A stretch of 64,000 nt of DNA from the NCBI GenBank assembly GCA_947501215.1, contig CANMUS010000002.1:434001-498000 (forward strand), written 5' to 3'. Below, one piece after another: positions 1 through 64,000 of this stretch. The notes under the pieces were generated by a model. That model did no database searches. It worked only from the letters and a program-made list of their open reading frames with translations, and was not told the origin of the DNA. The position numbers and the translations under genes are program-made. Numbering within the stretch: position 1 is the first letter of the stretch; each line of letters starts with the position of its first letter. Origin of the DNA: an uncultured Erythrobacter sp. (GTDB lineage Bacteria > Pseudomonadota > Alphaproteobacteria > Sphingomonadales > Sphingomonadaceae).

Positions 1-2
1 AA

Positions 3-761
3 ATGGCCGACGGCATCGCGACCGTTACTCTCAACCGCCCCGAAGCGATGAATGCGCTGTCGAAGGCGCTGCGCCGCCGGCTCTACGAGGTGATGACCGC
101 GCTCGACGCCGATGACGAAGTGCGCGCAGTGATCCTGACCGGAGCGGGAGAGCGCGCCTTTACGGCCGGCCTCGACCTCAAGGAACTCGGCAGTGAGGAA
201 GGCGCGCTGGGCGCTGCCAATGCCGAGGGCGCGGACGAAAACCCGGTCAAGGCAATCGAAGTCTGCCGCAAGCCGGTGATCGGCGCGATCAATGGCGTGG
301 CAATTACCGGCGGCTTCGAGGTTGCGCTGGCCTGCGACGTGCTGATCGCCAGCACCAATGCGCGGTTTGCCGATACACATGCGCGAGTCGGGATCGTGCC
401 GGGCTGGGGCCTGTCGCAAAAGCTCAGCCGCATGATCGGCATCAGCCGCGCGAAGGAATTAAGCTTCACCGGCAATTTCCTCGACGCGGAAACAGCCGAG
501 CGCTGGGGGCTCGTCAATCGCGTGGTCGCGCCCGAAGAGCTGCTGGCGGAGGCACGCCGCATCGCCGCCGACATGGCGAGCATCGATCCGGCTTTCCTCG
601 CACAATACAAGGCGTTGATCGACAAAGGCTATGCGGCGAGCTTCGGCGAGGGGCTGGCGATCGAGCACAAGCTGTCTTCCGCAAAGAACAGCGCGGTTAG
701 CCCGGAGGAAGTCGAGGCGCGCCGGGCGGCGGTGCAGGCGCGGGGCCGCACGCAAGGCTGA
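3..761 (+). CDS. Enoyl-CoA hydratase/isomerase (crotonase) family protein, probably truncated by the window start
   Basis: Crotonase-fold enzyme acting on acyl-CoA thioesters in fatty-acid or related acyl-CoA breakdown in the cytoplasm. The strand-turn motif ATVTLNRPEAMNALS is near residue 7, AFTAGLDLKEL forms the first oxyanion-hole region, and AINGVAITGGFEVALACD carries the first acidic position of hydratases (Glu in GGFE). The second catalytic Glu of classical hydratases aligns with His in FADTHARVGIVPGWG, so the exact reaction is uncertain. At 252 residues it lacks the usual handful of N-terminal residues, and the first Met lies two bases into the window, so the true start is probably upstream. 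The family is clear; the substrate is not. Confidence 0.85.
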   Translation: MADGIATVTLNRPEAMNALSKALRRRLYEVMTALDADDEVRAVILTGAGERAFTAGLDLKELGSEEGALGAANAEGADENPVKAIEVCRKPVIGAINGVAITGGFEVALACDVLIASTNARFADTHARVGIVPGWGLSQKLSRMIGISRAKELSFTGNFLDAETAERWGLVNRVVAPEELLAEARRIAADMASIDPAFLAQYKALIDKGYAASFGEGLAIEHKLSSAKNSAVSPEEVEARRAAVQARGRTQG

Positions 762-831
762 TGCGCCTGGCGCAACAGGCGGTGCCGGCTAAGCGTTTCG
801 CCTGACTTGGGGAAAGGTGTAGGAGGTGGAC

Positions 832-1806
832 ATGGAACGGCAGCTCCCCGCCCGCCTGATCCGCCTCGCGCCGATTGTCCTCCCCCTGCTTGCCATAGCG
901 CTGGCGCGCGCGATGACTTTTACGGACTGGGCAGCGGCCAATGCCGTACTCGCCGCGCTGCTGTTCGCGTGGATCGTCGCCGACAGCCTGCTGCTCGCAA
1001 CCATCGCGAAGGCCGAAAACCGCAAACCCGGCCTGCGCGCGATGTTGGGCGCAGGCGCAGCGGCAAGCGTTATCGTGCTGGTCGGCGCCGCCGCGCCGGT
1101 GGGCGAAGCGATCTACGCCATGCCTCCGCTACTCGCTGCTGCCGCTCTGACACTGGCGCTGTTCGTGGCGTGGTGCGGCGCGCTGATCGTCCGTGCGTTG
1201 GCTGGCGGTGCCTCTGTCGAGGAGGCCGCCGCGCTCGTCCTGCCGCCCAAGCTCGTCCGCTTCATGAGCGCCGAGTCGCGCATCATGCGCCTCGCGCTTT
1301 GGGGCTGGCGACGCGGGCAGGACATTCCCGCGGGCACGCAAGGCTTCTCCTATCACCGCTTCCTGCTGCCGATGATCTATGTGTTCATCGCGCTGCAGGC
1401 GATCGAGCTGGCGGTGATGCATTTCCTGCTGATGATCTGGTTCGGCCTCGGCATTGCGGGCGGCTTGTGGATCGTCGGCCTGGCGCAAGGTTTCCGCATC
1501 CATCCGGTGCTGCTGGCCGAGCAGGGCCTGCGCGTCCGCAGCGGCGGGACGGTGGACCTGCTGGTGCCCTACGATGCGATCGCGGGCGTCATGCCCAGCT
1601 TCGGTGCTGAGCAGGTCAAGGCGGCAGACACGCTCAACCACGCGGTGCTGTCCTGGCCCAATGCGATGCTTGAGCTGGATCGCGAACTGACGGTGCGCCC
1701 GCTACTTGGAGCGGAGCAGCGAGTCCGCCGGATCGCCCTGCGGATCGATGAGAGCGCCGCATTTCTCGCCGCGCTGGCCGAGCGTGCACCCCAGCTACGC
1801 GGTTAG
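832..1806 (+). CDS. Hypothetical multi-pass membrane protein
   Basis: I do not recognise a named family. The protein of about 324 residues has hydrophobic stretches in the first 130 residues (IVLPLLAIALARAM, ANAVLAALLFAWIVADSLLL, ASVIVLVGAA, LLAAAALTLALFVAWCGALI). Two more lie around FLLPMIYVFIALQAIEL and FLLMIWFGLGIAGGLWIVGLA, followed by a soluble C-terminal part of about 120 residues. The start is set at ATG 832 because AGGAGG at 821-826 sits five bases upstream; a GTG at 826 overlaps that site and is less likely. Its 3' end overlaps the convergent ATPase gene by 12 bases. Inferred inner-membrane location; function unknown. Confidence 0.6.
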   Translation: MERQLPARLIRLAPIVLPLLAIALARAMTFTDWAAANAVLAALLFAWIVADSLLLATIAKAENRKPGLRAMLGAGAAASVIVLVGAAAPVGEAIYAMPPLLAAAALTLALFVAWCGALIVRALAGGASVEEAAALVLPPKLVRFMSAESRIMRLALWGWRRGQDIPAGTQGFSYHRFLLPMIYVFIALQAIELAVMHFLLMIWFGLGIAGGLWIVGLAQGFRIHPVLLAEQGLRVRSGGTVDLLVPYDAIAGVMPSFGAEQVKAADTLNHAVLSWPNAMLELDRELTVRPLLGAEQRVRRIALRIDESAAFLAALAERAPQLRG

Positions 1807-2292
1807 ATTTGCCAGCACGAAATCGGCGCGCCCTGCGACGCCGACGAGTGGTAGCTCGACGGGCTCGTATCCGAGTGCCGGAAGCAGCGATGCCAGGTGG
1901 TCATATTCGGCGACCGCAGCTTCGAAATCGTGCCGCCGCGTCGAATCCTGCGCGTAGATTTCGGGCCAGGGCGGTGCGAGAAACACCCTGCTGCAATAAG
2001 GCCGATCCGAAGCGAGCGCCTCTGCAACCATCGGCCCTCTGTCCCGCTCCAGTCCGGCAAGCGCGTCGATCAGTCCGCGATCGTAGAACACCGGCCGTGT
2101 GGCCTCTGCGTGCCAGCCGAGATCGGCGCGGGCCATGTCCGCAGCGGCGTCAAGAAAGCCGCGCAGATCGCTCCATGGTGTGATGCCCGCCGCGATCAGG
2201 CGCCGCCCAGGTTCATGCACGACGGTGTGGCCGCAACGCTCCAGTTCATCGAGCAGCGTCGACTTGCCGCCGCCCGAACAGCCGGTAATCAG
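1795..2292 (-). CDS. AAA-type P-loop ATPase/kinase-like protein with non-standard start
   Basis: Small P-loop NTPase of the AAA_28 type (about 165 residues). The Walker A motif GCSGGGKST is encoded at about 2259-2285, followed by LLDELERCGHTVVHEPGRR, which fits this family of predicted ATPases. The first ordinary start codon in the frame (GTG at 2220) lies after the Walker A motif and would remove it. Upstream the frame runs back into gltD with no ATG, GTG or TTG, so I place the start at CTG 2292; ATC 2295 or ATT 2289 are alternatives. No good Shine-Dalgarno is visible. It begins 17 bases after the gltD stop on the same strand, so translation may be coupled. Family assignment is good; the start is uncertain. 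Confidence 0.6.
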   Translation of the reverse strand: MITGCSGGGKSTLLDELERCGHTVVHEPGRRLIAAGITPWSDLRGFLDAAADMARADLGWHAEATRPVFYDRGLIDALAGLERDRGPMVAEALASDRPYCSRVFLAPPWPEIYAQDSTRRHDFEAAVAEYDHLASLLPALGYEPVELPLVGVAGRADFVLANLTA

Positions 2293-2308
2293 GATGTCGG
2301 CTACGCGC

Positions 2309-3744
2309 CTAGCGCGGCAGCTGGGTCTCGCCCATCAGCGCCTTGTCGACCGCATGAGCCGCCTGCCGGCCCTCGCGGATCGCCCACACGACCAGGCTCT
2401 GCCCGCGCCGCATGTCGCCGCAGGCGAACACGTTCGGCTCGCTGGTGAGGTACCACTCGGTGTCCGCCGCCACATTGCCGCGCCCGTCGAGATCGACGCC
2501 TGCCCGGTCGAGAAGGCCGCGCCGCTTGGGCCCGGTAAAGCCCATCGCCAGCAGGATGAGGTCGGCTTTGAGCGTGAACTCGCTGCCTTCGATTTCCTGC
2601 ATCTTGCCGTCTTTCCACTCGACACGGACGCATTCGAGCCCGGCGACATCGCCGTTCTCTTCGACGACGCGCTTGGTCAGCACGGCCCAGTCGCGGTCGA
2701 CGCCCTCTTCGTGGCTCGACGAGGTACGGAGCTTTACCGGCCAGTCGGGCCAGGTCAGCGCCTTGTCCTCGTGCTCGGGCGGCTTGGGCATGATTTCCAG
2801 CTGCGTGACGCTGGCCGCGCCTTGGCGGTTGCTGGTGCCGACGCAGTCGCTGCCGGTGTCGCCGCCGCCGATCACGATCACGTGCTTGCCGGTTGCCGTG
2901 AGCGAGCCACGCGGCGCGGCGCGCACTTCGTCGTCGCCGGCATTGCGCTTGTTCTGCTGGGTCAGGAATTCCATCGCGAGGCGAACGCCGTTTAGCTCGG
3001 AACCCGGAATGTCGAGCATGCGCGCTTCTTCCGCGCCGCCGGCGAGGACGACCGCGTCGAAATTCTCCTGCAACGCCTGGAAGCTGACTTCGACTCCCAC
3101 CTCGCTGCTGGTGCGGAACTGGACGCCCTCGGCTTCCATCTGCACCGCGCGGCGGTTGATGAGGTGCTTCTCCATCTTGAAGTCGGGAATGCCGTAGCGA
3201 AGCAGCCCGCCGATGCGGTCGCTCTTTTCGAATACGGTGACGGCGTGGCCGGCGCGCGCCAGCTGTTGTGCGCAGGCGAGCCCGGCGGGGCCGCTGCCGA
3301 TCACGGCGACCGATTTGCCGCTGCGCTTTTCCGGCAATTGCGGCTTGACCCACCCTTCCAGAAAGCCGCGATCGATGATCGCGCATTCGATCGACTTAAT
3401 GGTTACCGGGCTGTCGATGAGGTTCAGCGTGCAAGCCGCCTCGCACGGAGCAGGGCAGACGCGGCCGGTGAACTCTGGGAAGTTGTTGGTCGAGTGCAGG
3501 ACCTCGAGCGCGTTCCTCCAGTCGTCTTCATAGACGAGGTGGTTCCAGTCCGGGATGATGTTATTCACCGGACAGCCGTTGTGGCAGTAGGGAATGCCGC
3601 AATTCATGCAGCGCGCCGCCTGCTTGCGGAGCTGGTCTTCCGACAGCGGAACGACGAATTCCTTGTAATGGTTCAGGCGTTCTTCTGGATCGCGATAAGT
3701 GCGATCCTCGCGCTCGTATTCGAGAAAGCCGGTTTCCTTGCCCA

Positions 3745-3745
<1 letters not shown>
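2309..3745 (-). CDS. gltD: Glutamate synthase [NADPH] small subunit
   Basis: Beta subunit of NADPH-GOGAT. It oxidises NADPH with FAD and passes electrons through iron-sulfur clusters to GltB, which makes glutamate from glutamine and 2-oxoglutarate. The 478-residue length is normal. Visible features: a cysteine-rich N-terminus (C46, C49, C54, C58 in [18 protein letters not shown], then [12 protein letters not shown] near 100), the FAD fingerprint [17 protein letters not shown] near 150, and the NADPH site GGGDTGSDC near 297. It lies directly after gltB, with the gltB stop and this start overlapping as TAATG at 3743-3747, the usual sign of translational coupling and equal subunit supply. Confidence 0.97.
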
Positions 3746-8415
<4,670 letters not shown>

Positions 8416-8663
8416 AAGCGAAGCGTCCTCCTCCGTGCCCGCCCGTCCGCTTCCTCAATGAAGCGAACCGGGGACAGGTTTCCAGGTGCCCTGTCGGCAC
8501 CGCAAAATTGCGCGAAGCCTCGTCATGGCGGGGCGCTCGCCATTTTGCAACTGCGAAGAGAGTAGCATTATTTCACCTACGCGAAGATTTCCGCACGGAT
8601 TGGCGCCATGGAACTGCTCAATCGGATTGAAAATTCGTGCCTGCGGCGGTCGCGGCGTGCGGC

Positions 8664-9644
8664 TCAGGGCCGCTTGCCGACCTGCGACAGACGCTCGAGC
8701 GCGCTTTTCAGACTGGCTTGCGTATCTTCTTCGTCCTCGCTCTCGGCCGATGCCGCAGGGGCGGTGCGGTCGGCTTCGCGGCGCAGGAAGGCGATCACAG
8801 GGTCGGCATCGGGAGCAATCGGTAATGCGTCCCCGTCCTCTGCCTTGCGCTGGGCGGCGAGGGCCCGTTCGAGCCGTTCGGTCAATTCGCTCAGCGACAG
8901 GTCGCCCGTCGCTTCGCTGCGCGGCGGGACGGGCTGGGTTTCCTGCTCGGCCGCCTCGAGCATATCGGCGGTAGTTACTGTCGGCTCTTCAAGCTCTTCC
9001 GAGCCGTGCCCGGACCCGACGTCGAACCACTCGTCCGCAGTGTCGGGTTCGGCATCTCGATCCTCATCGTCGGGTTCGAGTTGGCCGCACTCCGTGGCGG
9101 CTTCCACCTCTTCGAATTCGGCGTCGACCGGTTCGGCGGTGACGATGGCGTCGCGCTCGATATCGGCTTCGGTTTCGAGACCGTCTTCGGTCAAATAGTC
9201 GCGGGGATTGAACATCCGGCGAGAAGTTTCCTCAGGCAGCACCACTTCTGGCTCTTCGCCTGTATCATCGTCAGCCAGCCACACAGCGTCTTCGCTCGGT
9301 TCGCTGTCGCCATAGGCGCCGTCCCCGGGATCAACGGGCGGCTCGGCCAGTTCGGCATCGGCGCTTTCGTCGGAAAGCTTTTTCGCCTTTGCCCCCGAAA
9401 CGCGCTTGGCGATCGCGACGCCGACTAGCAGGCCGAGGATGCCGGCCAGAACGCTCAGGACCAGCTTGGCCGCAAGGGCATTGCCGACCAGCGCTTCGAT
9501 CCCCAGCCAGCTACGCAGGTTGGCGTGGACAGCGTCGGGCATGACGAACAGGCCACCGGCCAGCAGTACGGCGAAATAAAGCCCCACCACCCATGGAAAG
9601 GCGGGATGGCTGCTGATCGGCATTCTGGTCTCGGTGCCGCTCAT
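8664..9644 (-). CDS. Hypothetical membrane protein with long acidic tail
   Basis: No recognised family. From the chosen start (ATG 9644, MSGTETRMPISSHPAF) the protein has about 326 residues. Two hydrophobic segments follow: FPWVVGLYFAVLLAGGLFVM near the N-terminus, and LVLSVLAGILGLLVGVAIAKRV near residue 60. The remaining 240 residues are highly acidic (SADAELAEPPVDPGDGAYGD, many Glu/Asp) and probably disordered, ending with a short helical piece ELTERLERALAAQRKAEDG and VIAFLRREADR. An earlier in-frame start at 9683 would add 13 basic residues. The layout suggests an inner-membrane anchor with a cytoplasmic or periplasmic acidic domain. Same orientation as gltB, separated by a 248-base leader. 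Confidence 0.55.
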   Translation of the reverse strand: MSGTETRMPISSHPAFPWVVGLYFAVLLAGGLFVMPDAVHANLRSWLGIEALVGNALAAKLVLSVLAGILGLLVGVAIAKRVSGAKAKKLSDESADAELAEPPVDPGDGAYGDSEPSEDAVWLADDDTGEEPEVVLPEETSRRMFNPRDYLTEDGLETEADIERDAIVTAEPVDAEFEEVEAATECGQLEPDDEDRDAEPDTADEWFDVGSGHGSEELEEPTVTTADMLEAAEQETQPVPPRSEATGDLSLSELTERLERALAAQRKAEDGDALPIAPDADPVIAFLRREADRTAPAASAESEDEEDTQASLKSALERLSQVGKRP

Positions 9645-9693
9645 CTTTCGTCGTCGTTCCTTCGCAAAAGTGCGTGCGAGCATTCCGGCTCGC

Positions 9694-10902
9694 CTACCTG
9701 GCTCTTGCGCTTAGCAGTTTTTGGTAAACGCCGAGATAACGATCCACGTTCCGCGCCCAGTCGTGGTTCTGGGCCACATGGCTGCGCGCTGCTTCGCGCA
9801 TGGCAGGCCAGCCGGTTTTCGCCTCTACCAGCCCGGCGAGCGAATTGGCGAGTGCGCTGGGGTCGTCGGGCGGGAAGAGCATGCCCGTCTCACCATGAGC
9901 GATAAGCTCGCGATGGCCGCCGACATCGCTCGCCGCCACGATCCGGCCTTGCGCCATCGCCTCGAGCGGCTTGAGCGGGGTGACCAGTTCGGTCAGTCGC
10001 GAACGTTTGCGCGGATAGGCGAGGATATCGATCAGCGAATAATAGCGTTCGACCTCGCCATGCGGGACTCGGCCAGTGAAGACTATCGCATCTGCCGCCG
10101 GTGACGCCGCTGCCTGTGCCTGCAAAGCATCCTCCATCGGCCCGCCGCCGACCAGCAGCAGCTGGGCTTGCGGATGGTGCTCGCGCAGCATGGGGAGGGC
10201 GGCGATAAGGTCGTCGAGCCCTTCGTAGTCGTAAAAGCTGCCGACAAAGCCGATCACCGGTCCACTGCCGATGCCGATCTCGTCAGCGAGTGCGTCCTCG
10301 CGCGGGACCGGTTCGCCGAACAGCGTCAGGTCCACGCCATTGGGCGACAGGCCGATTTTCGCGCCGTCGTGCCCTCGGACGACGAGATCGTCGCGCAGGC
10401 CCTTGGCGATGGTGAAGACCGCGTCGGCCTCGCGCACCACGCGATCCTCCAGCCAGCGCGTCAGCCGGTATTTGAGCGATCCTTCGCGGCCCGTGCCATT
10501 GCCGACCGCAGCGTCCTCCCAGAACGCTCGTATTTCATAGACGAACGGGAGGCCAAGGTGCCTTGCCGCACGCAACCCCGCCATGCCGCAAAGGGCCGGC
10601 GAGTGGGCGTGAACGACATCCGGCTGCCACTCCGCAGCGAGCGTCTCGATCGCTTCTCGCAGCGCCTCGATCTCGCGCCATTCGCGAAGGCCGGGAGGGC
10701 CGGGCGGACGTCCGAAGGTGCGATGGAAGGTCAGGCCCTCCGCCTCCTCCATCGCCGGGCCCGCTGCCGTATGTCGCGGTCCGGTTATGCCGCGCACTTC
10801 CAGCCCCGCCGCTTTCTGCGCCTTCATGATCGCGCGGGTGCGGAAGGTGTAGCCGGAATGCAGCGGCAGCGAATGGTCGAGGATGTGAAGGACGCGTGTC
10901 AT
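9694..10902 (-). CDS. GT4 glycosyltransferase, exosortase A system-associated type
   Basis: Retaining GT-B glycosyltransferase of 402 residues. The N-terminus MTRVLHILDHSLPLHSGYTF matches the opening of the PEP-CTERM/exosortase-A-associated glycosyltransferase family (Daro_2409 type). The C-terminal donor-binding half shows IGFVGSFYDYEGLDDL, LLLVGGGPMEDAL and LTELVTPLKPLEAMAQG, the acidic E of the E-x7-E region common to GT4. It probably adds a sugar during synthesis of an exported polysaccharide or surface glycan. ATG 10902 is chosen by homology; the open frame runs further upstream without family resemblance. It is divergent from the small membrane protein and O-ligase genes to the right, which belong to the same kind of system. 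Confidence 0.85.
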   Translation of the reverse strand: MTRVLHILDHSLPLHSGYTFRTRAIMKAQKAAGLEVRGITGPRHTAAGPAMEEAEGLTFHRTFGRPPGPPGLREWREIEALREAIETLAAEWQPDVVHAHSPALCGMAGLRAARHLGLPFVYEIRAFWEDAAVGNGTGREGSLKYRLTRWLEDRVVREADAVFTIAKGLRDDLVVRGHDGAKIGLSPNGVDLTLFGEPVPREDALADEIGIGSGPVIGFVGSFYDYEGLDDLIAALPMLREHHPQAQLLLVGGGPMEDALQAQAAASPAADAIVFTGRVPHGEVERYYSLIDILAYPRKRSRLTELVTPLKPLEAMAQGRIVAASDVGGHRELIAHGETGMLFPPDDPSALANSLAGLVEAKTGWPAMREAARSHVAQNHDWARNVDRYLGVYQKLLSARAR

Positions 10903-10956
10903 TTGTACAGGCTTGTGACACAACAGGCTTAAGAGCGCGTCAACCGTAAGCTGGTA

Positions 10957-11175
10957 GTGGCCGCGCAAAGGACGGACCGCAGCTTGATCGACTATATCGC
11001 CCTCGGATTGACGCATGCGCTGATCATGCTGGCGCTGCTCCACGTGCTGGTGCGGCCCGATCTCGACCACGAGGATCCGCTGGCGGACGAGCCGGAGACT
11101 GTCCCGCCGCCGCCGCCATCGCCGCGCGACAAGCGGCGGGCGCGGCTGGCCGGTAAGCGGGGCGGCAATGCTTGA
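10957..11175 (+). CDS. Small single-pass membrane protein ahead of the O-ligase
   Basis: A 72-residue protein with one hydrophobic segment (YIALGLTHALIMLALLHVLVR), then an acidic and proline-rich linker (PDLDHEDPLADEPETVPPPP) and a basic tail (RDKRRARLAGKRGG). The GTG at 10957 is the longest start. A TTG at 10984, preceded by AAAGGA, would begin right at LIDYIALG and is a serious alternative. Its stop overlaps the start of the next gene by eight bases (11168-11175), so it is very likely co-translated with the O-ligase. I do not recognise the family; a role as a membrane partner of the O-ligase is inference from the overlap. Confidence 0.55.
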   Translation: MAAQRTDRSLIDYIALGLTHALIMLALLHVLVRPDLDHEDPLADEPETVPPPPPSPRDKRRARLAGKRGGNA

Positions 11176-12550
11176 TATCGCGTTGTTCCTGACGGTGGCG
11201 ATCATGCTGGCCATGGGGATCAGGCGGCCCTTCATCTGGGTGCTCGCCTATCTCTATATCGATATCCTCGCGCCGCAGAAGATGAGCTGGTCGCTACTCC
11301 AGTCGCTGCCGATTTCGCTGATCGCCTTCCTCCTCGCTTTTGCCGGGTGGATGATCGGCGATACCAAGGCGAACACGCAGTTCACTGTGCGCCAGGGCAT
11401 CCTGCTGGCGCTGCTCGGGTGGTGTTTCATGACGCTGCAATGGGCCGATTTCCCGGATTCGGCGCAGGCGAAATGGGACTGGGTGTGGAAGGCGCTGGTG
11501 TTCGGCATCTTCCTGCCGGTGACGCTGATCACGCGGCTGCGGATCGAGGTGGCGACTCTGGTCATGGTGCTGACGGCAGGCGCGATCATCATCTCCGCCG
11601 GCATGAAGACCGTGCTTGGCGGCGGGGGCTATGGCGACCTCTACCTGTTCGTGAACGACAATTCGAACATGTACGAAAGCTCCACCCTGGCGACGGTGGC
11701 GATCGCGATCATCCCCATCATCCTGTGGCTGGCGAAGCATTCGACAATATATCCGCCCGACTGGCGCGTAAAGACCTTTGCCACCCTGCTGATCTTCGCC
11801 TGCCTGACGATCCCCGTGGGGACCGAAGCGCGCACTGGCCTCGTCTGCATCGCCGTGCTCGGTGTTCTCATGCTGCGCGATGTGAAGAAGCGCATGCTTT
11901 ACCTCTCCGGCGCGGCGGTGCTCGGGCTTGCTGCGCTGCCGTTCCTCCCGGCGAGCTATTACGAGCGCATGTCGACTCTGGGCTCGGTCCAGCAGGACCA
12001 GTCGGCTTCCACCCGCATGCAGGTCTGGGGCTGGACGCTCGACTATGTTTCGGAGCGGCCTTTGGGTGGCGGCTTCGACGCCTATCGCGGCAACAGCTTT
12101 ACTTACAACCTACCGGTGGTCGAGACCGACGGCACTACGACCTCGGTGGAGTACAAGGAGATCACCGACGGCGGGCGGGCCTATCACAGCTCGATCTTCG
12201 AGATGCTCGGCGAACAGGGCTGGCCGGGCCTCTTCCTGTGGCTGGCCTTGCACGCCATCGGCCTGTGGCAGATGGAAAAGATCCGCAAGCGCTGGCGCGA
12301 ACGTAAGGCGGCGGGCGAGCAGTGGCAGGCACCGCTCGCCAGCGCATTGCAGTTCGCGCAGATCGTCTACCTAGTCGGCGCGACCTTCCAGGGGATAGCC
12401 TTCCAGCCTTTCGTCCTGATGCTGGTCGGCCTGCAGATCGGCCTGTGGACCTATTGCAAGAAGCGCGAGTCGGCGAAGGTCGAGCTCGCCCGCAAGGCCG
12501 CGCGCGACGCCCGCCGCGCGGCTGCCTCGGCCAATCCCGCGATGCCGTAA
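11168..12550 (+). CDS. O-antigen-ligase-like (WzyC fold) protein, putative exosortase A system O-glycosylation ligase
   Basis: A 460-residue integral membrane protein with about ten or more hydrophobic segments. The start MLDIALFLTVAIMLAMGIRR followed by PFIWVLAYLYIDILAPQKMS resembles the putative O-glycosylation ligase family linked to exosortase A (DUF5935 N-terminal region plus Wzy_C ligase region). The large loop before the last helices contains YHSSIFEMLGEQGWPGLFLW, the typical H-x-x-x-x-x-x-G-x-x-G pattern of O-antigen ligases. It would transfer or polymerise glycan at the periplasmic face. Translationally overlapped with the small upstream protein. No exosortase gene lies in the window, so the rest of the system must be elsewhere or missing. 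Confidence 0.8.
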   Translation: MLDIALFLTVAIMLAMGIRRPFIWVLAYLYIDILAPQKMSWSLLQSLPISLIAFLLAFAGWMIGDTKANTQFTVRQGILLALLGWCFMTLQWADFPDSAQAKWDWVWKALVFGIFLPVTLITRLRIEVATLVMVLTAGAIIISAGMKTVLGGGGYGDLYLFVNDNSNMYESSTLATVAIAIIPIILWLAKHSTIYPPDWRVKTFATLLIFACLTIPVGTEARTGLVCIAVLGVLMLRDVKKRMLYLSGAAVLGLAALPFLPASYYERMSTLGSVQQDQSASTRMQVWGWTLDYVSERPLGGGFDAYRGNSFTYNLPVVETDGTTTSVEYKEITDGGRAYHSSIFEMLGEQGWPGLFLWLALHAIGLWQMEKIRKRWRERKAAGEQWQAPLASALQFAQIVYLVGATFQGIAFQPFVLMLVGLQIGLWTYCKKRESAKVELARKAARDARRAAASANPAMP

Positions 12551-12661
12551 GGGCAGCATCGGCGCGGTTGCGCCGGTCCTGTCCATGCGCCATGAGTCGC
12601 GCCGCACGCGCGGCTGCGGAGTCGCGCAAACCCCAGGATTTCGCGAAGAGGAGACGCGTCT

Positions 12662-13111
12662 ATGAGCCCGCAGGAACTGGCAGAGAAAGTCGGCGAGAAT
12701 ATCGGCACCAGCGAATGGGTCGAGATGAGCCAGGAGCGCATCAACCAGTTCGCCGATGCGACCGGCGATCACCAGTTCATCCATATCGACGAGGAAAAGG
12801 CCAAGATGACGCCGTTCGGCGGCACCATTGCGCATGGCTTCCTGACCCTGTCGATGATCCCCTATCTCGGCGCGAATTCGGACATGCCGAAGATCGACGG
12901 CGTGAAGATGGGCGTAAACTACGGCGGCAACAAGACGCGCTTCATCAGCCCCGTCCGCAGCGGCAAGCGCATCCGCGGCCACTGGAAGCTGGTCGAAATG
13001 ATCGAGAAGCGCCCCGGCCAGTGGCAGCAGACCAGCGAGATCACGATGGAGATCGAAGGCGAGGACAAGCCCGCCCTGATCACCGAATGGATCACCCAGC
13101 TTTTTGTCTGA
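12662..13111 (+). CDS. MaoC family dehydratase (R-specific enoyl-CoA hydratase type)
   Basis: Single hot-dog-fold protein of 149 residues. The hydratase-2 catalytic motif is visible as FADATGDHQFIHIDEEKA (Asp and His about residues 36-41), followed by FGGTIAHGFLTLSMIPYL. Members hydrate trans-2-enoyl-CoA to (R)-3-hydroxyacyl-CoA, feeding PHA synthesis or lipid metabolism. ATG 12662 follows GAGGAG with eight bases spacing. It sits 56 bases upstream of a thiolase on the same strand, likely one transcript. The PHB depolymerase gene nearby fits a link to storage-polymer metabolism, but that link is only contextual. Confidence 0.88.
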   Translation: MSPQELAEKVGENIGTSEWVEMSQERINQFADATGDHQFIHIDEEKAKMTPFGGTIAHGFLTLSMIPYLGANSDMPKIDGVKMGVNYGGNKTRFISPVRSGKRIRGHWKLVEMIEKRPGQWQQTSEITMEIEGEDKPALITEWITQLFV

Positions 13112-13167
13112 TTTCCCCCTCCTCCCCAAGAGGCATCGGACCCCAATAGCAATTCAAGGAAATACCC

Positions 13168-14346
13168 ATGCGTGACGCAGTCATCGTCTCCACCGCCCGC
13201 ACCGCCATCGGCCGCGCCTACAAGGGCGGGTTCAACGACACCAAGGGCCCGACGCTCGGCTCCTACTCCCTGAAGCCCGCGATCGAGCGCGCCGGTATCG
13301 AAGCCGGCGAAGTCGACGATGTGCTGTGGGGCGCCGCGCTTCAGCAGGGCACGCAGGCCGGCAACCTCGCCCGCCAGGTCGCGCTGCGCGCCGGTTGCCC
13401 GATCGGCACCAGCGGCATGACCATCGACCGCCAGTGCTCTTCGGGCCTGATGAGCATTGCCACGGCGGCGAAGCAGATCATCACGGATCGCATGGACGTG
13501 GTTGCCGCCGGCGGCCAGGAAAGCATTTCGCTGGTCCAGACCAAGGAAATGCGCGTGATGCCCGATCCGGAGCTGATTGCGATGCACGGCGCCATCTACA
13601 TGCCGATGTTGCAGACCGCGGAAACGGTCGCCCAGCGCTATGGCATTTCGCGCGACGCGCAGGACGAATACGCCCTCCAGAGCCAGCAGCGTACTGCCAA
13701 GGCGCAGGAAGAAGGCCGCTTCGACGACGAGATCGTGCCCGTCAGCACCACCCACAAGGTGCAGGACAAGGAAACCGGCGAGATTTCGGACGTCGACATC
13801 ACCATCGCCAAGGACGAGGGCAATCGCCCCTCGACCACGCTGGAAGGCCTGCAGGGTCTGAAGCCGGTGATGGGTGAGGGCACCACGATCACGGCCGGCA
13901 ACGCTTCGCAGCTGTCGGACGGCTCCTCGGCCAGCGTGCTGATGGAAGCTAAGGTCGCCGAACAGCGCGGCCTCGAACCGCTCGGTCTCTATGTCGGCAT
14001 GGCAGTCGCCGGGACCGAGCCCGACGAGATGGGCATCGGACCGATCTTCGCAATCCCCAAGCTGCTCAAACGCTTCGACCTCAGCGTCGACGACATCGGC
14101 ATCTGGGAACTGAACGAAGCCTTCGCGGTGCAGGTGCTCTACTGCCGCGACAAACTCGGCATCGATAACGACAAGCTGAACGTCAGTGGCGGTTCGATCT
14201 CGATCGGTCACCCCTACGGCATGACCGGCGCACGCTGCACCGGCCACGTGCTGCTCGAAGGCAAGCGTCGCGGTGCCAAGTATGGCGTCGTCACCATGTG
14301 CGTCGGCGGCGGCATGGGCGCAGCGGGTCTGTTCGAGATCTTCTGA
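13168..14346 (+). CDS. Acetyl-CoA C-acyltransferase (thiolase)
   Basis: Thiolase of 392 residues, the normal length. The acyl-accepting nucleophile is Cys90 in [13 protein letters not shown]. The other active-site residues are seen in NEAFAVQ, His348 in [16 protein letters not shown], and Cys378 in [12 protein letters not shown]. It cleaves 3-ketoacyl-CoA with CoA, or condenses two acyl-CoAs. ATG 13168 follows AAGGAA. A rho-independent terminator lies 29 bases after the stop, so the MaoC-thiolase unit ends here. The degradative versus biosynthetic direction cannot be told from the sequence; it differs clearly from the second thiolase at 25759-27003. Confidence 0.93.
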
Positions 14347-14374
14347 CGGCGCTCAGCGAGTTTTGAACTTAGGA

Positions 14375-14401
14375 GGGGAGCGGGCGACCGCTCCCCTTTT
14401 T
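14375..14401 (+). terminator. Rho-independent terminator after the MaoC-thiolase unit
   Basis: Perfect 9-bp stem GGGGAGCGG (14375-14383) and CCGCTCCCC (14388-14396) with a GCGA tetraloop, followed by five T. The reverse strand lacks a T-run next to the stem, so it works mainly rightward. Confidence 0.9.
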
Positions 14402-14417
14402 CGTGAGGGCTGCCGCC

Positions 14418-15176
14418 TCAGCGCCGCGCGATGCGGCCCGAGCCGTTGCGTTCCTTGCGCAGGATGCGCTCCGCCGAACGGTAGCGGATTTCGCCCGAGC
14501 CGTTGAGCACGGCATCGAGTTCGCCCACGTCGCCCGCCTCGATCGTGCCGGAGCCGTTCAGTGTCGCGTCCAGCTTGCGCAGGGAGCCCATGCGGATTTC
14601 GCCCGAGCCTTCGATGTCGGCATCGACGTAGGACAGTCGCGCGGGGGCAAGGTCGATATCGCCGGAGCCACCGATCAGCGCGCGGACATCGCCCACTACG
14701 CCGCCCAGTTCGATATCGCCCGACCCGCCGATCGAAAGGTCGATCGCGCGGGCGTTCCACCCGTCGAACCGCACGTCGCCGCTGGCATTGATTGCGACCG
14801 CATCGAGGCTGGGCACGGTCAGTACGGCGCGGATACCGATCCGAGTGCGGAAGCTGCCGGCGGTGTCGAGCGACAACGTCCCGCCCCCGCTGCGCGCGCG
14901 GACCAAATCGATGAGATTGTCCTCGGCGGTAATCACCAGCGACCGGCTCGCGCCCTGGCGGATGACGACATCGACCGGTCCGTCGATCGCCAGTCGGTCG
15001 AAGCTGCCGATCGCGCGGTTCTCGGTCACGAGCTCACCCGAACCGGTGATCTGGGTGTCGCCGTAACCGTAAGTCGAGTCCTTCCAACCGCCGTTGTCAC
15101 CCGCTGTCGCACCGCCGCAGGATGCCAACGCGACGAGAGCGCTGCAGGTCGCAGCCAAAATCGTGAATATCCTCAT
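14418..15176 (-). CDS. GIN domain (DUF2807) lipoprotein
   Basis: A 252-residue predicted lipoprotein. The N-terminus MRIFTILAATCSALVALASC has a lipobox (LASC), so the mature protein would be lipid-anchored. The rest is a GIN/DUF2807 beta-helix, a putative auto-transporter-adhesin-head-like domain. Its repeats are obvious: NGSGEIRY, NGSGTIEA, EGSGEIRM, GGSGDIDL and GGSGDIEL recur about every 18-21 residues. Function in the family is unclear; a surface or periplasmic structural role is likely. ATG 15176 has GGGAG seven bases upstream, and a 16-bp palindrome (15193-15208) lies just upstream, suggesting repressor control. Confidence 0.85.
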   Translation of the reverse strand: MRIFTILAATCSALVALASCGGATAGDNGGWKDSTYGYGDTQITGSGELVTENRAIGSFDRLAIDGPVDVVIRQGASRSLVITAEDNLIDLVRARSGGGTLSLDTAGSFRTRIGIRAVLTVPSLDAVAINASGDVRFDGWNARAIDLSIGGSGDIELGGVVGDVRALIGGSGDIDLAPARLSYVDADIEGSGEIRMGSLRKLDATLNGSGTIEAGDVGELDAVLNGSGEIRYRSAERILRKERNGSGRIARR

Positions 15177-15192
15177 TTTCGATCTCCCATAT

Positions 15193-15208
15193 GTTTACAG
15201 ATGTAAAC
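15193..15208. promoter_or_regulatory. Perfect palindrome, TetR-type operator candidate
   Basis: GTTTACA-GA-TGTAAAC is a perfect inverted repeat of two 7-mers with a 2-base centre. It is AT-rich in a GC-rich region and lies 17 bases upstream of the GIN lipoprotein start, just ahead of its Shine-Dalgarno. The shape fits operators of the TetR family; no TetR gene is in the window. Confidence 0.5.
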
Positions 15209-15311
15209 GTTAGGGCATCGAGGGAGCGGCAGTCAATTCGCGCATCGGCGCTCCGTCGGGCCACGAATGGCGTTGGACGAAGTGCGCCGTTCAGGCTTAT
15301 GCTGCGCATCC

Positions 15312-15914
15312 ATGGGCATCATGGAAATCATCGGCATCGCAGGAAGCGTCAGCCTGCTGGCCGGCTGGCGGCTCTATCTCTGTATCTTCGCCACTGGCCT
15401 CGCCATGCGGATGGACGTGGTGCCCCTGCCCGAGCATCTCGCCAGCCTCGATGTGCTCGCCAGCCCGTGGGTGATGAGCATCGCCGCGCTGGCTGCCGTG
15501 GCGGAGTTCTTCGCCGACAAGGTGATGTGGCTCGATTCGATTTGGGACGCGGTGCACACCTTCGTGCGACCGATCGGCGGCGCCCTTCTCGCGCTGGCCA
15601 TCGTCGATCCGTCGGACCCGACAGTGCAGGTCGTCGCGTTCCTGCTCGGCGGCGGTGCCAGCTTTGCTGCGCACGCAGGCAAGGCCGGCGCCCGCGGCGT
15701 GGTCAATGCGAGCCCCGAACCGGTCAGCAATGTCGCCGTATCGACTGCCGAGGACGTGGCGACCGTCGGCCTGCTTTATCTCGCCTACGAATTCCCGCTG
15801 ATTGCAGCGGGGATCGCGGTCGTGTTGCTCGGCCTGACGATCTGGCTGCTGGTGATTGCCCGGCGCATTATCGGCAAGTTGTTCGGGCGCGGCAAGGAAC
15901 CACCGGTCGCCTAG
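15312..15914 (+). CDS. DUF4126 domain-containing membrane protein
   Basis: About 200 residues, mostly hydrophobic. MGIMEIIGIAGSVSLLAGWR, then LYLCIFATGLAMRMDVVPLP and LASLDVLASPWVMSIAALAA are typical of DUF4126, an uncharacterised inner-membrane family. Later segments include GGALLALAIV, VQVVAFLLGGGASFAAHAGK and PLIAAGIAVVLLGLTIWLLV. The family normally starts at the Met-Glu-Ile-Ile stretch, so I use ATG 15312; 15321 is equally possible and the longer frame from 15267 is unlikely. It is divergent from the GIN lipoprotein and nearly abuts the convergent PHB depolymerase gene. Function unknown. Confidence 0.8.
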   Translation: MGIMEIIGIAGSVSLLAGWRLYLCIFATGLAMRMDVVPLPEHLASLDVLASPWVMSIAALAAVAEFFADKVMWLDSIWDAVHTFVRPIGGALLALAIVDPSDPTVQVVAFLLGGGASFAAHAGKAGARGVVNASPEPVSNVAVSTAEDVATVGLLYLAYEFPLIAAGIAVVLLGLTIWLLVIARRIIGKLFGRGKEPPVA

Positions 15915-15919
15915 GCCAT

Positions 15920-17158
15920 CTAGCCATGCGCGGCGATGAATTCCTCGACCACCGGGGCGATTTTGGTGCGCCAGCGGCTGCCGTTGAAGATGCCGTAGTG
16001 GCCTGCGCCTTCCGCCATGAAGTAGCGTTTCTTCGATACGTCCAGGCCCGGCGTCAGCTCCAGCGCGGCGCGCGTCTGGCCTAACCCCGAGATGTCGTCG
16101 CGCTCGCCCTCGATCGCGAGGATCGCGGTGTCGGCGATATCGCCGAGATCGACGCGCTTGCCGCGATGAGCAAAGGTTCCGTTCGGCAAGGCATGGTCCT
16201 GGAAGACGACTTCGACGGTCTGGAGATAGAATTCCGCCGTCATGTCGGCGACGCTGCGATACTCGTCGTAGAAATCTTTGGTCGCCTGCGCGCTTTCCTC
16301 GTCGCCGGCAGTGAGGTGCTTGAACATCTCGTAATGGCTCATCAGGTGATTGCCGAGATTCATGCTCATGAAGCCGGCCAACTGCATAAAGCCGGGATAG
16401 ACCCGCCGCCCCGCACCGCGATACTGCATCGGCACGGTAGCGATGACATTGTGGCGGAACCACTCGATCGGGCGATCCATGGCGAGGTCGTTGACCGTGG
16501 TGGGCGAACAGCGCGTGTCGATCGGGCCGCCCATCATGGTGAGGGTCTTGGGCGCGCAGGGGTGCTTGTCGCGGTTCATGATCGCAGTGGCGGCGAACAC
16601 CGGCACCGACGGCTGGCAGACTGCCATCACATTAGCGCCTTCACCGATATGCTCGAGGAAGCCGATGACGTAATCGATGTAATCGTCGAGATCGAACTCG
16701 CCCTCGTGCAGCGGGACCGTCTTGGCATCGGCCCAGTCGGTCACGAAGACGCGGTAGTTCTGCAGCATCCGCTCCACCGTGCCGCGCAGCAGCGTAGCAA
16801 AATGGCCGCTCATCGGCGCGACCACCAGCAGGCGCGGCGCATCCTCGGGAAGGCTCTCTCGATAAAATTCCTTCAAGTCGCCGAACGGGCGATTGATGAC
16901 GGTTGCCTCGATCACCGGATCGGCCTTGCCGTCCACTTCGACCGCCTCGATACCCCAGGCGGGCTTGCCGTAGGGTGCGGCGGCATGGGCAAAAACTTCC
17001 AGCGCGCTCGCAGCAGTCGAGCCCAGGCCCATATAGCCCATCGGGCCGACATAATTCATCGGGTTCGACGGGTTGGAGAGCATCTCCGCCCCGATCGAAG
17101 CCCAGGCGCTAGCGGAATTGAGCCAGCTGCGCTGGAGTTCGTAGGCGTGGTATAACAT
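15920..17158 (-). CDS. phaZ: Intracellular polyhydroxyalkanoate (PHB) depolymerase
   Basis: Alpha/beta-hydrolase that cleaves stored polyhydroxybutyrate granules to 3-hydroxybutyrate units in the cytoplasm. The 412-residue length and start MLYHAYELQRSWLNSASAWA are typical of the class I intracellular enzyme. The unusual nucleophile of this family is a cysteine, here Cys181 in MAVCQPSVPVFAA; the C-terminal His is in AEGAGHYGIFNGS, and AIEGERDDISG holds the acid. ATG 17158 has AGGGGA about five bases upstream. It is transcribed divergently from the ABC exporter. No phaC synthase is in the window. Confidence 0.93.
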   Translation of the reverse strand: MLYHAYELQRSWLNSASAWASIGAEMLSNPSNPMNYVGPMGYMGLGSTAASALEVFAHAAAPYGKPAWGIEAVEVDGKADPVIEATVINRPFGDLKEFYRESLPEDAPRLLVVAPMSGHFATLLRGTVERMLQNYRVFVTDWADAKTVPLHEGEFDLDDYIDYVIGFLEHIGEGANVMAVCQPSVPVFAATAIMNRDKHPCAPKTLTMMGGPIDTRCSPTTVNDLAMDRPIEWFRHNVIATVPMQYRGAGRRVYPGFMQLAGFMSMNLGNHLMSHYEMFKHLTAGDEESAQATKDFYDEYRSVADMTAEFYLQTVEVVFQDHALPNGTFAHRGKRVDLGDIADTAILAIEGERDDISGLGQTRAALELTPGLDVSKKRYFMAEGAGHYGIFNGSRWRTKIAPVVEEFIAAHG

Positions 17159-17321
17159 GTTCGTCCCCTGCTGGCCGGTGGTTCGTCTTTTACCGTGCCG
17201 CGACCTGAAAGTCGGGTATCCTGACGTCTGTGCGCCCATTGTGCAATGCACAAGGGAAGGAAATGTGCCGAATACCGCGTCCGCTGTGGATTTTCGCGTC
17301 CGCCGCGCTTAGGTGAGCCGC

Positions 17322-19148
17322 ATGTACGGGCCGGCCAATACTGCACCGCGGAAAAAGCGGTTGTTCCAGCGCAAGGCGCGCGGGGACGAGGCGCAGCCGC
17401 GGTCGCTGAAGCCGCTGCGCATGGTCTGGCAGTCGGCGAAGCGATACCCCGGCCATGTCGCCCTGGCGATCCTCGCATTGTTCATCACCGCCGGCGCGAC
17501 CCTGGCCATCCCGGCAGGGTTCAAGATGGTGATCGACCGCGGCTTTGCGGAGGGCGGCAATGCGGACGAAATGCGCTTCTGGTTCCAGTCGCTGCTCGGC
17601 ATCGTCGGCGTGCTCGCGGTGGGCACGGCGATGCGGTTCTATTTCGTCAGCTGGCTGGGTGAGCGTGTCGTCGCCGACATTCGCCTGCGTGTGCAGCGCA
17701 ACTTGCTGCGGCTCGCTCCGGGTTTCTATGAAGAGAATAGCCCCAAGGAAATTTCCAGCCGGATGACCAGCGACACGGCGCTGATCGAGACGGTGGTCGG
17801 CACCACGATTTCGGTGGCGCTGCGCAACACGCTGATGGCGATCGGCGGGACCGCCTATCTCTTCTGGCTCGTGCCGAGCCTCACGATGGGATTGTTCTTG
17901 GTAATCCCGGCAATCGTCGTCCCGATCACCTATTTCGGACGGCGCCTGCGCAAGGTCAGCCGCACCAGCCAGGACCGGGTGGCCGATATCGGCGCCATGG
18001 TGACCGAGGTGCTGTCCGCGATGAAAATCGTGCAGGGCTTCAACCAGGAAAGTCGCGAGCACGAGCGCTTCGAGGCCGCCGTCGAGCGGACCTTCATCGT
18101 CGCCAAGCGGCGCGTCATCATCCGCGCGATCATGACCGCAGTGGTCATTCTCTGCGTCTTCGGCGGTATCACGCTGCTGGTCTGGCGCGGCGCGGAGGCC
18201 GTGGGCGAGGGCACTATATCGGGCGGGACGATAGCCGCATTCGTGCTGACGGCGGGCCTCGTGGCAGGTGCCTTCGGCGCGCTGACCGAGGTTTATGGCG
18301 ACCTGCTGCGCGGATCAGGGGCGGCCAGCCGCCTCGCCGAACTGCTCGAGGAGACGCCGACCATCACTCCGCCGGCCCGCCCGCAGACCCTGCCGGAGCC
18401 GCCACGCGGCAGCCTGTCGTTCCGCAATGTGACATTCCGCTACCCCACCCGGTTGGAGGCACCGGCACTGATCGACTTCAACCTCGAAGTCGAGCCGGGC
18501 GAAACGGTCGCCATCGTCGGCCCATCAGGGGCGGGCAAGTCGACCATTTTCCAGCTGGCCGAGCGCTTCTACGATCCGCAGGCCGGCTCCATCCGCCTCG
18601 ATGGCGTGCCGCTGACCGGCGCGGATCCGGCGGAAATCCGCCGCCGCATGGCCTACGTCCCGCAGGAAGGCGTGCTGTTCAGCGCGAATGCCCGCGACAA
18701 TTTGCGCTATGGCAATTGGGACGCGAGCGACGAGGCAATCTGGTCCGCCGCGCGGGCAGCCAATGCGGCGGAGTTTCTCGAGAAGCTGCCCAAGGGTCTC
18801 GATACTTACCTCGGCGAGAGCGGCACGCAGCTATCGGGCGGGCAGCGCCAGCGGCTGGCCATCGCTCGCGCACTTCTGCGCGATGCGCCGATCCTGCTGC
18901 TGGACGAAGCGACCAGTGCCCTCGATGCGGAAAGCGAACGGCTGGTCCAGGATGCGCTCGAGCACCTGATGGCGGAGCGCACCACGCTCGTTATCGCCCA
19001 CCGCTTGTCGACCGTGCGGGCTGCGGATCGCATCGTGGTGATGGAGGACGGACGCATCGTCGAGCAGGGCACGCATGACCAGCTTTCGGCGAACGGCGGG
19101 CTTTATGCGCGGCTCGCGAAGTTGCAATTCGTGCTCGAAACTGCCTGA
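17322..19148 (+). CDS. ABC exporter, fused permease and ATPase (MsbA-related half transporter)
   Basis: About 608 residues. The transmembrane domain is residues 40-320 (HVALAILALFITAGATLAIP and several later helices). The nucleotide-binding domain follows, with Walker A GPSGAGKST, signature LSGGQRQRLAIARALL, Walker B ILLLDEATSALD and the switch His in IAHRLSTVRAADR. This is the type IV exporter layout and closely resembles the alphaproteobacterial MsbA-related family; the substrate is unknown (lipid-like or drug). ATG 17322 is preferred because TAGGTGA lies at a good distance; GTG 17313 is possible. There is no N-terminal C39 peptidase domain, so it is not a peptide-processing exporter. Confidence 0.92.
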   Translation: MYGPANTAPRKKRLFQRKARGDEAQPRSLKPLRMVWQSAKRYPGHVALAILALFITAGATLAIPAGFKMVIDRGFAEGGNADEMRFWFQSLLGIVGVLAVGTAMRFYFVSWLGERVVADIRLRVQRNLLRLAPGFYEENSPKEISSRMTSDTALIETVVGTTISVALRNTLMAIGGTAYLFWLVPSLTMGLFLVIPAIVVPITYFGRRLRKVSRTSQDRVADIGAMVTEVLSAMKIVQGFNQESREHERFEAAVERTFIVAKRRVIIRAIMTAVVILCVFGGITLLVWRGAEAVGEGTISGGTIAAFVLTAGLVAGAFGALTEVYGDLLRGSGAASRLAELLEETPTITPPARPQTLPEPPRGSLSFRNVTFRYPTRLEAPALIDFNLEVEPGETVAIVGPSGAGKSTIFQLAERFYDPQAGSIRLDGVPLTGADPAEIRRRMAYVPQEGVLFSANARDNLRYGNWDASDEAIWSAARAANAAEFLEKLPKGLDTYLGESGTQLSGGQRQRLAIARALLRDAPILLLDEATSALDAESERLVQDALEHLMAERTTLVIAHRLSTVRAADRIVVMEDGRIVEQGTHDQLSANGGLYARLAKLQFVLETA

Positions 19149-19271
19149 TTCCTCGCTCAAAGCGTTGTTTGAGCCGATAAACTGCATCGCACGCGCGACG
19201 AAAGCTGTTAGTTAATGATTATCCGATTCCGGCCCCCCGGCCGGGTGACTGCGATTGGGAGACTGCACATA

Positions 19272-21416
19272 ATGATCCGTACCATGCTTGCCGCCGGTGC
19301 GAGCGCTCTTGCGCTCGGCCTGGCGACCCCGGCCCTCGCCGACGACCATACCGAAGCCAACATGGCCGAGGAAACCAACGAACTGCCCACCATGAGCTTC
19401 GGCGAATGGGGCTTCGATCCGGCGACGCTTTCCCCGGATGTCGATCCGGGTGACGACTTCTTCGCCTATGCGAACCAGGAATGGCTCGACGCCAACCCCC
19501 TGCCTGCCGAATTCAGCAGTTTCGGCGCCTTCAACCTGTTGCGCGAAAAATCCACTAGCGACGTGAAAACGCTGGTGGACGAACTGAACGCCAAGGACCC
19601 GGCCTCGCTGACTGCGAATGAGAAGCGGATCGTGGCGGTCTACGATTCCTACCTTGATACGGATGCTATCGATGCCGCGGGCATGTCTGCCGCCCAGCCG
19701 TATCTGGAGCGTATCCAGGCGGCCGACAGCATTGACGCGCTGCTGACGCTGTGGGCGACTCCGGGATACCCTTCGCCTCTTGGAGGCGGCGTGAATGTCG
19801 ATGCAAAGGAAACCGATCGCTACTCGGTCTATCTCAGCTCCGGCGGCCTCGGCCTGCCCGATCGCGATTATTATACCGACACCAGCGAGAAGGGCGAAAA
19901 CATCAAGGCGAAGTACAAGGAGTACCTCACCTTCCTGATGGGCAAGGCCGGTTACGAGGATCCCGCTGCAGCCGCGATGGCGGTCTACGGCTTCGAGGAC
20001 ACGATCGCCCGCACGATTTCGAGCGACCGCGCGGCCAGCCGCAATGTCGACCTGTTCTACAATCCCTTCACCCCCGCCGAACTCGGCGAGCTTGCGGGCG
20101 ATTTCCCGATCGAGACCATGATCGAGGCCTCGGGCTTCGGTGAGGCGGATCGCTTCGTCGTGACCAACCTGCGTCCGAGCGCGGAGCGGGCCGAGGAAAT
20201 CGGCCTCGACGCCGAAGCCATGGCGAAGCTTGGCAAGGGCTTCACCGGCATGCTCGAACTGCTCGGAACGACCGACCTCGCCACGCTCAAGGCGTGGACG
20301 ATCAAGGAATTCCTCGACAACAACGCCGCCATCCTCGGCTCCGACATCGATGAAGCCGACTTCGCGTTCTACGGTACGCTGCTGCGCGGCACGCCCGAAC
20401 AGCGCCCGCGCTGGAAACGCGCCATCGGCGAGACGGAAAGCCAGTTCGGGGAACTGCTCGGCGCATCCTATGTCGAGCGATATTTCCCGCCCGCCAGTAA
20501 GGAAGCGATGGACGAGCTGGTCGCGAACCTGCGCATCGCACTCGCCGAATCGCTCGCCGAGATCGACTGGATGAGCGAAGCTTCGAAAGAGCAGGCCATG
20601 GCCAAGCTCGACAGCTTCGATCCGAAGATCGGCTATCGCGACAATCTCGAGACTTACGAAGGTCTCGATGTGAAGGCGGGCGATCCGCTGGGCAACCGGA
20701 TGGCGGCGGCACACTGGGCGTGGCGCGACATGCTCGACAAGCTGGGCGGCCCGATCGACCGCACCGAATGGGGCATGCTGCCGCAGACGGTGAACGCCTA
20801 TTACAACCCGCTGAAGAACGAGATCGTTTTTCCTGCCGGTATCCTGCAGCAGCCGTTCTTCGGTCCGAATGCGGACCCCGCGGTCAATTACGGTGCGATC
20901 GGCGGCGTCATCGGACACGAGATCGGCCACGGTTTCGACGACCAGGGATCGAAGTTCAGCGCTACCGGCGCGCTCGAGAACTGGTGGACGGACGAGGATC
21001 GCGCCAATTTCGACGGCCTGACCGATGCGCTGGTAGAGCAGTACAACGGCTTTTGCCCGCTCGACGATGGTGAAACCTGCGTCAACGGCCGCCTCACGCT
21101 GGGCGAGAACATCGGCGACCTCGGCGGTCTCTCGATGGCCTACCGCGCCTACAAGCTGGCGACCGAGGGCAAGGACGTGCCGGTGATCGACGGCCTGACC
21201 GGCGACCAGCGCTTCTTCCTCGCCTGGGCACAAGTCTGGCGTACGGCCCAGCGGGACGACGCACTGCGTCAGCAGCTGCGCACCGATCCGCACAGCCCGC
21301 CCTATTACCGTGTGAACGGCGTCGTGCGGAACTTCGACGAATGGTATGAAGCGTTCAACGTGACGCCGGAGGACGATCTCTACCTGCCGCCGGAAGAGCG
21401 CATCCGCATCTGGTAA
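19272..21416 (+). CDS. M13 family (neprilysin-like) zinc metallopeptidase, exported
   Basis: Peptidase of about 714 residues with a signal peptide (MIRTMLAAGASALALGLATP, cleavage likely after ALA-DD), so it acts in the periplasm or outside. Zinc site: HEIGH at about 549-553 in GGVIGHEIGHGFDDQGS, and the third ligand Glu in GENIGDLGGLSMAYRAY. The substrate-binding NAYYNP motif precedes it, and the end PEERIRIW matches the family's usual C-terminal W. ATG 19272 was chosen over an upstream in-frame start because it begins the signal peptide. A terminator follows the stop. Confidence 0.95.
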   Translation: MIRTMLAAGASALALGLATPALADDHTEANMAEETNELPTMSFGEWGFDPATLSPDVDPGDDFFAYANQEWLDANPLPAEFSSFGAFNLLREKSTSDVKTLVDELNAKDPASLTANEKRIVAVYDSYLDTDAIDAAGMSAAQPYLERIQAADSIDALLTLWATPGYPSPLGGGVNVDAKETDRYSVYLSSGGLGLPDRDYYTDTSEKGENIKAKYKEYLTFLMGKAGYEDPAAAAMAVYGFEDTIARTISSDRAASRNVDLFYNPFTPAELGELAGDFPIETMIEASGFGEADRFVVTNLRPSAERAEEIGLDAEAMAKLGKGFTGMLELLGTTDLATLKAWTIKEFLDNNAAILGSDIDEADFAFYGTLLRGTPEQRPRWKRAIGETESQFGELLGASYVERYFPPASKEAMDELVANLRIALAESLAEIDWMSEASKEQAMAKLDSFDPKIGYRDNLETYEGLDVKAGDPLGNRMAAAHWAWRDMLDKLGGPIDRTEWGMLPQTVNAYYNPLKNEIVFPAGILQQPFFGPNADPAVNYGAIGGVIGHEIGHGFDDQGSKFSATGALENWWTDEDRANFDGLTDALVEQYNGFCPLDDGETCVNGRLTLGENIGDLGGLSMAYRAYKLATEGKDVPVIDGLTGDQRFFLAWAQVWRTAQRDDALRQQLRTDPHSPPYYRVNGVVRNFDEWYEAFNVTPEDDLYLPPEERIRIW

Positions 21417-21450
21417 CAGCGCGGCTTGCCGCAAAAACATCGAACGGGCG

Positions 21451-21484
21451 GGGCGGGTCACTTGACTTGTCCCGCCCTTTCTTC
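21451..21484 (+). terminator. Rho-independent terminator after the M13 peptidase
   Basis: Stem GGGCGGG (21451-21457) and CCCGCCC (21471-21477) with a 13-base loop, followed by TTTCTTC. It separates the peptidase from uppP, which starts 15 bases later. Confidence 0.75.
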
Positions 21485-21498
21485 ATGCACCGGCGGCA

Positions 21499-22308
21499 AT
21501 GAACACTACCATCACTGCCATTCTGCTCGGTATTCTCGAAGGTCTGACCGAATTTCTTCCGGTATCATCGACCGGGCACCTGATCCTCGCCCAAGGGTTT
21601 TTCGGCTACGATCCCGCTCAGTGGAGCCAGTTCAACGTCGTCATCCAGCTAGGTGCCATCCTCGCGGTTGTCGTTTCCTACTGGTCTCTATTCTGGCGAA
21701 TGGGCACCGGTTTCCTCAGATGGGAAACCGAGTCGGTACGTTTCGTGCGAAATATCGTCCTAGGTTTCGTACCGGCGGCGATCATCGGTTTGCTCGCTAA
21801 GGATACCATCGATGTCATGCTCGGGAGCCCGGTGGTTGTTGTTGTGGCGCTGGTTCTGGGAGGCGTCGCCATTCTGGTCCTGGAAAAGGTTATCCCGCCA
21901 AGCGAAGACACCGGAGTTGCCGCACTGTCCTGGAGGGTCTGTTTGGCAATCGGCCTGGCCCAATGCCTCGCGATGATACCCGGCACCAGCCGATCCGCGT
22001 CGAGCATCCTGGGGGCGCTGGCGATGGGGGTGGGCAGGAAGACTGCAGCTGAGTTTTCATTCTTTCTTGCTGTCCCGACGATGCTCGGGGCGGCGACGGT
22101 AAAGATTTTCGATGATCCGGCTCTGTTGTCAGGCACCGCGGCCATCGGATGGGCGGAAATCGCGTTGGGCTTCACCGCCGCCTTCCTGACCGCTCTGGCA
22201 GTCATTCGGCTGTTCGTTGCTTACGTCGCAAAGCACGGCTTCGCTCCCTTTGCCTGGTATCGCATTGTGATCGGTAGCATCGGATTCTACTGGTTCGTCC
22301 TCGCGTAA
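21499..22308 (+). CDS. uppP: Undecaprenyl-diphosphatase (UppP/BacA)
   Basis: Integral membrane phosphatase of 269 residues that converts undecaprenyl diphosphate to the monophosphate carrier lipid for cell-wall and glycan synthesis; overproduction gives bacitracin resistance. Both family signatures are present: EGLTEFLPVSSTGHLIL near the N-terminus (catalytic Glu and Ser/His) and PGTSRSASSILGALAMG near residue 160. Eight hydrophobic segments are apparent. Base composition is lower in GC than neighbours: two 60-base lines counted gave 32 and 34 GC, against 44 in a line of the preceding gene. Possible transfer from another lineage. Confidence 0.96.
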   Translation: MNTTITAILLGILEGLTEFLPVSSTGHLILAQGFFGYDPAQWSQFNVVIQLGAILAVVVSYWSLFWRMGTGFLRWETESVRFVRNIVLGFVPAAIIGLLAKDTIDVMLGSPVVVVVALVLGGVAILVLEKVIPPSEDTGVAALSWRVCLAIGLAQCLAMIPGTSRSASSILGALAMGVGRKTAAEFSFFLAVPTMLGAATVKIFDDPALLSGTAAIGWAEIALGFTAAFLTALAVIRLFVAYVAKHGFAPFAWYRIVIGSIGFYWFVLA

Positions 22309-22343
22309 TCAGTCGCCGCCGTCGAATTTCGGACATAAAGTCT

Positions 22344-22369
22344 GGAACCAAACATGACAGCAAACCTTA
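22344..22369 (+). promoter_or_regulatory. Weak candidate EcfG-type stress promoter
   Basis: GGAAC at 22344-22348 matches the -35 element of the alphaproteobacterial general stress sigma factor EcfG. After 17 bases comes CTTA (22366-22369), only half matching the CGTT -10. It lies 60 bases upstream of a stress-type membrane protein gene. Tentative. Confidence 0.25.
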
Positions 22370-22403
22370 TGGGGCTGAATGTAGTAACGAAGGAATGCCT
22401 GAC

Positions 22404-22658
22404 ATGGGTCTCCTCATCCTGATTGTCGTGGGCGCCATCCTAGGATGGCTTGCGACAATCGTTCTCAGGATCGAAGACGGCCGCACCATTGCGATGAACG
22501 CAGGTGTCGGCGTCCTCGGATCACTGCTCGCCGGCCTTGTTGCCAGCGGCGGATCCGTGGTCGGCGCGGTCAGCGGCATCGCCCTGTTGTGGGCCGTTGT
22601 CGGAGCTGCCGTTGCAATCGGCATTTTCAATTTCGTGCGCCAGCGTGCCTATCAATAA
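22404..22658 (+). CDS. GlsB/YeaQ/YmgE family stress-response membrane protein
   Basis: A small, very hydrophobic, Gly-rich protein of 84 residues with three membrane segments: MGLLILIVVGAILGWLATIV, MNAGVGVLGSLLAGLVASGG and SGIALLWAVVGAAVAIGIFN. This is the transglycosylase-associated (PF04226) family, often induced by stress. ATG 22404 is preferred: AAGGA at 22390-22394 is nine bases upstream, whereas the earlier ATG at 22395 abuts it directly. The next gene, a lipoprotein, follows in the same direction 74 bases later, with a GAGCCGC/GCGGCTC hairpin (22687-22711) between them. Confidence 0.88.
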   Translation: MGLLILIVVGAILGWLATIVLRIEDGRTIAMNAGVGVLGSLLAGLVASGGSVVGAVSGIALLWAVVGAAVAIGIFNFVRQRAYQ

Positions 22659-22732
22659 GCGATAGACTGCAATCGTACCACGAAAGGAGCCGCCGCATGT
22701 TGCAGCGGCTCGCCAATACAAGGGGAATAAAC

Positions 22733-22999
22733 ATGAAGTTCAACAAGACCACGATCGTCGCGTCGGCCGCCGCTCTCAGCCTCGGCCTCGCAGCATGTGA
22801 CGGCCCGACTGAAGAGGCCATGGAAGATAACGCAGAGATGCAGGAATCGGAACTCGACGCACAGGCTGAAGCCATGGAAGACGCCGGCGCTCCGGAAGCC
22901 GAAGTCGAAGCTATGGAAGACCAGGCTGATGCCGTGGAAGACCAGGGCGAAGAGATGGCCGACACCGTCGGTGAGGAGATGGACGGCAACGAGATGTAA
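22733..22999 (+). CDS. Small acidic lipoprotein
   Basis: An 88-residue protein. MKFNKTTIVASAAALSLGLA is followed by AC, giving a lipobox (LAAC), so it is probably a lipid-anchored envelope protein. The mature part is extremely acidic with Met-Glu-Asp repeats (EAMEDNAEMQESELDAQ, EAMEDQADAVEDQGEEM) and probably helical or disordered. AGGGGA stands six bases before ATG 22733. A frame open from 22445 exists but lacks family sense and overlaps the preceding gene. It resembles the acidic lipoprotein at 29940-30245 in style, not in detailed sequence. Function unknown. Confidence 0.7.
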   Translation: MKFNKTTIVASAAALSLGLAACDGPTEEAMEDNAEMQESELDAQAEAMEDAGAPEAEVEAMEDQADAVEDQGEEMADTVGEEMDGNEM

Positions 23000-23051
23000 T
23001 CTCGTTTGCGAAGTCTTTGCGGCCAAGCTCCTGTAGTTTGGTCGAAGCAAG

Positions 23052-23080
23052 ACGGCCCCGGAGCGATCCGGGGCCGTTTT
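23052..23080 (+). terminator. Rho-independent terminator between the lipoprotein and phhA
   Basis: Stem ACGGCCCCGGA (23052-23062), GCGA loop, TCCGGGGCCGT (23067-23077), then a T-run ending at 23080. It ends the rightward unit; it may also slow leftward transcription from phhA, but that side lacks a clear T-run. Confidence 0.85.
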
Positions 23081-23109
23081 CGTCTGGCAGATCGGCTATG
23101 CCCGAATGA

Positions 23110-24066
23110 TCAGACCGCTTTTGCACCGCTCCCGCGTCCGCCGCGTAGCGTGTATTCCAGCGTGCCTTCGTTGACCACGTAATCGACGTCGATCAACGCC
23201 GTATTGGCATAGGTAAAGCCCGGGCCCAGGCTGCGATAGAGCTTGTCGAAATCGCGCTCCACCGTCTGGCGGTAGAGATCCTCGAAGCTCTCGATCACGA
23301 AATAGGTCGGCTGCAGATCGCTGATCACGTAATCGGTGCGCATCACGCGGTCGACGTTCAGCATTATGCGGTTGGGGCTCTGCGCCTCGGTCGCATAGAC
23401 CACTTCCGTCGGCCCCGAGAGGATGCCTGCGCCATAGGCACGAATGTCGCCCGGCGCTTCCTGAAGCAGGCCGAACTCGACCGTGTACCAATATAGCGCG
23501 CCCAGCGCCTTCAGCCGGTTATAGCGCATCGCCTTCCACCCGGCGCGGCCGTATTCCTGCATGTAATCGGCATAGACCGGATCGGTCAGCATCGGCACAT
23601 GGCCGAACACGTCGTGAAAAACGTCCGGCTCCTGGATGTAGTCGAAAGTCTCGCGCGTCCGAATGAAGTTGCCCGCGGGGAACCGGCGATTGGCGAGGTG
23701 CCAGAAGAACACGTGATCGGGGATCAGCATCGGCACGGGCACCACGCTCCACCCGGTGAGCTTGTCCAGCTCTTCGCTCAGCGTGCCGAATTCGGGCACA
23801 CCGCCGCGCCCGAGATCTAGTTTTTCGGTGCCCTCCATGAAGGCCGTCGCCGCCCGGCCGGGCAGCACCTTCATCTGGCGCGCGAAAAGATCGTCCCAGA
23901 TCGCATCGTCTTCGCTGTCGTATTCGGTCTGCTTCGGCTCCAGCCAGTCCTCGCCGACATGCTCGGGCCGTTTGAGCGGAGCGGTGAATACATCTGCCGG
24001 AAGGTCCGGCAGCCGGCTAAAGTCCTGTTCGGAACCTGCCTGTTCGTTATCTGTAAGTGTCGCCAT
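23110..24066 (-). CDS. phhA: Phenylalanine 4-monooxygenase
   Basis: Pterin- and iron-dependent hydroxylase that converts phenylalanine to tyrosine, the first step of phenylalanine breakdown. About 318 residues, the catalytic domain only, as in bacteria. The iron ligands are His151 and His156 in DVFHDVFGHVPML and Glu197 in YWYTVEFGLL. Other conserved stretches are PVPMLIPDHVFFWHLANRRF and GAGILSGPTEVVYA. I choose ATG 24066; a TTG at 24105 in the same frame would add 13 residues with no clear ribosome site. Divergent from the PPK2 gene, the two starts being 60 bases apart. Confidence 0.95.
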   Translation of the reverse strand: MATLTDNEQAGSEQDFSRLPDLPADVFTAPLKRPEHVGEDWLEPKQTEYDSEDDAIWDDLFARQMKVLPGRAATAFMEGTEKLDLGRGGVPEFGTLSEELDKLTGWSVVPVPMLIPDHVFFWHLANRRFPAGNFIRTRETFDYIQEPDVFHDVFGHVPMLTDPVYADYMQEYGRAGWKAMRYNRLKALGALYWYTVEFGLLQEAPGDIRAYGAGILSGPTEVVYATEAQSPNRIMLNVDRVMRTDYVISDLQPTYFVIESFEDLYRQTVERDFDKLYRSLGPGFTYANTALIDVDYVVNEGTLEYTLRGGRGSGAKAV

Positions 24067-24125
24067 ATCGTTACCGGTGATACTGGGTTTGCGTCCTTTG
24101 TTCAAACGAAGCCGGAGATCGCCCG

Positions 24126-24896
24126 ATGAAACGCAAGCAATACGAAGCCGCGCTCGATCCGATGGAGGAGGAACTCGTCGGCATGGCCCGTTGGGCGCGC
24201 ACGACCGGGCAGCGGATCGTGGTGCTGTTCGAGGGCCGCGACACCGCAGGCAAGGGCGGCGCGATCAAGGCGGTGCGCGAACGGCTCAATCCGCGTCAGT
24301 GCCGCGTGGTGGCGCTTTCCAAGCCGACCGAGGCCGAACAGACGCAATGGTATTTTCAGCGCTATGTCCAGCACCTGCCCAGCGCGGGCGAGATCGTCCT
24401 GTTCGATCGCAGCTGGTACAATCGCGCCGGGGTGGAGCAGGTGATGGGCTATGCCTCGCAGGCCGAGGTCGACGCATTTCTGGAACAGGCGCCGGTGTTC
24501 GAGAAGATGCTGATCGATGACGGCATCCTGCTGTTCAAATACTGGCTGACCACCGATCAGGCACAGCAGGAAGAGCGGCTGCGCGAACGGTTGGAAGATC
24601 CGCTGAAGCGCTGGAAGCTGTCGCCGATCGATCTCGCCGCGCGCGCAAAATACGATGCCTATACGGCGGCGCGCGAGGCCATGCTGGCCGCGACGCATAC
24701 CGAGCATGCGCCCTGGACCCTAGTGGATTTCAACGACCAGAAACGCGGCCGGCTGACGCTGGTGCGCGACCTGCTCGACCGTTTGCCCGACACGCATGTC
24801 GACCCGCCTGCGATCGATTTTCCCGAGCTGGGCCGCGATCCGTCCACGGAAAGCTATTCGGTGCTAAAGCCCATTGCGCCCTATCCGCTGGACTAG
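24126..24896 (+). CDS. ppk2: Polyphosphate kinase 2 family protein
   Basis: PPK2 enzymes transfer phosphate between polyphosphate and nucleotides. This is the single-domain form, 256 residues. Walker A is FEGRDTAGKGG (residues 35-45), the lid and Walker B region is VLFDRSWYNRAGVEQVMGY, and KYWLTTDQAQQEERLRERLE and RWKLSPIDLAARAKYDAY are family blocks. Whether it favours making NTP or polyphosphate cannot be read from these motifs alone. GGAG precedes ATG 24126. Its stop overlaps the convergent dehydratase gene by four bases (CTAG). Confidence 0.93.
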   Translation: MKRKQYEAALDPMEEELVGMARWARTTGQRIVVLFEGRDTAGKGGAIKAVRERLNPRQCRVVALSKPTEAEQTQWYFQRYVQHLPSAGEIVLFDRSWYNRAGVEQVMGYASQAEVDAFLEQAPVFEKMLIDDGILLFKYWLTTDQAQQEERLRERLEDPLKRWKLSPIDLAARAKYDAYTAAREAMLAATHTEHAPWTLVDFNDQKRGRLTLVRDLLDRLPDTHVDPPAIDFPELGRDPSTESYSVLKPIAPYPLD

Positions 24897-25759
24897 GCGA
24901 GGCTGGCTCGGGCCTTCAGGCACTCGCGCCCGTCGGCGGCAATCGCAGCGAGTTCGATGCCCGCTTCGCCCTGCCGCAGCGCCAGATGGAGCGGCTCGTC
25001 TGCAATCGCCGGGCTGATCGCGCGGAAACCGAAGCTGGCGAGGCGATTGTCGCCGAACTCGCGCGCCGCCAATTGCAGCAACAGGCTCGCCATCAGCGGC
25101 CCGTGCACCACCAACCCGCGATAGCGCTCCACATCACGCGCATAAGGCGCATCGTAATGGATGCGGTGGGTATTGAAGGTCAGCGCGGAATAGCGGAACA
25201 GCAGGCGGGGATCGGGCACCAGCATTAGATGCGCGTCCCAATTCGCCGGGTTGAATGAACCCCCTGTCGTAGGCGGGCTGAGCGGCGCGTCGCTTGCTGC
25301 CGCCTCGCGATAAACCAGCGTCTGTCGTTCGGTAACCGCCAGCGCTCCATCGGCGCTGGTGCGGTGATCGACATCGACGAAGACGAGCGTGCCGCTGCGC
25401 CCCGATTTCTCCTCGATCGACGCGATGCGGGACACGCGCTCGATCTGCGCGCCGATGGCGATGGGCGCATGGAACTGCATCTTGCTCGCCGCCCACATCC
25501 GGCGCGGGAGCGGTACCGGCGGAAAGAAACTGTCGGCACTGTCGCTGCGCTCGGGGTGACCATCCTCGCCCAAGGCTTCGGTCGGCGCATCCGGTGTGCA
25601 AAGACACAGATGGATCCCCTGCGGCATCGCACCGTCGTCGGGAGCCGGAAGATCAAAGGTGCCCGCCCAGCGCGCTGCAAGCGCCGGGTCGAGCCGGTCG
25701 TGCGAAACCTGCTCGCGCCCCAGCCAGTCGGACCAGTCCTGTGCGGCGGCGTCGCTCAT
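24893..25759 (-). CDS. FAS1-like hot-dog dehydratase (MaoC-related, mesaconyl/itaconyl-CoA hydratase-like)
   Basis: A 288-residue protein with two hot-dog halves. The N-terminal half (about 1-140) has SFFPPVPLPRRMWAASKMQF, typical of the FAS1-like dehydratase domain. The C-terminal half has FRYSALTFNTHRIHYDAPYA and GLVVHGPLMASLLLQLAARE, the substrate-binding and catalytic His region of MaoC hydratases. Relatives hydrate mesaconyl-C4-CoA or itaconyl-CoA, or act in fatty-acid pathways; the substrate here is unknown. The start overlaps the thiolase stop as TGATG (25757-25761). It is the last gene of the acyl-CoA operon. Confidence 0.82.
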   Translation of the reverse strand: MSDAAAQDWSDWLGREQVSHDRLDPALAARWAGTFDLPAPDDGAMPQGIHLCLCTPDAPTEALGEDGHPERSDSADSFFPPVPLPRRMWAASKMQFHAPIAIGAQIERVSRIASIEEKSGRSGTLVFVDVDHRTSADGALAVTERQTLVYREAAASDAPLSPPTTGGSFNPANWDAHLMLVPDPRLLFRYSALTFNTHRIHYDAPYARDVERYRGLVVHGPLMASLLLQLAAREFGDNRLASFGFRAISPAIADEPLHLALRQGEAGIELAAIAADGRECLKARASLA

Positions 25760-27003
25760 CAGGCCGCCCGTTCGAAGATCGCAGCCATGCCTTGGCCGCC
25801 GCCGATGCACATGGTTTCGAGACCATAGCGGACTTCGCGGCGCTGCATCTCGTGCGCCATATCGGCGAGGATGCGGATGCCGGTCGCGCCGATAGGATGG
25901 CCGAGCGAAATGCCCGAGCCGTTTACGTTCACGATCTCGCGGCGACTGTCGTCTTCGGCAAAACCCCAGCCTTTCAGGACGGCAAGGGCCTGCGGCGCGA
26001 AGGCTTCGTTGAGTTCGATCAGGCCGATGTCGTCCCAGCCCATGCCGGTGCGCTCGAACAGCTTCTCGACCGCCGGGACCGGGCCGATGCCCATGCGACT
26101 GGGGTCGCAACCGGCCGCGCTCCAGCTGTTGAACCACAGGATCGGTTCGAGGCCGAGTTCCTCGATCTTGTCTTCCGCCACCACGAGGCAGGCTGCCGCG
26201 GCGTCGTTCTGCTGGCTGGCATTGCCTGCCGTCACGATGGCATCGGGATCGCGCTTCAGATCGATGGCGCGCAATTTGCCCAGCGTCTCCATGTCGGCAT
26301 CGGCGCGGAAGCCTTCGTCCTTTGTGAAGACGACCGGATCGCCGCGGCGCTGCGGGATCTCGACGGGGACCAGCTGCTCGTCGAACTTGTCCTCCTCCCA
26401 GGCCTTGGCGGCGTTCTGGTGTGAACGGACGGCAAAGGCATCGGACGCCTCGCGCGAAATATCGTAATCCTTGGCGAGATTCTCGGCGGTCTCGATCATG
26501 CCGGTGATGACGCCAAAGCGCTCGATCGGCTGGCTCATCAGCCGCCCGCGCGTCAGCCGGTCCCACAACACCATGTCGCCCATGCGCGCGCCCATGCGGG
26601 CTTTGGTGGTATAGTGCTCGACATTGGACATGCTCTCGACGCCGCCCGCCAGCACGCAATCGGCGACGCCGGTCTGCACCATCATCGCCGCCGTCGCGAC
26701 GGCCTGCAGGCCCGAGCCGCAGCGCCGGTCGAGCTGGAAGCCGGGCACTTCGATCGGATAGCCTGCCGCCAGCCAGCTCCAGCGCCCGATGGCCGGTGCC
26801 TCGCCGCTGCCGTATCCCTGGCTGAAGACGACATCGTCCACGCGCATCGGATCGACTCCGCTGCGCTCGACCAGCGCCTTGATGATGATTGCGCCCAGCT
26901 CCCCCGCCTCAAGCGGGGCGAGCGTGCCGAGGAACTTGCCCACCGGCGTGCGCAGCGGCTTGCAGATGGCGACGCGGCGGAGGGACTGGCTGGGTGACGT
27001 CAT
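25759..27003 (-). CDS. Acetyl-CoA acetyltransferase family thiolase
   Basis: A 414-residue thiolase. Nucleophile Cys95 is in GFQLDRRCGSGLQAVA, the NEAFAPQ block is present, His is in GSGISLGHPIGATGIR, and the second Cys is in ETMCIGGGQGMAAIFE. It stands between a CoA-transferase gene upstream (4-base ATGA overlap at 27000-27003) and a hot-dog dehydratase downstream (TGATG overlap), so the three proteins are tightly co-translated and probably form one degradation pathway. It belongs to a different branch from the thiolase at 13168-14346, as shown by the longer N-terminus and internal loops. Confidence 0.92.
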   Translation of the reverse strand: MTSPSQSLRRVAICKPLRTPVGKFLGTLAPLEAGELGAIIIKALVERSGVDPMRVDDVVFSQGYGSGEAPAIGRWSWLAAGYPIEVPGFQLDRRCGSGLQAVATAAMMVQTGVADCVLAGGVESMSNVEHYTTKARMGARMGDMVLWDRLTRGRLMSQPIERFGVITGMIETAENLAKDYDISREASDAFAVRSHQNAAKAWEEDKFDEQLVPVEIPQRRGDPVVFTKDEGFRADADMETLGKLRAIDLKRDPDAIVTAGNASQQNDAAAACLVVAEDKIEELGLEPILWFNSWSAAGCDPSRMGIGPVPAVEKLFERTGMGWDDIGLIELNEAFAPQALAVLKGWGFAEDDSRREIVNVNGSGISLGHPIGATGIRILADMAHEMQRREVRYGLETMCIGGGQGMAAIFERAA

Positions 27004-28256
27004 GGCATGATCCTGGTTTTGGAATAGTCGTGGTTATCGTCGCTCGGGGCGGCGACGCCGCTGTCCATCAGCTTGCCGATCGCTCCGGAGGACAGGCCGA
27101 GCGTGTCGGCCAGCACCTGTTCGGTGTGTTCGCCGAGATAGGGCGCACGTTGCGGCTCGCCACGCGGCTTGTCGGGGATGTTGGCGAAGCTGCGGGCGAC
27201 CGGATAGTCGAAACCGCTCGGATTGTCCGGCGTGCGCCCGAACAGCGGATTGTCGCCCACCAGCTGCGGGTCCTGCGCCGCCTCGTAAGGCGTGCGATAG
27301 CGCTCGTAGGTCGTGCCCGCCGCCGCCATGCGCTTTTCGAGCTCGGCATATTCGTGCTGGCCGGCGACGGACTGGAACAGGCCGAGCAGCCGGTCGCGGT
27401 GCTGGAAGCGGGGCGTGTCGCCATCGGCGAAGCGCACGCCGAGCTCTGCCTCGAGCGCGGCGATCTCGTCTTCCAGCCCGAAGGCTTCGACGATGCCGTG
27501 CCATTGCTTGGCGGTGAGCGCTGCGACCATGAAACGCACGCCGTCGCGGGTGATCATGTCGCTGCCGAATGCGCCCCAGATGGCGTTGCCGAGCCGCTCC
27601 CGGTCGCCGCCGCGGAACAGCATTTCGGCTATCGTGCCGCTATTGGCGAGCGTGCCGATGGCGACGTCGCCCAGCGGCACGCGGATTTCGGCGCCTTCGC
27701 CGGTAGCGTCACGGTGGCGGAGCGCCGCGAGCAGGGTGAAGGCGCAATAGGCACCCGTGAGAAAGTCCCAGGCCGGCATCAGCTGGTTGACCGGGGGCGC
27801 GGTTTCCGGGTCCCAGTCGGCGGGGCCGGTCATCAGCGGATAGCCGCTGGCGGCATTGACGGTGAAATCCATCGCCTGGCGGCCGTCATGCCAGCCCATG
27901 ATGCGGACGGAGATCATGTCCTCGCGCGCTTTTGCCATGGCGGCGTGGCTGAGGAAGCTCTTTTCCGGCAGGTTGGTGACGCATTGACCCACAGCGCTGG
28001 CGAGTTCGACGCACAGCTCCCGCCCTTCGCCGCTGCGCAAGTCCAGCGCGACCGATTTCTTCGCGCGGTTGAGGTTCTCCCACGCCAGCGAGCGGCCGTT
28101 GTCCGCCAGCATGAAGCGATCATAATCGAGCCCGCCGTCCTTGTGGTCGACGCGGATGACCTCGGCCCCGAACTGCCCGCAGTACAGGCCGACCGTCGGC
28201 GAGGCGACGAAGCTGGAGACTTCGATGACGGAGAGACCGGAGAGGAAGTCGTACAT
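27000..28256 (-). CDS. CaiB/BaiF family (class III) CoA-transferase
   Basis: Class III CoA-transferase, about 418 residues, moving CoA between acyl groups. Seen: LSGLSVIEVSSFVASPTVGL, the conserved N-terminal helix-strand, and QFGAEVIRVDHKDGGLDYDR. The LNRAKKSVALDLRSGEGREL block follows, as do RIMGWHDGRQAMDFTVNAAS and the usual Gly-rich loops. The catalytic Asp of the family is expected near residue 170 and was not checked by alignment. I choose ATG 28256; another ATG at 28280 lies inside the palindromic element and would make its hairpin code for the first eight residues. No Shine-Dalgarno is visible ahead of 28256. Confidence 0.85.
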   Translation of the reverse strand: MYDFLSGLSVIEVSSFVASPTVGLYCGQFGAEVIRVDHKDGGLDYDRFMLADNGRSLAWENLNRAKKSVALDLRSGEGRELCVELASAVGQCVTNLPEKSFLSHAAMAKAREDMISVRIMGWHDGRQAMDFTVNAASGYPLMTGPADWDPETAPPVNQLMPAWDFLTGAYCAFTLLAALRHRDATGEGAEIRVPLGDVAIGTLANSGTIAEMLFRGGDRERLGNAIWGAFGSDMITRDGVRFMVAALTAKQWHGIVEAFGLEDEIAALEAELGVRFADGDTPRFQHRDRLLGLFQSVAGQHEYAELEKRMAAAGTTYERYRTPYEAAQDPQLVGDNPLFGRTPDNPSGFDYPVARSFANIPDKPRGEPQRAPYLGEHTEQVLADTLGLSSGAIGKLMDSGVAAPSDDNHDYSKTRIMP

Positions 28257-28269
28257 TTTAGTGGCGTGC

Positions 28270-28403
28270 GCTGACGACATCCGTCGTCAGCTTGCGGCTG
28301 TTCCATCCCGCTCCCCCACCCGGCCACCCATAAGATACCGTGCCGTGGGTGGCCGGGTGGGGGAGCGGGACGGAACAGCAAGGACCGGACGGATGTCCGG
28401 TCC
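28270..28403. repeat. Triple-hairpin palindromic element, copy 1
   Basis: Three inverted repeats in a row. Left hairpin: GCTGACGAC, loop ATCC, GTCGTCAGC (28270-28291). Large hairpin: a 34-base arm 28297-28330 pairs with 28346-28379 with one mismatch and a 15-base loop. Right hairpin: GGACCGGAC, loop GGAT, GTCCGGTCC (28382-28403). The outer arms begin GCTGTTCC and end GGAACAGC. The flanks are also roughly symmetrical (T-rich then GTGCG-like), so the full element may span 28256-28423. It lies inside an operon between acyl-CoA dehydrogenase and CoA-transferase. A second copy is at 38247-38378. No U-run follows the stems, so it is not a standard terminator. Confidence 0.9.
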
Positions 28404-28441
28404 GCTCGCAAAAAAGACTCGGGAGCAGGCTCAACATCAAT

Positions 28442-29632
28442 TCACATCCCCTTCGCGAAATCCCGCATCATGTGCTTGGCGATCTGGAGCTGGAGGATCT
28501 GCGTCGTGCCCTCATAGATGCGGTAGATGCGCGCGTCGCGGAAGAAGCGCTCGGCATCGTATTCGGCGAGGTAGCCCGCGCCGCCATAAACCTGCACCAC
28601 CCGGTCGACCACCCGGCCGCACATCTCGCTGGCGAAGACCTTGAAAGCGGCGGCGTGCTTCACCGTGTTCTCGCCCCGATCGACGCGCGCGGTCACATCC
28701 GCCATCATCGCTTCGGCGGCGTAGATCTCGGTCCAGCTTTCGGAGAGCATCTGCTGGATCAGCTGGAAATTCGCGATCGGCTCGCCGAAAGCCTTGCGTT
28801 CGTTTGCATAACGCACCGCGCTGTCGAGAGCGCGCCGGGCATAACCGGTGCTCGCCGCGCCGACCGAAATGCGCCCGTTGTCGAGGCTCATCATGGCGAA
28901 GCGGAAGCCTTGGCCAGTCTCCCCGCCAAGCAGGGCGTCGCCCGGCACATGAACATCGTCAAGCATGATGTCGGCGATATGGCTGCCGGCCTGGCCCATC
29001 TTCTTGTCCGGGCTGCCGACCGACACGCCGGGCGCATCCATCGGCACGATGAAGGCGCTGACGTGAGCGTTCTTGGGCTGCGCGTCCTTTTCGGTGCGCG
29101 CCATGATCAGGCCGACATCGGCGTAGGGCGCGTTGGTGATGTAGCGTTTGGTGCCGTTGAGGATCCAGCCGTTGCCGTCGGGATCGGGTTTGGCGAAGGT
29201 CGCCATGGCCGCGCTGTCGGACCCGCTGCCGGGCTCGGTAAGGCCGAAGCAGGCGATCGCGCCCTCGGCGATCTTCGGCCACCATTCGGCTTTCTGCGCA
29301 TCCGTACCGCCGTTCTTGATCGCCGAATTGAACATGCCGACATTGATCGAGAAGATGCTGCGGAATGCCGGGGCGGCATAGGCCATGGTCTGCACGACCT
29401 TGGCATATTGCGTGACGTTGAGGCCTGCGCCGCCATAATCTTCCGGCACGGTCAGGCCGAACAGCCCCATGTCCTTCATCTCGTCGATGATTTGCGGTGG
29501 AAGCGCATCGTTTTCGATGACGTCTTTCTCTGCCGGGATCAGCCGTTCGCGCACATAGCGGTCGAGCTGTTCGAGGAACTGGTCGAAGGTGTCCGGGTCC
29601 ATGCCAGGATTGTCGGCTGCTGCTACGGTCAC
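28442..29632 (-). CDS. Acyl-CoA dehydrogenase
   Basis: FAD-dependent dehydrogenase of about 396 residues, opening the 2,3 double bond of an acyl-CoA and passing electrons to ETF. Visible: GLFGLTVPEDYGGAGLNVTQ, signature CFGLTEPGSGSDSAAM, NGTKRYITNAPYADVGLIMA, ERKAFGEPIANFQLIQ, QVYGGAGYLAEYDAERFFRD and the catalytic Glu in IYRIYEGTTQIL. The start is GTG 29632, which overlaps the upstream lipoprotein stop as GTGA and has AGGAG upstream; ATG 29602 is an alternative. It heads the enzyme part of the minus-strand acyl-CoA operon. The natural substrate is not evident. Confidence 0.93.
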   Translation of the reverse strand: MTVAAADNPGMDPDTFDQFLEQLDRYVRERLIPAEKDVIENDALPPQIIDEMKDMGLFGLTVPEDYGGAGLNVTQYAKVVQTMAYAAPAFRSIFSINVGMFNSAIKNGGTDAQKAEWWPKIAEGAIACFGLTEPGSGSDSAAMATFAKPDPDGNGWILNGTKRYITNAPYADVGLIMARTEKDAQPKNAHVSAFIVPMDAPGVSVGSPDKKMGQAGSHIADIMLDDVHVPGDALLGGETGQGFRFAMMSLDNGRISVGAASTGYARRALDSAVRYANERKAFGEPIANFQLIQQMLSESWTEIYAAEAMMADVTARVDRGENTVKHAAAFKVFASEMCGRVVDRVVQVYGGAGYLAEYDAERFFRDARIYRIYEGTTQILQLQIAKHMMRDFAKGM

Positions 29633-29844
29633 TGGGTCGGGGTCTCCTGCGGTGTATCTGTCATGTCGGCTTCGCCCTCCTCGCCCAGTGCGTCGGGCGG
29701 CAGGCGGCGCTCGTCGATCATCGAGGCCGCATCGTCGAGCGCTTCGGCCTCGCTGGCCGATATTGCCCGCACGTCCTGCGGCTCGTCGCCAGAGCAAGCG
29801 ATGAGGGCGGCGGTGCTGCAAAGCGCGAGGGCGAGTCGGATCAT
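29629..29844 (-). CDS. Small lipoprotein ahead of acyl-CoA dehydrogenase
   Basis: A 71-residue protein. MIRLALALCSTAALIAC carries a lipobox (LIAC, Cys17), followed by a short acidic tail rich in Glu, Asp, Pro and Thr (SGDEPQDVRAISASEAEAL). Probably an anchored envelope protein; function unknown. The stop overlaps the GTG start of acyl-CoA dehydrogenase (29629-29632), so translation is coupled even though an enzyme and a lipoprotein are unlikely partners. About 40 bases upstream is a GTTACGTAAC palindrome (29884-29893) that could be part of a promoter. Confidence 0.6.
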   Translation of the reverse strand: MIRLALALCSTAALIACSGDEPQDVRAISASEAEALDDAASMIDERRLPPDALGEEGEADMTDTPQETPTQ

Positions 29845-29939
29845 ACCGCAGCTTTAGCTGCTCGGGGGCGACATGCGAAGAACGTTACGTAACTCCGGCC
29901 TGGCGGGGGTACGGCGTGCCACACCCCCGCGCCGAAAGC

Positions 29940-30245
29940 TCAATTTTCGAAGTCGTCTTCGCTCATCGCATCCATGGCGGCTTCGGCGGTGGCAGCGGCA
30001 TTGTCGCCCGCTTCCTGCACCGATGCGGCTTCCGCTTCGGCGGCGGCACCATCGCCGGCGGTGGTGACGGGGTCGGCTTCCATGGCTGCCGGGTCTTCCA
30101 CCGGCTCTTCATCGACGTCCTGCAGCGCCTCTTCGGCGGGGATTTCGACCGTGTCGGCTTCGGCTTCGGTCGATGCATCTTCGGAACTGCCGCAGGCGGC
30201 CAGGGCGAAAGTGGCGGTCGCAGCCAGGGCGATACGCAGGTTCAT
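29940..30245 (-). CDS. Small acidic Ala/Glu-rich lipoprotein
   Basis: A 101-residue predicted lipoprotein. MNLRIALAATATFALAAC ends in a lipobox (LAAC). The mature part is low-complexity, made of Ala, Glu, Asp and Val (STEAEADTVEIPAEEALQDV, then AAAEAEAASVQEAGDNAAAT), and probably unstructured. ATG 30245 has GAGGAG eight bases upstream. A G/C-rich hairpin (29903-29930) follows the stop but lacks a T-run. It is the third small lipoprotein in the window; together with 22733-22999 it suggests a family of acidic surface or periplasmic lipoproteins. Function unknown. Confidence 0.65.
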   Translation of the reverse strand: MNLRIALAATATFALAACGSSEDASTEAEADTVEIPAEEALQDVDEEPVEDPAAMEADPVTTAGDGAAAEAEAASVQEAGDNAAATAEAAMDAMSEDDFEN

Positions 30246-30369
30246 GGTGGTTTCTCCTCTAAGAAGCATTGGATGTCGCAGGGTGTTAAGCGCGACTCCC
30301 GCATATGGAGCAAGGGGAAAATGCCCGCGCGCCGGTTGCGCCTTAGGCCGCAGGCGGCAATCAGGGGAT

Positions 30370-32154
30370 ATGGTCGAAACCGCCATTCCCCTGCTCGACT
30401 CCGCGCGCGAGCGATTGAAAGCTGTTTTCGGCTTCGACGGTTTTCGCGGGCGACAGGCGGAAGTGGTCGAGCGCGTACTCTCCGGCCAGTCCACACTGGC
30501 CGTGATGCCGACCGGGGCGGGCAAATCGCTCACCTACCAGCTGCCCGCGATAATGCTGGACGGTACCTGCGTGGTCATCAGCCCGCTAATCGCGCTGATG
30601 CACGACCAGCTGCGCAGCGCGCGCGCCAACGGGATTCGCGCGGCCACGCTGACCAGCGCCGATGCCGACTGGCGCGAAACGCAGGATGCCTATCGCGCCG
30701 GTGAGCTCGACTTGCTTTATGTCGCGCCCGAACGGGCCAGCCAGCCAGCCTTTCGCGAGTTCCTGGGCGCCGCACCGCTCGCGCTGTTCGCCGTGGACGA
30801 GGCGCATTGCGTTTCCGAGTGGGGGCACGATTTCCGCCCGGACTATCGCATGCTGCGCGGAATGATGGATGCCTTTGCGGACGTTCCGCGCCTTGCGCTG
30901 ACCGCGACTGCCGACAGCCAGACCCGCCGCGACGTAATGGCGCAGCTGGGCATTCCCGAAGACGGGCTCGTGCTGGCGGGTTTCGACCGGCCGAACATCC
31001 GCTACGCCATACGCCTTCGCGACAATCCGGTGCGCCAGCTCGCCACGCTGATGGCCGAGCAGCCGGGACCGGGCATCGTCTATGCGCCGACCCGCCGCAA
31101 GGTGGAGGATCTCGCCGAGAAGCTGGGCGCGGCAACGGGCAGGCCGGTGCTGCCGTACCACGCCGGGCTCGACCCGCAGACCCGCGCCGCCAACCAGGCC
31201 GCCTTCGTCGCGAGCGAGGACATGGTCATCGTCGCGACCGTCGCCTTCGGCATGGGGATCGACAAGCCCGACGTGCGCTTCGTTGCCCATGTCGGCGTGC
31301 CCAAGTCGATCGAAGGCTATTACCAGGAGACGGGCCGCGCCGGGCGGGACGGCGATCCGGCCCTCGCGACCATGTTCTGGGGCGCAGGCGATTTCGCCGC
31401 TGCGCGCCAGCGGCTGGCCGAGGTCGACGAGGCGCGGCGCGGGGCGGAGATCGCGCGGCTCAACGCGCTCGCCGGACTGGTCGAGACCGCCGAGTGCCGC
31501 CGCGCCGTCCTGCTGCGGCACTTCGGCGAGGACCCGCCGGCCGAATGCGGCAATTGCGACAACTGCCTCGAGAAACCCGGCGTCACCGATGTGACCGAGC
31601 TGGCGCGCAAGCTGCTCTCCGCAGTCTACCGCACGGGGCAGAGCTTCGGCATGGGGCATCTGCAAAAGGTCCTCACTGGCAGCGAGGACGAGCGGGTGCG
31701 CCAGCGCGGGCACGACCGGCTCAGCGTGTTCGGCATCGTGGAAGGCGAGGATGCGCGCCTGCTCCAGCCGGTGGCGCGGGCCTTGCAGGCGCGCGGCGAT
31801 CTCGTCGCGACCGAGCATGGCGGGCTCGCACTCGGCGGATCGGCGCGCGCGATCCTGAAGGGGGAGAGCGAGGTCGAGATCGTCGTCCCGCCGAAACGCA
31901 GCAAGCGGCGGCGCAGCGACAGCACGCCCAACCCGGTCGGCGATCCGCTGTTCGATGCCCTGCGCGAACTGCGCCGCGAGCTGGCGATCGAGGGACAGGT
32001 CCCGCCCTATGTGATCTTCCACGACGCCACCTTGCGCGAAATGGCCGCGCAGCGTCCGGCTTCGCTCGCCGCGCTGGGCCAGCTGCCGGGTGTCGGGGCG
32101 AAGAAGCTCGGGGCCTATGGAGAGCAGTTCCTGCGCACCATCGCTCGCCATTGA
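30370..32154 (+). CDS. recQ: ATP-dependent DNA helicase RecQ
   Basis: A 3'-5' DNA helicase of 594 residues acting in recombination repair and replication restart. Domains in order: motif 0 and Walker A (FGFDGFRGRQAEVVERV, MPTGAGKS at 46-53), the DEAH box as FAVDEAHCVSEWGHDFRPDY with the RecQ aromatic loop, a helicase C domain ending VPKSIEGYYQETGRAGRDGD, a zinc site in CRRAVLLRHF and CGNCDNCLE, then winged-helix and a C-terminal HRDC domain (GQLPGVGAKKLGAYGEQFL). ATG 30370 follows AGGGGAT. It is divergent from the acidic lipoprotein. Confidence 0.97.
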   Translation: MVETAIPLLDSARERLKAVFGFDGFRGRQAEVVERVLSGQSTLAVMPTGAGKSLTYQLPAIMLDGTCVVISPLIALMHDQLRSARANGIRAATLTSADADWRETQDAYRAGELDLLYVAPERASQPAFREFLGAAPLALFAVDEAHCVSEWGHDFRPDYRMLRGMMDAFADVPRLALTATADSQTRRDVMAQLGIPEDGLVLAGFDRPNIRYAIRLRDNPVRQLATLMAEQPGPGIVYAPTRRKVEDLAEKLGAATGRPVLPYHAGLDPQTRAANQAAFVASEDMVIVATVAFGMGIDKPDVRFVAHVGVPKSIEGYYQETGRAGRDGDPALATMFWGAGDFAAARQRLAEVDEARRGAEIARLNALAGLVETAECRRAVLLRHFGEDPPAECGNCDNCLEKPGVTDVTELARKLLSAVYRTGQSFGMGHLQKVLTGSEDERVRQRGHDRLSVFGIVEGEDARLLQPVARALQARGDLVATEHGGLALGGSARAILKGESEVEIVVPPKRSKRRRSDSTPNPVGDPLFDALRELRRELAIEGQVPPYVIFHDATLREMAAQRPASLAALGQLPGVGAKKLGAYGEQFLRTIARH

Positions 32155-32169
32155 CGAGCCAATGCTGGC

Positions 32170-32197
32170 GATATAAAGATGATATCATAATTATATC
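32170..32197. promoter_or_regulatory. 28-bp AT-rich palindrome, operator of the SPFH operon
   Basis: The outer arms GATATAA (32170-32176) and TTATATC (32191-32197) and the inner perfect palindrome ATGATATCAT (32179-32188) share one centre. Only two bases per side break the symmetry. In GC-rich DNA this stands out. It ends 14 bases upstream of the SPFH start codon, so it can cover the promoter or early transcript. The ribbon-helix-helix protein encoded in the same operon is the obvious candidate binder, which is inference. Confidence 0.65.
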
Positions 32198-32211
32198 GGA
32201 GGTGAATCGTC

Positions 32212-33123
32212 GTGACATTGGAACTCAGGGGAATGAAGACGAGCCGCGAGAATGCGGCGACGTCTTACAATGGCTATATAATGCTGATCGTGCTGGCGGC
32301 CTTGCTGGCCTTTGCGGCTATTGCGCTGCCGGGCATGGCGCCGCCGTCGGGTGCGGAGAAAGCGGCCAAGCTGATGTTCGTAGGCACGCTGGTGGTGACG
32401 GTGCTGGCGCTGTGCATCGTCGCGGCAGGCTTCTTCATGATCCAGCCCAACCAGGCGGCGGTAATCACGTTGTTCGGCGAATATCGCGGCAGCGAGCGGA
32501 CCGAGGGACTGCGCTGGGTCTGGCCGTGGATGATGCGCAACAAGATTTCCGCCCGCGCGCACAATATCCATTCGGAGCGCGTGAAGATCAACGATCTGCG
32601 CGGCAACCCGATCGAAATCGCCTGCAACGTCGTTTGGCGCGTGCAGGATACGGCGCAGGCCAGCTTCGATGTCGACGACTACAAGGAATTTGTGAACATC
32701 CAGATAGAGGCGGGGCTACGTACCGTCGGTTCACGCCACCCCTATGACGATTTCGAGGACGAGGAAGTGACGCTGCGCGGCAGCGCCGATGTCGTAAATC
32801 AGGAGCTGCTCGAAGAACTGAACGACCGGCTGAAGGTCGGCGGCGTGGTGGTGGACGAGGCGGGCCTGACCCATCTCGCCTATGCCAGCGAAATCGCCAG
32901 CGCCATGCTCAAGCGCCAGCAGGCCGATGCGATCATCGCCGCACGCAAGAAGATCGTGCTCGGCGCGGTCGGCATGGTCGAGGATGCGCTGGTCAAGCTG
33001 AGCCAGGACAATATCGTCGACATGGACGACGAACGGCGCGCGACCATGGTGTCCAACCTGATGGTCGTCTTGTGCGGCGAGAAAGATGTCGCGCCGGTCG
33101 TGAACGCCGGCTCGCTCTACTAG
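32212..33123 (+). CDS. SPFH/Band 7 domain membrane protein
   Basis: A 303-residue protein. Two hydrophobic segments (YIMLIVLAALLAFAAIALPG and LMFVGTLVVTVLALCIVAAG) precede an SPFH domain: FFMIQPNQAAVITLFGEYRG, then the HNIHSERVKINDLRGNPIEI block and VNIQIEAGLRTVGSRHPYDD. The C-terminal part is helical (SEIASAMLKRQQADAIIAAR). SPFH proteins form membrane-associated oligomers or scaffolds. The start is GTG 32212, with GGAGG nine bases upstream; ATG 32233 is possible. First gene of a three-gene operon with a ribbon-helix-helix protein and a small membrane protein. Confidence 0.9.
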   Translation: MTLELRGMKTSRENAATSYNGYIMLIVLAALLAFAAIALPGMAPPSGAEKAAKLMFVGTLVVTVLALCIVAAGFFMIQPNQAAVITLFGEYRGSERTEGLRWVWPWMMRNKISARAHNIHSERVKINDLRGNPIEIACNVVWRVQDTAQASFDVDDYKEFVNIQIEAGLRTVGSRHPYDDFEDEEVTLRGSADVVNQELLEELNDRLKVGGVVVDEAGLTHLAYASEIASAMLKRQQADAIIAARKKIVLGAVGMVEDALVKLSQDNIVDMDDERRATMVSNLMVVLCGEKDVAPVVNAGSLY

Positions 33124-33145
33124 GCGGCTTGGCAGAGCGCGTCCG

Positions 33146-33337
33146 ATGGCGAAAAAGGCCTTTGCCCTGCGGCTCGACCCGGCGGTTCACGCCGCGGTCG
33201 AGCGACTGGCCGCGGACGAGTTGCGCAGCGCCAACGCCCAAATCGAAATGCTGCTGCGCGAAGCGCTCGACCGGCGCGGCATCGCGGTTGGCAAGACCAA
33301 GCCCGCCCGCCGGGGAAGGCCACCGAAGGATGACTGA
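33146..33337 (+). CDS. Arc-type ribbon-helix-helix DNA-binding protein
   Basis: A 63-residue protein. KKAFALRLDPAVHAAVERLA and ELRSANAQIEMLLREAL form the ribbon plus two helices of the Arc/MetJ fold (residues 3-42). A basic tail GKTKPARRGRPPKDD contains an AT-hook-like RGRP. It binds DNA as a dimer; the likely target is the operon's own 28-bp palindrome. Such proteins are often called antitoxins, but no toxin gene is here. The stop overlaps the next start by eight bases (33330-33337). The association of SPFH and RHH genes recurs in proteobacteria, as far as I recall. Confidence 0.85.
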   Translation: MAKKAFALRLDPAVHAAVERLAADELRSANAQIEMLLREALDRRGIAVGKTKPARRGRPPKDD

Positions 33338-33602
33338 TCCGCCCATAAAGCATGATGACGCGTGGTTTTTGCCGAAGGCGTTCGGCTATGGGGCGGGCTG
33401 GCCGATCAAATGGCAGGGCTGGGCGCTGGTCATCGGTTATCTTGTCATAGTGGCAGCATGCGAGCGCTTGCTCGACTGGGACACGATCGTCGGTGCAGGA
33501 ACCGCCTTCGCCATTATCGTCCCCGCGACCTCTGCCCTGATCCTCATCGCAAAGGCCAAAACCCGCGGAGAGTGGCGCTGGCGATGGGGCAGTACCGACT
33601 AA
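33330..33602 (+). CDS. Small membrane protein of the SPFH-RHH operon
   Basis: A 90-residue protein, start ATG 33330 inside the end of the RHH gene with GAAGGA just upstream. Two hydrophobic segments (WALVIGYLVIVAACERLL and IVGAGTAFAIIVPATSALIL) are flanked by Trp-rich and charged ends (KTRGEWRWRWGSTD). It looks like a two-helix inner-membrane protein. I do not recognise a named family. Tight overlap with the RHH gene and operon position next to SPFH suggest it works at the membrane with the SPFH protein. Confidence 0.65.
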   Translation: MTDPPIKHDDAWFLPKAFGYGAGWPIKWQGWALVIGYLVIVAACERLLDWDTIVGAGTAFAIIVPATSALILIAKAKTRGEWRWRWGSTD

Positions 33603-33662
33603 CCCGGTCCGGCCTACGAAAAGCTTATCACCCCGTTAACCGTTGCGTGCTAGGCATATGGC

Positions 33663-34649
33663 ATGACGACTCCGCACCCACCCGCTTCGGACCGCTCGCC
33701 TGGCTGGCTGCTGGCCGGTGTGGCGGGCTTCGCGCTTGCGGTGATCCCGCTCGCTGCCGTGATGGCGCAGGAACCGGCGCCCAGACCCTTCACGGTCCAG
33801 GAAACGGGCCAGGGCTTCGTGACCCTGCAACAGGCGGTCGATGCCATCGGGGACGGCGAGGGGGCCATCCGGATTGCGCCCGGCAACTGGCGGCAATGCG
33901 CCGTGCAGAGCGCGGGATACATTACCTACACCGGCGAAGTGCCGGGACAGTCGCTGCTCGGCGGAACGGCCTGCGAGGGCAAGGCGCTGCTCGTGCTGCG
34001 CGGACGCGGTGCGCGGGTCGAAGGGCTGGTGCTGGCCGACGTCAGCGTCGGCGATGGCAATGGCGCTGGCATCCGGCTGGAAAAAGGCCCGCTGCATGTC
34101 TCGCAGACCTGGTTTCGCGACAGCCAGCAGGGCATCCTCACCGTCAATGGTGTCGATAGCGAGATGGTGATCGACAAGTCGACCTTCACCCGGCTCGGCA
34201 CTTGCGAACACTCGGCAGGCTGCGCGCATTCGATTTATGCCGGCGACTACGGCAGCGTCACGGTCACTCGCTCGCGTTTCGAACAGGGGCGCGGCGGCCA
34301 TTACTACAAGTCGCGCGCCGGGCGGAACGTGGTGGTCGACAACAGCTTCGACGATTCCAAGGGCCGCGCCACCAATTACATGATCGACCTGCCCAATGGC
34401 GGCAGTGGCGAAATCCGCGACAACTGGTTCGTGCAGGGCGCGGACAAGGAAAACTGGTCCGCGCTGATCGCCGTGGGGGCCGAAGGCGCGCAATACAGCG
34501 CAGACGGGCTGGTGATCGAGGGCAACAATGCCCGCCTTGCGCCGGGTCTCGGTCGCAATCCCGCCTTCGTCGCCGATTGGACGGGCCACGATATCCTTAT
34601 CCGTGGCAATACGCTGGGCACCGGCCTTAAACGCTACGAGCGCCGCTGA
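33663..34649 (+). CDS. Right-handed parallel beta-helix repeat protein, exported or anchored
   Basis: A 328-residue protein. An N-terminal hydrophobic stretch (WLLAGVAGFALAVIPLAAVM) ends near AQE and may be a signal peptide or anchor. After that come FVTLQQAVDAIGDGEGAIRI and repeated beta-helix coils such as LLVLRGRGARVEGLVLADVS, GIRLEKGPLHVSQTWFRDSQ, VIDKSTFTRLG, SVTVTRSRFEQG, NVVVDNSFDDSKG and EIRDNWFVQG. This is the fold of pectate-lyase-like and surface proteins; no catalytic site is evident. Probably periplasmic or surface located. Followed 63 bases later by the zinc-finger gene. Confidence 0.75.
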   Translation: MTTPHPPASDRSPGWLLAGVAGFALAVIPLAAVMAQEPAPRPFTVQETGQGFVTLQQAVDAIGDGEGAIRIAPGNWRQCAVQSAGYITYTGEVPGQSLLGGTACEGKALLVLRGRGARVEGLVLADVSVGDGNGAGIRLEKGPLHVSQTWFRDSQQGILTVNGVDSEMVIDKSTFTRLGTCEHSAGCAHSIYAGDYGSVTVTRSRFEQGRGGHYYKSRAGRNVVVDNSFDDSKGRATNYMIDLPNGGSGEIRDNWFVQGADKENWSALIAVGAEGAQYSADGLVIEGNNARLAPGLGRNPAFVADWTGHDILIRGNTLGTGLKRYERR

Positions 34650-34712
34650 GCCCTCTCCACTGGCGAAACCTTGGGCGGCCCGATCCGTTGGGCCGGTGAA
34701 GGAGATTGTCGC

Positions 34713-34976
34713 ATGGCAGGCGGATGGGCGCGCGATGGCGCGGTTCAGGATCAGATCGACGACACGGTCAGCGACGCGGTCAGCGCCGCCCGCTCGCGCA
34801 TGCCGAAGGGCGAGAGCGCCGAATATTGCGACGAATGCGGGGAAGGCATCCCTGAAAAGCGCCGTGCGGCCCTGCCGGGCGTGCGCACTTGTGTGGAATG
34901 CCAGTCCCGCCGCGACGGCGCGCTGCGCCAATCGGGCATCAATCGCCGCGGCAGCAAGGATAGCCAGTTGCGCTGA
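34713..34976 (+). CDS. DksA/TraR C4-type zinc finger protein (short form)
   Basis: An 87-residue protein. An N-terminal acidic coil (QDQIDDTVSDAVSAARSRMP) is followed by a four-cysteine zinc site: CDECGEGIPEKRRAALPGV, then CVECQ. The short length is like the YbiI/TraR group rather than full-length DksA, which has a longer coiled coil to reach the RNA polymerase active site. It probably modulates RNA polymerase or is a stress-related zinc protein. The start is ATG 34713 with GGAG eight bases upstream; an earlier in-frame ATG at 34671 is unlikely. No phage genes surround it. Confidence 0.85.
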   Translation: MAGGWARDGAVQDQIDDTVSDAVSAARSRMPKGESAEYCDECGEGIPEKRRAALPGVRTCVECQSRRDGALRQSGINRRGSKDSQLR

Positions 34977-35002
34977 TCTGCGCGGCGCGCCAAGGCTTCC
35001 CC

Positions 35003-35863
35003 ATGTCGTCCCCTTTCATTCTCCTCCAGCATGCCTTGCCGCATCATGCCGTATCGCGCCTTGCGGGCAAGTTCGCATCGAGCGAGACGCCGTGGCTGAA
35101 GGACCGGCTGATCCGCCGTTTCATAGCCACCTACGATATCGACATGTCGCAGGCTGCGCGCAGCATCGAGCAGTTCGCCAGCTTCAACGACTTCTTCACT
35201 CGCGAGCTGAAGCCAGGTGCGCGGCCGTTGGCCGATGCGTACGAGTTCGTCCTTTCGCCCGCCGATGGCGCGATCAGCCAGATCGGCACGATCGAGCGCG
35301 GCGAGATATTCCAGGCCAAGGGGCGCGCCTTCACGGCGAGCCAATTGCTGGGCGGCGATACCGCGGCGGCCGAACGCTTCGAAGGCGGCAGCTTCGCGAC
35401 GATCTATCTCAGCCCGCGCGATTATCACCGCGTCCACATGCCCGCCGCCGGCGCGTTGCAATCGACCACCTATGTGCCGGGCGATCTGTTCAGCGTGAAC
35501 CAGGTTACGGCGGAGAACGTCGATGGCCTGTTCGCGCGCAACGAGCGCTTGGCCTGCTTGTTCGACGGAGCGGTCGGGCGCTTTGCCAGCGTGATGGTCG
35601 GCGCGATGATCGTCGCCGGGATCGAGACCGTCTGGTCGGGCCGGGTCGAGGCGCATGCGCCGAAGCTGGTGCATGAGGACTTTGCATTGCGAGATGTGTC
35701 GCTGAAGGCGGGCGCGGAAATGGGCCGTTTCTTTCTCGGCTCGACCGTCGTGCTGCTGTTCGAACCGGGCCGTGTCGAATGGCTCGACGGTTTCGAGGCC
35801 GGAAGCACCGTCCGCATGGGCGAGGCGCTGGGGCGCAGAGTTCAGCCGAAGGCGGGCGCGTAG
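35003..35863 (+). CDS. psd: Phosphatidylserine decarboxylase
   Basis: Membrane-associated enzyme making phosphatidylethanolamine from phosphatidylserine. The proenzyme has 286 residues; self-cleavage occurs at the LGST motif (residues 245-248), Ser247 becoming the pyruvoyl group of the small subunit. The other family residues are Asp88 (SPADGAISQIG), His142 and His145 in RDYHRVHMPA, and PGDLFSVNQVTAENVDGLFA. The length fits the standard bacterial enzyme (Psd type I). It is on its own, overlapping the convergent acetyltransferase gene by 22 bases. Confidence 0.96.
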   Translation: MSSPFILLQHALPHHAVSRLAGKFASSETPWLKDRLIRRFIATYDIDMSQAARSIEQFASFNDFFTRELKPGARPLADAYEFVLSPADGAISQIGTIERGEIFQAKGRAFTASQLLGGDTAAAERFEGGSFATIYLSPRDYHRVHMPAAGALQSTTYVPGDLFSVNQVTAENVDGLFARNERLACLFDGAVGRFASVMVGAMIVAGIETVWSGRVEAHAPKLVHEDFALRDVSLKAGAEMGRFFLGSTVVLLFEPGRVEWLDGFEAGSTVRMGEALGRRVQPKAGA

Positions 35864-36342
35864 CTTACACTGCCGTTCGGCGCATCGCCCTCGAGGACGA
35901 GGCGCTGAAAATACTCGGCCGGCGGCCCAGGATATCGTAGCTCCGGATCATGCTCGAAGCCGAAGCGAGCATAGTATGCCGGATCGCCTAGCAGGACGAT
36001 GCCGCGTGCGCCCATGGCGCGGATGTCGGCAATAGCGCGCTTTATCAGGCGAAAGCCAATCCCTTCGCCCCGGCATTCGGGCAGTACGCTGATCGGGCCG
36101 AGACCGTACCAGTCGCGGGAGCCGTCGGTGATGGTCACAGGCGAAAGAGCGACGTGGCCGACAAGACGCTCGGCGGTCTCGGCGACTAGCGACACGGCAA
36201 GGTCGCCATCGCGGCGCAGCGCATCGACGATTCCCGGCTCGGAGCCATCGGAGTGGGCCGCATCGCGAAAGGCGGCTTCAGTCAGGTCGTGGATCGACTC
36301 GACGTCGCTTGCCTGCTCGGGCCGGATGGTGATCGCGCTCAT
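35842..36342 (-). CDS. GNAT family N-acetyltransferase
   Basis: A 166-residue single GNAT domain. The strand-helix pattern MSAITIRPEQASDVESIHDL opens it, YGLGPISVLPECRGEGIGFR is motif A with the acetyl-CoA loop RGEGIG, and LIKRAIADIRAMGARGIVLL and YYARFGFEHDPELRYPG form motif B. This subgroup (YhbS-like) has no known common substrate. The start overlaps the ribA stop as ATGA (36339-36342), so it is translated with ribA on one message. It overlaps psd at the 3' end. Confidence 0.88.
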   Translation of the reverse strand: MSAITIRPEQASDVESIHDLTEAAFRDAAHSDGSEPGIVDALRRDGDLAVSLVAETAERLVGHVALSPVTITDGSRDWYGLGPISVLPECRGEGIGFRLIKRAIADIRAMGARGIVLLGDPAYYARFGFEHDPELRYPGPPAEYFQRLVLEGDAPNGSVSYAPAFG

Positions 36343-37400
36343 GGCAGCAGATGCCCCGCGCGGTCGCGCTTGGTGGCGAGATAGTGCGCATTATGCGGAT
36401 TGTCGGGCAGGCTATGGGGGACGCGTTCGTTCACCGTCACTCCTTCGCGTTCCAGGGATTCGACCTTGGCCGGATTGTTGGTCATCAGCCGGATCGTGTC
36501 GACCCCCAGCAGGTCGAGCATTCGCGCGGCGGTCGGAAAATCGCGCGCTTCGTCGGGCAGACCGAGCCGTGTGTTCGCATCCACCGTGTCGAAGCCCTGA
36601 TCCTGCAGGCGATAGGCCCGCAGCTTGTTAACGAGGCCGATGCCGCGCCCCTCCTGCCGCATGTAGAGCAGCACGCCCCATCCGCCGGCTTCTGCCTCCT
36701 TCGCCATCGCACGGAGCGCCGCATCGAGCTGCGGGCCGCAATCGCATTTCAGACTGCCGAGGATATCGCCGGTGAGGCATTCGGAATGCAGGCGGACCAG
36801 CGGCGGGCGGTTTGTACTGACGATGCCGATCACCAGCGCCACATGCTCGCGCGTGTCGTCGGGGCTGCGGAAGGCGACGATCTGCGCGTCTTCGGCGGCA
36901 GTGACCGGCAACCTGGCGCGAGTCGCGATCTGGAGGCGCGCGGCGTGGGCGAAGTGGGCGACGTCCTCAACCTCGAGCGAAACCGGCTCCGCCGCGCCTC
37001 GCGGATCGACGAGGAAGGCAGGCAGCACCCCAGCCATGCGCGCCAGTTCCAGTGCCGCGCGTGCTTGCTCTTCCCAAGCCAACGGCAGTGCCTTGAACGG
37101 CCCTTTGAGCGGTTGCTGCAAATCTAGCGCGGGGTCGGCCACCGCCAAGGCTGCGCCGAGATCGAACGTCTCGGCAGCGCGCATCAACACCGGCTGGCGC
37201 GGCACCGCGGCCTCGATCTGGTTCGCCAGCTTGAGCGTTGCGGCGCGGGTTGCCGATAGCAACATCGCTTCGCCGGTGACATCGCCGAACGCGGTTTCGA
37301 CCGGTTGCAGCACCGGTGCCCCGGCAATCGCCAGCGGCCAACCGTGCCGCAGCGCATCGACCGCCTGCGCCGCGCGGCGGGAGGCGCTGGCTTCGCTCAG
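36339..37400 (-). CDS. ribA: GTP cyclohydrolase II, extended form, CTG start
   Basis: First committed enzyme of riboflavin synthesis (GTP to a diaminopyrimidine phosphate, formate and pyrophosphate). The C-terminal domain has the zinc cysteines Cys208, Cys219 and Cys221 (SECLTGDILGSLKCDCG), LLYMRQEGRGIGLVNKLRAY and DLLGVDTIRLMTNNPAK. The first 170 residues form the N-terminal extension common in alphaproteobacteria. No ATG or GTG is available near the family start. CTG 37400 fits: it overlaps the xthA stop as CTGA, has GGAG eight bases upstream and begins just before the conserved AAQAVDALRHGWPLAI. A TTG further upstream inside xthA is an alternative. Confidence 0.9.
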   Translation of the reverse strand: MSEASASRRAAQAVDALRHGWPLAIAGAPVLQPVETAFGDVTGEAMLLSATRAATLKLANQIEAAVPRQPVLMRAAETFDLGAALAVADPALDLQQPLKGPFKALPLAWEEQARAALELARMAGVLPAFLVDPRGAAEPVSLEVEDVAHFAHAARLQIATRARLPVTAAEDAQIVAFRSPDDTREHVALVIGIVSTNRPPLVRLHSECLTGDILGSLKCDCGPQLDAALRAMAKEAEAGGWGVLLYMRQEGRGIGLVNKLRAYRLQDQGFDTVDANTRLGLPDEARDFPTAARMLDLLGVDTIRLMTNNPAKVESLEREGVTVNERVPHSLPDNPHNAHYLATKRDRAGHLLP

Positions 37401-38188
37401 AGGGTGAACTCCGTCACCAGCGGCACATGATCCGATGGCTTTTCCCAATCGCGCGCATATTCGTGCACCGAATGGCCGGTCGCCTGTTTCGCCAGCTCGG
37501 GGCTCGCCCACATATGATCGAGCCGCCGCCCGCGATCGTTGGCCTTCCAGTCCTTCGCGCGATAGCTCCACCAGCTGTAATAGCGCTCGGGCGCCTTGAT
37601 GTGCTCGCGCCCGATATCGGCCCATCCATGCGCGTCCATGAAGCGCTGTAGGCTGTCGACCTCGACGGGCGTATGGCTGACGACTTTGAGCAGCTGCTTG
37701 TGGTTCCAGACATCGCTTTCCAGCGGCGCGATGTTGAAATCTCCGACGATCAGCGTGGGGCGATCGACTGCATCGGCCCAGCGCGTCATGCGCTCGAGAA
37801 AATCGAGCTTCTGGCCGAACTTCACGTTCACCTCGCGGTCGGGCTCGTCTCCGCCGGCGGGGACATAGACGTTCTCGACGATCATGCCCTGATGGTCGGT
37901 AAGCTCCACACCGACGTGGCGCGCCTCGCCATTGTCCTGCCAGTCGTGGCGCGAGAATTCCTTCAGCGGCGTCTTCGCGACCGTCGCAACGCCGTGATAG
38001 CCCTTCTGCCCGTGAACGGCGAAATGCTCGTAGCCGAGCTCGCGGAACGCGTCATAGGGGAACTGGTGCTCCTGGCACTTGATCTCTTGCAGGCAGAGCA
38101 CGTCGGGCGCCTGCTCCTTCAGGAAACGCTCGACGATGGGCATGCGGAGGCGGACGGAATTGATGTTCCAGGTAGCGACAGAAACCAT
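37397..38188 (-). CDS. xthA: Exodeoxyribonuclease III
   Basis: AP endonuclease and 3'-5' exonuclease of base-excision repair, 263 residues. The catalytic blocks are all visible: VATWNINSVRLRMP, CLQEIKCQ with the metal-binding Glu, VGVELTDHQGMIVENVYVPA, VGDFNIAPLESDVWNH with the Asp and Asn, RLDHMWASP and the C-terminal SDHVPLVTEF with the catalytic His. Followed by ribA in a CTGA overlap. The upstream 470 bases carry palindromic element copy 2, a C-run and a terminator. Confidence 0.97.
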   Translation of the reverse strand: MVSVATWNINSVRLRMPIVERFLKEQAPDVLCLQEIKCQEHQFPYDAFRELGYEHFAVHGQKGYHGVATVAKTPLKEFSRHDWQDNGEARHVGVELTDHQGMIVENVYVPAGGDEPDREVNVKFGQKLDFLERMTRWADAVDRPTLIVGDFNIAPLESDVWNHKQLLKVVSHTPVEVDSLQRFMDAHGWADIGREHIKAPERYYSWWSYRAKDWKANDRGRRLDHMWASPELAKQATGHSVHEYARDWEKPSDHVPLVTEFTL

Positions 38189-38246
38189 GGGGGAGTCCTT
38201 ATGGCGTCTATGCGGCCAAGGCTAGCGGGAGGTTGTTTGTAGGTGC

Positions 38247-38378
38247 GGAAAGCGCATCCGCGCTTTCCTTGGCTGTTCCGTCCCGCTCCCCCTCCCGACC
38301 ACCCACGGGACTTTCCTGTTTGGGTGGTCGGGAGGGGGAGCGGGACGGAACAGCAAGCCTTCGACGGATGTCGAAGGC
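38247..38378. repeat. Triple-hairpin palindromic element, copy 2
   Basis: Same architecture as 28270-28403. Left hairpin: GGAAAGCGC, loop ATCC, GCGCTTTCC (38247-38268). Large hairpin: a perfect 34-base arm 38272-38305 pairs with 38321-38354, with a 15-base loop. Right hairpin: GCCTTCGAC, loop GGAT, GTCGAAGGC (38357-38378). Compared with copy 1 the large stem differs at two positions, and both are changed on both arms so pairing is kept. The flanking TTTGTAGGTGCG and its downstream mirror look like outer ends. Located between xthA and the terminator of the lolA region. Confidence 0.92.
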
Positions 38379-38423
38379 GCACTAAACAAGGACTCGGTAC
38401 CGAAGCCATCAATGCCGATGGCT

Positions 38424-38438
38424 CCCCCCCCCCCCCCC
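38424..38438. repeat. Homopolymer run of 15 C
   Basis: Fifteen consecutive C in intergenic DNA, nine bases upstream of the A-run of a terminator. Such runs slip easily in replication and sequencing. It is not in a gene, so a coding phase switch is excluded. The exact length may be an assembly artefact. Confidence 0.8.
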
Positions 38439-38447
38439 ATCAAACAC

Positions 38448-38485
38448 AAAAAACCCCCGCGCCGGGGGCATTGGCACGGGGGTTT
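38448..38485 (-). terminator. Strong terminator, mainly leftward, possibly bidirectional
   Basis: On the minus strand CCCCCGTGCC pairs with GGCGCGGGGG (10 bp, one G-U pair) around a 9-base loop, followed by TTTTTT (38448-38453). On the plus strand the same stem is followed by TTTCTCTTTT. It would end leftward transcription from lolA or from the candidate small RNA. Confidence 0.8.
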
Positions 38486-38625
38486 CTCTTTTAGCGTTCG
38501 TCACGCTTGGAACGAGGCGAACCAGGATGAGGGGGTCAACAGGGGGGAAACCCGCCTCTCGTCGTCTCGCAATTGGAAACTAGGCCTGCAGCGATTGCCC
38601 TTCAATGAACGGTGCGACGCGAAAT
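38454..38625 (-). ncRNA. Candidate small RNA downstream of lolA
   Basis: A perfect TATAAT box lies on the minus strand at 38632-38637, just after the lolA stop. About 170 bases later comes a rho-independent terminator, and no open frame lies between. The implied RNA has a GAGGCG/CGCCTC stem enclosing a C-rich loop (TTTCCCCCCTGTTGACCCCC) and a hairpin AGCGT/ACGCT next to the terminator. C-rich loops that could pair with ribosome-binding sites are known in alphaproteobacterial small RNAs. There is no convincing -35 box, so it may instead be processed from the lolA message. Confidence 0.35.
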
Positions 38626-38659
38626 GTCGTAATTATACAACGAGCCGCCGCCGAGCCGT

Positions 38660-39319
38660 TTATCCCGGGCGACGGGACGAACGGCGCGGATCCTTGAAGG
38701 TAAACGCGCTGTCGGCAACCGACACGCCATAACGCTGATTCCGCAAGCGCACGGTGGTCCGATGGTTCTGCGAATCGAGCGCGACCCAGTGGGTCAGCTG
38801 CAGTCCACCCGGGGCACTCGAGTCGCGCGCGAAGATCAGCGTGATCACTCCGAATTCGGGGCGCTTGGGATCGCGCACCTGGATGCTGACGACGTCGGGA
38901 TGCCCCGAATCGATCAGCTTGCCGTATTTCTTCACATCGCGATTGGGATCGAGCAGCGCGCCTAGCGGCGAGTTGCTGATCGGCCAGCGCTGGACCTGGT
39001 TGACCTCGTAATCGACGAGATACATCGACTTGCCGTTGGACACGACCAGCATCGGCACGCCCTTGGCGTATTCGAAGCGGATCTTGCCCGGACGCTTCAG
39101 CGTCATCACGCCCGAAACCGCCTGCCCGTTGCGGTCGGTCTGGGTGAAATCGGCCTTCATCGTCGTAATGCCGCGCAGCGCGGTCACCGCTCGGTCGAGG
39201 TCGTCGGCGGCGGCTTCGACGGGCGCAGGGGCCAGGATGGCGGACGCAGGAAGCACCGCGGCAACCCCGAGGGCAAGCGCGGCGCGGATCGATTTAGTTT
39301 TGAAAGACAAGGTGCTCAT
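38660..39319 (-). CDS. lolA: Outer-membrane lipoprotein carrier protein LolA family
   Basis: Periplasmic chaperone that carries lipoproteins from the inner to the outer membrane. From ATG 39319 the protein has 219 residues. The basic start MSTLSFKTKSIRAALALGVA and hydrophobic AVLPASAILAPAPVEA form a signal peptide ending near AAA-DDL. LRGITTMKADFTQTDRNGQA and GVMTLKRPGKIRFEYAKGVP are the typical LolA strands, then VVSNGKSMYLVDYEVNQVQR, LIFARDSSAPGGLQLTHWVA and the closing AFTFKDPRR. The lolA-xthA order is common in alphaproteobacteria. At least four predicted lipoprotein clients occur in this window. Confidence 0.9.
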   Translation of the reverse strand: MSTLSFKTKSIRAALALGVAAVLPASAILAPAPVEAAADDLDRAVTALRGITTMKADFTQTDRNGQAVSGVMTLKRPGKIRFEYAKGVPMLVVSNGKSMYLVDYEVNQVQRWPISNSPLGALLDPNRDVKKYGKLIDSGHPDVVSIQVRDPKRPEFGVITLIFARDSSAPGGLQLTHWVALDSQNHRTTVRLRNQRYGVSVADSAFTFKDPRRSSRRPG

Positions 39320-39401
39320 GCTCCGTGTTCTAGGATCGGAGCATTGAACCATCACTGAACCCGCGCAGTTCCCACCATTCAGGAAAAGGGGGCCCGGAAG
39401 A

Positions 39402-39569
39402 TTACTTGATCTTCGCTTCCTTGAACTCGACGTGCTTGCGCGCGACGGGGTCGTACTTGCGGAAGGTGAACTTCTCGGTGTGGTTCCGGGGGTTCTTCTT
39501 CGTCACGTAATAGAAACCCGTGTCGGCAGTCGAGACGAGCTTGATCTTGACGGTTGCGGGCTTCGCCAT
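39402..39569 (-). CDS. rpmG: 50S ribosomal protein L33
   Basis: A 55-residue basic ribosomal protein. [20 protein letters not shown], then [20 protein letters not shown] and [15 protein letters not shown] match L33 of the cysteine-free (zinc-independent) type. It lies in the large-subunit E-site region. The gene stands alone, between lolA and a terminator that ends the arfB unit, so it probably has its own promoter within 39570-39610. Confidence 0.97.
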
Positions 39570-39609
39570 GGCGTGTTCCTAAAGATCCTGTGAGGCCGGT
39601 TGATGGCCG

Positions 39610-39655
39610 AAAAAATAAGGGCGGCGCGTCGAGCACCGCCGTCCGGCGCGCCCTT
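39610..39655 (-). terminator. Rho-independent terminator after arfB
   Basis: On the minus strand AAGGGCGCGC-like and GCGCGCCGCCCTT-like arms (about 39617-39655) fold into a long GC-rich stem with a bulge, followed by TTATTTTTT (T-run at 39610-39618). It separates the pabBC-pseudouridine synthase-arfB unit from rpmG. Confidence 0.7.
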
Positions 39656-39686
39656 TGTGTGATTCACGGGGAAAAGTCAAGCGTCC

Positions 39687-40091
39687 CTACAGCTTCACGG
39701 GCCCGCGCTTCGCCTTCACCTCGGCTCGTGCCTTCTTGGCCTTCAGCCGCTTCACCTTGCCGACACGGTTCACGCGGCTCTTCTTGCGCTTCTTCGGCGG
39801 CGTCAGCGCCTCGTTCAGCAGCGCGACGAGGCGGTCGCGCGCAGCTTCGCGGTTCTGCTCCTGCGTGCGGTATTCATTGGCGGTAAGGACGATCTCGCCG
39901 CCCTTGGTCAGCTTGCTGCCGGTAATATCTTTCAGCCGTTCGAAGGCATCCGGCGGCATGCCGATCTGGAAGACATCCACGCGCAGTTGCACCGAGGTCG
40001 CGACCTTGTTGACGTTCTGGCCGCCCGGGCCGGAGGAGGCGATGAATTTCTCCTCCGCAATCTCGAGCGCCCGGTCGGCAATCTTACCCAT
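39687..40091 (-). CDS. arfB: Alternative ribosome-rescue factor ArfB (YaeJ/ICT1-like peptidyl-tRNA hydrolase)
   Basis: A 134-residue class I release-factor-like protein that frees ribosomes stalled without a stop codon. The GGQ motif (residues 23-25, SSGPGGQNVNK) hydrolyses the peptidyl-tRNA, and VNKVATSVQLRVDV follows. The long basic C-terminal tail (PPKKRKKSRVNRVGKVKRLK) enters the empty mRNA channel. It lacks the codon-recognition domains of RF1/RF2, fitting rescue rather than termination. The start ATG 40091 overlaps the end of the pseudouridine synthase gene by eight bases. Confidence 0.92.
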   Translation of the reverse strand: MGKIADRALEIAEEKFIASSGPGGQNVNKVATSVQLRVDVFQIGMPPDAFERLKDITGSKLTKGGEIVLTANEYRTQEQNREAARDRLVALLNEALTPPKKRKKSRVNRVGKVKRLKAKKARAEVKAKRGPVKL

Positions 40092-40740
40092 CGGAATAGC
40101 CGAGCGCGGCGAAGTCGCGGGGCAGAGGTGCGCTGGCATCGATCGGCGGTTTGCCGTCGCGCGGTACGGTCAGTGCGGCGGCATGCAGCATGGTCCGCCG
40201 TGCGCCCTTGCCACTGCCATAGACCGGATCGCCGAGCAATGGGATGCCGAGACCGGTCAGCGCATGGACGCGGATCTGGTGGGTGCGCCCGGTTTCGGGG
40301 CGGAATTCGACCAGCGCGCGACCGTCCTTCACATCGAGCGTGCGCCAATGCGTGATGGAAGGTTTGCCCTTCTTCGCGGCGATCATCCGCCAGCCCTTCT
40401 CGGCACTGCTGATCTTGGCGAGTGACAGTTCGATCGTGCCTACCGCTTCCTCCGGCACTCCGTCGAGAATCCCGAGATAGCGCTTTTCCACCAGCCGCTC
40501 TTCGAAGGCCCTCGCGAAGCGTTTGAGCGCCTTCGGATTGCGCGCCAGCAGCAAACAGCCGCTCGTATCGGTGTCGAGCCGGTGGACCGGCATGGGCGGC
40601 CGCTGGAAGCCGAGCTTCAACTGCTCGTAGTGATCTTCGAGGCTGACGCCGCCCTTCCGCGGACGCTCGATCGGCAGCCCGCCGGGCTTGTCGATCACCA
40701 GCGCTTCGCCGTCTTCGAAGAGGATCGGAATGTCGGTCAT
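40084..40740 (-). CDS. RluA family RNA pseudouridine synthase
   Basis: About 218 residues, catalytic domain only with no S4 domain. The catalytic Asp is in PVHRLDTDTSGCLLLARN; RKGGVSLEDHYEQLKLGF, RYLGILDGVPEEAVGTIELS, FRPETGRTHQIRVHALTGLG and PLLGDPVYG are the other RluA blocks. It converts uridines in rRNA or tRNA to pseudouridine; which site cannot be said. ATG 40740 overlaps the pabBC stop as ATGA. The 3' end overlaps arfB, so the three genes form one unit. Confidence 0.9.
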   Translation of the reverse strand: MTDIPILFEDGEALVIDKPGGLPIERPRKGGVSLEDHYEQLKLGFQRPPMPVHRLDTDTSGCLLLARNPKALKRFARAFEERLVEKRYLGILDGVPEEAVGTIELSLAKISSAEKGWRMIAAKKGKPSITHWRTLDVKDGRALVEFRPETGRTHQIRVHALTGLGIPLLGDPVYGSGKGARRTMLHAAALTVPRDGKPPIDASAPLPRDFAALGYSDG

Positions 40741-42548
40741 GTCTTGAGCCTTGCTGCCAGCATCAGGCGCAGGCCGTTGCCGAGATGAAATCCGTTTTCG
40801 AGATCCTCGATCCGCAATTCCGCCTCGCGCGCTTCGCCGCTGGCGATCAGTGACTGGCGGAGCACGCCGGGCAGCAGGCCGAGCGAGGCGGGCGGGGTCA
40901 GCCACACGCCGGCATCCCCGCGCACGAAGATGTTGGTGATGCTGCCTTCGGTCAGCAGGCCGTCCTCGCGCACGAACAGCGCCTCCTGCGCGCCGCGCTG
41001 CCAGGCGACGTTACGCGCGTCGTCGTAGAAGGAGCGGTCGCTGGTCTTGTGGTGCAGGCGCCAGTCGCCCGGATCGACCGGCAGTGGCATCACGATCGCC
41101 TCGGCCGGGTCGGGCCACGCTTGCGGCATGTCGAGCGCCTCCAGCGCGATCGCGCCGCTACGCGAGGCGAGCAGGCGCACGCGGCTCGGTTTCTCGATCA
41201 CGAAGCACAGCGCGTGCAGCTGGTTTCGTGCCTCGTGCCGGTCGAAGGCGAAGCCCAGCTCCGCCGCGCTCGCTTTCATCCGTTCGAGATGCGCCTCCAG
41301 CATGGGAATGCCATTGTCTGGCGTGAACCGCATGGTCTCGATCAGGTCGAACTGCGCGGCGCGGTGGTCGGGCGAGCTGGAGCGCGCGAAGGCACCCTTC
41401 AGCAGCGCCTCGCGCCATTCGGTGCGCGGTTCGCTATCGGCAACGATCGCGCCGCCCACGCCGAGCACGGCCTTGCCGCGCCAGTTCTCGATCTCGGTCA
41501 GGCGCAGCGTGCGGATCGCGACATTGAAGGCTGCATCACCGTCTGCGCCGATCCGGCCTATCGCCCCGCAATAGGGGCCGCGCGGCGCGACCTCCACCTC
41601 GTCGATCAGCTCCATCGCGCGGATCTTCGGCGCGCCGGTGATCGAGCCGCAGGGGAACAGGGCGCGCACGAGATCGACCGCGCCTTCGCCTTCCATAAGC
41701 TGCGCGCGCACCACGCTGACCATCTGGTGGACCGTAGGGTAGCTTTCGATGGCGAAGGGGTCGTCCACCCGGACGCTGCCCGGTTCGGCCACGCGGCTGA
41801 GATCGTTGCGCATCAGATCGACGATCATGAGGTTCTCGGCCTTGTCCTTGACCGATGTCGCCAGCTCCTCGGCCATTGCGCGGTCGGCCGCTGCCTCCGC
41901 CATCCGTGGGCGCGTGCCCTTCATCGGCTTCGCCTTCGCCTCGCGCCCCTTCAAGGACACGAACAGTTCCGGGCTGAGGCTGAGCAGCCAGTGCGAGCCA
42001 TCGAACACCACGCCGCCATAGCCTGCCTGCGCAGCCGGACGCAGCGCGGCGTAGAGGCCCAACGGGTCTCCGGTGAAATTGCCCGCGAGCGGGAACGTGA
42101 GGTTCGCCTGGTAGATATCGCCTGCGCGGATCGCTTGCTGCAACGTCTCGAACGCTTGGGCATAGCCGCCGGGCGAGAGCTGCGGCTCGAGCGGCCCAAC
42201 ACTGCCGCCGCACTTGGCATGGCTGGTCAGCCACGCGGGAACGTCGGCAGCGGGAATGCGCGTCGGCGCGTCGAACAGGCCCAGCCACACCAGCGGTCCG
42301 GCCCCGCCACTGCGCGCTTCGGCCAGCTTCGCCAGTTTCGGCTCGAGCGCCAGCCCTGCCTCATAGGCGATATAGCCCGCCAACTCGCCGCCATCGCGCC
42401 GCGCGGCATCGGCCCGTGCCAGCACCTCTTCCACCTCGTCCGGTCGCCGCGCCACGAACACCTCGCGCGGGTTCTCGAACAACAGGGCATCGGCCGCACC
42501 GCTGGTGCGCGCATCGTCAAGCAGGATGAAGGGATGCCGGTCGGTCAT
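40737..42548 (-). CDS. pabB: Aminodeoxychorismate synthase component I fused to aminodeoxychorismate lyase
   Basis: Two enzymes of p-aminobenzoate (folate) synthesis in one 603-residue chain. Residues 1 to about 375 are PabB: GDIYQANLTFPLAG, RPAAQAGYGGVVFDGSHWLL, KPMKGTRPR, the AENLMIVDLMRNDLSRVAEP block and GSITGAPKIRAMELIDEVE. Residues about 395-603 are a class IV aminotransferase (PabC-like) domain with FDLIETMRFTPDNGIPMLEA, HHKTSDRSFYDDAR (the PLP Lys region) and EGSITNIFVR. The fusion channels aminodeoxychorismate to p-aminobenzoate. It is divergent from the HerA-like gene and overlaps the next gene as ATGA. Confidence 0.93.
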   Translation of the reverse strand: MTDRHPFILLDDARTSGAADALLFENPREVFVARRPDEVEEVLARADAARRDGGELAGYIAYEAGLALEPKLAKLAEARSGGAGPLVWLGLFDAPTRIPAADVPAWLTSHAKCGGSVGPLEPQLSPGGYAQAFETLQQAIRAGDIYQANLTFPLAGNFTGDPLGLYAALRPAAQAGYGGVVFDGSHWLLSLSPELFVSLKGREAKAKPMKGTRPRMAEAAADRAMAEELATSVKDKAENLMIVDLMRNDLSRVAEPGSVRVDDPFAIESYPTVHQMVSVVRAQLMEGEGAVDLVRALFPCGSITGAPKIRAMELIDEVEVAPRGPYCGAIGRIGADGDAAFNVAIRTLRLTEIENWRGKAVLGVGGAIVADSEPRTEWREALLKGAFARSSSPDHRAAQFDLIETMRFTPDNGIPMLEAHLERMKASAAELGFAFDRHEARNQLHALCFVIEKPSRVRLLASRSGAIALEALDMPQAWPDPAEAIVMPLPVDPGDWRLHHKTSDRSFYDDARNVAWQRGAQEALFVREDGLLTEGSITNIFVRGDAGVWLTPPASLGLLPGVLRQSLIASGEAREAELRIEDLENGFHLGNGLRLMLAARLKT

Positions 42549-42657
42549 CGTGTGACAGCCTTTACCCACTGGCGCCGCGCTGTCGAGGGATAGCTTGACC
42601 TCGCGCCGCGCCCTGCGCCACACCGCAGCCCGATCGGATTTCGGGAGCGGACGTTTC

Positions 42658-44184
42658 ATGGGTGACATATTCCTCGGACTGGGCGGCAATGGCGAGAACC
42701 AGCATCTGCGCCTCGCGCAGGCCAATCGCCACGGCCTGATCGCCGGGGCGACCGGCACCGGCAAGACGGTGACGCTGCAGGGCCTCGCCGAGAGCTTTTC
42801 CGCCAATGGCGTCCCGGTATTCGTGGCCGATGTGAAGGGCGATCTGTCGGGCATCGCGATGGCGGGATCGCCGCAGTTCAAGCATGCCGAAAAGCTGGAG
42901 GGACGCGCGAAAGAACTGAGCATGGAAGACTATGCTTATGCCGACAATGCGGCGGTCTTTTGGGACCTCTATGGCGAGAAGGGCTTCCCGATCCGCACGA
43001 CGATTTCGGAGATGGGCCCGCTTTTGCTCGCCCGCCTGCTCGACTTGAACGACACGCAGGAAGGCGTGCTCAATATCGTGTTCCGCTATGCGGACGAGAA
43101 CAACCTCCTACTGCTCGACCTCGGCGACCTGCAGGCGATGCTCAGCTTCGCTTACGAGAATGCGAAGGATCTCTCGGGCACCTACGGAAACGTCTCCAAG
43201 GCCAGTGTCGGCGCGATCCAGCGCCAGCTACTGAGCTTCGAGAGTCAGGGCGCGGACATGTTCTTCGGAGAGCCGGCGCTGGAGATCGACGATTTCCTCG
43301 CCGTGGACGAGCAGGGGCGCGGGATGATCAACATCCTCGCCGCCGACAGACTGATGCGAAGCCCGAAGCTCTATGCGACCTTCCTGCTGTGGCTGCTCGC
43401 CGAACTGTTCGAGACGCTGCCCGAGGTAGGCGATCCCGAAAAGCCGAAGCTGGTGTTCTTCTTCGACGAGGCCCACCTGCTGTTCGACGACGCGCCGGAA
43501 GCGTTGGAGGACAAGGTGGAGCAGGTCGTCCGCCTGATCCGCTCCAAGGGCGTGGGCGTCTATTTCGTGACGCAGAACCCGATCGATATTCCGGAGAAGA
43601 TCGCCGGCCAGCTCGGCAATCGCATCCAGCATGCGCTGCGCGCCTTCACCCCGCGCGACCAGCGGGCGATCAAGGCGGCGGCAGAGACCTTCCGGATCAA
43701 TCTCGAGCTCGATGTCGAGCAGGCCATCACTGAATTGAAGGTGGGCGAGGCGCTGGTTTCGACGCTGGACGAGGATGGCGCACCATCGGTGGTCCAGCGC
43801 ACGCTGATCAGGCCGCCACACTCGCGCCTCGGCCCGGTCACCGAGAAAGAGCGCAAGATCATCAACTCGGTGAGCGATCTCGACGGTAAGTACGACGAGC
43901 CGGTCGATCGCGAGAGCGCGGAGGAAGTGCTTGCCGCGAAGACTGCCGATGCCGCCGAGACGGCGAAGCAGGTCGCGAAAAAGGGGCGCGAAGAGGTCGC
44001 CAAGCAGGAGCGCAAGACTCCGTCGATGTGGAGCAAGGCGGGCAAGGCGGCGGCGCGGGCAGCGGCAGGCTCGCTCACCTCGGTCGCGGTGGCGACGGTA
44101 CTCGGCAAGAAATCGAGCGCAGATCCGGTGCGCACCGGCCTCAACGCTTTCGTGCGCAATATCGTGGGCGGACTGATGCGGTAG
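42658..44184 (+). CDS. HerA-like ATPase (DUF853, YjgR family)
   Basis: A 508-residue P-loop ATPase. Walker A is GATGTGKT (residues 30-37), followed by [20 protein letters not shown] and the Walker [41 protein letters not shown] is the sensor-type block, and [20 protein letters not shown] is typical of the YjgR/DUF853 group. The C-terminal 90 residues are charged then Ala-rich ([20 protein letters not shown]). Related to the HerA/FtsK translocases, but the role of this family is not established. ATG 42658 is chosen by homology; an earlier in-frame start exists at 42595. Confidence 0.88.
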
Positions 44185-44213
44185 GGGGTTCGGTTCGCGC
44201 CGGTATCGACCGT

Positions 44214-45620
44214 TCAAGCAGGAATACGCAATTCCGCGCGCAAGCCGCCTTGCGGGCGGTTCGCCAGCACCAGCCTGCCGCCATGCTGCTCGGCAATGGC
44301 CCGGGCGATGGTGAGGCCGAGGCCCGCGCCGCCGGTCGCGCGGTTGCGGCTTGCCTCGCCGCGGGTGAAGGGTTCGAGCATCTCGGCGATGCGGCCTTCC
44401 GGGATGCCGGGGCCGCTGTCTTCGATGGCGATGACGGCCTCGCCGCCATCGCGGGCCAGCGCGATTTCGGCCGAGCCACCATAGCGCAACGCGTTGGAGA
44501 CGAGGTTGCGCACCGCGCGCTTCGCCCAGGTGAGATGCACGGGCGCAGCCACCCGCTCGCCTTCCAGCAGCACGACCGGTTCGCCCATGTCTTCGAATTC
44601 CTCCACCACCGATACCAGTAGCGCATAGAGATCAGTGCGTTCCGCAGGACGGTCCGCGCGACCGAGGCGGGCCAGCAGCAGAATTTCGTCGAGCGTGCGG
44701 GTAATGTCCTCGATGCTGTCCACCATGCGGGCACGGGCAGTGTCGTCCTCGACGCTCTCGACCCGCACGCGCAGCGCGGCGAGGGGTGTCTTGAGATCGT
44801 GCCCAATGGCGCCGAGCATCACGTCCTTCTCGTCCAGCATGGCGCCGATCCGCGCCTGCATGGCATTATGCGCCTCGATCAGATCGCGCACGTCGTCCGG
44901 CCCGGTCGGGTGCACCGGCGTTTCGGGATGGCCGATCCCGCCGAAGCGCCGGGTGCTGTCGGCCAGCGCGGCAAGCGGCCGCGTGATCCGCCGCAGCGCG
45001 AACCACAGCAGGCCGAACTGCATGATGAACAGGACCACCGTCTGGAAAACGAGCGTGCGCACGATCGAGCGGTCTCGCGGGGGGATCGGCAGGCGCGCGA
45101 CCTGCCAGGTATCGCTGCCTTGCTGGCGCAGGCCGACGACGAGCATTTCCTGCGGCGCATCGCGCAGACGTGCGGCGACGCGGGGAAAGCGTTCGCGTGC
45201 GCTGGCGATCAGCGGGTCGGCCAGTGTCGCGCGGCGGGCGACAACGAGTTGCTCGATAGCGATGCCCTGCGCTTCGAGTACCTCGCGTAAGGCGGTTTCG
45301 CGATCGGATAGGCGGATATCGGCTGCGCTTAGCGGGCTCGTTTCGCTTTCCGAATAGCGCAGACGGCGTGGCAGGCGGGGGCCGCGAAATTCTCGCCGTT
45401 CGTCGCTGCCGAAACGCGGGCGAACCCCGTCGCGGCGGCCCTCTGCCCGGGCCTGTCCGGTAATCAGCTGGAAGGCGGCGGCATTGGCCAGCGCCAGTTC
45501 GCGGCGCTGTTCGGCGGCGCGATACAGCAGCGTGGTCGAGATCGCCTGCGCGACCAGCAGGGCGACCGCCATGGCCAGCATCACCTGGCCGAACAGGCTG
45601 CGGGGTAATAGCCTCGTCAC
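44214..45620 (-). CDS. Sensor histidine kinase, partner of the OmpR-type regulator
   Basis: A 468-residue inner-membrane kinase. Two transmembrane segments (FGQVMLAMAVALLVAQAIST and TLVFQTVVLFIMQFGLLWFA) frame a periplasmic domain of about 150 residues with a basic, Arg-rich stretch. HAMP follows (RRITRPLAALADSTRRFGGI), then the H-box AIGHDLKTPLAALRVRVE, the N-box RAVRNLVSNALRYGG, DSGPGIPEGRI and GGAGLGLTIARAIAEQHGG. The start GTG 45620 overlaps the regulator stop as GTGA, so the pair is co-translated. It may sense divalent cations or envelope stress given the EF-hand neighbour; that is inference. Confidence 0.93.
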   Translation of the reverse strand: MTRLLPRSLFGQVMLAMAVALLVAQAISTTLLYRAAEQRRELALANAAAFQLITGQARAEGRRDGVRPRFGSDERREFRGPRLPRRLRYSESETSPLSAADIRLSDRETALREVLEAQGIAIEQLVVARRATLADPLIASARERFPRVAARLRDAPQEMLVVGLRQQGSDTWQVARLPIPPRDRSIVRTLVFQTVVLFIMQFGLLWFALRRITRPLAALADSTRRFGGIGHPETPVHPTGPDDVRDLIEAHNAMQARIGAMLDEKDVMLGAIGHDLKTPLAALRVRVESVEDDTARARMVDSIEDITRTLDEILLLARLGRADRPAERTDLYALLVSVVEEFEDMGEPVVLLEGERVAAPVHLTWAKRAVRNLVSNALRYGGSAEIALARDGGEAVIAIEDSGPGIPEGRIAEMLEPFTRGEASRNRATGGAGLGLTIARAIAEQHGGRLVLANRPQGGLRAELRIPA

Positions 45621-46351
45621 CGGCTTTCGCGGCCCGTTCGGGTTACATCGGCAGAGAGGCGATAGCCGCCACCGCGTACGGTCTGGATCAGCTGCGGATT
45701 GCGACTGTCGGCCTCGATCTTGCGGCGCAGGCGGCTGACCTGGTTGTCGACCGCGCGGTCGAACAATTGCGCTTCGCGGCCTTGCACCATGTCGAGCAGC
45801 CGGTCGCGGTCGAGCACTTGGCAGGGATGGTCGCAAAAGGCGCGCAGCATGCGGAATTCGGCGGTCGAGATGGGCACGGTCGCGCCGTCCGGATCGACCA
45901 GCTTGCGCTTGAGTGGGTCGAGCGTCCAGCCATCGAAGCGGTAGACCAGCTGCTCGTCTTGCATGATCGGGGCGCGCTCGGATCGGCGCAGGACCGAACG
46001 GATGCGGGCGACCAGTTCGCGCGGTTCGAAGGGCTTGGTGACATAATCGTCCGCGCCGATCTCGAGGCCGACGATGCGGTCGGTCGCCTCGCCGCGCGCG
46101 GTCAGCAGGATGACCGGCAGGTCACGCGTCTCGACGAGATGGCGGCAGAGCGACAAGCCGTCCTCGCCCGGCATCATGATGTCGAGCAGGACGAGGTCGG
46201 GCGTTGCCTCACCGAGCGTGGTGCGGGCGGCGGCGGCGCTTTCTGCTTCGAGCACGGAAAACCCCTGGCCGGAGAGATATTCCGCCAGGGGTTCCCGCAG
46301 TCCCGGCTCGTCGTCGACGAGCAGGAGGGTGGTGGGCGCGGTGTCGGTCAT
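45617..46351 (-). CDS. OmpR/PhoB family response regulator
   Basis: 244 residues. The receiver domain (1-120) has the acidic pair at 13-14 (LLLVDDEPGL), phosphorylation site Asp57 (LVLLDIMMPGEDG), Thr in ILLTARG and Lys in YVTKPFEP. The C-terminal winged helix (about 140-235) has WTLDPLKRKLVDPDGATVPI, VDNQVSRLRRKIE and LIQTVRGGGYRLS. It binds tandem DNA repeats as a dimer in the family; the 10-bp direct repeats at 47236-47255 upstream of the EF-hand gene are the best candidate site. Operon with the kinase. Confidence 0.95.
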   Translation of the reverse strand: MTDTAPTTLLLVDDEPGLREPLAEYLSGQGFSVLEAESAAAARTTLGEATPDLVLLDIMMPGEDGLSLCRHLVETRDLPVILLTARGEATDRIVGLEIGADDYVTKPFEPRELVARIRSVLRRSERAPIMQDEQLVYRFDGWTLDPLKRKLVDPDGATVPISTAEFRMLRAFCDHPCQVLDRDRLLDMVQGREAQLFDRAVDNQVSRLRRKIEADSRNPQLIQTVRGGGYRLSADVTRTGRESR

Positions 46352-46414
46352 GGTCTGTCCTCGCCGCGCCTACCGGGTAAGTCGGCAAGCGATCAAGCGC
46401 TTACTCTACAGCGC

Positions 46415-47101
46415 TTACTGGGCTTGGCGCGCCGCGCGGCGTTCCTGCCATTTCGCACGACGTTCGGCCTTGGCAGCCTCGCGTTCCTCGACCGTAACCT
46501 GGCCATTGCCGTCGGCATCGAGCCGGGCGAAGCGGGCGGCGACCTGCGCGTCGAACTCGGCCTTGCTGATGGCCTGGTCGCCATTGGTGTCCACCTGCGC
46601 CATGCGGTTCATGCCGCGTTTGCCGCGCTGACCGCGTTCGCCGCGGGCTTCGTGCATCGCCTGCATCTCGGCCATGGTCAGGCCGCCCGAATTGTCGATG
46701 TCGGCCGCAGCGAAGCGTTCCGCCATGCGTTCGGCGCGATTGCCGCCACGGCGGTTCATCCGCTCGCTGCGTTCCACGCCGCGCTCGGCCATGCGCTCGG
46801 CCCGCTCGGCGCGGCGAGCCTCATGGGCAGCCTGCATTTCGGCCTGTGTGACTTCGCCGTCATTGTCCGCGTCGATGCGGGCGAAGTGCTCGGCCATCTT
46901 GGCCTGGCGATCGGCGGTGTTCAGCACGCCATCGGAATTGCTGTCCATACGGGCGAAACGCTCTGCCGACTTGGCCTGCATTTCGGCAAGGGTGACGACC
47001 CCGTCGCCATTGACGTCGGCGCGTTCGCCCTTCTGGGCAAAAGCGACGCCGCCGGTGAGGGCGAGCGCGGCGGCGGAAAGGGAAAGGATGGTCTTGCGCA
47101 T
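46415..47101 (-). CDS. Exported EF-hand protein with six calcium-loop motifs
   Basis: A 228-residue protein with a signal peptide (MRKTILSLSAAALALTGGVA, then FAQ). Six D-x-D/N-x-D/G loops are visible: ADVNGDGVVTLAEM, MDSNSDGVLNTADR, IDADNDGEVTQAEM, ADIDNSGGLTMAEM, VDTNGDQAISKAEF and LDADGNGQVTVEER. Arg-, Met- and Glu-rich helices lie between them (AERAERMAERGVERSERMNR). It likely binds calcium in the periplasm. The gene lies 63 bases upstream of the two-component genes on the same strand, and such EF-hand proteins are often next to these kinase-regulator pairs in sphingomonads, as far as I recall. Some loops lack an acid at key positions. Confidence 0.85.
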   Translation of the reverse strand: MRKTILSLSAAALALTGGVAFAQKGERADVNGDGVVTLAEMQAKSAERFARMDSNSDGVLNTADRQAKMAEHFARIDADNDGEVTQAEMQAAHEARRAERAERMAERGVERSERMNRRGGNRAERMAERFAAADIDNSGGLTMAEMQAMHEARGERGQRGKRGMNRMAQVDTNGDQAISKAEFDAQVAARFARLDADGNGQVTVEEREAAKAERRAKWQERRAARQAQ

Positions 47102-47235
47102 TGCAAATCTCCGTAAGGGTTCAAATCGGAGAGCTGCGACGGCGGGGGAGGGGGAGGGAGACCGGTTCGTCCGCCGCAGCTCGTGTGCCCTTTCTAGGCC
47201 CGCCATGTCGCAGCAATATCCCGGATTGCTGGGGA

Positions 47236-47255
47236 ATTGTATCGGATTGTATCGG
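47236..47255. promoter_or_regulatory. Tandem 10-bp direct repeat, OmpR-type binding site candidate
   Basis: ATTGTATCGG occurs twice head to tail (47236-47245 and 47246-47255), a period of exactly one helical turn. It is 135 bases upstream of the EF-hand gene start, whose downstream neighbours encode an OmpR-family regulator. OmpR-type dimers bind such tandem repeats. Confidence 0.5.
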
Positions 47256-47301
47256 CCAGTCGACGTTGTTAATCCACGCGAAAGCGTTGCGTTGGCGGCG
47301 G

Positions 47302-47706
47302 TCAGCGCGGGCGGTGCTGCGTGCCTTCGCCGGCGGTGATGAAGATCGCCGTGGCGCTACCCTCCACATCTGCCGTGTGCCAGACGCCGGGTGCGTTGAT
47401 CGCGTAGTCGCCCGCTTCCAGCGCGACCTCTTCCTGTCCCCCGTCGGGATATTCCTGCGTCAGCACCATCCGGCCCTCCGTGCAGATCACCACTTCGTCG
47501 CCGACGGGGTGCATCTCCCAGCTGTCCCAGTCTTCGGTAAAAGTATATTGGCTGACCAGCCGGCCTTCGCGCCCGTCCGCGCCATGGCGCTGGCCGTAGC
47601 CTTCGTACCACTCCATCCCGCCTTCGAAGGGCGGCTGCGGCACGGCCGTCGCGCCGAGGCCGAGATGCACGAAGCTCTCGGCCAGTCGGCGTGGCTCTTT
47701 GCTCAT
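47302..47706 (-). CDS. Cupin domain protein
   Basis: 134 residues, single cupin barrel. Motif 1 is seen in DSWEMHPVGDEVVICTEGRM (His and Glu metal ligands) and motif 2 in GDYAINAPGVWHTADVEG with the second His. Such small cupins bind a metal ion and act as enzymes or ligand binders; the substrate is not known. The start overlaps the stop of the VOC gene (ATGA, 47703-47706), so the two are co-translated. A 200-base gap separates it from the EF-hand gene downstream. Confidence 0.8.
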   Translation of the reverse strand: MSKEPRRLAESFVHLGLGATAVPQPPFEGGMEWYEGYGQRHGADGREGRLVSQYTFTEDWDSWEMHPVGDEVVICTEGRMVLTQEYPDGGQEEVALEAGDYAINAPGVWHTADVEGSATAIFITAGEGTQHRPR

Positions 47707-48098
47707 TCCGCCTTGTCCATCAGGAAGGCATTGAGCTTGTTGCCGTCCGGATCGCGGAAGTAAGCGGCGTAGAACACCATGCCGTTTGCGTCCGGCTCAC
47801 CGCGCGGCCCCGGCTCGCCCTCGTCACTGCCGCCATTGGCCAGCGCGAGTTCGTGCAGGCGCTTGACCTGGTCGCGATCCTTGCATTCGAGCGCCACCAT
47901 CACCCCGTTGCCGACGCTCGGCGCATTGCCGTCGTATGGCTTGGTCGCAGCGATCCCAGGCGCGCCATTCGCATCGCCCCACGCAATGAAGGTCGGGAAT
48001 TCCATCATCCGCCCGACGCCCATTTCGGCGGCGATCGGGTCGTAGAATCTGGCCGAGCGTTCGAGGTCGTGGCTTCCCAGCGTAACGTAACCGATCAT
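47703..48098 (-). CDS. VOC family (glyoxalase/bleomycin-resistance fold) protein
   Basis: 131 residues. MIGYVTLGSHDLERSARFYD opens with the usual beta-alpha module and first metal-ligand region. DRDQVKRLHELALANGG follows, and YAAYFRDPDGNKLNAFLM closes the second module with the metal-ligand region of the fold. The first metal position is not an obvious His or Glu (GSHDLE), so metal binding should be checked. Function in this subfamily is unknown. It precedes the cupin gene in an ATGA overlap. Confidence 0.85.
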   Translation of the reverse strand: MIGYVTLGSHDLERSARFYDPIAAEMGVGRMMEFPTFIAWGDANGAPGIAATKPYDGNAPSVGNGVMVALECKDRDQVKRLHELALANGGSDEGEPGPRGEPDANGMVFYAAYFRDPDGNKLNAFLMDKAE

Positions 48099-48170
48099 GG
48101 CATTTCTCCTCTGTCAGCGACTCGCGACCGCTTTCGATTCGTGGAGAACATTACAAGAACAGGCGAACCC

Positions 48171-49973
48171 CTACAAGGGCGCACACTGCTCCTTGAGCCA
48201 ATCGCGGTCCTCTCCTTCCATCTGCGGGCCGAGGATCGCCTCGACCTGTTCGTGATAGCTGTTCCACCAGCCGATCTCGGCCTCGGTAAGCAGGGTCTTG
48301 TCTACCAGCGTCCGGTCGAGCGGGACGAAGGTCAGCGTCTCGAAGCCGAGATATTTGCCCTCGCTTGCGATCGGCGCTTCGACCACCAGCACGAGGTTCT
48401 CGATCCGGATGCCGTATTCGCCAGGTTTGTAATAGCCGGGCTCGTTGGAGAGGATCATGCCTTCGCTCAGCGGTGTTTCGGTGCCGGGGAAGGCGCCGCC
48501 CGGCTTGCTGATCCGCTGCGGCCCTTCGTGGACCGAGAGATAGCTGCCGACGCCGTGGCCGGTGCCGTGGCCGTAATCGACCCCGTTCTGCCACAGATGC
48601 ATGCGGGCCAGCGCGTCGAGTGCGCCGCCGGTCGTCTGGTCGGGGAAATACTGCATCGCCAGCTGGATGTGGCCCTTCAACACGCGGGTGTTGCGCTCGA
48701 TCATCTCCGCGCTCGGCTCGCCGGGGCCGATCCACACGGTGCGGGTGATGTCGGTCGTGCCGTCGTCATACTGGCCACCCGAGTCGACGAGGTAGATCGA
48801 GGATGGCGGGATCGGGATATTGCTATCCTCGTCCACCTTGTAGTGCGGCAGCGCGGCATGGCCGGCGGCGGCGCTGATCGTGTCGAAGCTCGCATCGCGC
48901 AGGATGCCGCAGTCCTCGCGAAATTCGCGCAGCTTGGCGGCGGCGGCAAGTTCGTCCACGCCGCCCTTGGGCGCCTCGATACCGAGCCAGCGCAGGAAGC
49001 GGCTGACCGCAACCCCGTCGCGCGCCTGTGCATCGCGATGGCCCTGCTGCTCGGCAGGCGTCTTGATCGCCTTGGGCATGATCGTGGGATCGCCGTCGCG
49101 CACGACCTTTGCCCCGCCTGCTTCCAGCGCGTGGAAGATGCCTGCCACCGCGTGGTTCGTATCGACGGCAACAGTCTTGCCCTTGAGGTCCGCCAGCGAA
49201 GCTTCGAACTGAGCGCGCGGGCGCACGGTCACGGCATTGCCGAGATGCTGCGCCAGCGCGGGCGTCACCTTTTCCGGCGCGATGAACAACTCCGCCGTGC
49301 CATCTGCATGGGCGAGTACGTAGGACAGCGCGACCGGCGTATTATCGACATCTTTGCCGCGCATGTTGAGCAGCCAGGCGACGGAATCGAGCGCAGTGAC
49401 CACGGTGGCGTCATAGCCTTCGCGCTTCAGCCAGTCGGCGACCTCGGCGCGCTTATCCGCGCTGGAGCGGCCGGCGAGCTTTTCGTCATGCGGCGCGGCC
49501 TCGGCAACGGAGGGTTCGGGCTGGTCGTCCCAAATCGCGTCGATCGGATTGCCATCCACCGGCACCAGCTTCAGGCCCTTCTTGGCGAACAGCTTCTCCG
49601 CGCTTTCCGCCCATTCGATGCCGTGCAGCCAGGCGTCGTAGCCGATGGTCGCGCCTTCGGGCGCAGTCTCCGCGATCCATTTGGCGGGCGAGGTCGCAGG
49701 CACGTCCTCGTAATCGTAGAGCTTGCCGTCCACCTGCTCGCGCACCTGCACGGTGTAGCGGCCGTCGGTGAACATCGCCGCGCGGTCCTTCAGCACCACG
49801 GCGCTGCCTGCGCTGCCGCCGAACCCGGTCAGCCATTTGAGGCGCTGGGCATAGCTGCCGACATATTCGCTCATATGCTCGTCGGAGATCGGGATCACGA
49901 AGCCGTCGAGGCCGCGTTTGCCAAGTTCCTTGCGCAATCCGTCGAGGCGGGCTTCATATGTCTGCATGAGCAT
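48171..49973 (-). CDS. Aminopeptidase P family (Xaa-Pro, M24B) metallopeptidase
   Basis: A 600-residue enzyme removing N-terminal residues next to proline. Three-domain eukaryotic-type layout: two creatinase-like N-terminal domains (to about 300), then the pita-bread catalytic domain. Metal ligands are visible in YLVDSGGQYDDGTTDITR (two Asp), GHGTGHGVG (His), LSNEPGYYKPGEYGIRIENL (two Glu), with SVHEGPQRIS nearby. ATG 49973 has AAAGGA eight bases upstream. No signal peptide, so cytoplasmic. It is divergent from the S9 peptidase gene; both act on proline peptides. Confidence 0.94.
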   Translation of the reverse strand: MLMQTYEARLDGLRKELGKRGLDGFVIPISDEHMSEYVGSYAQRLKWLTGFGGSAGSAVVLKDRAAMFTDGRYTVQVREQVDGKLYDYEDVPATSPAKWIAETAPEGATIGYDAWLHGIEWAESAEKLFAKKGLKLVPVDGNPIDAIWDDQPEPSVAEAAPHDEKLAGRSSADKRAEVADWLKREGYDATVVTALDSVAWLLNMRGKDVDNTPVALSYVLAHADGTAELFIAPEKVTPALAQHLGNAVTVRPRAQFEASLADLKGKTVAVDTNHAVAGIFHALEAGGAKVVRDGDPTIMPKAIKTPAEQQGHRDAQARDGVAVSRFLRWLGIEAPKGGVDELAAAAKLREFREDCGILRDASFDTISAAAGHAALPHYKVDEDSNIPIPPSSIYLVDSGGQYDDGTTDITRTVWIGPGEPSAEMIERNTRVLKGHIQLAMQYFPDQTTGGALDALARMHLWQNGVDYGHGTGHGVGSYLSVHEGPQRISKPGGAFPGTETPLSEGMILSNEPGYYKPGEYGIRIENLVLVVEAPIASEGKYLGFETLTFVPLDRTLVDKTLLTEAEIGWWNSYHEQVEAILGPQMEGEDRDWLKEQCAPL

Positions 49974-50127
49974 GGGCGGGGTCCTTTGCGTATCGTCGGG
50001 CCGGATCGTCGCACCGGCGCTTGCGGCGCGCCCCTACCCATCTTAGGTCGGGCGCGCAGGGTCATGCGCCCCACTTACGCCTCACCGGCACCCATTTCCA
50101 CCCGTTGCGACGCCAAGGAGTTCTCCC

Positions 50128-52197
50128 ATTTCGACCAGCCGCCCCGCCGAGCCGCCCAAGGCCGAGAAACGCGACTTTTCCTATTCGCATCACGGGATCA
50201 CCATCGCCGATCCCTATGCCTGGCTGCGCGATCCCGGCTATCCGACGGTCGAGGACAAGGACGTGCTCGCGCATCTCGAAGCGGAGAATGCGTGGTTCGA
50301 AGCGCGGATGGAACCGCAGCAGGACCTGGTCGAAGAACTCTTCAAGGAGATGAAGGCGCGCATCAAGGAGGACGATTCGACCGTGCCCCAGCGCCGGGGC
50401 GACTTCCTATACTGGTCGGAATTCGAGGAGGGCGCGGAGTATCGCAAATACTACCGCAAGGCCGTAAGCGGTGGCGATGCGCATCTGATCCTCGACGAGA
50501 ACGAACTGGCCGAAGGACACGAGTATTTCCGGCTGGGCACCTTCTCCGTCTCGCAGAACGGCAAGCTGCTCGCTTATTCGGTCGACACCAATGGGTCGGA
50601 GCGGTTCACTGCGCGGGTGAAGAACCTCGAGACCGGCGAGCATCTGCCCGACGAGATCCCCGGCACGCTGTCCGGCCTCGTCTGGGTGATGGGCGACACG
50701 GCGCTGGTCTATGGCCTCGCCGACGAGAACTGGCGGGTGCACGACGCCACGTTGCACATGCTGGGCACGCCGCTGTCGGACGATGTCGAACTCTATCGTG
50801 AGACGCTGGACGAGGGCTTTCGCGTCGGTGCGGGCCTCAGCGCACAGGAGGACTGGCTGGTCGTATCGACCGGCGACAATGAGACCAGCGAAGTGCGGCT
50901 GGTGCCGGCAAACGACCCGACGGCCCAGCCGATCCTCGTCAAGCCGCGCATGAAGGGCGTCGAATACGATGTCGACGTGCGCGACGGCACGCTGTGGGTC
51001 CACACCAATGACGACCACATCAATTTCCGCCTTGCCACGGCGCCGCTCGACATGCCCGATGCATGGGAAACGCTGATCGAGGGCTCGGACGAATTCTATC
51101 TCGACGGGTTCGAACTCTATCGCGATTTCTTCGTCACCGAAGGGCGCGTGAAGGGGCTCGACCAGATCCAGCTGCGGTCCTACGCGCAGCCCGATCTCGT
51201 CAAACCGATCGCCTTCGCCGAAGCGAGCTTCACCGCGGGGCTCACCAACAATCCCGAATACCATCAGGACAAGTTGCGCCTGTCGTACCAGAGCATGGTC
51301 ACGCCGGATTCGGTGTTCGACTATCACGTCGAAAGCGGCGAGCTGGAACTGCTCAAGCAGCAGGAAATCCCTAGCGGCTACGATCCCGAAGCCTACACCA
51401 CCGAACGCGTCGAGATCGAAGCGCGCGACGGGACGATGATCCCGGTCAGTGTGGTCATGCGCAAGGATCGCCCGGACGGGCCTGGCCCGCTGCATCTCTA
51501 TGCCTACGGCGCCTACGGTTTCGCCGTGCCGCCGGGCTTCTCGACCACCCGCCTCAGCCTGGTCGATCGCGGCTTTGCCTATGCCATCGCGCATATCCGC
51601 GGCGGCGACGATCTGGGCCGCAAGTGGTATTTGCAGGGCAAGCTCAACGAGCGGCTCAACACCTTCACCGATTTCGTCGATGTCGCGAAGGGGCTGGCGG
51701 CCAAGGGGTTCACCGAAGAGGGCAGGATCAGCATCTCCGGCGGCTCGGCAGGCGGCGAGCTGATGGGCGTGGTCGCGAATACCGATCCGCAACTGTGGGG
51801 AGCGATCGTAGCGCATGTGCCCTTCGTCGATGTGCTCGCCACGATGCTCGACGAAAGCCTGCCGCTGACGCCGGGCGAATGGCCCGAATGGGGCAATCCG
51901 ATCCTGTCGAAACAAGCCTTCGCCTATATCCTGAGCTATAGCCCGTACGACCAGGTGGTGGAGCAGGACTATCCGCCGATGCTGGTGACCGCCGGTCTCA
52001 ACGATCCGCGCGTGACCTATTGGGAGCCGGCCAAATGGGTGGCCAAGCTGCGCGAGCTGAAAACCGACGACAACGAGCTGCTGCTCAAGACCAACATGGG
52101 CGCAGGCCATGGCGGCAAGTCGGGCCGCTTCGAAAGCATTCGCGAAGCGGCGGAAGAGGTCGCCTTCGTACTCTGGCAGCTGGACGTCGAGACGTGA
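50128..52197 (+). CDS. Prolyl oligopeptidase family (S9A, oligopeptidase B-like) serine peptidase with ATT start
   Basis: About 689 residues. The N-terminal stretch EKRDFSYSHHGITIADPYAW and LRDPGYPTVEDKDVLAHLEA is the conserved opening of the family. A beta-propeller follows, then the catalytic hydrolase with Ser in ISGGSAGGELMGVVAN, Asp in TAGLNDPRVTYWEPAKW and His in GAGHGGKSGRF. The first ordinary start codon, GTG 50263, would remove the first 45 conserved residues. ATT 50128 has AAGGAG at exactly seven bases spacing, and the frame contains no ATG, GTG or TTG upstream to the stop at 50044. Its stop overlaps the thioesterase start as GTGA. Confidence 0.9.
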   Translation: MSTSRPAEPPKAEKRDFSYSHHGITIADPYAWLRDPGYPTVEDKDVLAHLEAENAWFEARMEPQQDLVEELFKEMKARIKEDDSTVPQRRGDFLYWSEFEEGAEYRKYYRKAVSGGDAHLILDENELAEGHEYFRLGTFSVSQNGKLLAYSVDTNGSERFTARVKNLETGEHLPDEIPGTLSGLVWVMGDTALVYGLADENWRVHDATLHMLGTPLSDDVELYRETLDEGFRVGAGLSAQEDWLVVSTGDNETSEVRLVPANDPTAQPILVKPRMKGVEYDVDVRDGTLWVHTNDDHINFRLATAPLDMPDAWETLIEGSDEFYLDGFELYRDFFVTEGRVKGLDQIQLRSYAQPDLVKPIAFAEASFTAGLTNNPEYHQDKLRLSYQSMVTPDSVFDYHVESGELELLKQQEIPSGYDPEAYTTERVEIEARDGTMIPVSVVMRKDRPDGPGPLHLYAYGAYGFAVPPGFSTTRLSLVDRGFAYAIAHIRGGDDLGRKWYLQGKLNERLNTFTDFVDVAKGLAAKGFTEEGRISISGGSAGGELMGVVANTDPQLWGAIVAHVPFVDVLATMLDESLPLTPGEWPEWGNPILSKQAFAYILSYSPYDQVVEQDYPPMLVTAGLNDPRVTYWEPAKWVAKLRELKTDDNELLLKTNMGAGHGGKSGRFESIREAAEEVAFVLWQLDVET

Positions 52198-52589
52198 GTG
52201 CCCCGACCTTCGACAAGACCTTCACCGCTCGGCCCGATCACATCGACGAGCTCGGCCATGTCAATAATGCCGTGTGGGTGCAGTGGATTCAGGACATGGC
52301 GACCGCGCATTGGGAGGCGGCTGCGCGGCCTGCCGATCGCGAGGCGTTCTTCTGGGTCGTGACGCGACACGAGATCGATTATCGCGGCAATATCGCGGAA
52401 GGTGACCGCGTGACCGGCACGACCTGGATCGAAGGTCCGGCGCGCGGTGCGCAATCGACCCGTCGCGTCGAGTTTCGCGATACCGAGGGCAAGATCATCG
52501 TCTCCGCGACGACGACCTGGGCGATGCTCGAACGAGCGACGCAGCGCCTCGCGCGCGTGCGCCCGGACGTGCTCGCGCCGTTTACCTAG
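52194..52589 (+). CDS. Acyl-CoA thioesterase, hot-dog (4HBT) family
   Basis: 131 residues, single hot-dog fold. RPDHIDELGHVNNAVWVQWI carries the catalytic Asp region of the 4-hydroxybenzoyl-CoA-thioesterase-like group, and IDYRGNIAEGDRVTGTTWIE and RRVEFRDTEGKIIVSATTTW are the following strands. It hydrolyses some acyl-CoA; the substrate is unknown. GTG 52194 overlaps the peptidase stop (GTGA, 52194-52197). It ends four bases into the convergent alanine dehydrogenase gene. Confidence 0.88.
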   Translation: MSAPTFDKTFTARPDHIDELGHVNNAVWVQWIQDMATAHWEAAARPADREAFFWVVTRHEIDYRGNIAEGDRVTGTTWIEGPARGAQSTRRVEFRDTEGKIIVSATTTWAMLERATQRLARVRPDVLAPFT

Positions 52590-53701
52590 CCGAGGATGTC
52601 GGCGACCGTCCGGTATTCGTAGCCCAGCTCGTTCGCCACGGCTTCATAGGTCACGGTGCCCTTGTGCACATTGAGCCCTTCGGCGAGGTGCGGATCGCGG
52701 CGCAGCGCTTCCTTCCAGCCGAGATCGGCGATGCGCAGCGCGTGCGGAAGGGTCACGTTGTTGAGCGCATAGGTGCTGGTGCGCGCGACCGCGCCGGGCA
52801 TGTTGGCGACGCAATAGTGCACGATATCGTCGATGACATAGGTCGGATCGGCATGGGTGGTCGGCTTGCTGGTTTCGAAGCAGCCGCCCTGGTCGATCGC
52901 GACATCGACCAGCACTGCGCCCTTTTGCATGTCGCCCAGCATCTCGCGGGTGACCAGCTTGGGCGCCGCTGCGCCGGGGATTAGCACCGCACCGATGACG
53001 AGGTCCGCCTGGCAAACCGAATCGTGGAGGTTCGCGCGGTTGGAGAACCGGGTGGAGGCCCGCGCTTCGAAGAAGGTGCCGACCTTTTCCAGCACTTCGG
53101 GATCGCGGTCGAGGATGGTAACGTCCGCGCCGAGGCCGACCGCCATCTGCGCGGCATTGAAGCCGACCACGCCGCCGCCGATCACGACGACCTTGCCCGG
53201 CATCACGCCCGGCACGCCGCCCAGCAGCACGCCGCGGCCGCCATGCGCCTTCTCCAGCGCGCTGGCACCCGCCTGCACGCTCATGCGGCCGGCCACCTGG
53301 CTCATCGGCTTCAGCAGCGGCAGCTGGCCGCGCGGGCCGGTGACCGTTTCGTAGGCGATGGCCGTCACGCCGCTGGCGACGAGGTCCTTGGTCTGCTCCG
53401 GATCGGGCGCGAGGTGGAGATAGGTGTAGAGAATCTGGTCCTCGCGCAGCTTGGCGCGCTCCACCGCCTGCGGTTCCTTGACCTTCACCACCATTTCGCA
53501 TTCGGCGAAGATCGGGTCCGGCCCGTCGACGATCTTCGCGCCTGCAGCGACATATTGCGCGTCGGTCGCGTCGATGCCGCAGCCGGCCTCGGTTTCGATC
53601 CACACCTCGTGGCCCCGCGCGGTCAGTTCGCGCGCGCTCTCCGGCGTCAGGCCGACGCGGTATTCGTGGTTCTTGATTTCCTTGGGGCTGCCGATGCGCA
53701 T
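52586..53701 (-). CDS. ald: Alanine dehydrogenase
   Basis: NAD-dependent conversion of alanine to pyruvate and ammonia, 371 residues. Visible: [50 protein letters not shown] (the substrate-binding Lys), YTYLHLAPD, and the Rossmann fold [20 protein letters not shown] ending [26 protein letters not shown] is the C-terminal block. ATG 53701 is chosen over the longer frame starting at 53746. Isolated gene; it fits nitrogen metabolism with gltBD and glnD elsewhere in the window. Confidence 0.97.
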
Positions 53702-53817
53702 GGGGAGGACTCCGTTGTCTGCGCCGCCCGTTACATCTGCAACCATCTACGGGCAAGCCCGCCCTCGACGGAATGCGAACAGAGGCCGGCTAAGCGGGAC
53801 GTACTACATCGGGTCGC

Positions 53818-55365
53818 TCAGGGGATGGTGTCGGACCCCGGCGCAGACCATGCAGTTACGATGCTGTTTCCCTCGCCGGAGATCCGCGTCTCAACGAAAC
53901 GGGCATCGTCACCGAGGCCTGCCACCGCCGTATCGATCGCCTCTTCACCGCCGGTCAGCACGGCCCGCACGCCGGTGCGGCTGGCGGCCCAGCCGACCAG
54001 TGCGAGGCGCAGGGCGTTGTCGGCGTCGAGTCCGTCTTCGCCCACAGTAATGTCGGGCAACGGCAAGAGCGGCGGGCGCAGCTCTACCGACCAGCCGGGT
54101 GCCTGCGCGGCCAGCCGCCGCTCGAGTTCGCGATAGCCGGACAAGGTAAGCCCCTCCAGCGCATTGGCCTGTGCCACGGCGCGGCGGTTGTCACGGTCGA
54201 CGAGGACGGCGGACCGCTCGACCCCGGCGACCAGCGCCAGCCGCTCGCCAAGCGCGGCAATCTGCCGTTCGGTCGCTTCCGCCTGCTCGCGGGCGCGGGC
54301 TTGCGCCAGGGCAGCCTGTTCCGCCGCGCCCGGATCGGTGCCGACGCGGAACTGGTCGATCCTGACCGAAACCTCTTCGTCCAGCGCCCGCGCCAGCGAG
54401 CGCCCGAGATAGGTGTTGGCATTGGCGCGGAATTCGGGCGTGAGGACGCTCGCCGTAATCAGTACGGGATCGGCGTCCCAGTCGATCTCCAGCGTATCGA
54501 TGCGCGACTGCGGGTCGAAGGCATCCTCGATCGTATTGCGCACGATCCGCTGCCCGTTGCTCTCGTTCGCGATCTGCACCAGCGAAAAGCCCAGCGGTAT
54601 GGCGAGCGCGATGAAGGTGATGAGGATGCCGACGCTTTCGAACATGCCCTGCCGGCTCGATCGCGTGGACTTGAAGCCATACAGCCGCGCCATGACGAAA
54701 GCGGACAGCGCGATGGTCAGCAGATTGGTGACGAACAGCATCAGCGCCCCGCCGAATACCGTCCAGTTCCAGGTCGCCAGGCCGAAGCCGACCACGGCGA
54801 GCGGCGGCATCAGGGCCGTGGCGATGGCAACGCCGACGATCGTCCCCTCGCGCCCGCGGATCATCGCATAGCTGCCCGCCAGGGCAGAGAAGAGCGCGAC
54901 GAGCAGGTCGAACAGGCTCGGCCTTGTGCGCGAAGCGATCTCCTCGGTCACGGTCTGCAAGGGCGAGAGCCAGACGATCAGCGCGCAGAACAGTACGGCG
55001 ACCAGCGTGCCCCAGAACAGCGCCTTGGCGCACAGGCGCAGCCAGGTGAACTTGCCTTCCGCCAGCGCGAAACCCGCGCCCAGGATCGGCCCCATCAGCG
55101 GAGACAGCAGCATGGCCCCGATTACCACCGCGGGCGAGGACAGCAGCAGGCCGAGGATCGCGATCCCCGCCGACATGCAGATCATGAAGATGTAACGCGG
55201 CGTCAGCGAGCTTTCGGCGGCGATCTTCTGCAAGACCTTGCCGTGCTCGACTCCGTCGGCCACATCGTTCCGCCACCAGCCCACGGTATAGCCCCACAGC
55301 GCATCGATCGGCGTGCGGTATTGCGACTGGGCGGATGTCACGGCGGCGCTTTGCGGCGCGGTCAT
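53818..55365 (-). CDS. DUF389 domain-containing membrane protein
   Basis: A 515-residue protein of the DUF389 (uncharacterised hydrophobic domain) family. Hydrophobic segments fill residues 60-265: TPRYIFMICMSAGIAILGLL, SSPAVVIGAMLLSPLMGPIL, ALFWGTLVAVLFCALIVWLS, TIVGVAIATALMPPLAVVGF and TVFGGALMLFVTNLLTIALS. MSAGIAILGL and GAMLLSPLMGPI are family hallmarks. The C-terminal 220 residues form a soluble region with an Ala/Glu-rich helix (AALAQARAREQAEATERQIA). Possibly a channel or transport-related protein; function not established. The small peptide genes lie upstream, in the same orientation. Confidence 0.88.
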   Translation of the reverse strand: MTAPQSAAVTSAQSQYRTPIDALWGYTVGWWRNDVADGVEHGKVLQKIAAESSLTPRYIFMICMSAGIAILGLLLSSPAVVIGAMLLSPLMGPILGAGFALAEGKFTWLRLCAKALFWGTLVAVLFCALIVWLSPLQTVTEEIASRTRPSLFDLLVALFSALAGSYAMIRGREGTIVGVAIATALMPPLAVVGFGLATWNWTVFGGALMLFVTNLLTIALSAFVMARLYGFKSTRSSRQGMFESVGILITFIALAIPLGFSLVQIANESNGQRIVRNTIEDAFDPQSRIDTLEIDWDADPVLITASVLTPEFRANANTYLGRSLARALDEEVSVRIDQFRVGTDPGAAEQAALAQARAREQAEATERQIAALGERLALVAGVERSAVLVDRDNRRAVAQANALEGLTLSGYRELERRLAAQAPGWSVELRPPLLPLPDITVGEDGLDADNALRLALVGWAASRTGVRAVLTGGEEAIDTAVAGLGDDARFVETRISGEGNSIVTAWSAPGSDTIP

Positions 55366-55494
55366 GGCAATTCGTCTCCTACGTGCGGTGCCATCTAAGA
55401 AAAGCTTGCGCGACGATGTATAAGGACGAGGCGCGTATGTCGCGCTTCAATTTCGGACCGGCGGATCGACCGGCGCGAACCGAGAGCCGGTCGT

Positions 55495-55758
55495 CTAGTC
55501 GCTTCTTTCCGCGAGCATCGAGAGGCGGGCCATCGGAACGATATCCCCAAGCTCGAACGCCCCCTCGATCCGGCCTTCGAAAACGTCTCCCTCGCGCAGC
55601 CAGCGGTCCTCGATACTGGTCCAGTTCGGATTGGGGAACGCACCGTTGAATTGGACATTGCGGCGCACACCCGGACTGACGACTTCTACGCGGACGGTAC
55701 GCCCGAAGAGCCCGTTCTTGACGACGCCAAGGATCCGAAAAGTGGGTGTGTCGGTCAT
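55495..55758 (-). CDS. Hypothetical 87-residue protein downstream of the small-peptide cluster
   Basis: I do not recognise the family. MTDTPTFRILGVVKNGLFGR, TVRVEVVSPGVRRNVQFNGA and WLREGDVFEGRIEGAFELGD suggest a compact beta-rich, OB-like or SH3-like soluble protein; there is no signal peptide and no membrane segment. ATG 55758 has AGGAG seven bases upstream. It is the fourth small gene in the same direction after the double-glycine peptides, but a hairpin at 55778-55810 lies between, so it may be expressed separately. A GACCGGC/GCCGGTC hairpin follows its stop. Confidence 0.55.
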   Translation of the reverse strand: MTDTPTFRILGVVKNGLFGRTVRVEVVSPGVRRNVQFNGAFPNPNWTSIEDRWLREGDVFEGRIEGAFELGDIVPMARLSMLAERSD

Positions 55759-55777
55759 GTCCAGCTCCTACTGGCGC

Positions 55778-55810
55778 AAAGGGGGAGATCGGCGCTTGCC
55801 GACCTCCCCC
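55778..55810 (-). terminator. Hairpin ending the small-peptide operon
   Basis: On the minus strand GGGGGAGGTCGGC pairs with GCCGATCTCCCCC over 13 bp with one G-U pair and an AAGC loop, followed by TTTGC. The T-run is short, so it may terminate only partly and lower expression of the next gene. Confidence 0.55.
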
Positions 55811-55835
55811 CGAAGTTGCGCAAATGCGGCGGCGG

Positions 55836-56054
55836 TCAGGCCAGGGTGACCAGCCGTTCCCCCAACGCTTTGGCAGTGTTATAAATCGGCCCCAGAGCGG
55901 TCATCAACCCCACGATCATCAAGCCGAGCGCAATCGCCTCCATCACGAACTGGACCGGATGCTCGCGCATCTTGCTCCACAGTTCGGCGACATCGAGCGG
56001 CGAACCGGTCAATGCCCGGTCCAGCGGTATCACGCGGTTGGAAAATAGTATCAT
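55836..56054 (-). CDS. Small membrane peptide, third gene of the double-glycine peptide cluster
   Basis: A 72-residue peptide, ATG 56054 with GGGAG seven bases upstream. A short polar and basic N-terminus (MILFSNRVIPLDRALTGSPL) leads to a hydrophobic helix (FVMEAIALGLMIVGLMTALG) and a C-terminal helix IYNTAKALGERLVTLA. There is no double-glycine leader. Its end shares the pattern Y-x-x-A-K-x-L-G-x-x-L with the peptide gene just upstream (YEGAKELGREL there, YNTAKALGERL here), which suggests the two are related by duplication or act together. It could be an immunity-like or structural partner; unknown. Confidence 0.6.
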   Translation of the reverse strand: MILFSNRVIPLDRALTGSPLDVAELWSKMREHPVQFVMEAIALGLMIVGLMTALGPIYNTAKALGERLVTLA

Positions 56055-56079
56055 GATCTGCTCCCTGACCGAATGGATC

Positions 56080-56289
56080 TTACGATCCTTCTTGCGTGGT
56101 CTCTTCCGTGTCCGGCGTGGTGCGCGTGAGTTCGCGACCCAGCTCTTTCGCGCCTTCGTAAAGCGCGACATAGCCATCGCGAAGGGTCCACAGAAGCCGA
56201 ACGGTGGTGAGCACACCCCCGTTGGTCGCATCGATTTCCTGGCCGTCGAGCGACTGGATGCCGGTGGCCGGTGTGTTTGCGGTGCTCAT
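56080..56289 (-). CDS. Double-glycine leader peptide B (bacteriocin-like precursor)
   Basis: A 69-residue peptide. Residues 1-25 end IQSLDGQEIDATNGG, matching the leader consensus: Leu at -12, Glu at -8, Ile at -7 and Gly-Gly at -2/-1. Only -4 (Thr) departs. The predicted core of 44 residues starts VLTTVRLLWTLRDGYVALYE and is amphipathic with a Thr/Glu-rich tail. ATG 56289 has AGAGGA eight bases upstream; the gene follows peptide A after 35 bases. Such leaders are cut by C39-type peptidases during export. No such exporter is in the window. Secretion and antimicrobial activity are inference. Confidence 0.7.
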   Translation of the reverse strand: MSTANTPATGIQSLDGQEIDATNGGVLTTVRLLWTLRDGYVALYEGAKELGRELTRTTPDTEETTQEGS

Positions 56290-56324
56290 TGTTCAATCCT
56301 CTCGAAAATCGTGTGCGTCGGCGA

Positions 56325-56534
56325 TCAACCGGCGTCCTGCTCGGCCTTGCGCTGTTCGTCTTCGGCAATGCCGGTGAAGATCCCATCGACGAGGCCGATG
56401 AGCGCGGTCGTTGCTGCGACCGCACCAAGCGCGGCCAGCGGGACGATGCCGCCATTGACGCTTTCGATTTCGTCGAAGGTGAGTTCGGCGCATTGGGCCG
56501 AACGGCTGAATTCGGAATGGTTTGACATGTACAT
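56325..56534 (-). CDS. Double-glycine leader peptide A (class II bacteriocin-like precursor)
   Basis: A 69-residue peptide (67 if ATG 56528 is used). The leader ends CAELTFDEIESVNGG: Leu -12, Glu -8, Ile -7, Val -4, Gly -2, Gly -1, a full match to the double-glycine leader consensus. The core of 40 residues, IVPLAALGAVAATTALIGLV followed by DGIFTGIAEDEQRKAEQDAG, is a hydrophobic helix with GxxxG-type spacing and an acidic tail. This resembles class IIb (lactobin/cerein 7B-like) precursors. AGGGG lies four bases before ATG 56534. First gene of the cluster; the direct repeats at 56629-56653 lie about 95 bases upstream of the start. Confidence 0.72.
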   Translation of the reverse strand: MYMSNHSEFSRSAQCAELTFDEIESVNGGIVPLAALGAVAATTALIGLVDGIFTGIAEDEQRKAEQDAG

Positions 56535-56628
56535 AGTGCCCCTCTCAGGTTCGCATCGAGATTACGGACAAGCCTGTCCGCAAGCGAAACCTGCCGACCC
56601 AGAGGGGGTGCAGTCCATATGGCAACCG

Positions 56629-56653
56629 GTCTAGGTCGATGCGTCTAGATCGA
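56629..56653. promoter_or_regulatory. Direct repeats GTCTAGRTCGA upstream of the peptide cluster
   Basis: GTCTAGGTCGA (56629-56639) and GTCTAGATCGA (56643-56653) repeat with a 14-base period, between the ftsK stop and peptide A. CTAG, uncommon in this kind of genome, occurs twice. Candidate regulator-binding site; the regulator is unknown. Confidence 0.35.
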
Positions 56654-56697
56654 AGCAACTATGCCGGCGCGCCGAAGGCGGCGCTGCGTGATCTGCC

Positions 56698-59037
56698 TCA
56701 GATCGGATTGCCGTCCTGGTCGCGGAAGATCTCGCGGCGGCCGACGTGGTTGGCCGGGCCGACCAGCCCTTCGCTTTCCATGCGTTCGATCCACTTGGCC
56801 GCGGTGTTGTAGCCCACGCCCATCTGGCGCTGGAGCCACGATCCGCTGGCCTTCTGGTTCTCGATCACGATCTGGCAGGCCTGGCGATACTTGCGCTCGT
56901 CCGGATCGTCGGACGCGGTGAACTCGTCCTCGAAACTGTAGCCGCCGTCTTCGGGCTCTTCGGTGACGGCATCGACATAATCGGGCTTGCCCTGTTCGCG
57001 CCAGTGATCGGCGACCTTCTCGACTTCCTCGTCGCTGACGAAGGGGCCGTGTACGCGCAACATCGCGCCGGTGTTGGGCTTGTAGAGCATATCCCCCTTG
57101 CCGAGCAGCTGCTCCGCGCCCTGTTCGCCCAAAATAGTGCGGCTGTCGATACGGCTGGTGACCTTGAAGCTGATGCGGGTCGGCAAATTGGCCTTGATGA
57201 CGCCGGTGATGACGTCGACCGAGGGACGCTGCGTCGCCATGATCAGGTGGATGCCGGCGGCGCGACTCTTCTGGGAGAGGCGCTGGATCAGCACCTCGAT
57301 TTCCTTGCCGACGGTGACCATCAAATCGGCCAGCTCGTCGACGATCAGCACGATCAACGGCAGCGGTTCGTAATCGAGCTGCTCTTCCTCGTAGATTTCC
57401 TCGCCGGTCTCGGGATCGAAGCCGGTCTGCACCCGGCGGCCGAGCGGCTTGCCCTTCTCGGCTGCCTTCTTCACTTTCTCGTTGAATCCGGCGATGTTGC
57501 GCGAGTTCACGCTCGACATCATGCGATAGCGCTTCTCCATCTCCTCCACCGCCCATTTCAGGGCGCGCACGCTCTTGTGCGGCTCGGTCACCACCGGGCT
57601 GAGGAGGTGGGGGATGTCGTCGTAGGTCTTGAGCTCTAGCACCTTCGGATCGATCAGGATCAGGCGGCATTCGTCGGGCGTGAAGCGATAAAGCAGCGAC
57701 AGCAGGATGGCATTGAGGCCGACCGATTTACCGCTGCCGGTCGTGCCTGCGACGAGCAGGTGCGGCATGGCGGCAAGGTCGGCGACGATCGGCTCGCCCG
57801 CGATGTCCTTGCCCAGGATCATCGGCAGGCTGCCCGAATGATCGACGAAGGCCCCGCTGCTCGCCAGCTGCTTGTAGCTGACCATCTGGCGGTCCGCATT
57901 GGGCAGTTCGATGCCGATCACGGTCTTGCCCGGAATGGGCGAGACGCGGGCGCTGATGGCGCTCATGTTGCGCGCGATGTCTTCGGCGAGGCCGACCACG
58001 CGACTGGCCTTGATGCCGGGGGCGGGTTCCAGCTCGTACATGGTGACCACCGGCCCGGCGCGCACGGCGGTGATCTCGCCCTTCACGTTGAAATCGTCGA
58101 GCACGTTTTCGAGCAGGCGAGCATTACGCTCCAGCGCCATCTTGTCGAGCTTGGGCGCGGAATTTTCCGGCGGATCGTCGAGCAATTCCAGCGTCGGGAG
58201 CTGGTAATTGGCGAACATGTCGCGCTGCTTCGCCTTGGCCGGTTTCGGCTGGGCGGGCATGGGTGCGGGATCGGCGATTTCCGGCGCGCGGCGCGGTTCG
58301 CGAAACTCGACCGGATCGGCCTCGTCTTCTTCGTCGGCTACTGCGGGTTTGGCACGCTTCTGGCGCTTGGGAATCAGCGGCAGGTCCGCATCTGCGAGTG
58401 CCGGGCGGCGCTTGACGAAATCGGGCAGGGTCAGGAACTGCGCCCAGTCGATGGCGAAGACGCGCGTGACCAGTGCGATCCCGCCCGCCAGCGCGACGAG
58501 CGCCAGCGCCAGGACGATCCAGCCCGATGCTGCCTCGCCGAACCGAGCGGCGACCGCCTCGATCCCGAGACCGCCCAGCTGGCCGAAGAGGCCACCGAGC
58601 CCTGCAGGCAGGCTGCCTGTCGCGGGATCGAACAGCAGCGCGAGCACAGTGCCAAGCAGCACCATGGCCGCAAGCAGCATGGCGAAGGGGCCCCACCAAC
58701 GGCCGGGCGTCTCCTGCTCGTCATCATCCTCCACGCCGGTCCACAAGCGGCGCGCGGAGATATACAGCAATGGCAGCAGCAGCGCGGCGGTGATGCCGAA
58801 GAAATTGAGCGCACGCTCGGCGGCCCAAGCTCCGGAGAGGCCCATCCAGTTGCCGATATCGGTGCGGTCGGCGGCGGTGGACGGGCTGGGATCGGTCTGC
58901 GTGTAGCTGGCCAACGACAGGGTCAGGAACAGCAGCAGCGCGAACAGCAACCCCGCCCCCGCCATATGCGTGGCGCGGCGGAAAGAGCGGCGGAATGCCG
59001 CCCGCCAGTCGGGTGCTGCGCCAGCGCGCGTGGCCAT
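56698..59037 (-). CDS. ftsK: DNA translocase FtsK
   Basis: Septum-located DNA pump that clears and resolves chromosome ends at division, 779 residues. N-terminal membrane segments (about 25-190: MAGAGLLFALLLFLTLSLAS, NFFGITAALLLPLLYISARR, PFAMLLAAMVLLGTVLALLF, GWIVLALALVALAGGIALVT) come first. A linker with acidic and Pro/Lys-rich parts follows, then the alpha-beta motor: Walker A AGTTGSGKSVGLNAILLSLL and Walker B LIVLIVDELADLMVT. The C-terminal gamma winged helix (ASGSWLQRQMGVGYNTAAKW) reads oriented polar sequences. The linker is short. The peptide cluster lies downstream. Confidence 0.97.
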   Translation of the reverse strand: MATRAGAAPDWRAAFRRSFRRATHMAGAGLLFALLLFLTLSLASYTQTDPSPSTAADRTDIGNWMGLSGAWAAERALNFFGITAALLLPLLYISARRLWTGVEDDDEQETPGRWWGPFAMLLAAMVLLGTVLALLFDPATGSLPAGLGGLFGQLGGLGIEAVAARFGEAASGWIVLALALVALAGGIALVTRVFAIDWAQFLTLPDFVKRRPALADADLPLIPKRQKRAKPAVADEEDEADPVEFREPRRAPEIADPAPMPAQPKPAKAKQRDMFANYQLPTLELLDDPPENSAPKLDKMALERNARLLENVLDDFNVKGEITAVRAGPVVTMYELEPAPGIKASRVVGLAEDIARNMSAISARVSPIPGKTVIGIELPNADRQMVSYKQLASSGAFVDHSGSLPMILGKDIAGEPIVADLAAMPHLLVAGTTGSGKSVGLNAILLSLLYRFTPDECRLILIDPKVLELKTYDDIPHLLSPVVTEPHKSVRALKWAVEEMEKRYRMMSSVNSRNIAGFNEKVKKAAEKGKPLGRRVQTGFDPETGEEIYEEEQLDYEPLPLIVLIVDELADLMVTVGKEIEVLIQRLSQKSRAAGIHLIMATQRPSVDVITGVIKANLPTRISFKVTSRIDSRTILGEQGAEQLLGKGDMLYKPNTGAMLRVHGPFVSDEEVEKVADHWREQGKPDYVDAVTEEPEDGGYSFEDEFTASDDPDERKYRQACQIVIENQKASGSWLQRQMGVGYNTAAKWIERMESEGLVGPANHVGRREIFRDQDGNPI

Positions 59038-59164
59038 GTGTCTCGCCTCTGTGTCGTCGGGAGCTTTCAGTATGAATCCTCGGCGAGTCCGAGGTCAAGC
59101 GGAGTTCGTCGAGCGGGTGTATTTTCTGAGCAACACACCCGCCATTGCGGGGATGCCGATCTGG

Positions 59165-59674
59165 TCACGTAAGGCCGTCGATCGCGGCCCAGCGAGGCCA
59201 GTTCAATTCGCGCGCGCGCTCGGCATTCATTCCCCCTAGCGCGATCACCGGTACGGGCGAACGCTGAGCTAGCACGGAAAACCCCATCGCGCCCAGCGTC
59301 GCGCCGCCGGGATGCGACGCCGTCCGGAATACGGGCGAGAGAAATATGCCGTCAGCTTTCGCTTCGATGGCGGCTTCGATCTCCTCGCCATTATGCGCCG
59401 TTGCCAGACGCAGCCCATTCCGGAGGCGCTCCGGCGCACCATAGTGCCCATCGGCACCCCAGTCCTCGTCGCCCGACAGCACGACCACATGGCCGCATTT
59501 GCGCGCCACGGTCGAGAGCTCGTCGAACCGGCTCCGCCGTTCCGCCGGGTCGAGATGATAGTGCCGGAAGACGAAGCCCGACCACTTCGGTAGCGCGCGC
59601 AATGCTGCCTCCAGCCCGGCATCGTTGCGGGCGTCCGACAGCAGCCAGATCAGCGGGAGGGTCTGTCCATTCAT
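59165..59674 (-). CDS. Thiamine phosphate synthase-like (ThiE/TenI fold) protein
   Basis: About 169 residues, start ATG 59674 (MNGQTLPLIWLLSDARNDAG). SGFVFRHYHLDPAERRSRFD, RKCGHVVVLSGDEDWGADGH, HNGEEIEAAIEAKADGIFLS, PVFRTASHPGGATLGAMGFS and VPVIALGGMNAERARELNWP follow the TIM-barrel blocks of ThiE/TenI. It is shorter than full ThiE (about 210) and lacks the first strands, so enzyme activity is doubtful; it could be a TenI-like or degenerate copy. Start codons of this gene and the divergent YggS gene are 20 bases apart. Confidence 0.7.
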   Translation of the reverse strand: MNGQTLPLIWLLSDARNDAGLEAALRALPKWSGFVFRHYHLDPAERRSRFDELSTVARKCGHVVVLSGDEDWGADGHYGAPERLRNGLRLATAHNGEEIEAAIEAKADGIFLSPVFRTASHPGGATLGAMGFSVLAQRSPVPVIALGGMNAERARELNWPRWAAIDGLT

Positions 59675-59693
59675 GCGGCGTCCGCTATAGCGC

Positions 59694-60374
59694 ATGGCCA
59701 TGGAAAAGGCAGACACTCCGCTCCAGCAGGTTCAGGCCAATATCACACAGGCGTGCAAGATCGCGCGACGCGATCCGGGCGAGGTGACGCTGGTCGCGGT
59801 CAGCAAGACCCATCCGGCAGACGCGATCCAGCCGCTGCTGATCGAAGGCCAGCGCCATTTCGGCGAGAACCGCGTGCAGGAATCGCAGGCCAAATGGCCC
59901 GCGCTACGCGAGGAATATCCGGCGGTGCAGCTGCACCTCATCGGCCAGCTGCAATCCAACAAGGCGGACGATGCCGTGGCGCTGTTCGATGCGATCCATT
60001 CGCTCGACCGCCCGAGCCTCGTGAAGGCGCTGGGCAAGGCGATGGACAAGTTGGATCGCCGCGTGCCGTGTTTCGTGCAGGTCGATGTCGGAGAGGAAGA
60101 GCAGAAGGGCGGGTGCCCCATCGCGGAACTCCCCGCGCTGCTCGACCAGGCGCGCGAGGCGGATATCCCGATCGCCGGCCTGATGTGCATCCCGCCGTTC
60201 GACATCGAGCCGACCCCATTCTTCGCCCTGCTCGACAAGCTGGCGCGCGACCACGGACCAGCCGATGGTTCCTGGGGCCGCAGCATGGGCATGAGCGGGG
60301 ATTACGAGACCGCCGTCAAGCTCGGCGCGACGCATGTGCGGGTGGGCACCGCGCTGTTCGGGGAGCGGGGCTGA
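59694..60374 (+). CDS. YggS family PLP-binding protein
   Basis: A 226-residue single TIM-barrel protein binding pyridoxal phosphate, involved in PLP homeostasis rather than catalysis as far as is known. The PLP lysine is in VTLVAVSKTHPADAIQPLL. FGENRVQESQAKWPALREEY, LHLIGQLQSNKADDAVALFD, VQVDVGEEEQKGGCPIAELP, MSGDYETAVKLGATHVRVGT and ALFGERG are the other family blocks. A second ATG at 59700 is an alternative. It stops ten bases before the end of convergent glnD. Confidence 0.95.
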   Translation: MAMEKADTPLQQVQANITQACKIARRDPGEVTLVAVSKTHPADAIQPLLIEGQRHFGENRVQESQAKWPALREEYPAVQLHLIGQLQSNKADDAVALFDAIHSLDRPSLVKALGKAMDKLDRRVPCFVQVDVGEEEQKGGCPIAELPALLDQAREADIPIAGLMCIPPFDIEPTPFFALLDKLARDHGPADGSWGRSMGMSGDYETAVKLGATHVRVGTALFGERG

Positions 60375-60384
60375 GCCTGCCGCT

Positions 60385-63140
60385 TCAGGCGTTCTCCAGC
60401 CGATCCTGCGTCGCGTCGCTGGCGGCTTCGATCAGCCGGGCTTCGATGCGGTTCATCCGTTCGCCTTGCTCCAGCTTGTGGCCGGTGAGGTCGGTGATGT
60501 AGAACGTGTCCGCCGCCCGTTCGCCGTAGTTCGTGACATGGGCGGAATGCACCACAAGGCGGCTTTCGAACAGCACCCGCGCAAGGCGGTTGAGCAGCGC
60601 CGGACGGTCGCGGGCATTCACTTCGATCACGGTGAAGCGATTGGAGGCCTTGTTGTCGAACAGGACGCGCGGGGACACGTCGAAGGCGCGCGCGCGGCTG
60701 TGCGCCAGCGGGCGCTGGGCGAGGCGCGGGGCGAGATCGACGCGATTGGCAAGCGCATCCTCGATGCTGGTCTTCAGCCGCTCCAGCTGGCCTTCTTCCG
60801 CGAAGGCGCCGCCATGCGGGTCCTGCACCAGGAAATTGTCGAGCGCCCAGCCCTGCCGCGTGGTATGGATGCGCGCATCGATGATGTTGCCGCCAGCGAG
60901 GTGGATGCCGCCCGCGATGCGGTAGAACAGGCCCGGATGGTCGGCAGCGATGACCGTGACCAGCGTCGCGCCGCGCTCTTCGTAGAACTCGCAATGGATC
61001 GACAGGTCGTGCTTCTGTTCGCGCGCGGCGGCGTAATGCACCAGGTTGAGCGCGATGATATCGACCGGCTCGGCGATCCAGTAGGGGTCGGCCATCGCTC
61101 CGCCCACTGTTTCGGCCAGATCGGCCTTGTCGCCGAGCAATTCCGCGACCTCGGCCTTCTTCGCCGCGATCTTGCGTTCGCGCCCTTCGCGCATGTGGCC
61201 GAGACGCAGGCGCTCGCTCGCCGTGTCGTAAAGCTCGCCGAGAAGCTGGCCCTTCCAGCTGTTCCACGTACCCGGGCCGACCGCGCGGATGTCGACCGCG
61301 GTCAGGATCGCGAGATGGCGCAGCCGCTCCTGGCTCTGCACCTTGCCGACGAAATCCTCGATCGTCTTCGGGTCGGTAAGGTCGCGCTTCTGTGCCGTGT
61401 GGCTCATCAGCAGGTGGTGCAGCACCAGCCAGGCGACCAGCTCGGTCTCGCTGTCGGAGAGGCCGAAGCGCGGACACAGCTCGTGCGCTACCTCTGCCCC
61501 CAGCTCCGAGTGATCGCCGCCGCGGCCCTTGGCGATATCGTGCAGCAGCGCCGCCACGTATGCCACGCGGCGCGAAATGACCTTGTGAATCAGCCGCGTG
61601 GCGCGCGGGTGATCGTCGGCCAGTTCGCCCTTTTCGATCCTGTTGAGCAGGCCGATCGCGCGGATCGTATGCTCGTCCACCGTATAGTGGTGGTACATGT
61701 CGAACTGCATCTGCGCGTTGACCTTGCCGAAATCGGGCACGAATTTCCCGAACACGCCAGTCTCGTTCATCCAGCGCAGGACCATTTCGGGATCGTTGCG
61801 CCCGCACAGCAGGTCGAGGAAGAGGGCGTTCGCGCGCTCGTCATTGCGCACCGCCTTGTCGATCAGCCCGCTGTCGCGATCGGCCTGGCGCATCGTTTCG
61901 GGATGCACCTCGAGCTGCTGCTCTTCGGCGATCTGGAAAATTTCGATAAGGCGCACCGGATCCTTGCGGAACCAGTCGTCGGACGGCGCGGCGATCTTGC
62001 CGCCGAACACGCGGTAGCCTTTCACGGTCCGCGCCTTCTGCTTCCAGCCGGCGAAAAAGCCGGAGCGCGCGCTCTTGGCTTCGAACTGCTCGTCGATATG
62101 CGCGAGGAAGACGCCGGTGAGCGAGCCGACCCGCTTCGCGTGCAGGAAATAGAGCTGCATGAACCGCTCGACCGAGCTTTTGCCCGGTCGTTCGGCGAAA
62201 TTCATCCGCTCGGCGATCTGGCGCTGCATGTCGAAGGTCAGCCGGTCCTCCGCCCGTCCGGTAAGCACATGCAGGTGGCAGCGCACGGCGAGGAGGAAGT
62301 TCTCCGCCCGGCGGAAGCTGCGATATTCGGCCTGCGTGAACAGCCCCACATCGACCAGCTCCGCCGCCGCGCGCACGCGATGGATGAACTTGCCGATCCA
62401 GTAGAGCGTATGGAGGTCGCGCAGCCCCCCCTTGCCGTCCTTCACATTGGGTTCGACGACATAGCGGCTGTCGCCCATGCGCTTGTGCCGCGCGTTACGT
62501 TCGGCCAGCTTCTCGGTGACGAAAGTGCGCTCGTTGCCACGCACGACCTCCGATGTGTAGCGGCGCGAGCCTTCGTCGTAGAGCGCCTGGTCGCCCCAGA
62601 CATAGCGGCCTTCGAGCAGGGCGGTGCGGATGGTGAGGTCGTTCTTCGAGAGGCGCATCGCCTCGTCCAGCGTGCGGGTCGAATGGCCGACTTTGAGGCC
62701 GAGATCCCACATCAGGTAAAGCATCGCTTCGACCACCTGCTCGCACCAGGCGGTCTTCTTGCCGCCGACGATAAAGGCGATGTCGACATCGGAATGCGGC
62801 GCCATTTCGGAGCGGCCGTAGCCACCGACCGCCATGATCGTCAGCCGCTCTGCCTGCGAGCGATTGGCGCTGGGGTAGAGATGCGTCGTTGCATGATCGT
62901 GGATCACGCGCAGCAGCTGGTCGATCAGGAAGGAATGCCCGCCCGCGCATTCGTGCCCGGCCGAATGCTTTTCCTCCAGCCGCCGCGCGAGCTCGGCGTG
63001 CCCCTTCTCCAGCGCACCCTTGAGCAGCTCGACGATGTGCGGTCGTGCCGTTTCGCCATGCTCCTCCACCAGCGCATCGATCCGCGCGGCGATATCGCGC
63101 CGGTCGAAGATCGCGCGCTGGCGGGGGATGCGGAACGTGC

Positions 63141-63144
<4 letters not shown>
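60385..63144 (-). CDS. glnD: [Protein-PII] uridylyltransferase / uridylyl-removing enzyme
   Basis: Central nitrogen sensor, 919 residues: adds or removes UMP on PII in response to glutamine. Domains: nucleotidyltransferase with GGYGRSEMAPHSDVDIAF (about residues 107-124), a helical linker, the HD hydrolase domain with ALLHDIAKGRGGDHSELGAE near 510, then two ACT domains at the C-terminus (LVTVIAADHPGLFYRIAGGI and FTVIEVNARDRPALLNRLAR). The start is TTG 63144, which overlaps the acyl-CoA ligase stop as TTGA and has GAGG four bases before. The protein fits with gltBD of this window as the nitrogen-regulation partner. Confidence 0.97.

Positions 63145-64000
<856 letters not shown>

Follow-up and report, generated by a model that had tools for sequence, protein, structure and literature searches.

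The 64-kb stretch of DNA analysed here (the window), which sits in contig C2 of a 3.04-Mb genome, holds two copies of an element that is real, dispersed and structured, and that is probably old. Our preferred reading, to which we assign a probability of about 55%, is that the element is a non-autonomous, dispersed REP-like repeat mobilised in trans by an enzyme other than a RAYT, that copies with matching outer stems are lost, and that the host has put the rpsL–rpsG copy to use. Two findings are worth pursuit: the rule that the outer stems are unlike and the copy in the str operon.

Both copies in the window are head-to-head dimers, in which a GTGC tag, a 9-bp hairpin with an ATCC loop and a 34-bp arm lead into a 15-nt loop that is followed by the mirror image (Table 1). 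The stems, loops and arms described in the original prediction are exact to the base in both copies. That prediction also placed a TTG spacer in all half-units; the spacers after the hairpin are in fact TTGCG, TTG, TT and TT in the four half-units. Its statement that the stem sequences differ entirely holds among these four, but over all loci the stems fall into recurring types, with GGTCAGGAC/GTCCTGACC seen 20 times and GCCTTCGAC/GTCGAAGGC 18 times among 223 candidates. The consensus of the aligned half-units is a T-rich stretch (TTTGTT), GCGTGC or GGGTGC, a 9-bp stem, ATCC, a 9-bp stem and TTGC. At the right end of copy 1, the flank GCTCGCAAAAAAGACTC mirrors the upstream GAGTC / T-rich / GTGC motif, and the right tag is degenerate (GCTC). 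The fold predicted for either copy has an outer stem that includes the GTGC/GCAC bases and closes a four-way junction, from which three hairpins project; as a single strand, the element is predicted to fold into such a clover. This outer stem, the non-matching outer hairpins, the wide range of the palindrome and the rpsL–rpsG copy are features beyond those noticed originally. Perfect 9-bp stems with 4-nt loops occur six times in the 64 kb, as the four hairpins of the element and two hairpins with GCGA loops. The latter, at window positions 14375 and 23054, are each followed by a T-rich stretch and resemble ordinary terminators.

Table 1. Features of the two copies of the element, in window coordinates (R1, half-unit model; C2, contig containing the window)
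Feature	Position	Strand	Evidence
GTGC tag, copy 1 left half-unit	28266..28269	+	read in sequence
Copy 1 left hairpin, 9-bp stem, GCTGACGAC-ATCC-GTCGTCAGC	28270..28291	+	stem-loop scan; model R1 hit C2:462255-462295, E 2.2e-10
Copy 1 left arm of central palindrome, starts GCTGTTCC	28297..28330	+	inverted-repeat pair I3
Copy 1 central palindrome loop, 15 nt	28331..28345	.	sequence and inverted-repeat search
Copy 1 right arm, 97% complementary to left arm	28346..28379	+	inverted-repeat pair I3
Copy 1 right hairpin, 9-bp stem, GGACCGGAC-GGAT-GTCCGGTCC (ATCC on - strand)	28382..28403	-	model R1 hit C2:462378-462418, E 6.7e-9
Copy 1 right outer tag and A-rich flank GCTCGCAAAAAAGACTC	28404..28420	-	repeat family D1 continues into the stretch
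GTGC tag, copy 2 left half-unit	38243..38246	+	read in sequence
Copy 2 left hairpin, 9-bp stem, ATCC loop	38247..38268	+	stem-loop scan; model R1 hit C2:472232-472272, E 3.8e-9
Copy 2 left arm of central palindrome	38272..38305	+	inverted-repeat pair I2
Copy 2 central palindrome loop, 15 nt	38306..38320	.	sequence and inverted-repeat search
Copy 2 right arm, 100% complementary to left arm	38321..38354	+	inverted-repeat pair I2
Copy 2 right hairpin, GGAT loop on + strand	38357..38378	-	model R1 hit C2:472353-472393, E 8.5e-10
GCAC tag, copy 2 right half-unit, pairs with left GTGC in the fold	38379..38382	-	sequence and predicted fold

The element is dispersed through its own genome (G000), in which we find 56 DNA matches. 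Scoring 150 of 2863 candidates with the half-unit model R1 gave 48 half-units at E <= 1e-4, located at 25 sites, with a gap in the scores from 32 to 25 bits after the 48th hit. Further to these 25 sites, the palindrome alone is present at C2:403140 and C3:444907. Across 25 genomes of the window's genus (Qipengyuania/Erythrobacter), the number of DNA matches per genome ranges from 0 to 48: G000, G002, G005 and G021 have 38-48 each, whereas G004, G006, G008, G010-G012, G015 and G017 have none. The dispersed family proposed from the window is borne out by the half-units in its own genome and by the copies in related genomes; a pair of copies without further relatives is not what we observed. A pattern scan of named genomes, in which pairing was not required, returned at least 111 stretches among the matches listed, many of them from unrelated bacteria, and these we take as chance matches.

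Variants in the own genome include tandem direct units (loci L012, L073 and L075) and dimers without long arms (L067 and L072). At the site of L072 two relatives carry the full palindrome, and L072 itself retains the palindrome's outermost bases, so the armless form looks like a deletion. The best pair of own-genome copies agrees at 95.5% over 111 nt and no identical pair was seen; thus, recent movement is not shown.

Beyond the genus, the range of the element depends on which part is followed. Within the order, 39 of 296 genomes carry the hairpinned form; they represent 9 of the 79 genera and belong without exception to the window's family, with 22 candidates scored per genome. The central palindrome alone is present in 93 of the 296 genomes and 27 of the 79 genera, belonging to three families, with at most 3 candidates scored per genome; per-genome counts from both surveys are therefore lower bounds. 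The palindrome is also carried by three sphingomonad plasmids. In the other genera examined, it is flanked by different hairpins or by none. Our reading is that the palindrome is an old, widely conserved core, with the ATCC hairpins as the mark of a single lineage.

Orthologous sites are occupied in some genomes and empty in others. At site 1, the position of copy 1, five of the 25 genomes of the genus are occupied (G000, G002, G005, G007 and G021); in 16 others the site is empty and its anchors lie 15-51 nt apart. One genome (G013) retains a remnant, in which one hairpin and a scar are left and the palindrome is gone; one carries another repeat, and for two (G008 and G024) comparison is impossible. 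The other repeat, in G004 (L234) at the site orthologous to window 28256-28442, is a different GC-rich inverted repeat of the CTCCCCC...GGGGGAG type within a 145-nt interval. Site 2, the position of copy 2, is occupied within 330 bp of the xth-like gene in five of the 25 genomes. The right flank at site 1 differs in G007 and G021. A recurrent right flank starting CCGAGCCGTCAGGCGAG replaces the usual right hairpin in L204, at site 1 of G007, G013 and G021, and in L288; it does not resemble a perfect hairpin and may be another module. Some of the differences between sites are deletions within an existing copy and not insertions, as seen for L274 compared with L155 and L187. No target-site duplication is legible at the compared sites, where the flanks have diverged by several to 25%.

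Copy 1 fills a 186-bp space between two minus-strand genes. From their translations, the upstream neighbour appears to be an acyl-CoA dehydrogenase-like gene and the gene on the other side CoA-transferase-like; the start of the latter coincides with the left edge of copy 1, or lies inside the element if the first ATG is used. Copy 2 adjoins an exonuclease III-like gene (xth). Beside it, a run of 15 C at window 38424-38438 is missing at the same place in G002 and is possibly variable in length. An intergenic block at window 38446-38560, containing AGCGTTCGTCACGCTTGG and AACAGGGGGGAAA, looks conserved: its exact 17-nt seed AGCGTTCGTCACGCTTG is present in 11 of 25 orthologous loci of the genus, and the block is possibly a small RNA or leader. 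Rfam has no match in the whole window. Searching seven element loci against Rfam gave sub-gathering matches only, 22 of 23 to microRNA families, and a described Rfam RNA family was rejected as the identity of the element, no match reaching the gathering score.

Which enzyme could move the element? The original prediction proposed a search for a RAYT-type or other transposase gene. No Y1_Tnp domain (PF01797, RAYT-type) was found in the own genome, in 24 of the 25 genomes of the genus or in 14 of 15 carriers, using a search that was positive for 5 of 14 controls, E. coli among them. The exception in the genus, G022, has two PF01797 hits in open frames of 142-148 aa, which we read as IS200-like, together with 2 element matches; the exception among the carriers, G273, has a match containing an in-frame stop (TGA). 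On these results, a RAYT is rejected as the mobiliser for the genomes tested. A transposase between two neighbouring copies was also considered and rejected, as the one such interval read, 1.5 kb long in G005, holds what its translation suggests is an alkaline-phosphatase-like gene. We propose that a trans-acting nuclease or transposase other than a RAYT would generate new copies by recognising the hairpins when the DNA is single-stranded, along the lines suggested for REPINs. Because PF01797 was the sole transposase family searched, a DDE enzyme is still a candidate. The spread in copy number within one genus (0-48 matches per genome), the readable sites and the order-wide core make the missing enzyme seekable by genome comparison.

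If the enzyme were of the DDE type, the element could be an ordinary MITE of an insertion sequence. The palindrome would then be a pair of 34-bp terminal inverted repeats that enclose hardly any interior, and the outer hairpins would have been captured from the target. The palindromes without ATCC hairpins in other genera and families are consistent with this idea, as are GTA-like clusters in which the hairpin beside the palindrome is also present in an unoccupied relative (L416 and L419 versus L417). However, the compared, diverged sites have no legible target-site duplication, no insertion sequence with the ends of the element was met in a search confined to PF01797, and in the window's genus the hairpin, the tag and the T-rich flank travel with the palindrome. 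We therefore give the MITE some credence but doubt it.

The window's element has no match among 50,697 phage records. IMG/VR contains 28 stretches with the wider palindrome, none of which has the window's arm variant, and a phage origin of the window's element is rejected on these grounds. In the IMG/VR contigs (L405-L432), head, portal and tail-like genes are found close to the wider palindrome, and the same spacer exists in occupied and empty versions (L417 versus L416, L419 and L427). Gene clusters near the palindrome were found in 61 loci; of six proteins sampled there, one matches nothing and the other five match phage families (tail, head, portal or connector). We take the palindrome-bearing IMG/VR contigs to be DNA of a prophage or gene-transfer-agent-like kind.

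Many of the genomes that have just one hit carry it between rpsL and rpsG. We sampled 70 rpsL–rpsG spacers irrespective of the element, covering all 64 matched genomes of the window's family and 6 from outside it. The element is present in 19, all in the family: 16 were identified by palindrome similarity, and G150 and the remnants in G141 and G151 by eye. Three other spacers of the family (G154, G124 and G089) hold different repeats and the rest are at most 99 nt long. In these three (L322, L329 and L351, respectively), we read the repeat as a CGTC-like palindrome; the spacer may be a hotspot for palindromic repeats. Adding 12 loci because they bear the element (11 found by similarity and G004 by eye) gives 31 bearers, which span ten genera. 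A Shine-Dalgarno hairpin precedes rpsG in all 31 element-bearing spacers and in none of the 51 others. This hairpin contains the Shine-Dalgarno sequence of rpsG; its form is CTCC-RAR-GGAG, with a double change to TTCC/GGAA in G049 and G169.

The copy between rpsL and rpsG is missing from four of the nine genomes of the genus in the spacer sample (G074, G148, G160 and G162). A tree of the flanking rpsL and rpsG DNA was built from 42 rows, 12 of them chosen as element carriers; no single branch separates its intended outgroup from the rest. On this tree the trait requires 8 changes, compared with a mean of 10.6 for shuffled traits; 20 of 500 shuffles are as low. Bearers lie on both sides of deep, starred forks of the tree. 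This pattern fits an old copy that was lost several times, with a few independent gains as the alternative. We suggest that the old copy would have been recruited, together with the Shine-Dalgarno hairpin, to tune the translation of ribosomal protein S7, which the hairpin may restrain. If functional, the str-operon copy would be a mobile repeat that now helps to control a core ribosomal operon.

The conserved structure in these spacers of ten genera would also be expected if the elements were host regulatory or mRNA-stability structures, acting in transcript stabilisation or translational control, with mobility incidental. Binding of CsrA to GGA loops is a conceivable mechanism. A crude codon-composition method called both neighbours at 21 own-genome sites. 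As raw counts, the neighbours are co-directional at 13 of these, convergent at 4 and divergent at 4; of the remaining sites, 2 are inside one open frame and 2 are uncallable. By the same method, L019 (C4:48.8 kb) and L069 (C2:403 kb) lie within a single open frame, and the element may at times sit in, or extend, coding sequence. A purely host-structural role is nevertheless improbable, as no more than 5-6 of 25 genomes of the genus have the element at the two window sites. On either strand, the T-run precedes the outer hairpins on their 5' side, making an intrinsic terminator unlikely. Terminator-like hairpins do exist inside the copies, with the tails TTGCTGTTCC (both copies) and CTTTCCTGTT (copy 2), but these are broken and have no clean T-run; an intrinsic terminator is disfavoured. 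In our preferred reading of a mobile REP-like repeat, copies in spacers between co-transcribed genes would persist as mRNA structure.

The pairing in the outer hairpins was analyzed in three ways, one of which, a search by arm sequence, is the sole test whose rows were not chosen for pairing. It found 45 arms at 26 own-genome loci, which amount to 25 distinct places. Of these arms, 32 have an outward hairpin in which 8 or all 9 pairs form and 3 have one with 7 pairs; the other 10, with 6 pairs or fewer, have no outward hairpin worth the name. Shuffled sequence, preserving base composition only, reaches at least 8 of 9 pairs in 0.08% of cases. The loop is ATCC in 27 of the 32 hairpins and the tag is GTGC in 29. 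The second analysis, alignment A1, contains 78 of the 223 candidate half-units. Eight of the nine pairs was the minimum for a candidate, and half-units with other loops, an imperfect tag or more than two arm mismatches, and those beyond three rows per stem pair, were left out. In A1, 94.6% of cells pair and double changes occur in 8 of the 9 stem pairs. GTGC is invariant in the 78 rows, which were selected for having it; the stem begins with G in at least 90% of them and TT follows the hairpin. The third, alignment A2, covers the orthologous rpsL–rpsG ends in 21 of the 31 element-bearing spacers, chosen by eye for the 3' hairpin with 10 omitted. Here, 94.5% of cells pair and double changes occur in 8 of 13 pairs; sliding the partner drops pairing to 37-52%.

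The pairs thus change on both sides in A1 and A2, and stems devoid of compensating changes were not what we found. The original prediction took constant shape with changing sequence to indicate selection on structure. The double changes support this idea; the reuse of stem types, the selection of rows for hairpins and the alternative of self-templated repair, which could keep palindromes paired without selection, weaken it. Templated repair, under which the changing stems would carry no functional message, agrees with 34-bp arms that are 97-100% complementary within a copy yet differ between copies, but is insufficient and on balance unlikely, because the 9-bp stem length, the ATCC-type loop (27/32) and the GTGC tag (29/32) stay constant while the stems vary and lie outside its reach.

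The two outer stems of a dimer are never alike. When all loci are pooled, the count of head-to-head pairings with the same stem at both ends, one difference being tolerated, is 0 of 55 against 6.7 expected (P 0.0008, which is optimistic because related copies were not collapsed). For the own genome alone, the count is 0 of 17 against 2.6 expected from random pairing (P 0.057), with copy L016 entered twice with two left candidates. A dimer with matching outer stems would be one near-perfect palindrome of ~130-140 bp and would be lost; the surviving dimers, having unlike stems, would have to fold as a clover. A preference for heterodimers is described in several REP families, for which protection from enzymatic removal has been suggested in the available part of that report (PMC3733652). 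A more specific and more tentative proposal is that RAYT-independent mobile clover repeats need unlike outer stems to survive, and that the oldest copy, by now a structured control element between rpsL and rpsG, gates S7 translation through the Shine-Dalgarno hairpin.

In the literature searched, no published description of the three-hairpin family is recognisable. RepRanger gives a REP count for Erythrobacter cryptus (PMC12306157), and the three-hairpin layout was not found in the accessible part of that paper. REPINs, or BIMEs, are REP doublets (Bertels and Rainey, 2011; PMC3116915), and as far as the available text of that study describes them, our element shares with them short units arranged as an inverted doublet, a spacer that is structured, a dispersed, extragenic location, compensatory changes and tandem clusters. 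A clover fold is mentioned for REPINs in the legend of its Figure S11. Our element likewise has two inverted short hairpin units around a foldable spacer. Unlike REPINs, it has no RAYT that we could find, a GTGC instead of a GTAG tag, a 34-bp palindromic spacer, and outer stems that are never alike in the pairings examined. With GTAG REPs, as outlined in the part of PMC3733652 at hand, it shares short tagged hairpins, often in dimers, and alternative complementary stem types; in contrast, GTGC occupies the place of the GTAG tag in 29 of 32 hairpins and no RAYT was found. The element resembles MITEs in being short and non-coding, in having terminal inverted repeats, and in being present or absent at orthologous sites. 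It appears to differ in that no target-site duplication was legible at the diverged sites compared and, in a transposase search limited to PF01797, no parent insertion sequence was met.

The CGTC-tagged REPs are found mostly in alphaproteobacteria, including sphingomonads, and apparently lack a dedicated transposase (Di Nocera and others, 2013; PMC3733652, available in part). They too form mainly head-to-head dimers, favour heterodimers in several families, and have 8-9-bp stems and possibly structured spacers. Our element shares the head-to-head dimers; as to a transposase, the search here covers PF01797, which was absent from the own genome and from 14 of 15 carriers. It has, however, a GTGC tag, an ATCC loop and a TT tail in place of the CGTC, TGTC or CCTC tag and the CCA tail, and its stem does not start with AT. 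The element behaves like a REP, but the tests made here place it outside the GTAG REPs, the CGTC REPs and the RAYT-linked REPINs. REP-like repeats for which no transposase is known pose an open problem, described as such for the CGTC REPs in the same partly available source (PMC3733652), and the three-hairpin family provides a well-bounded case of it.
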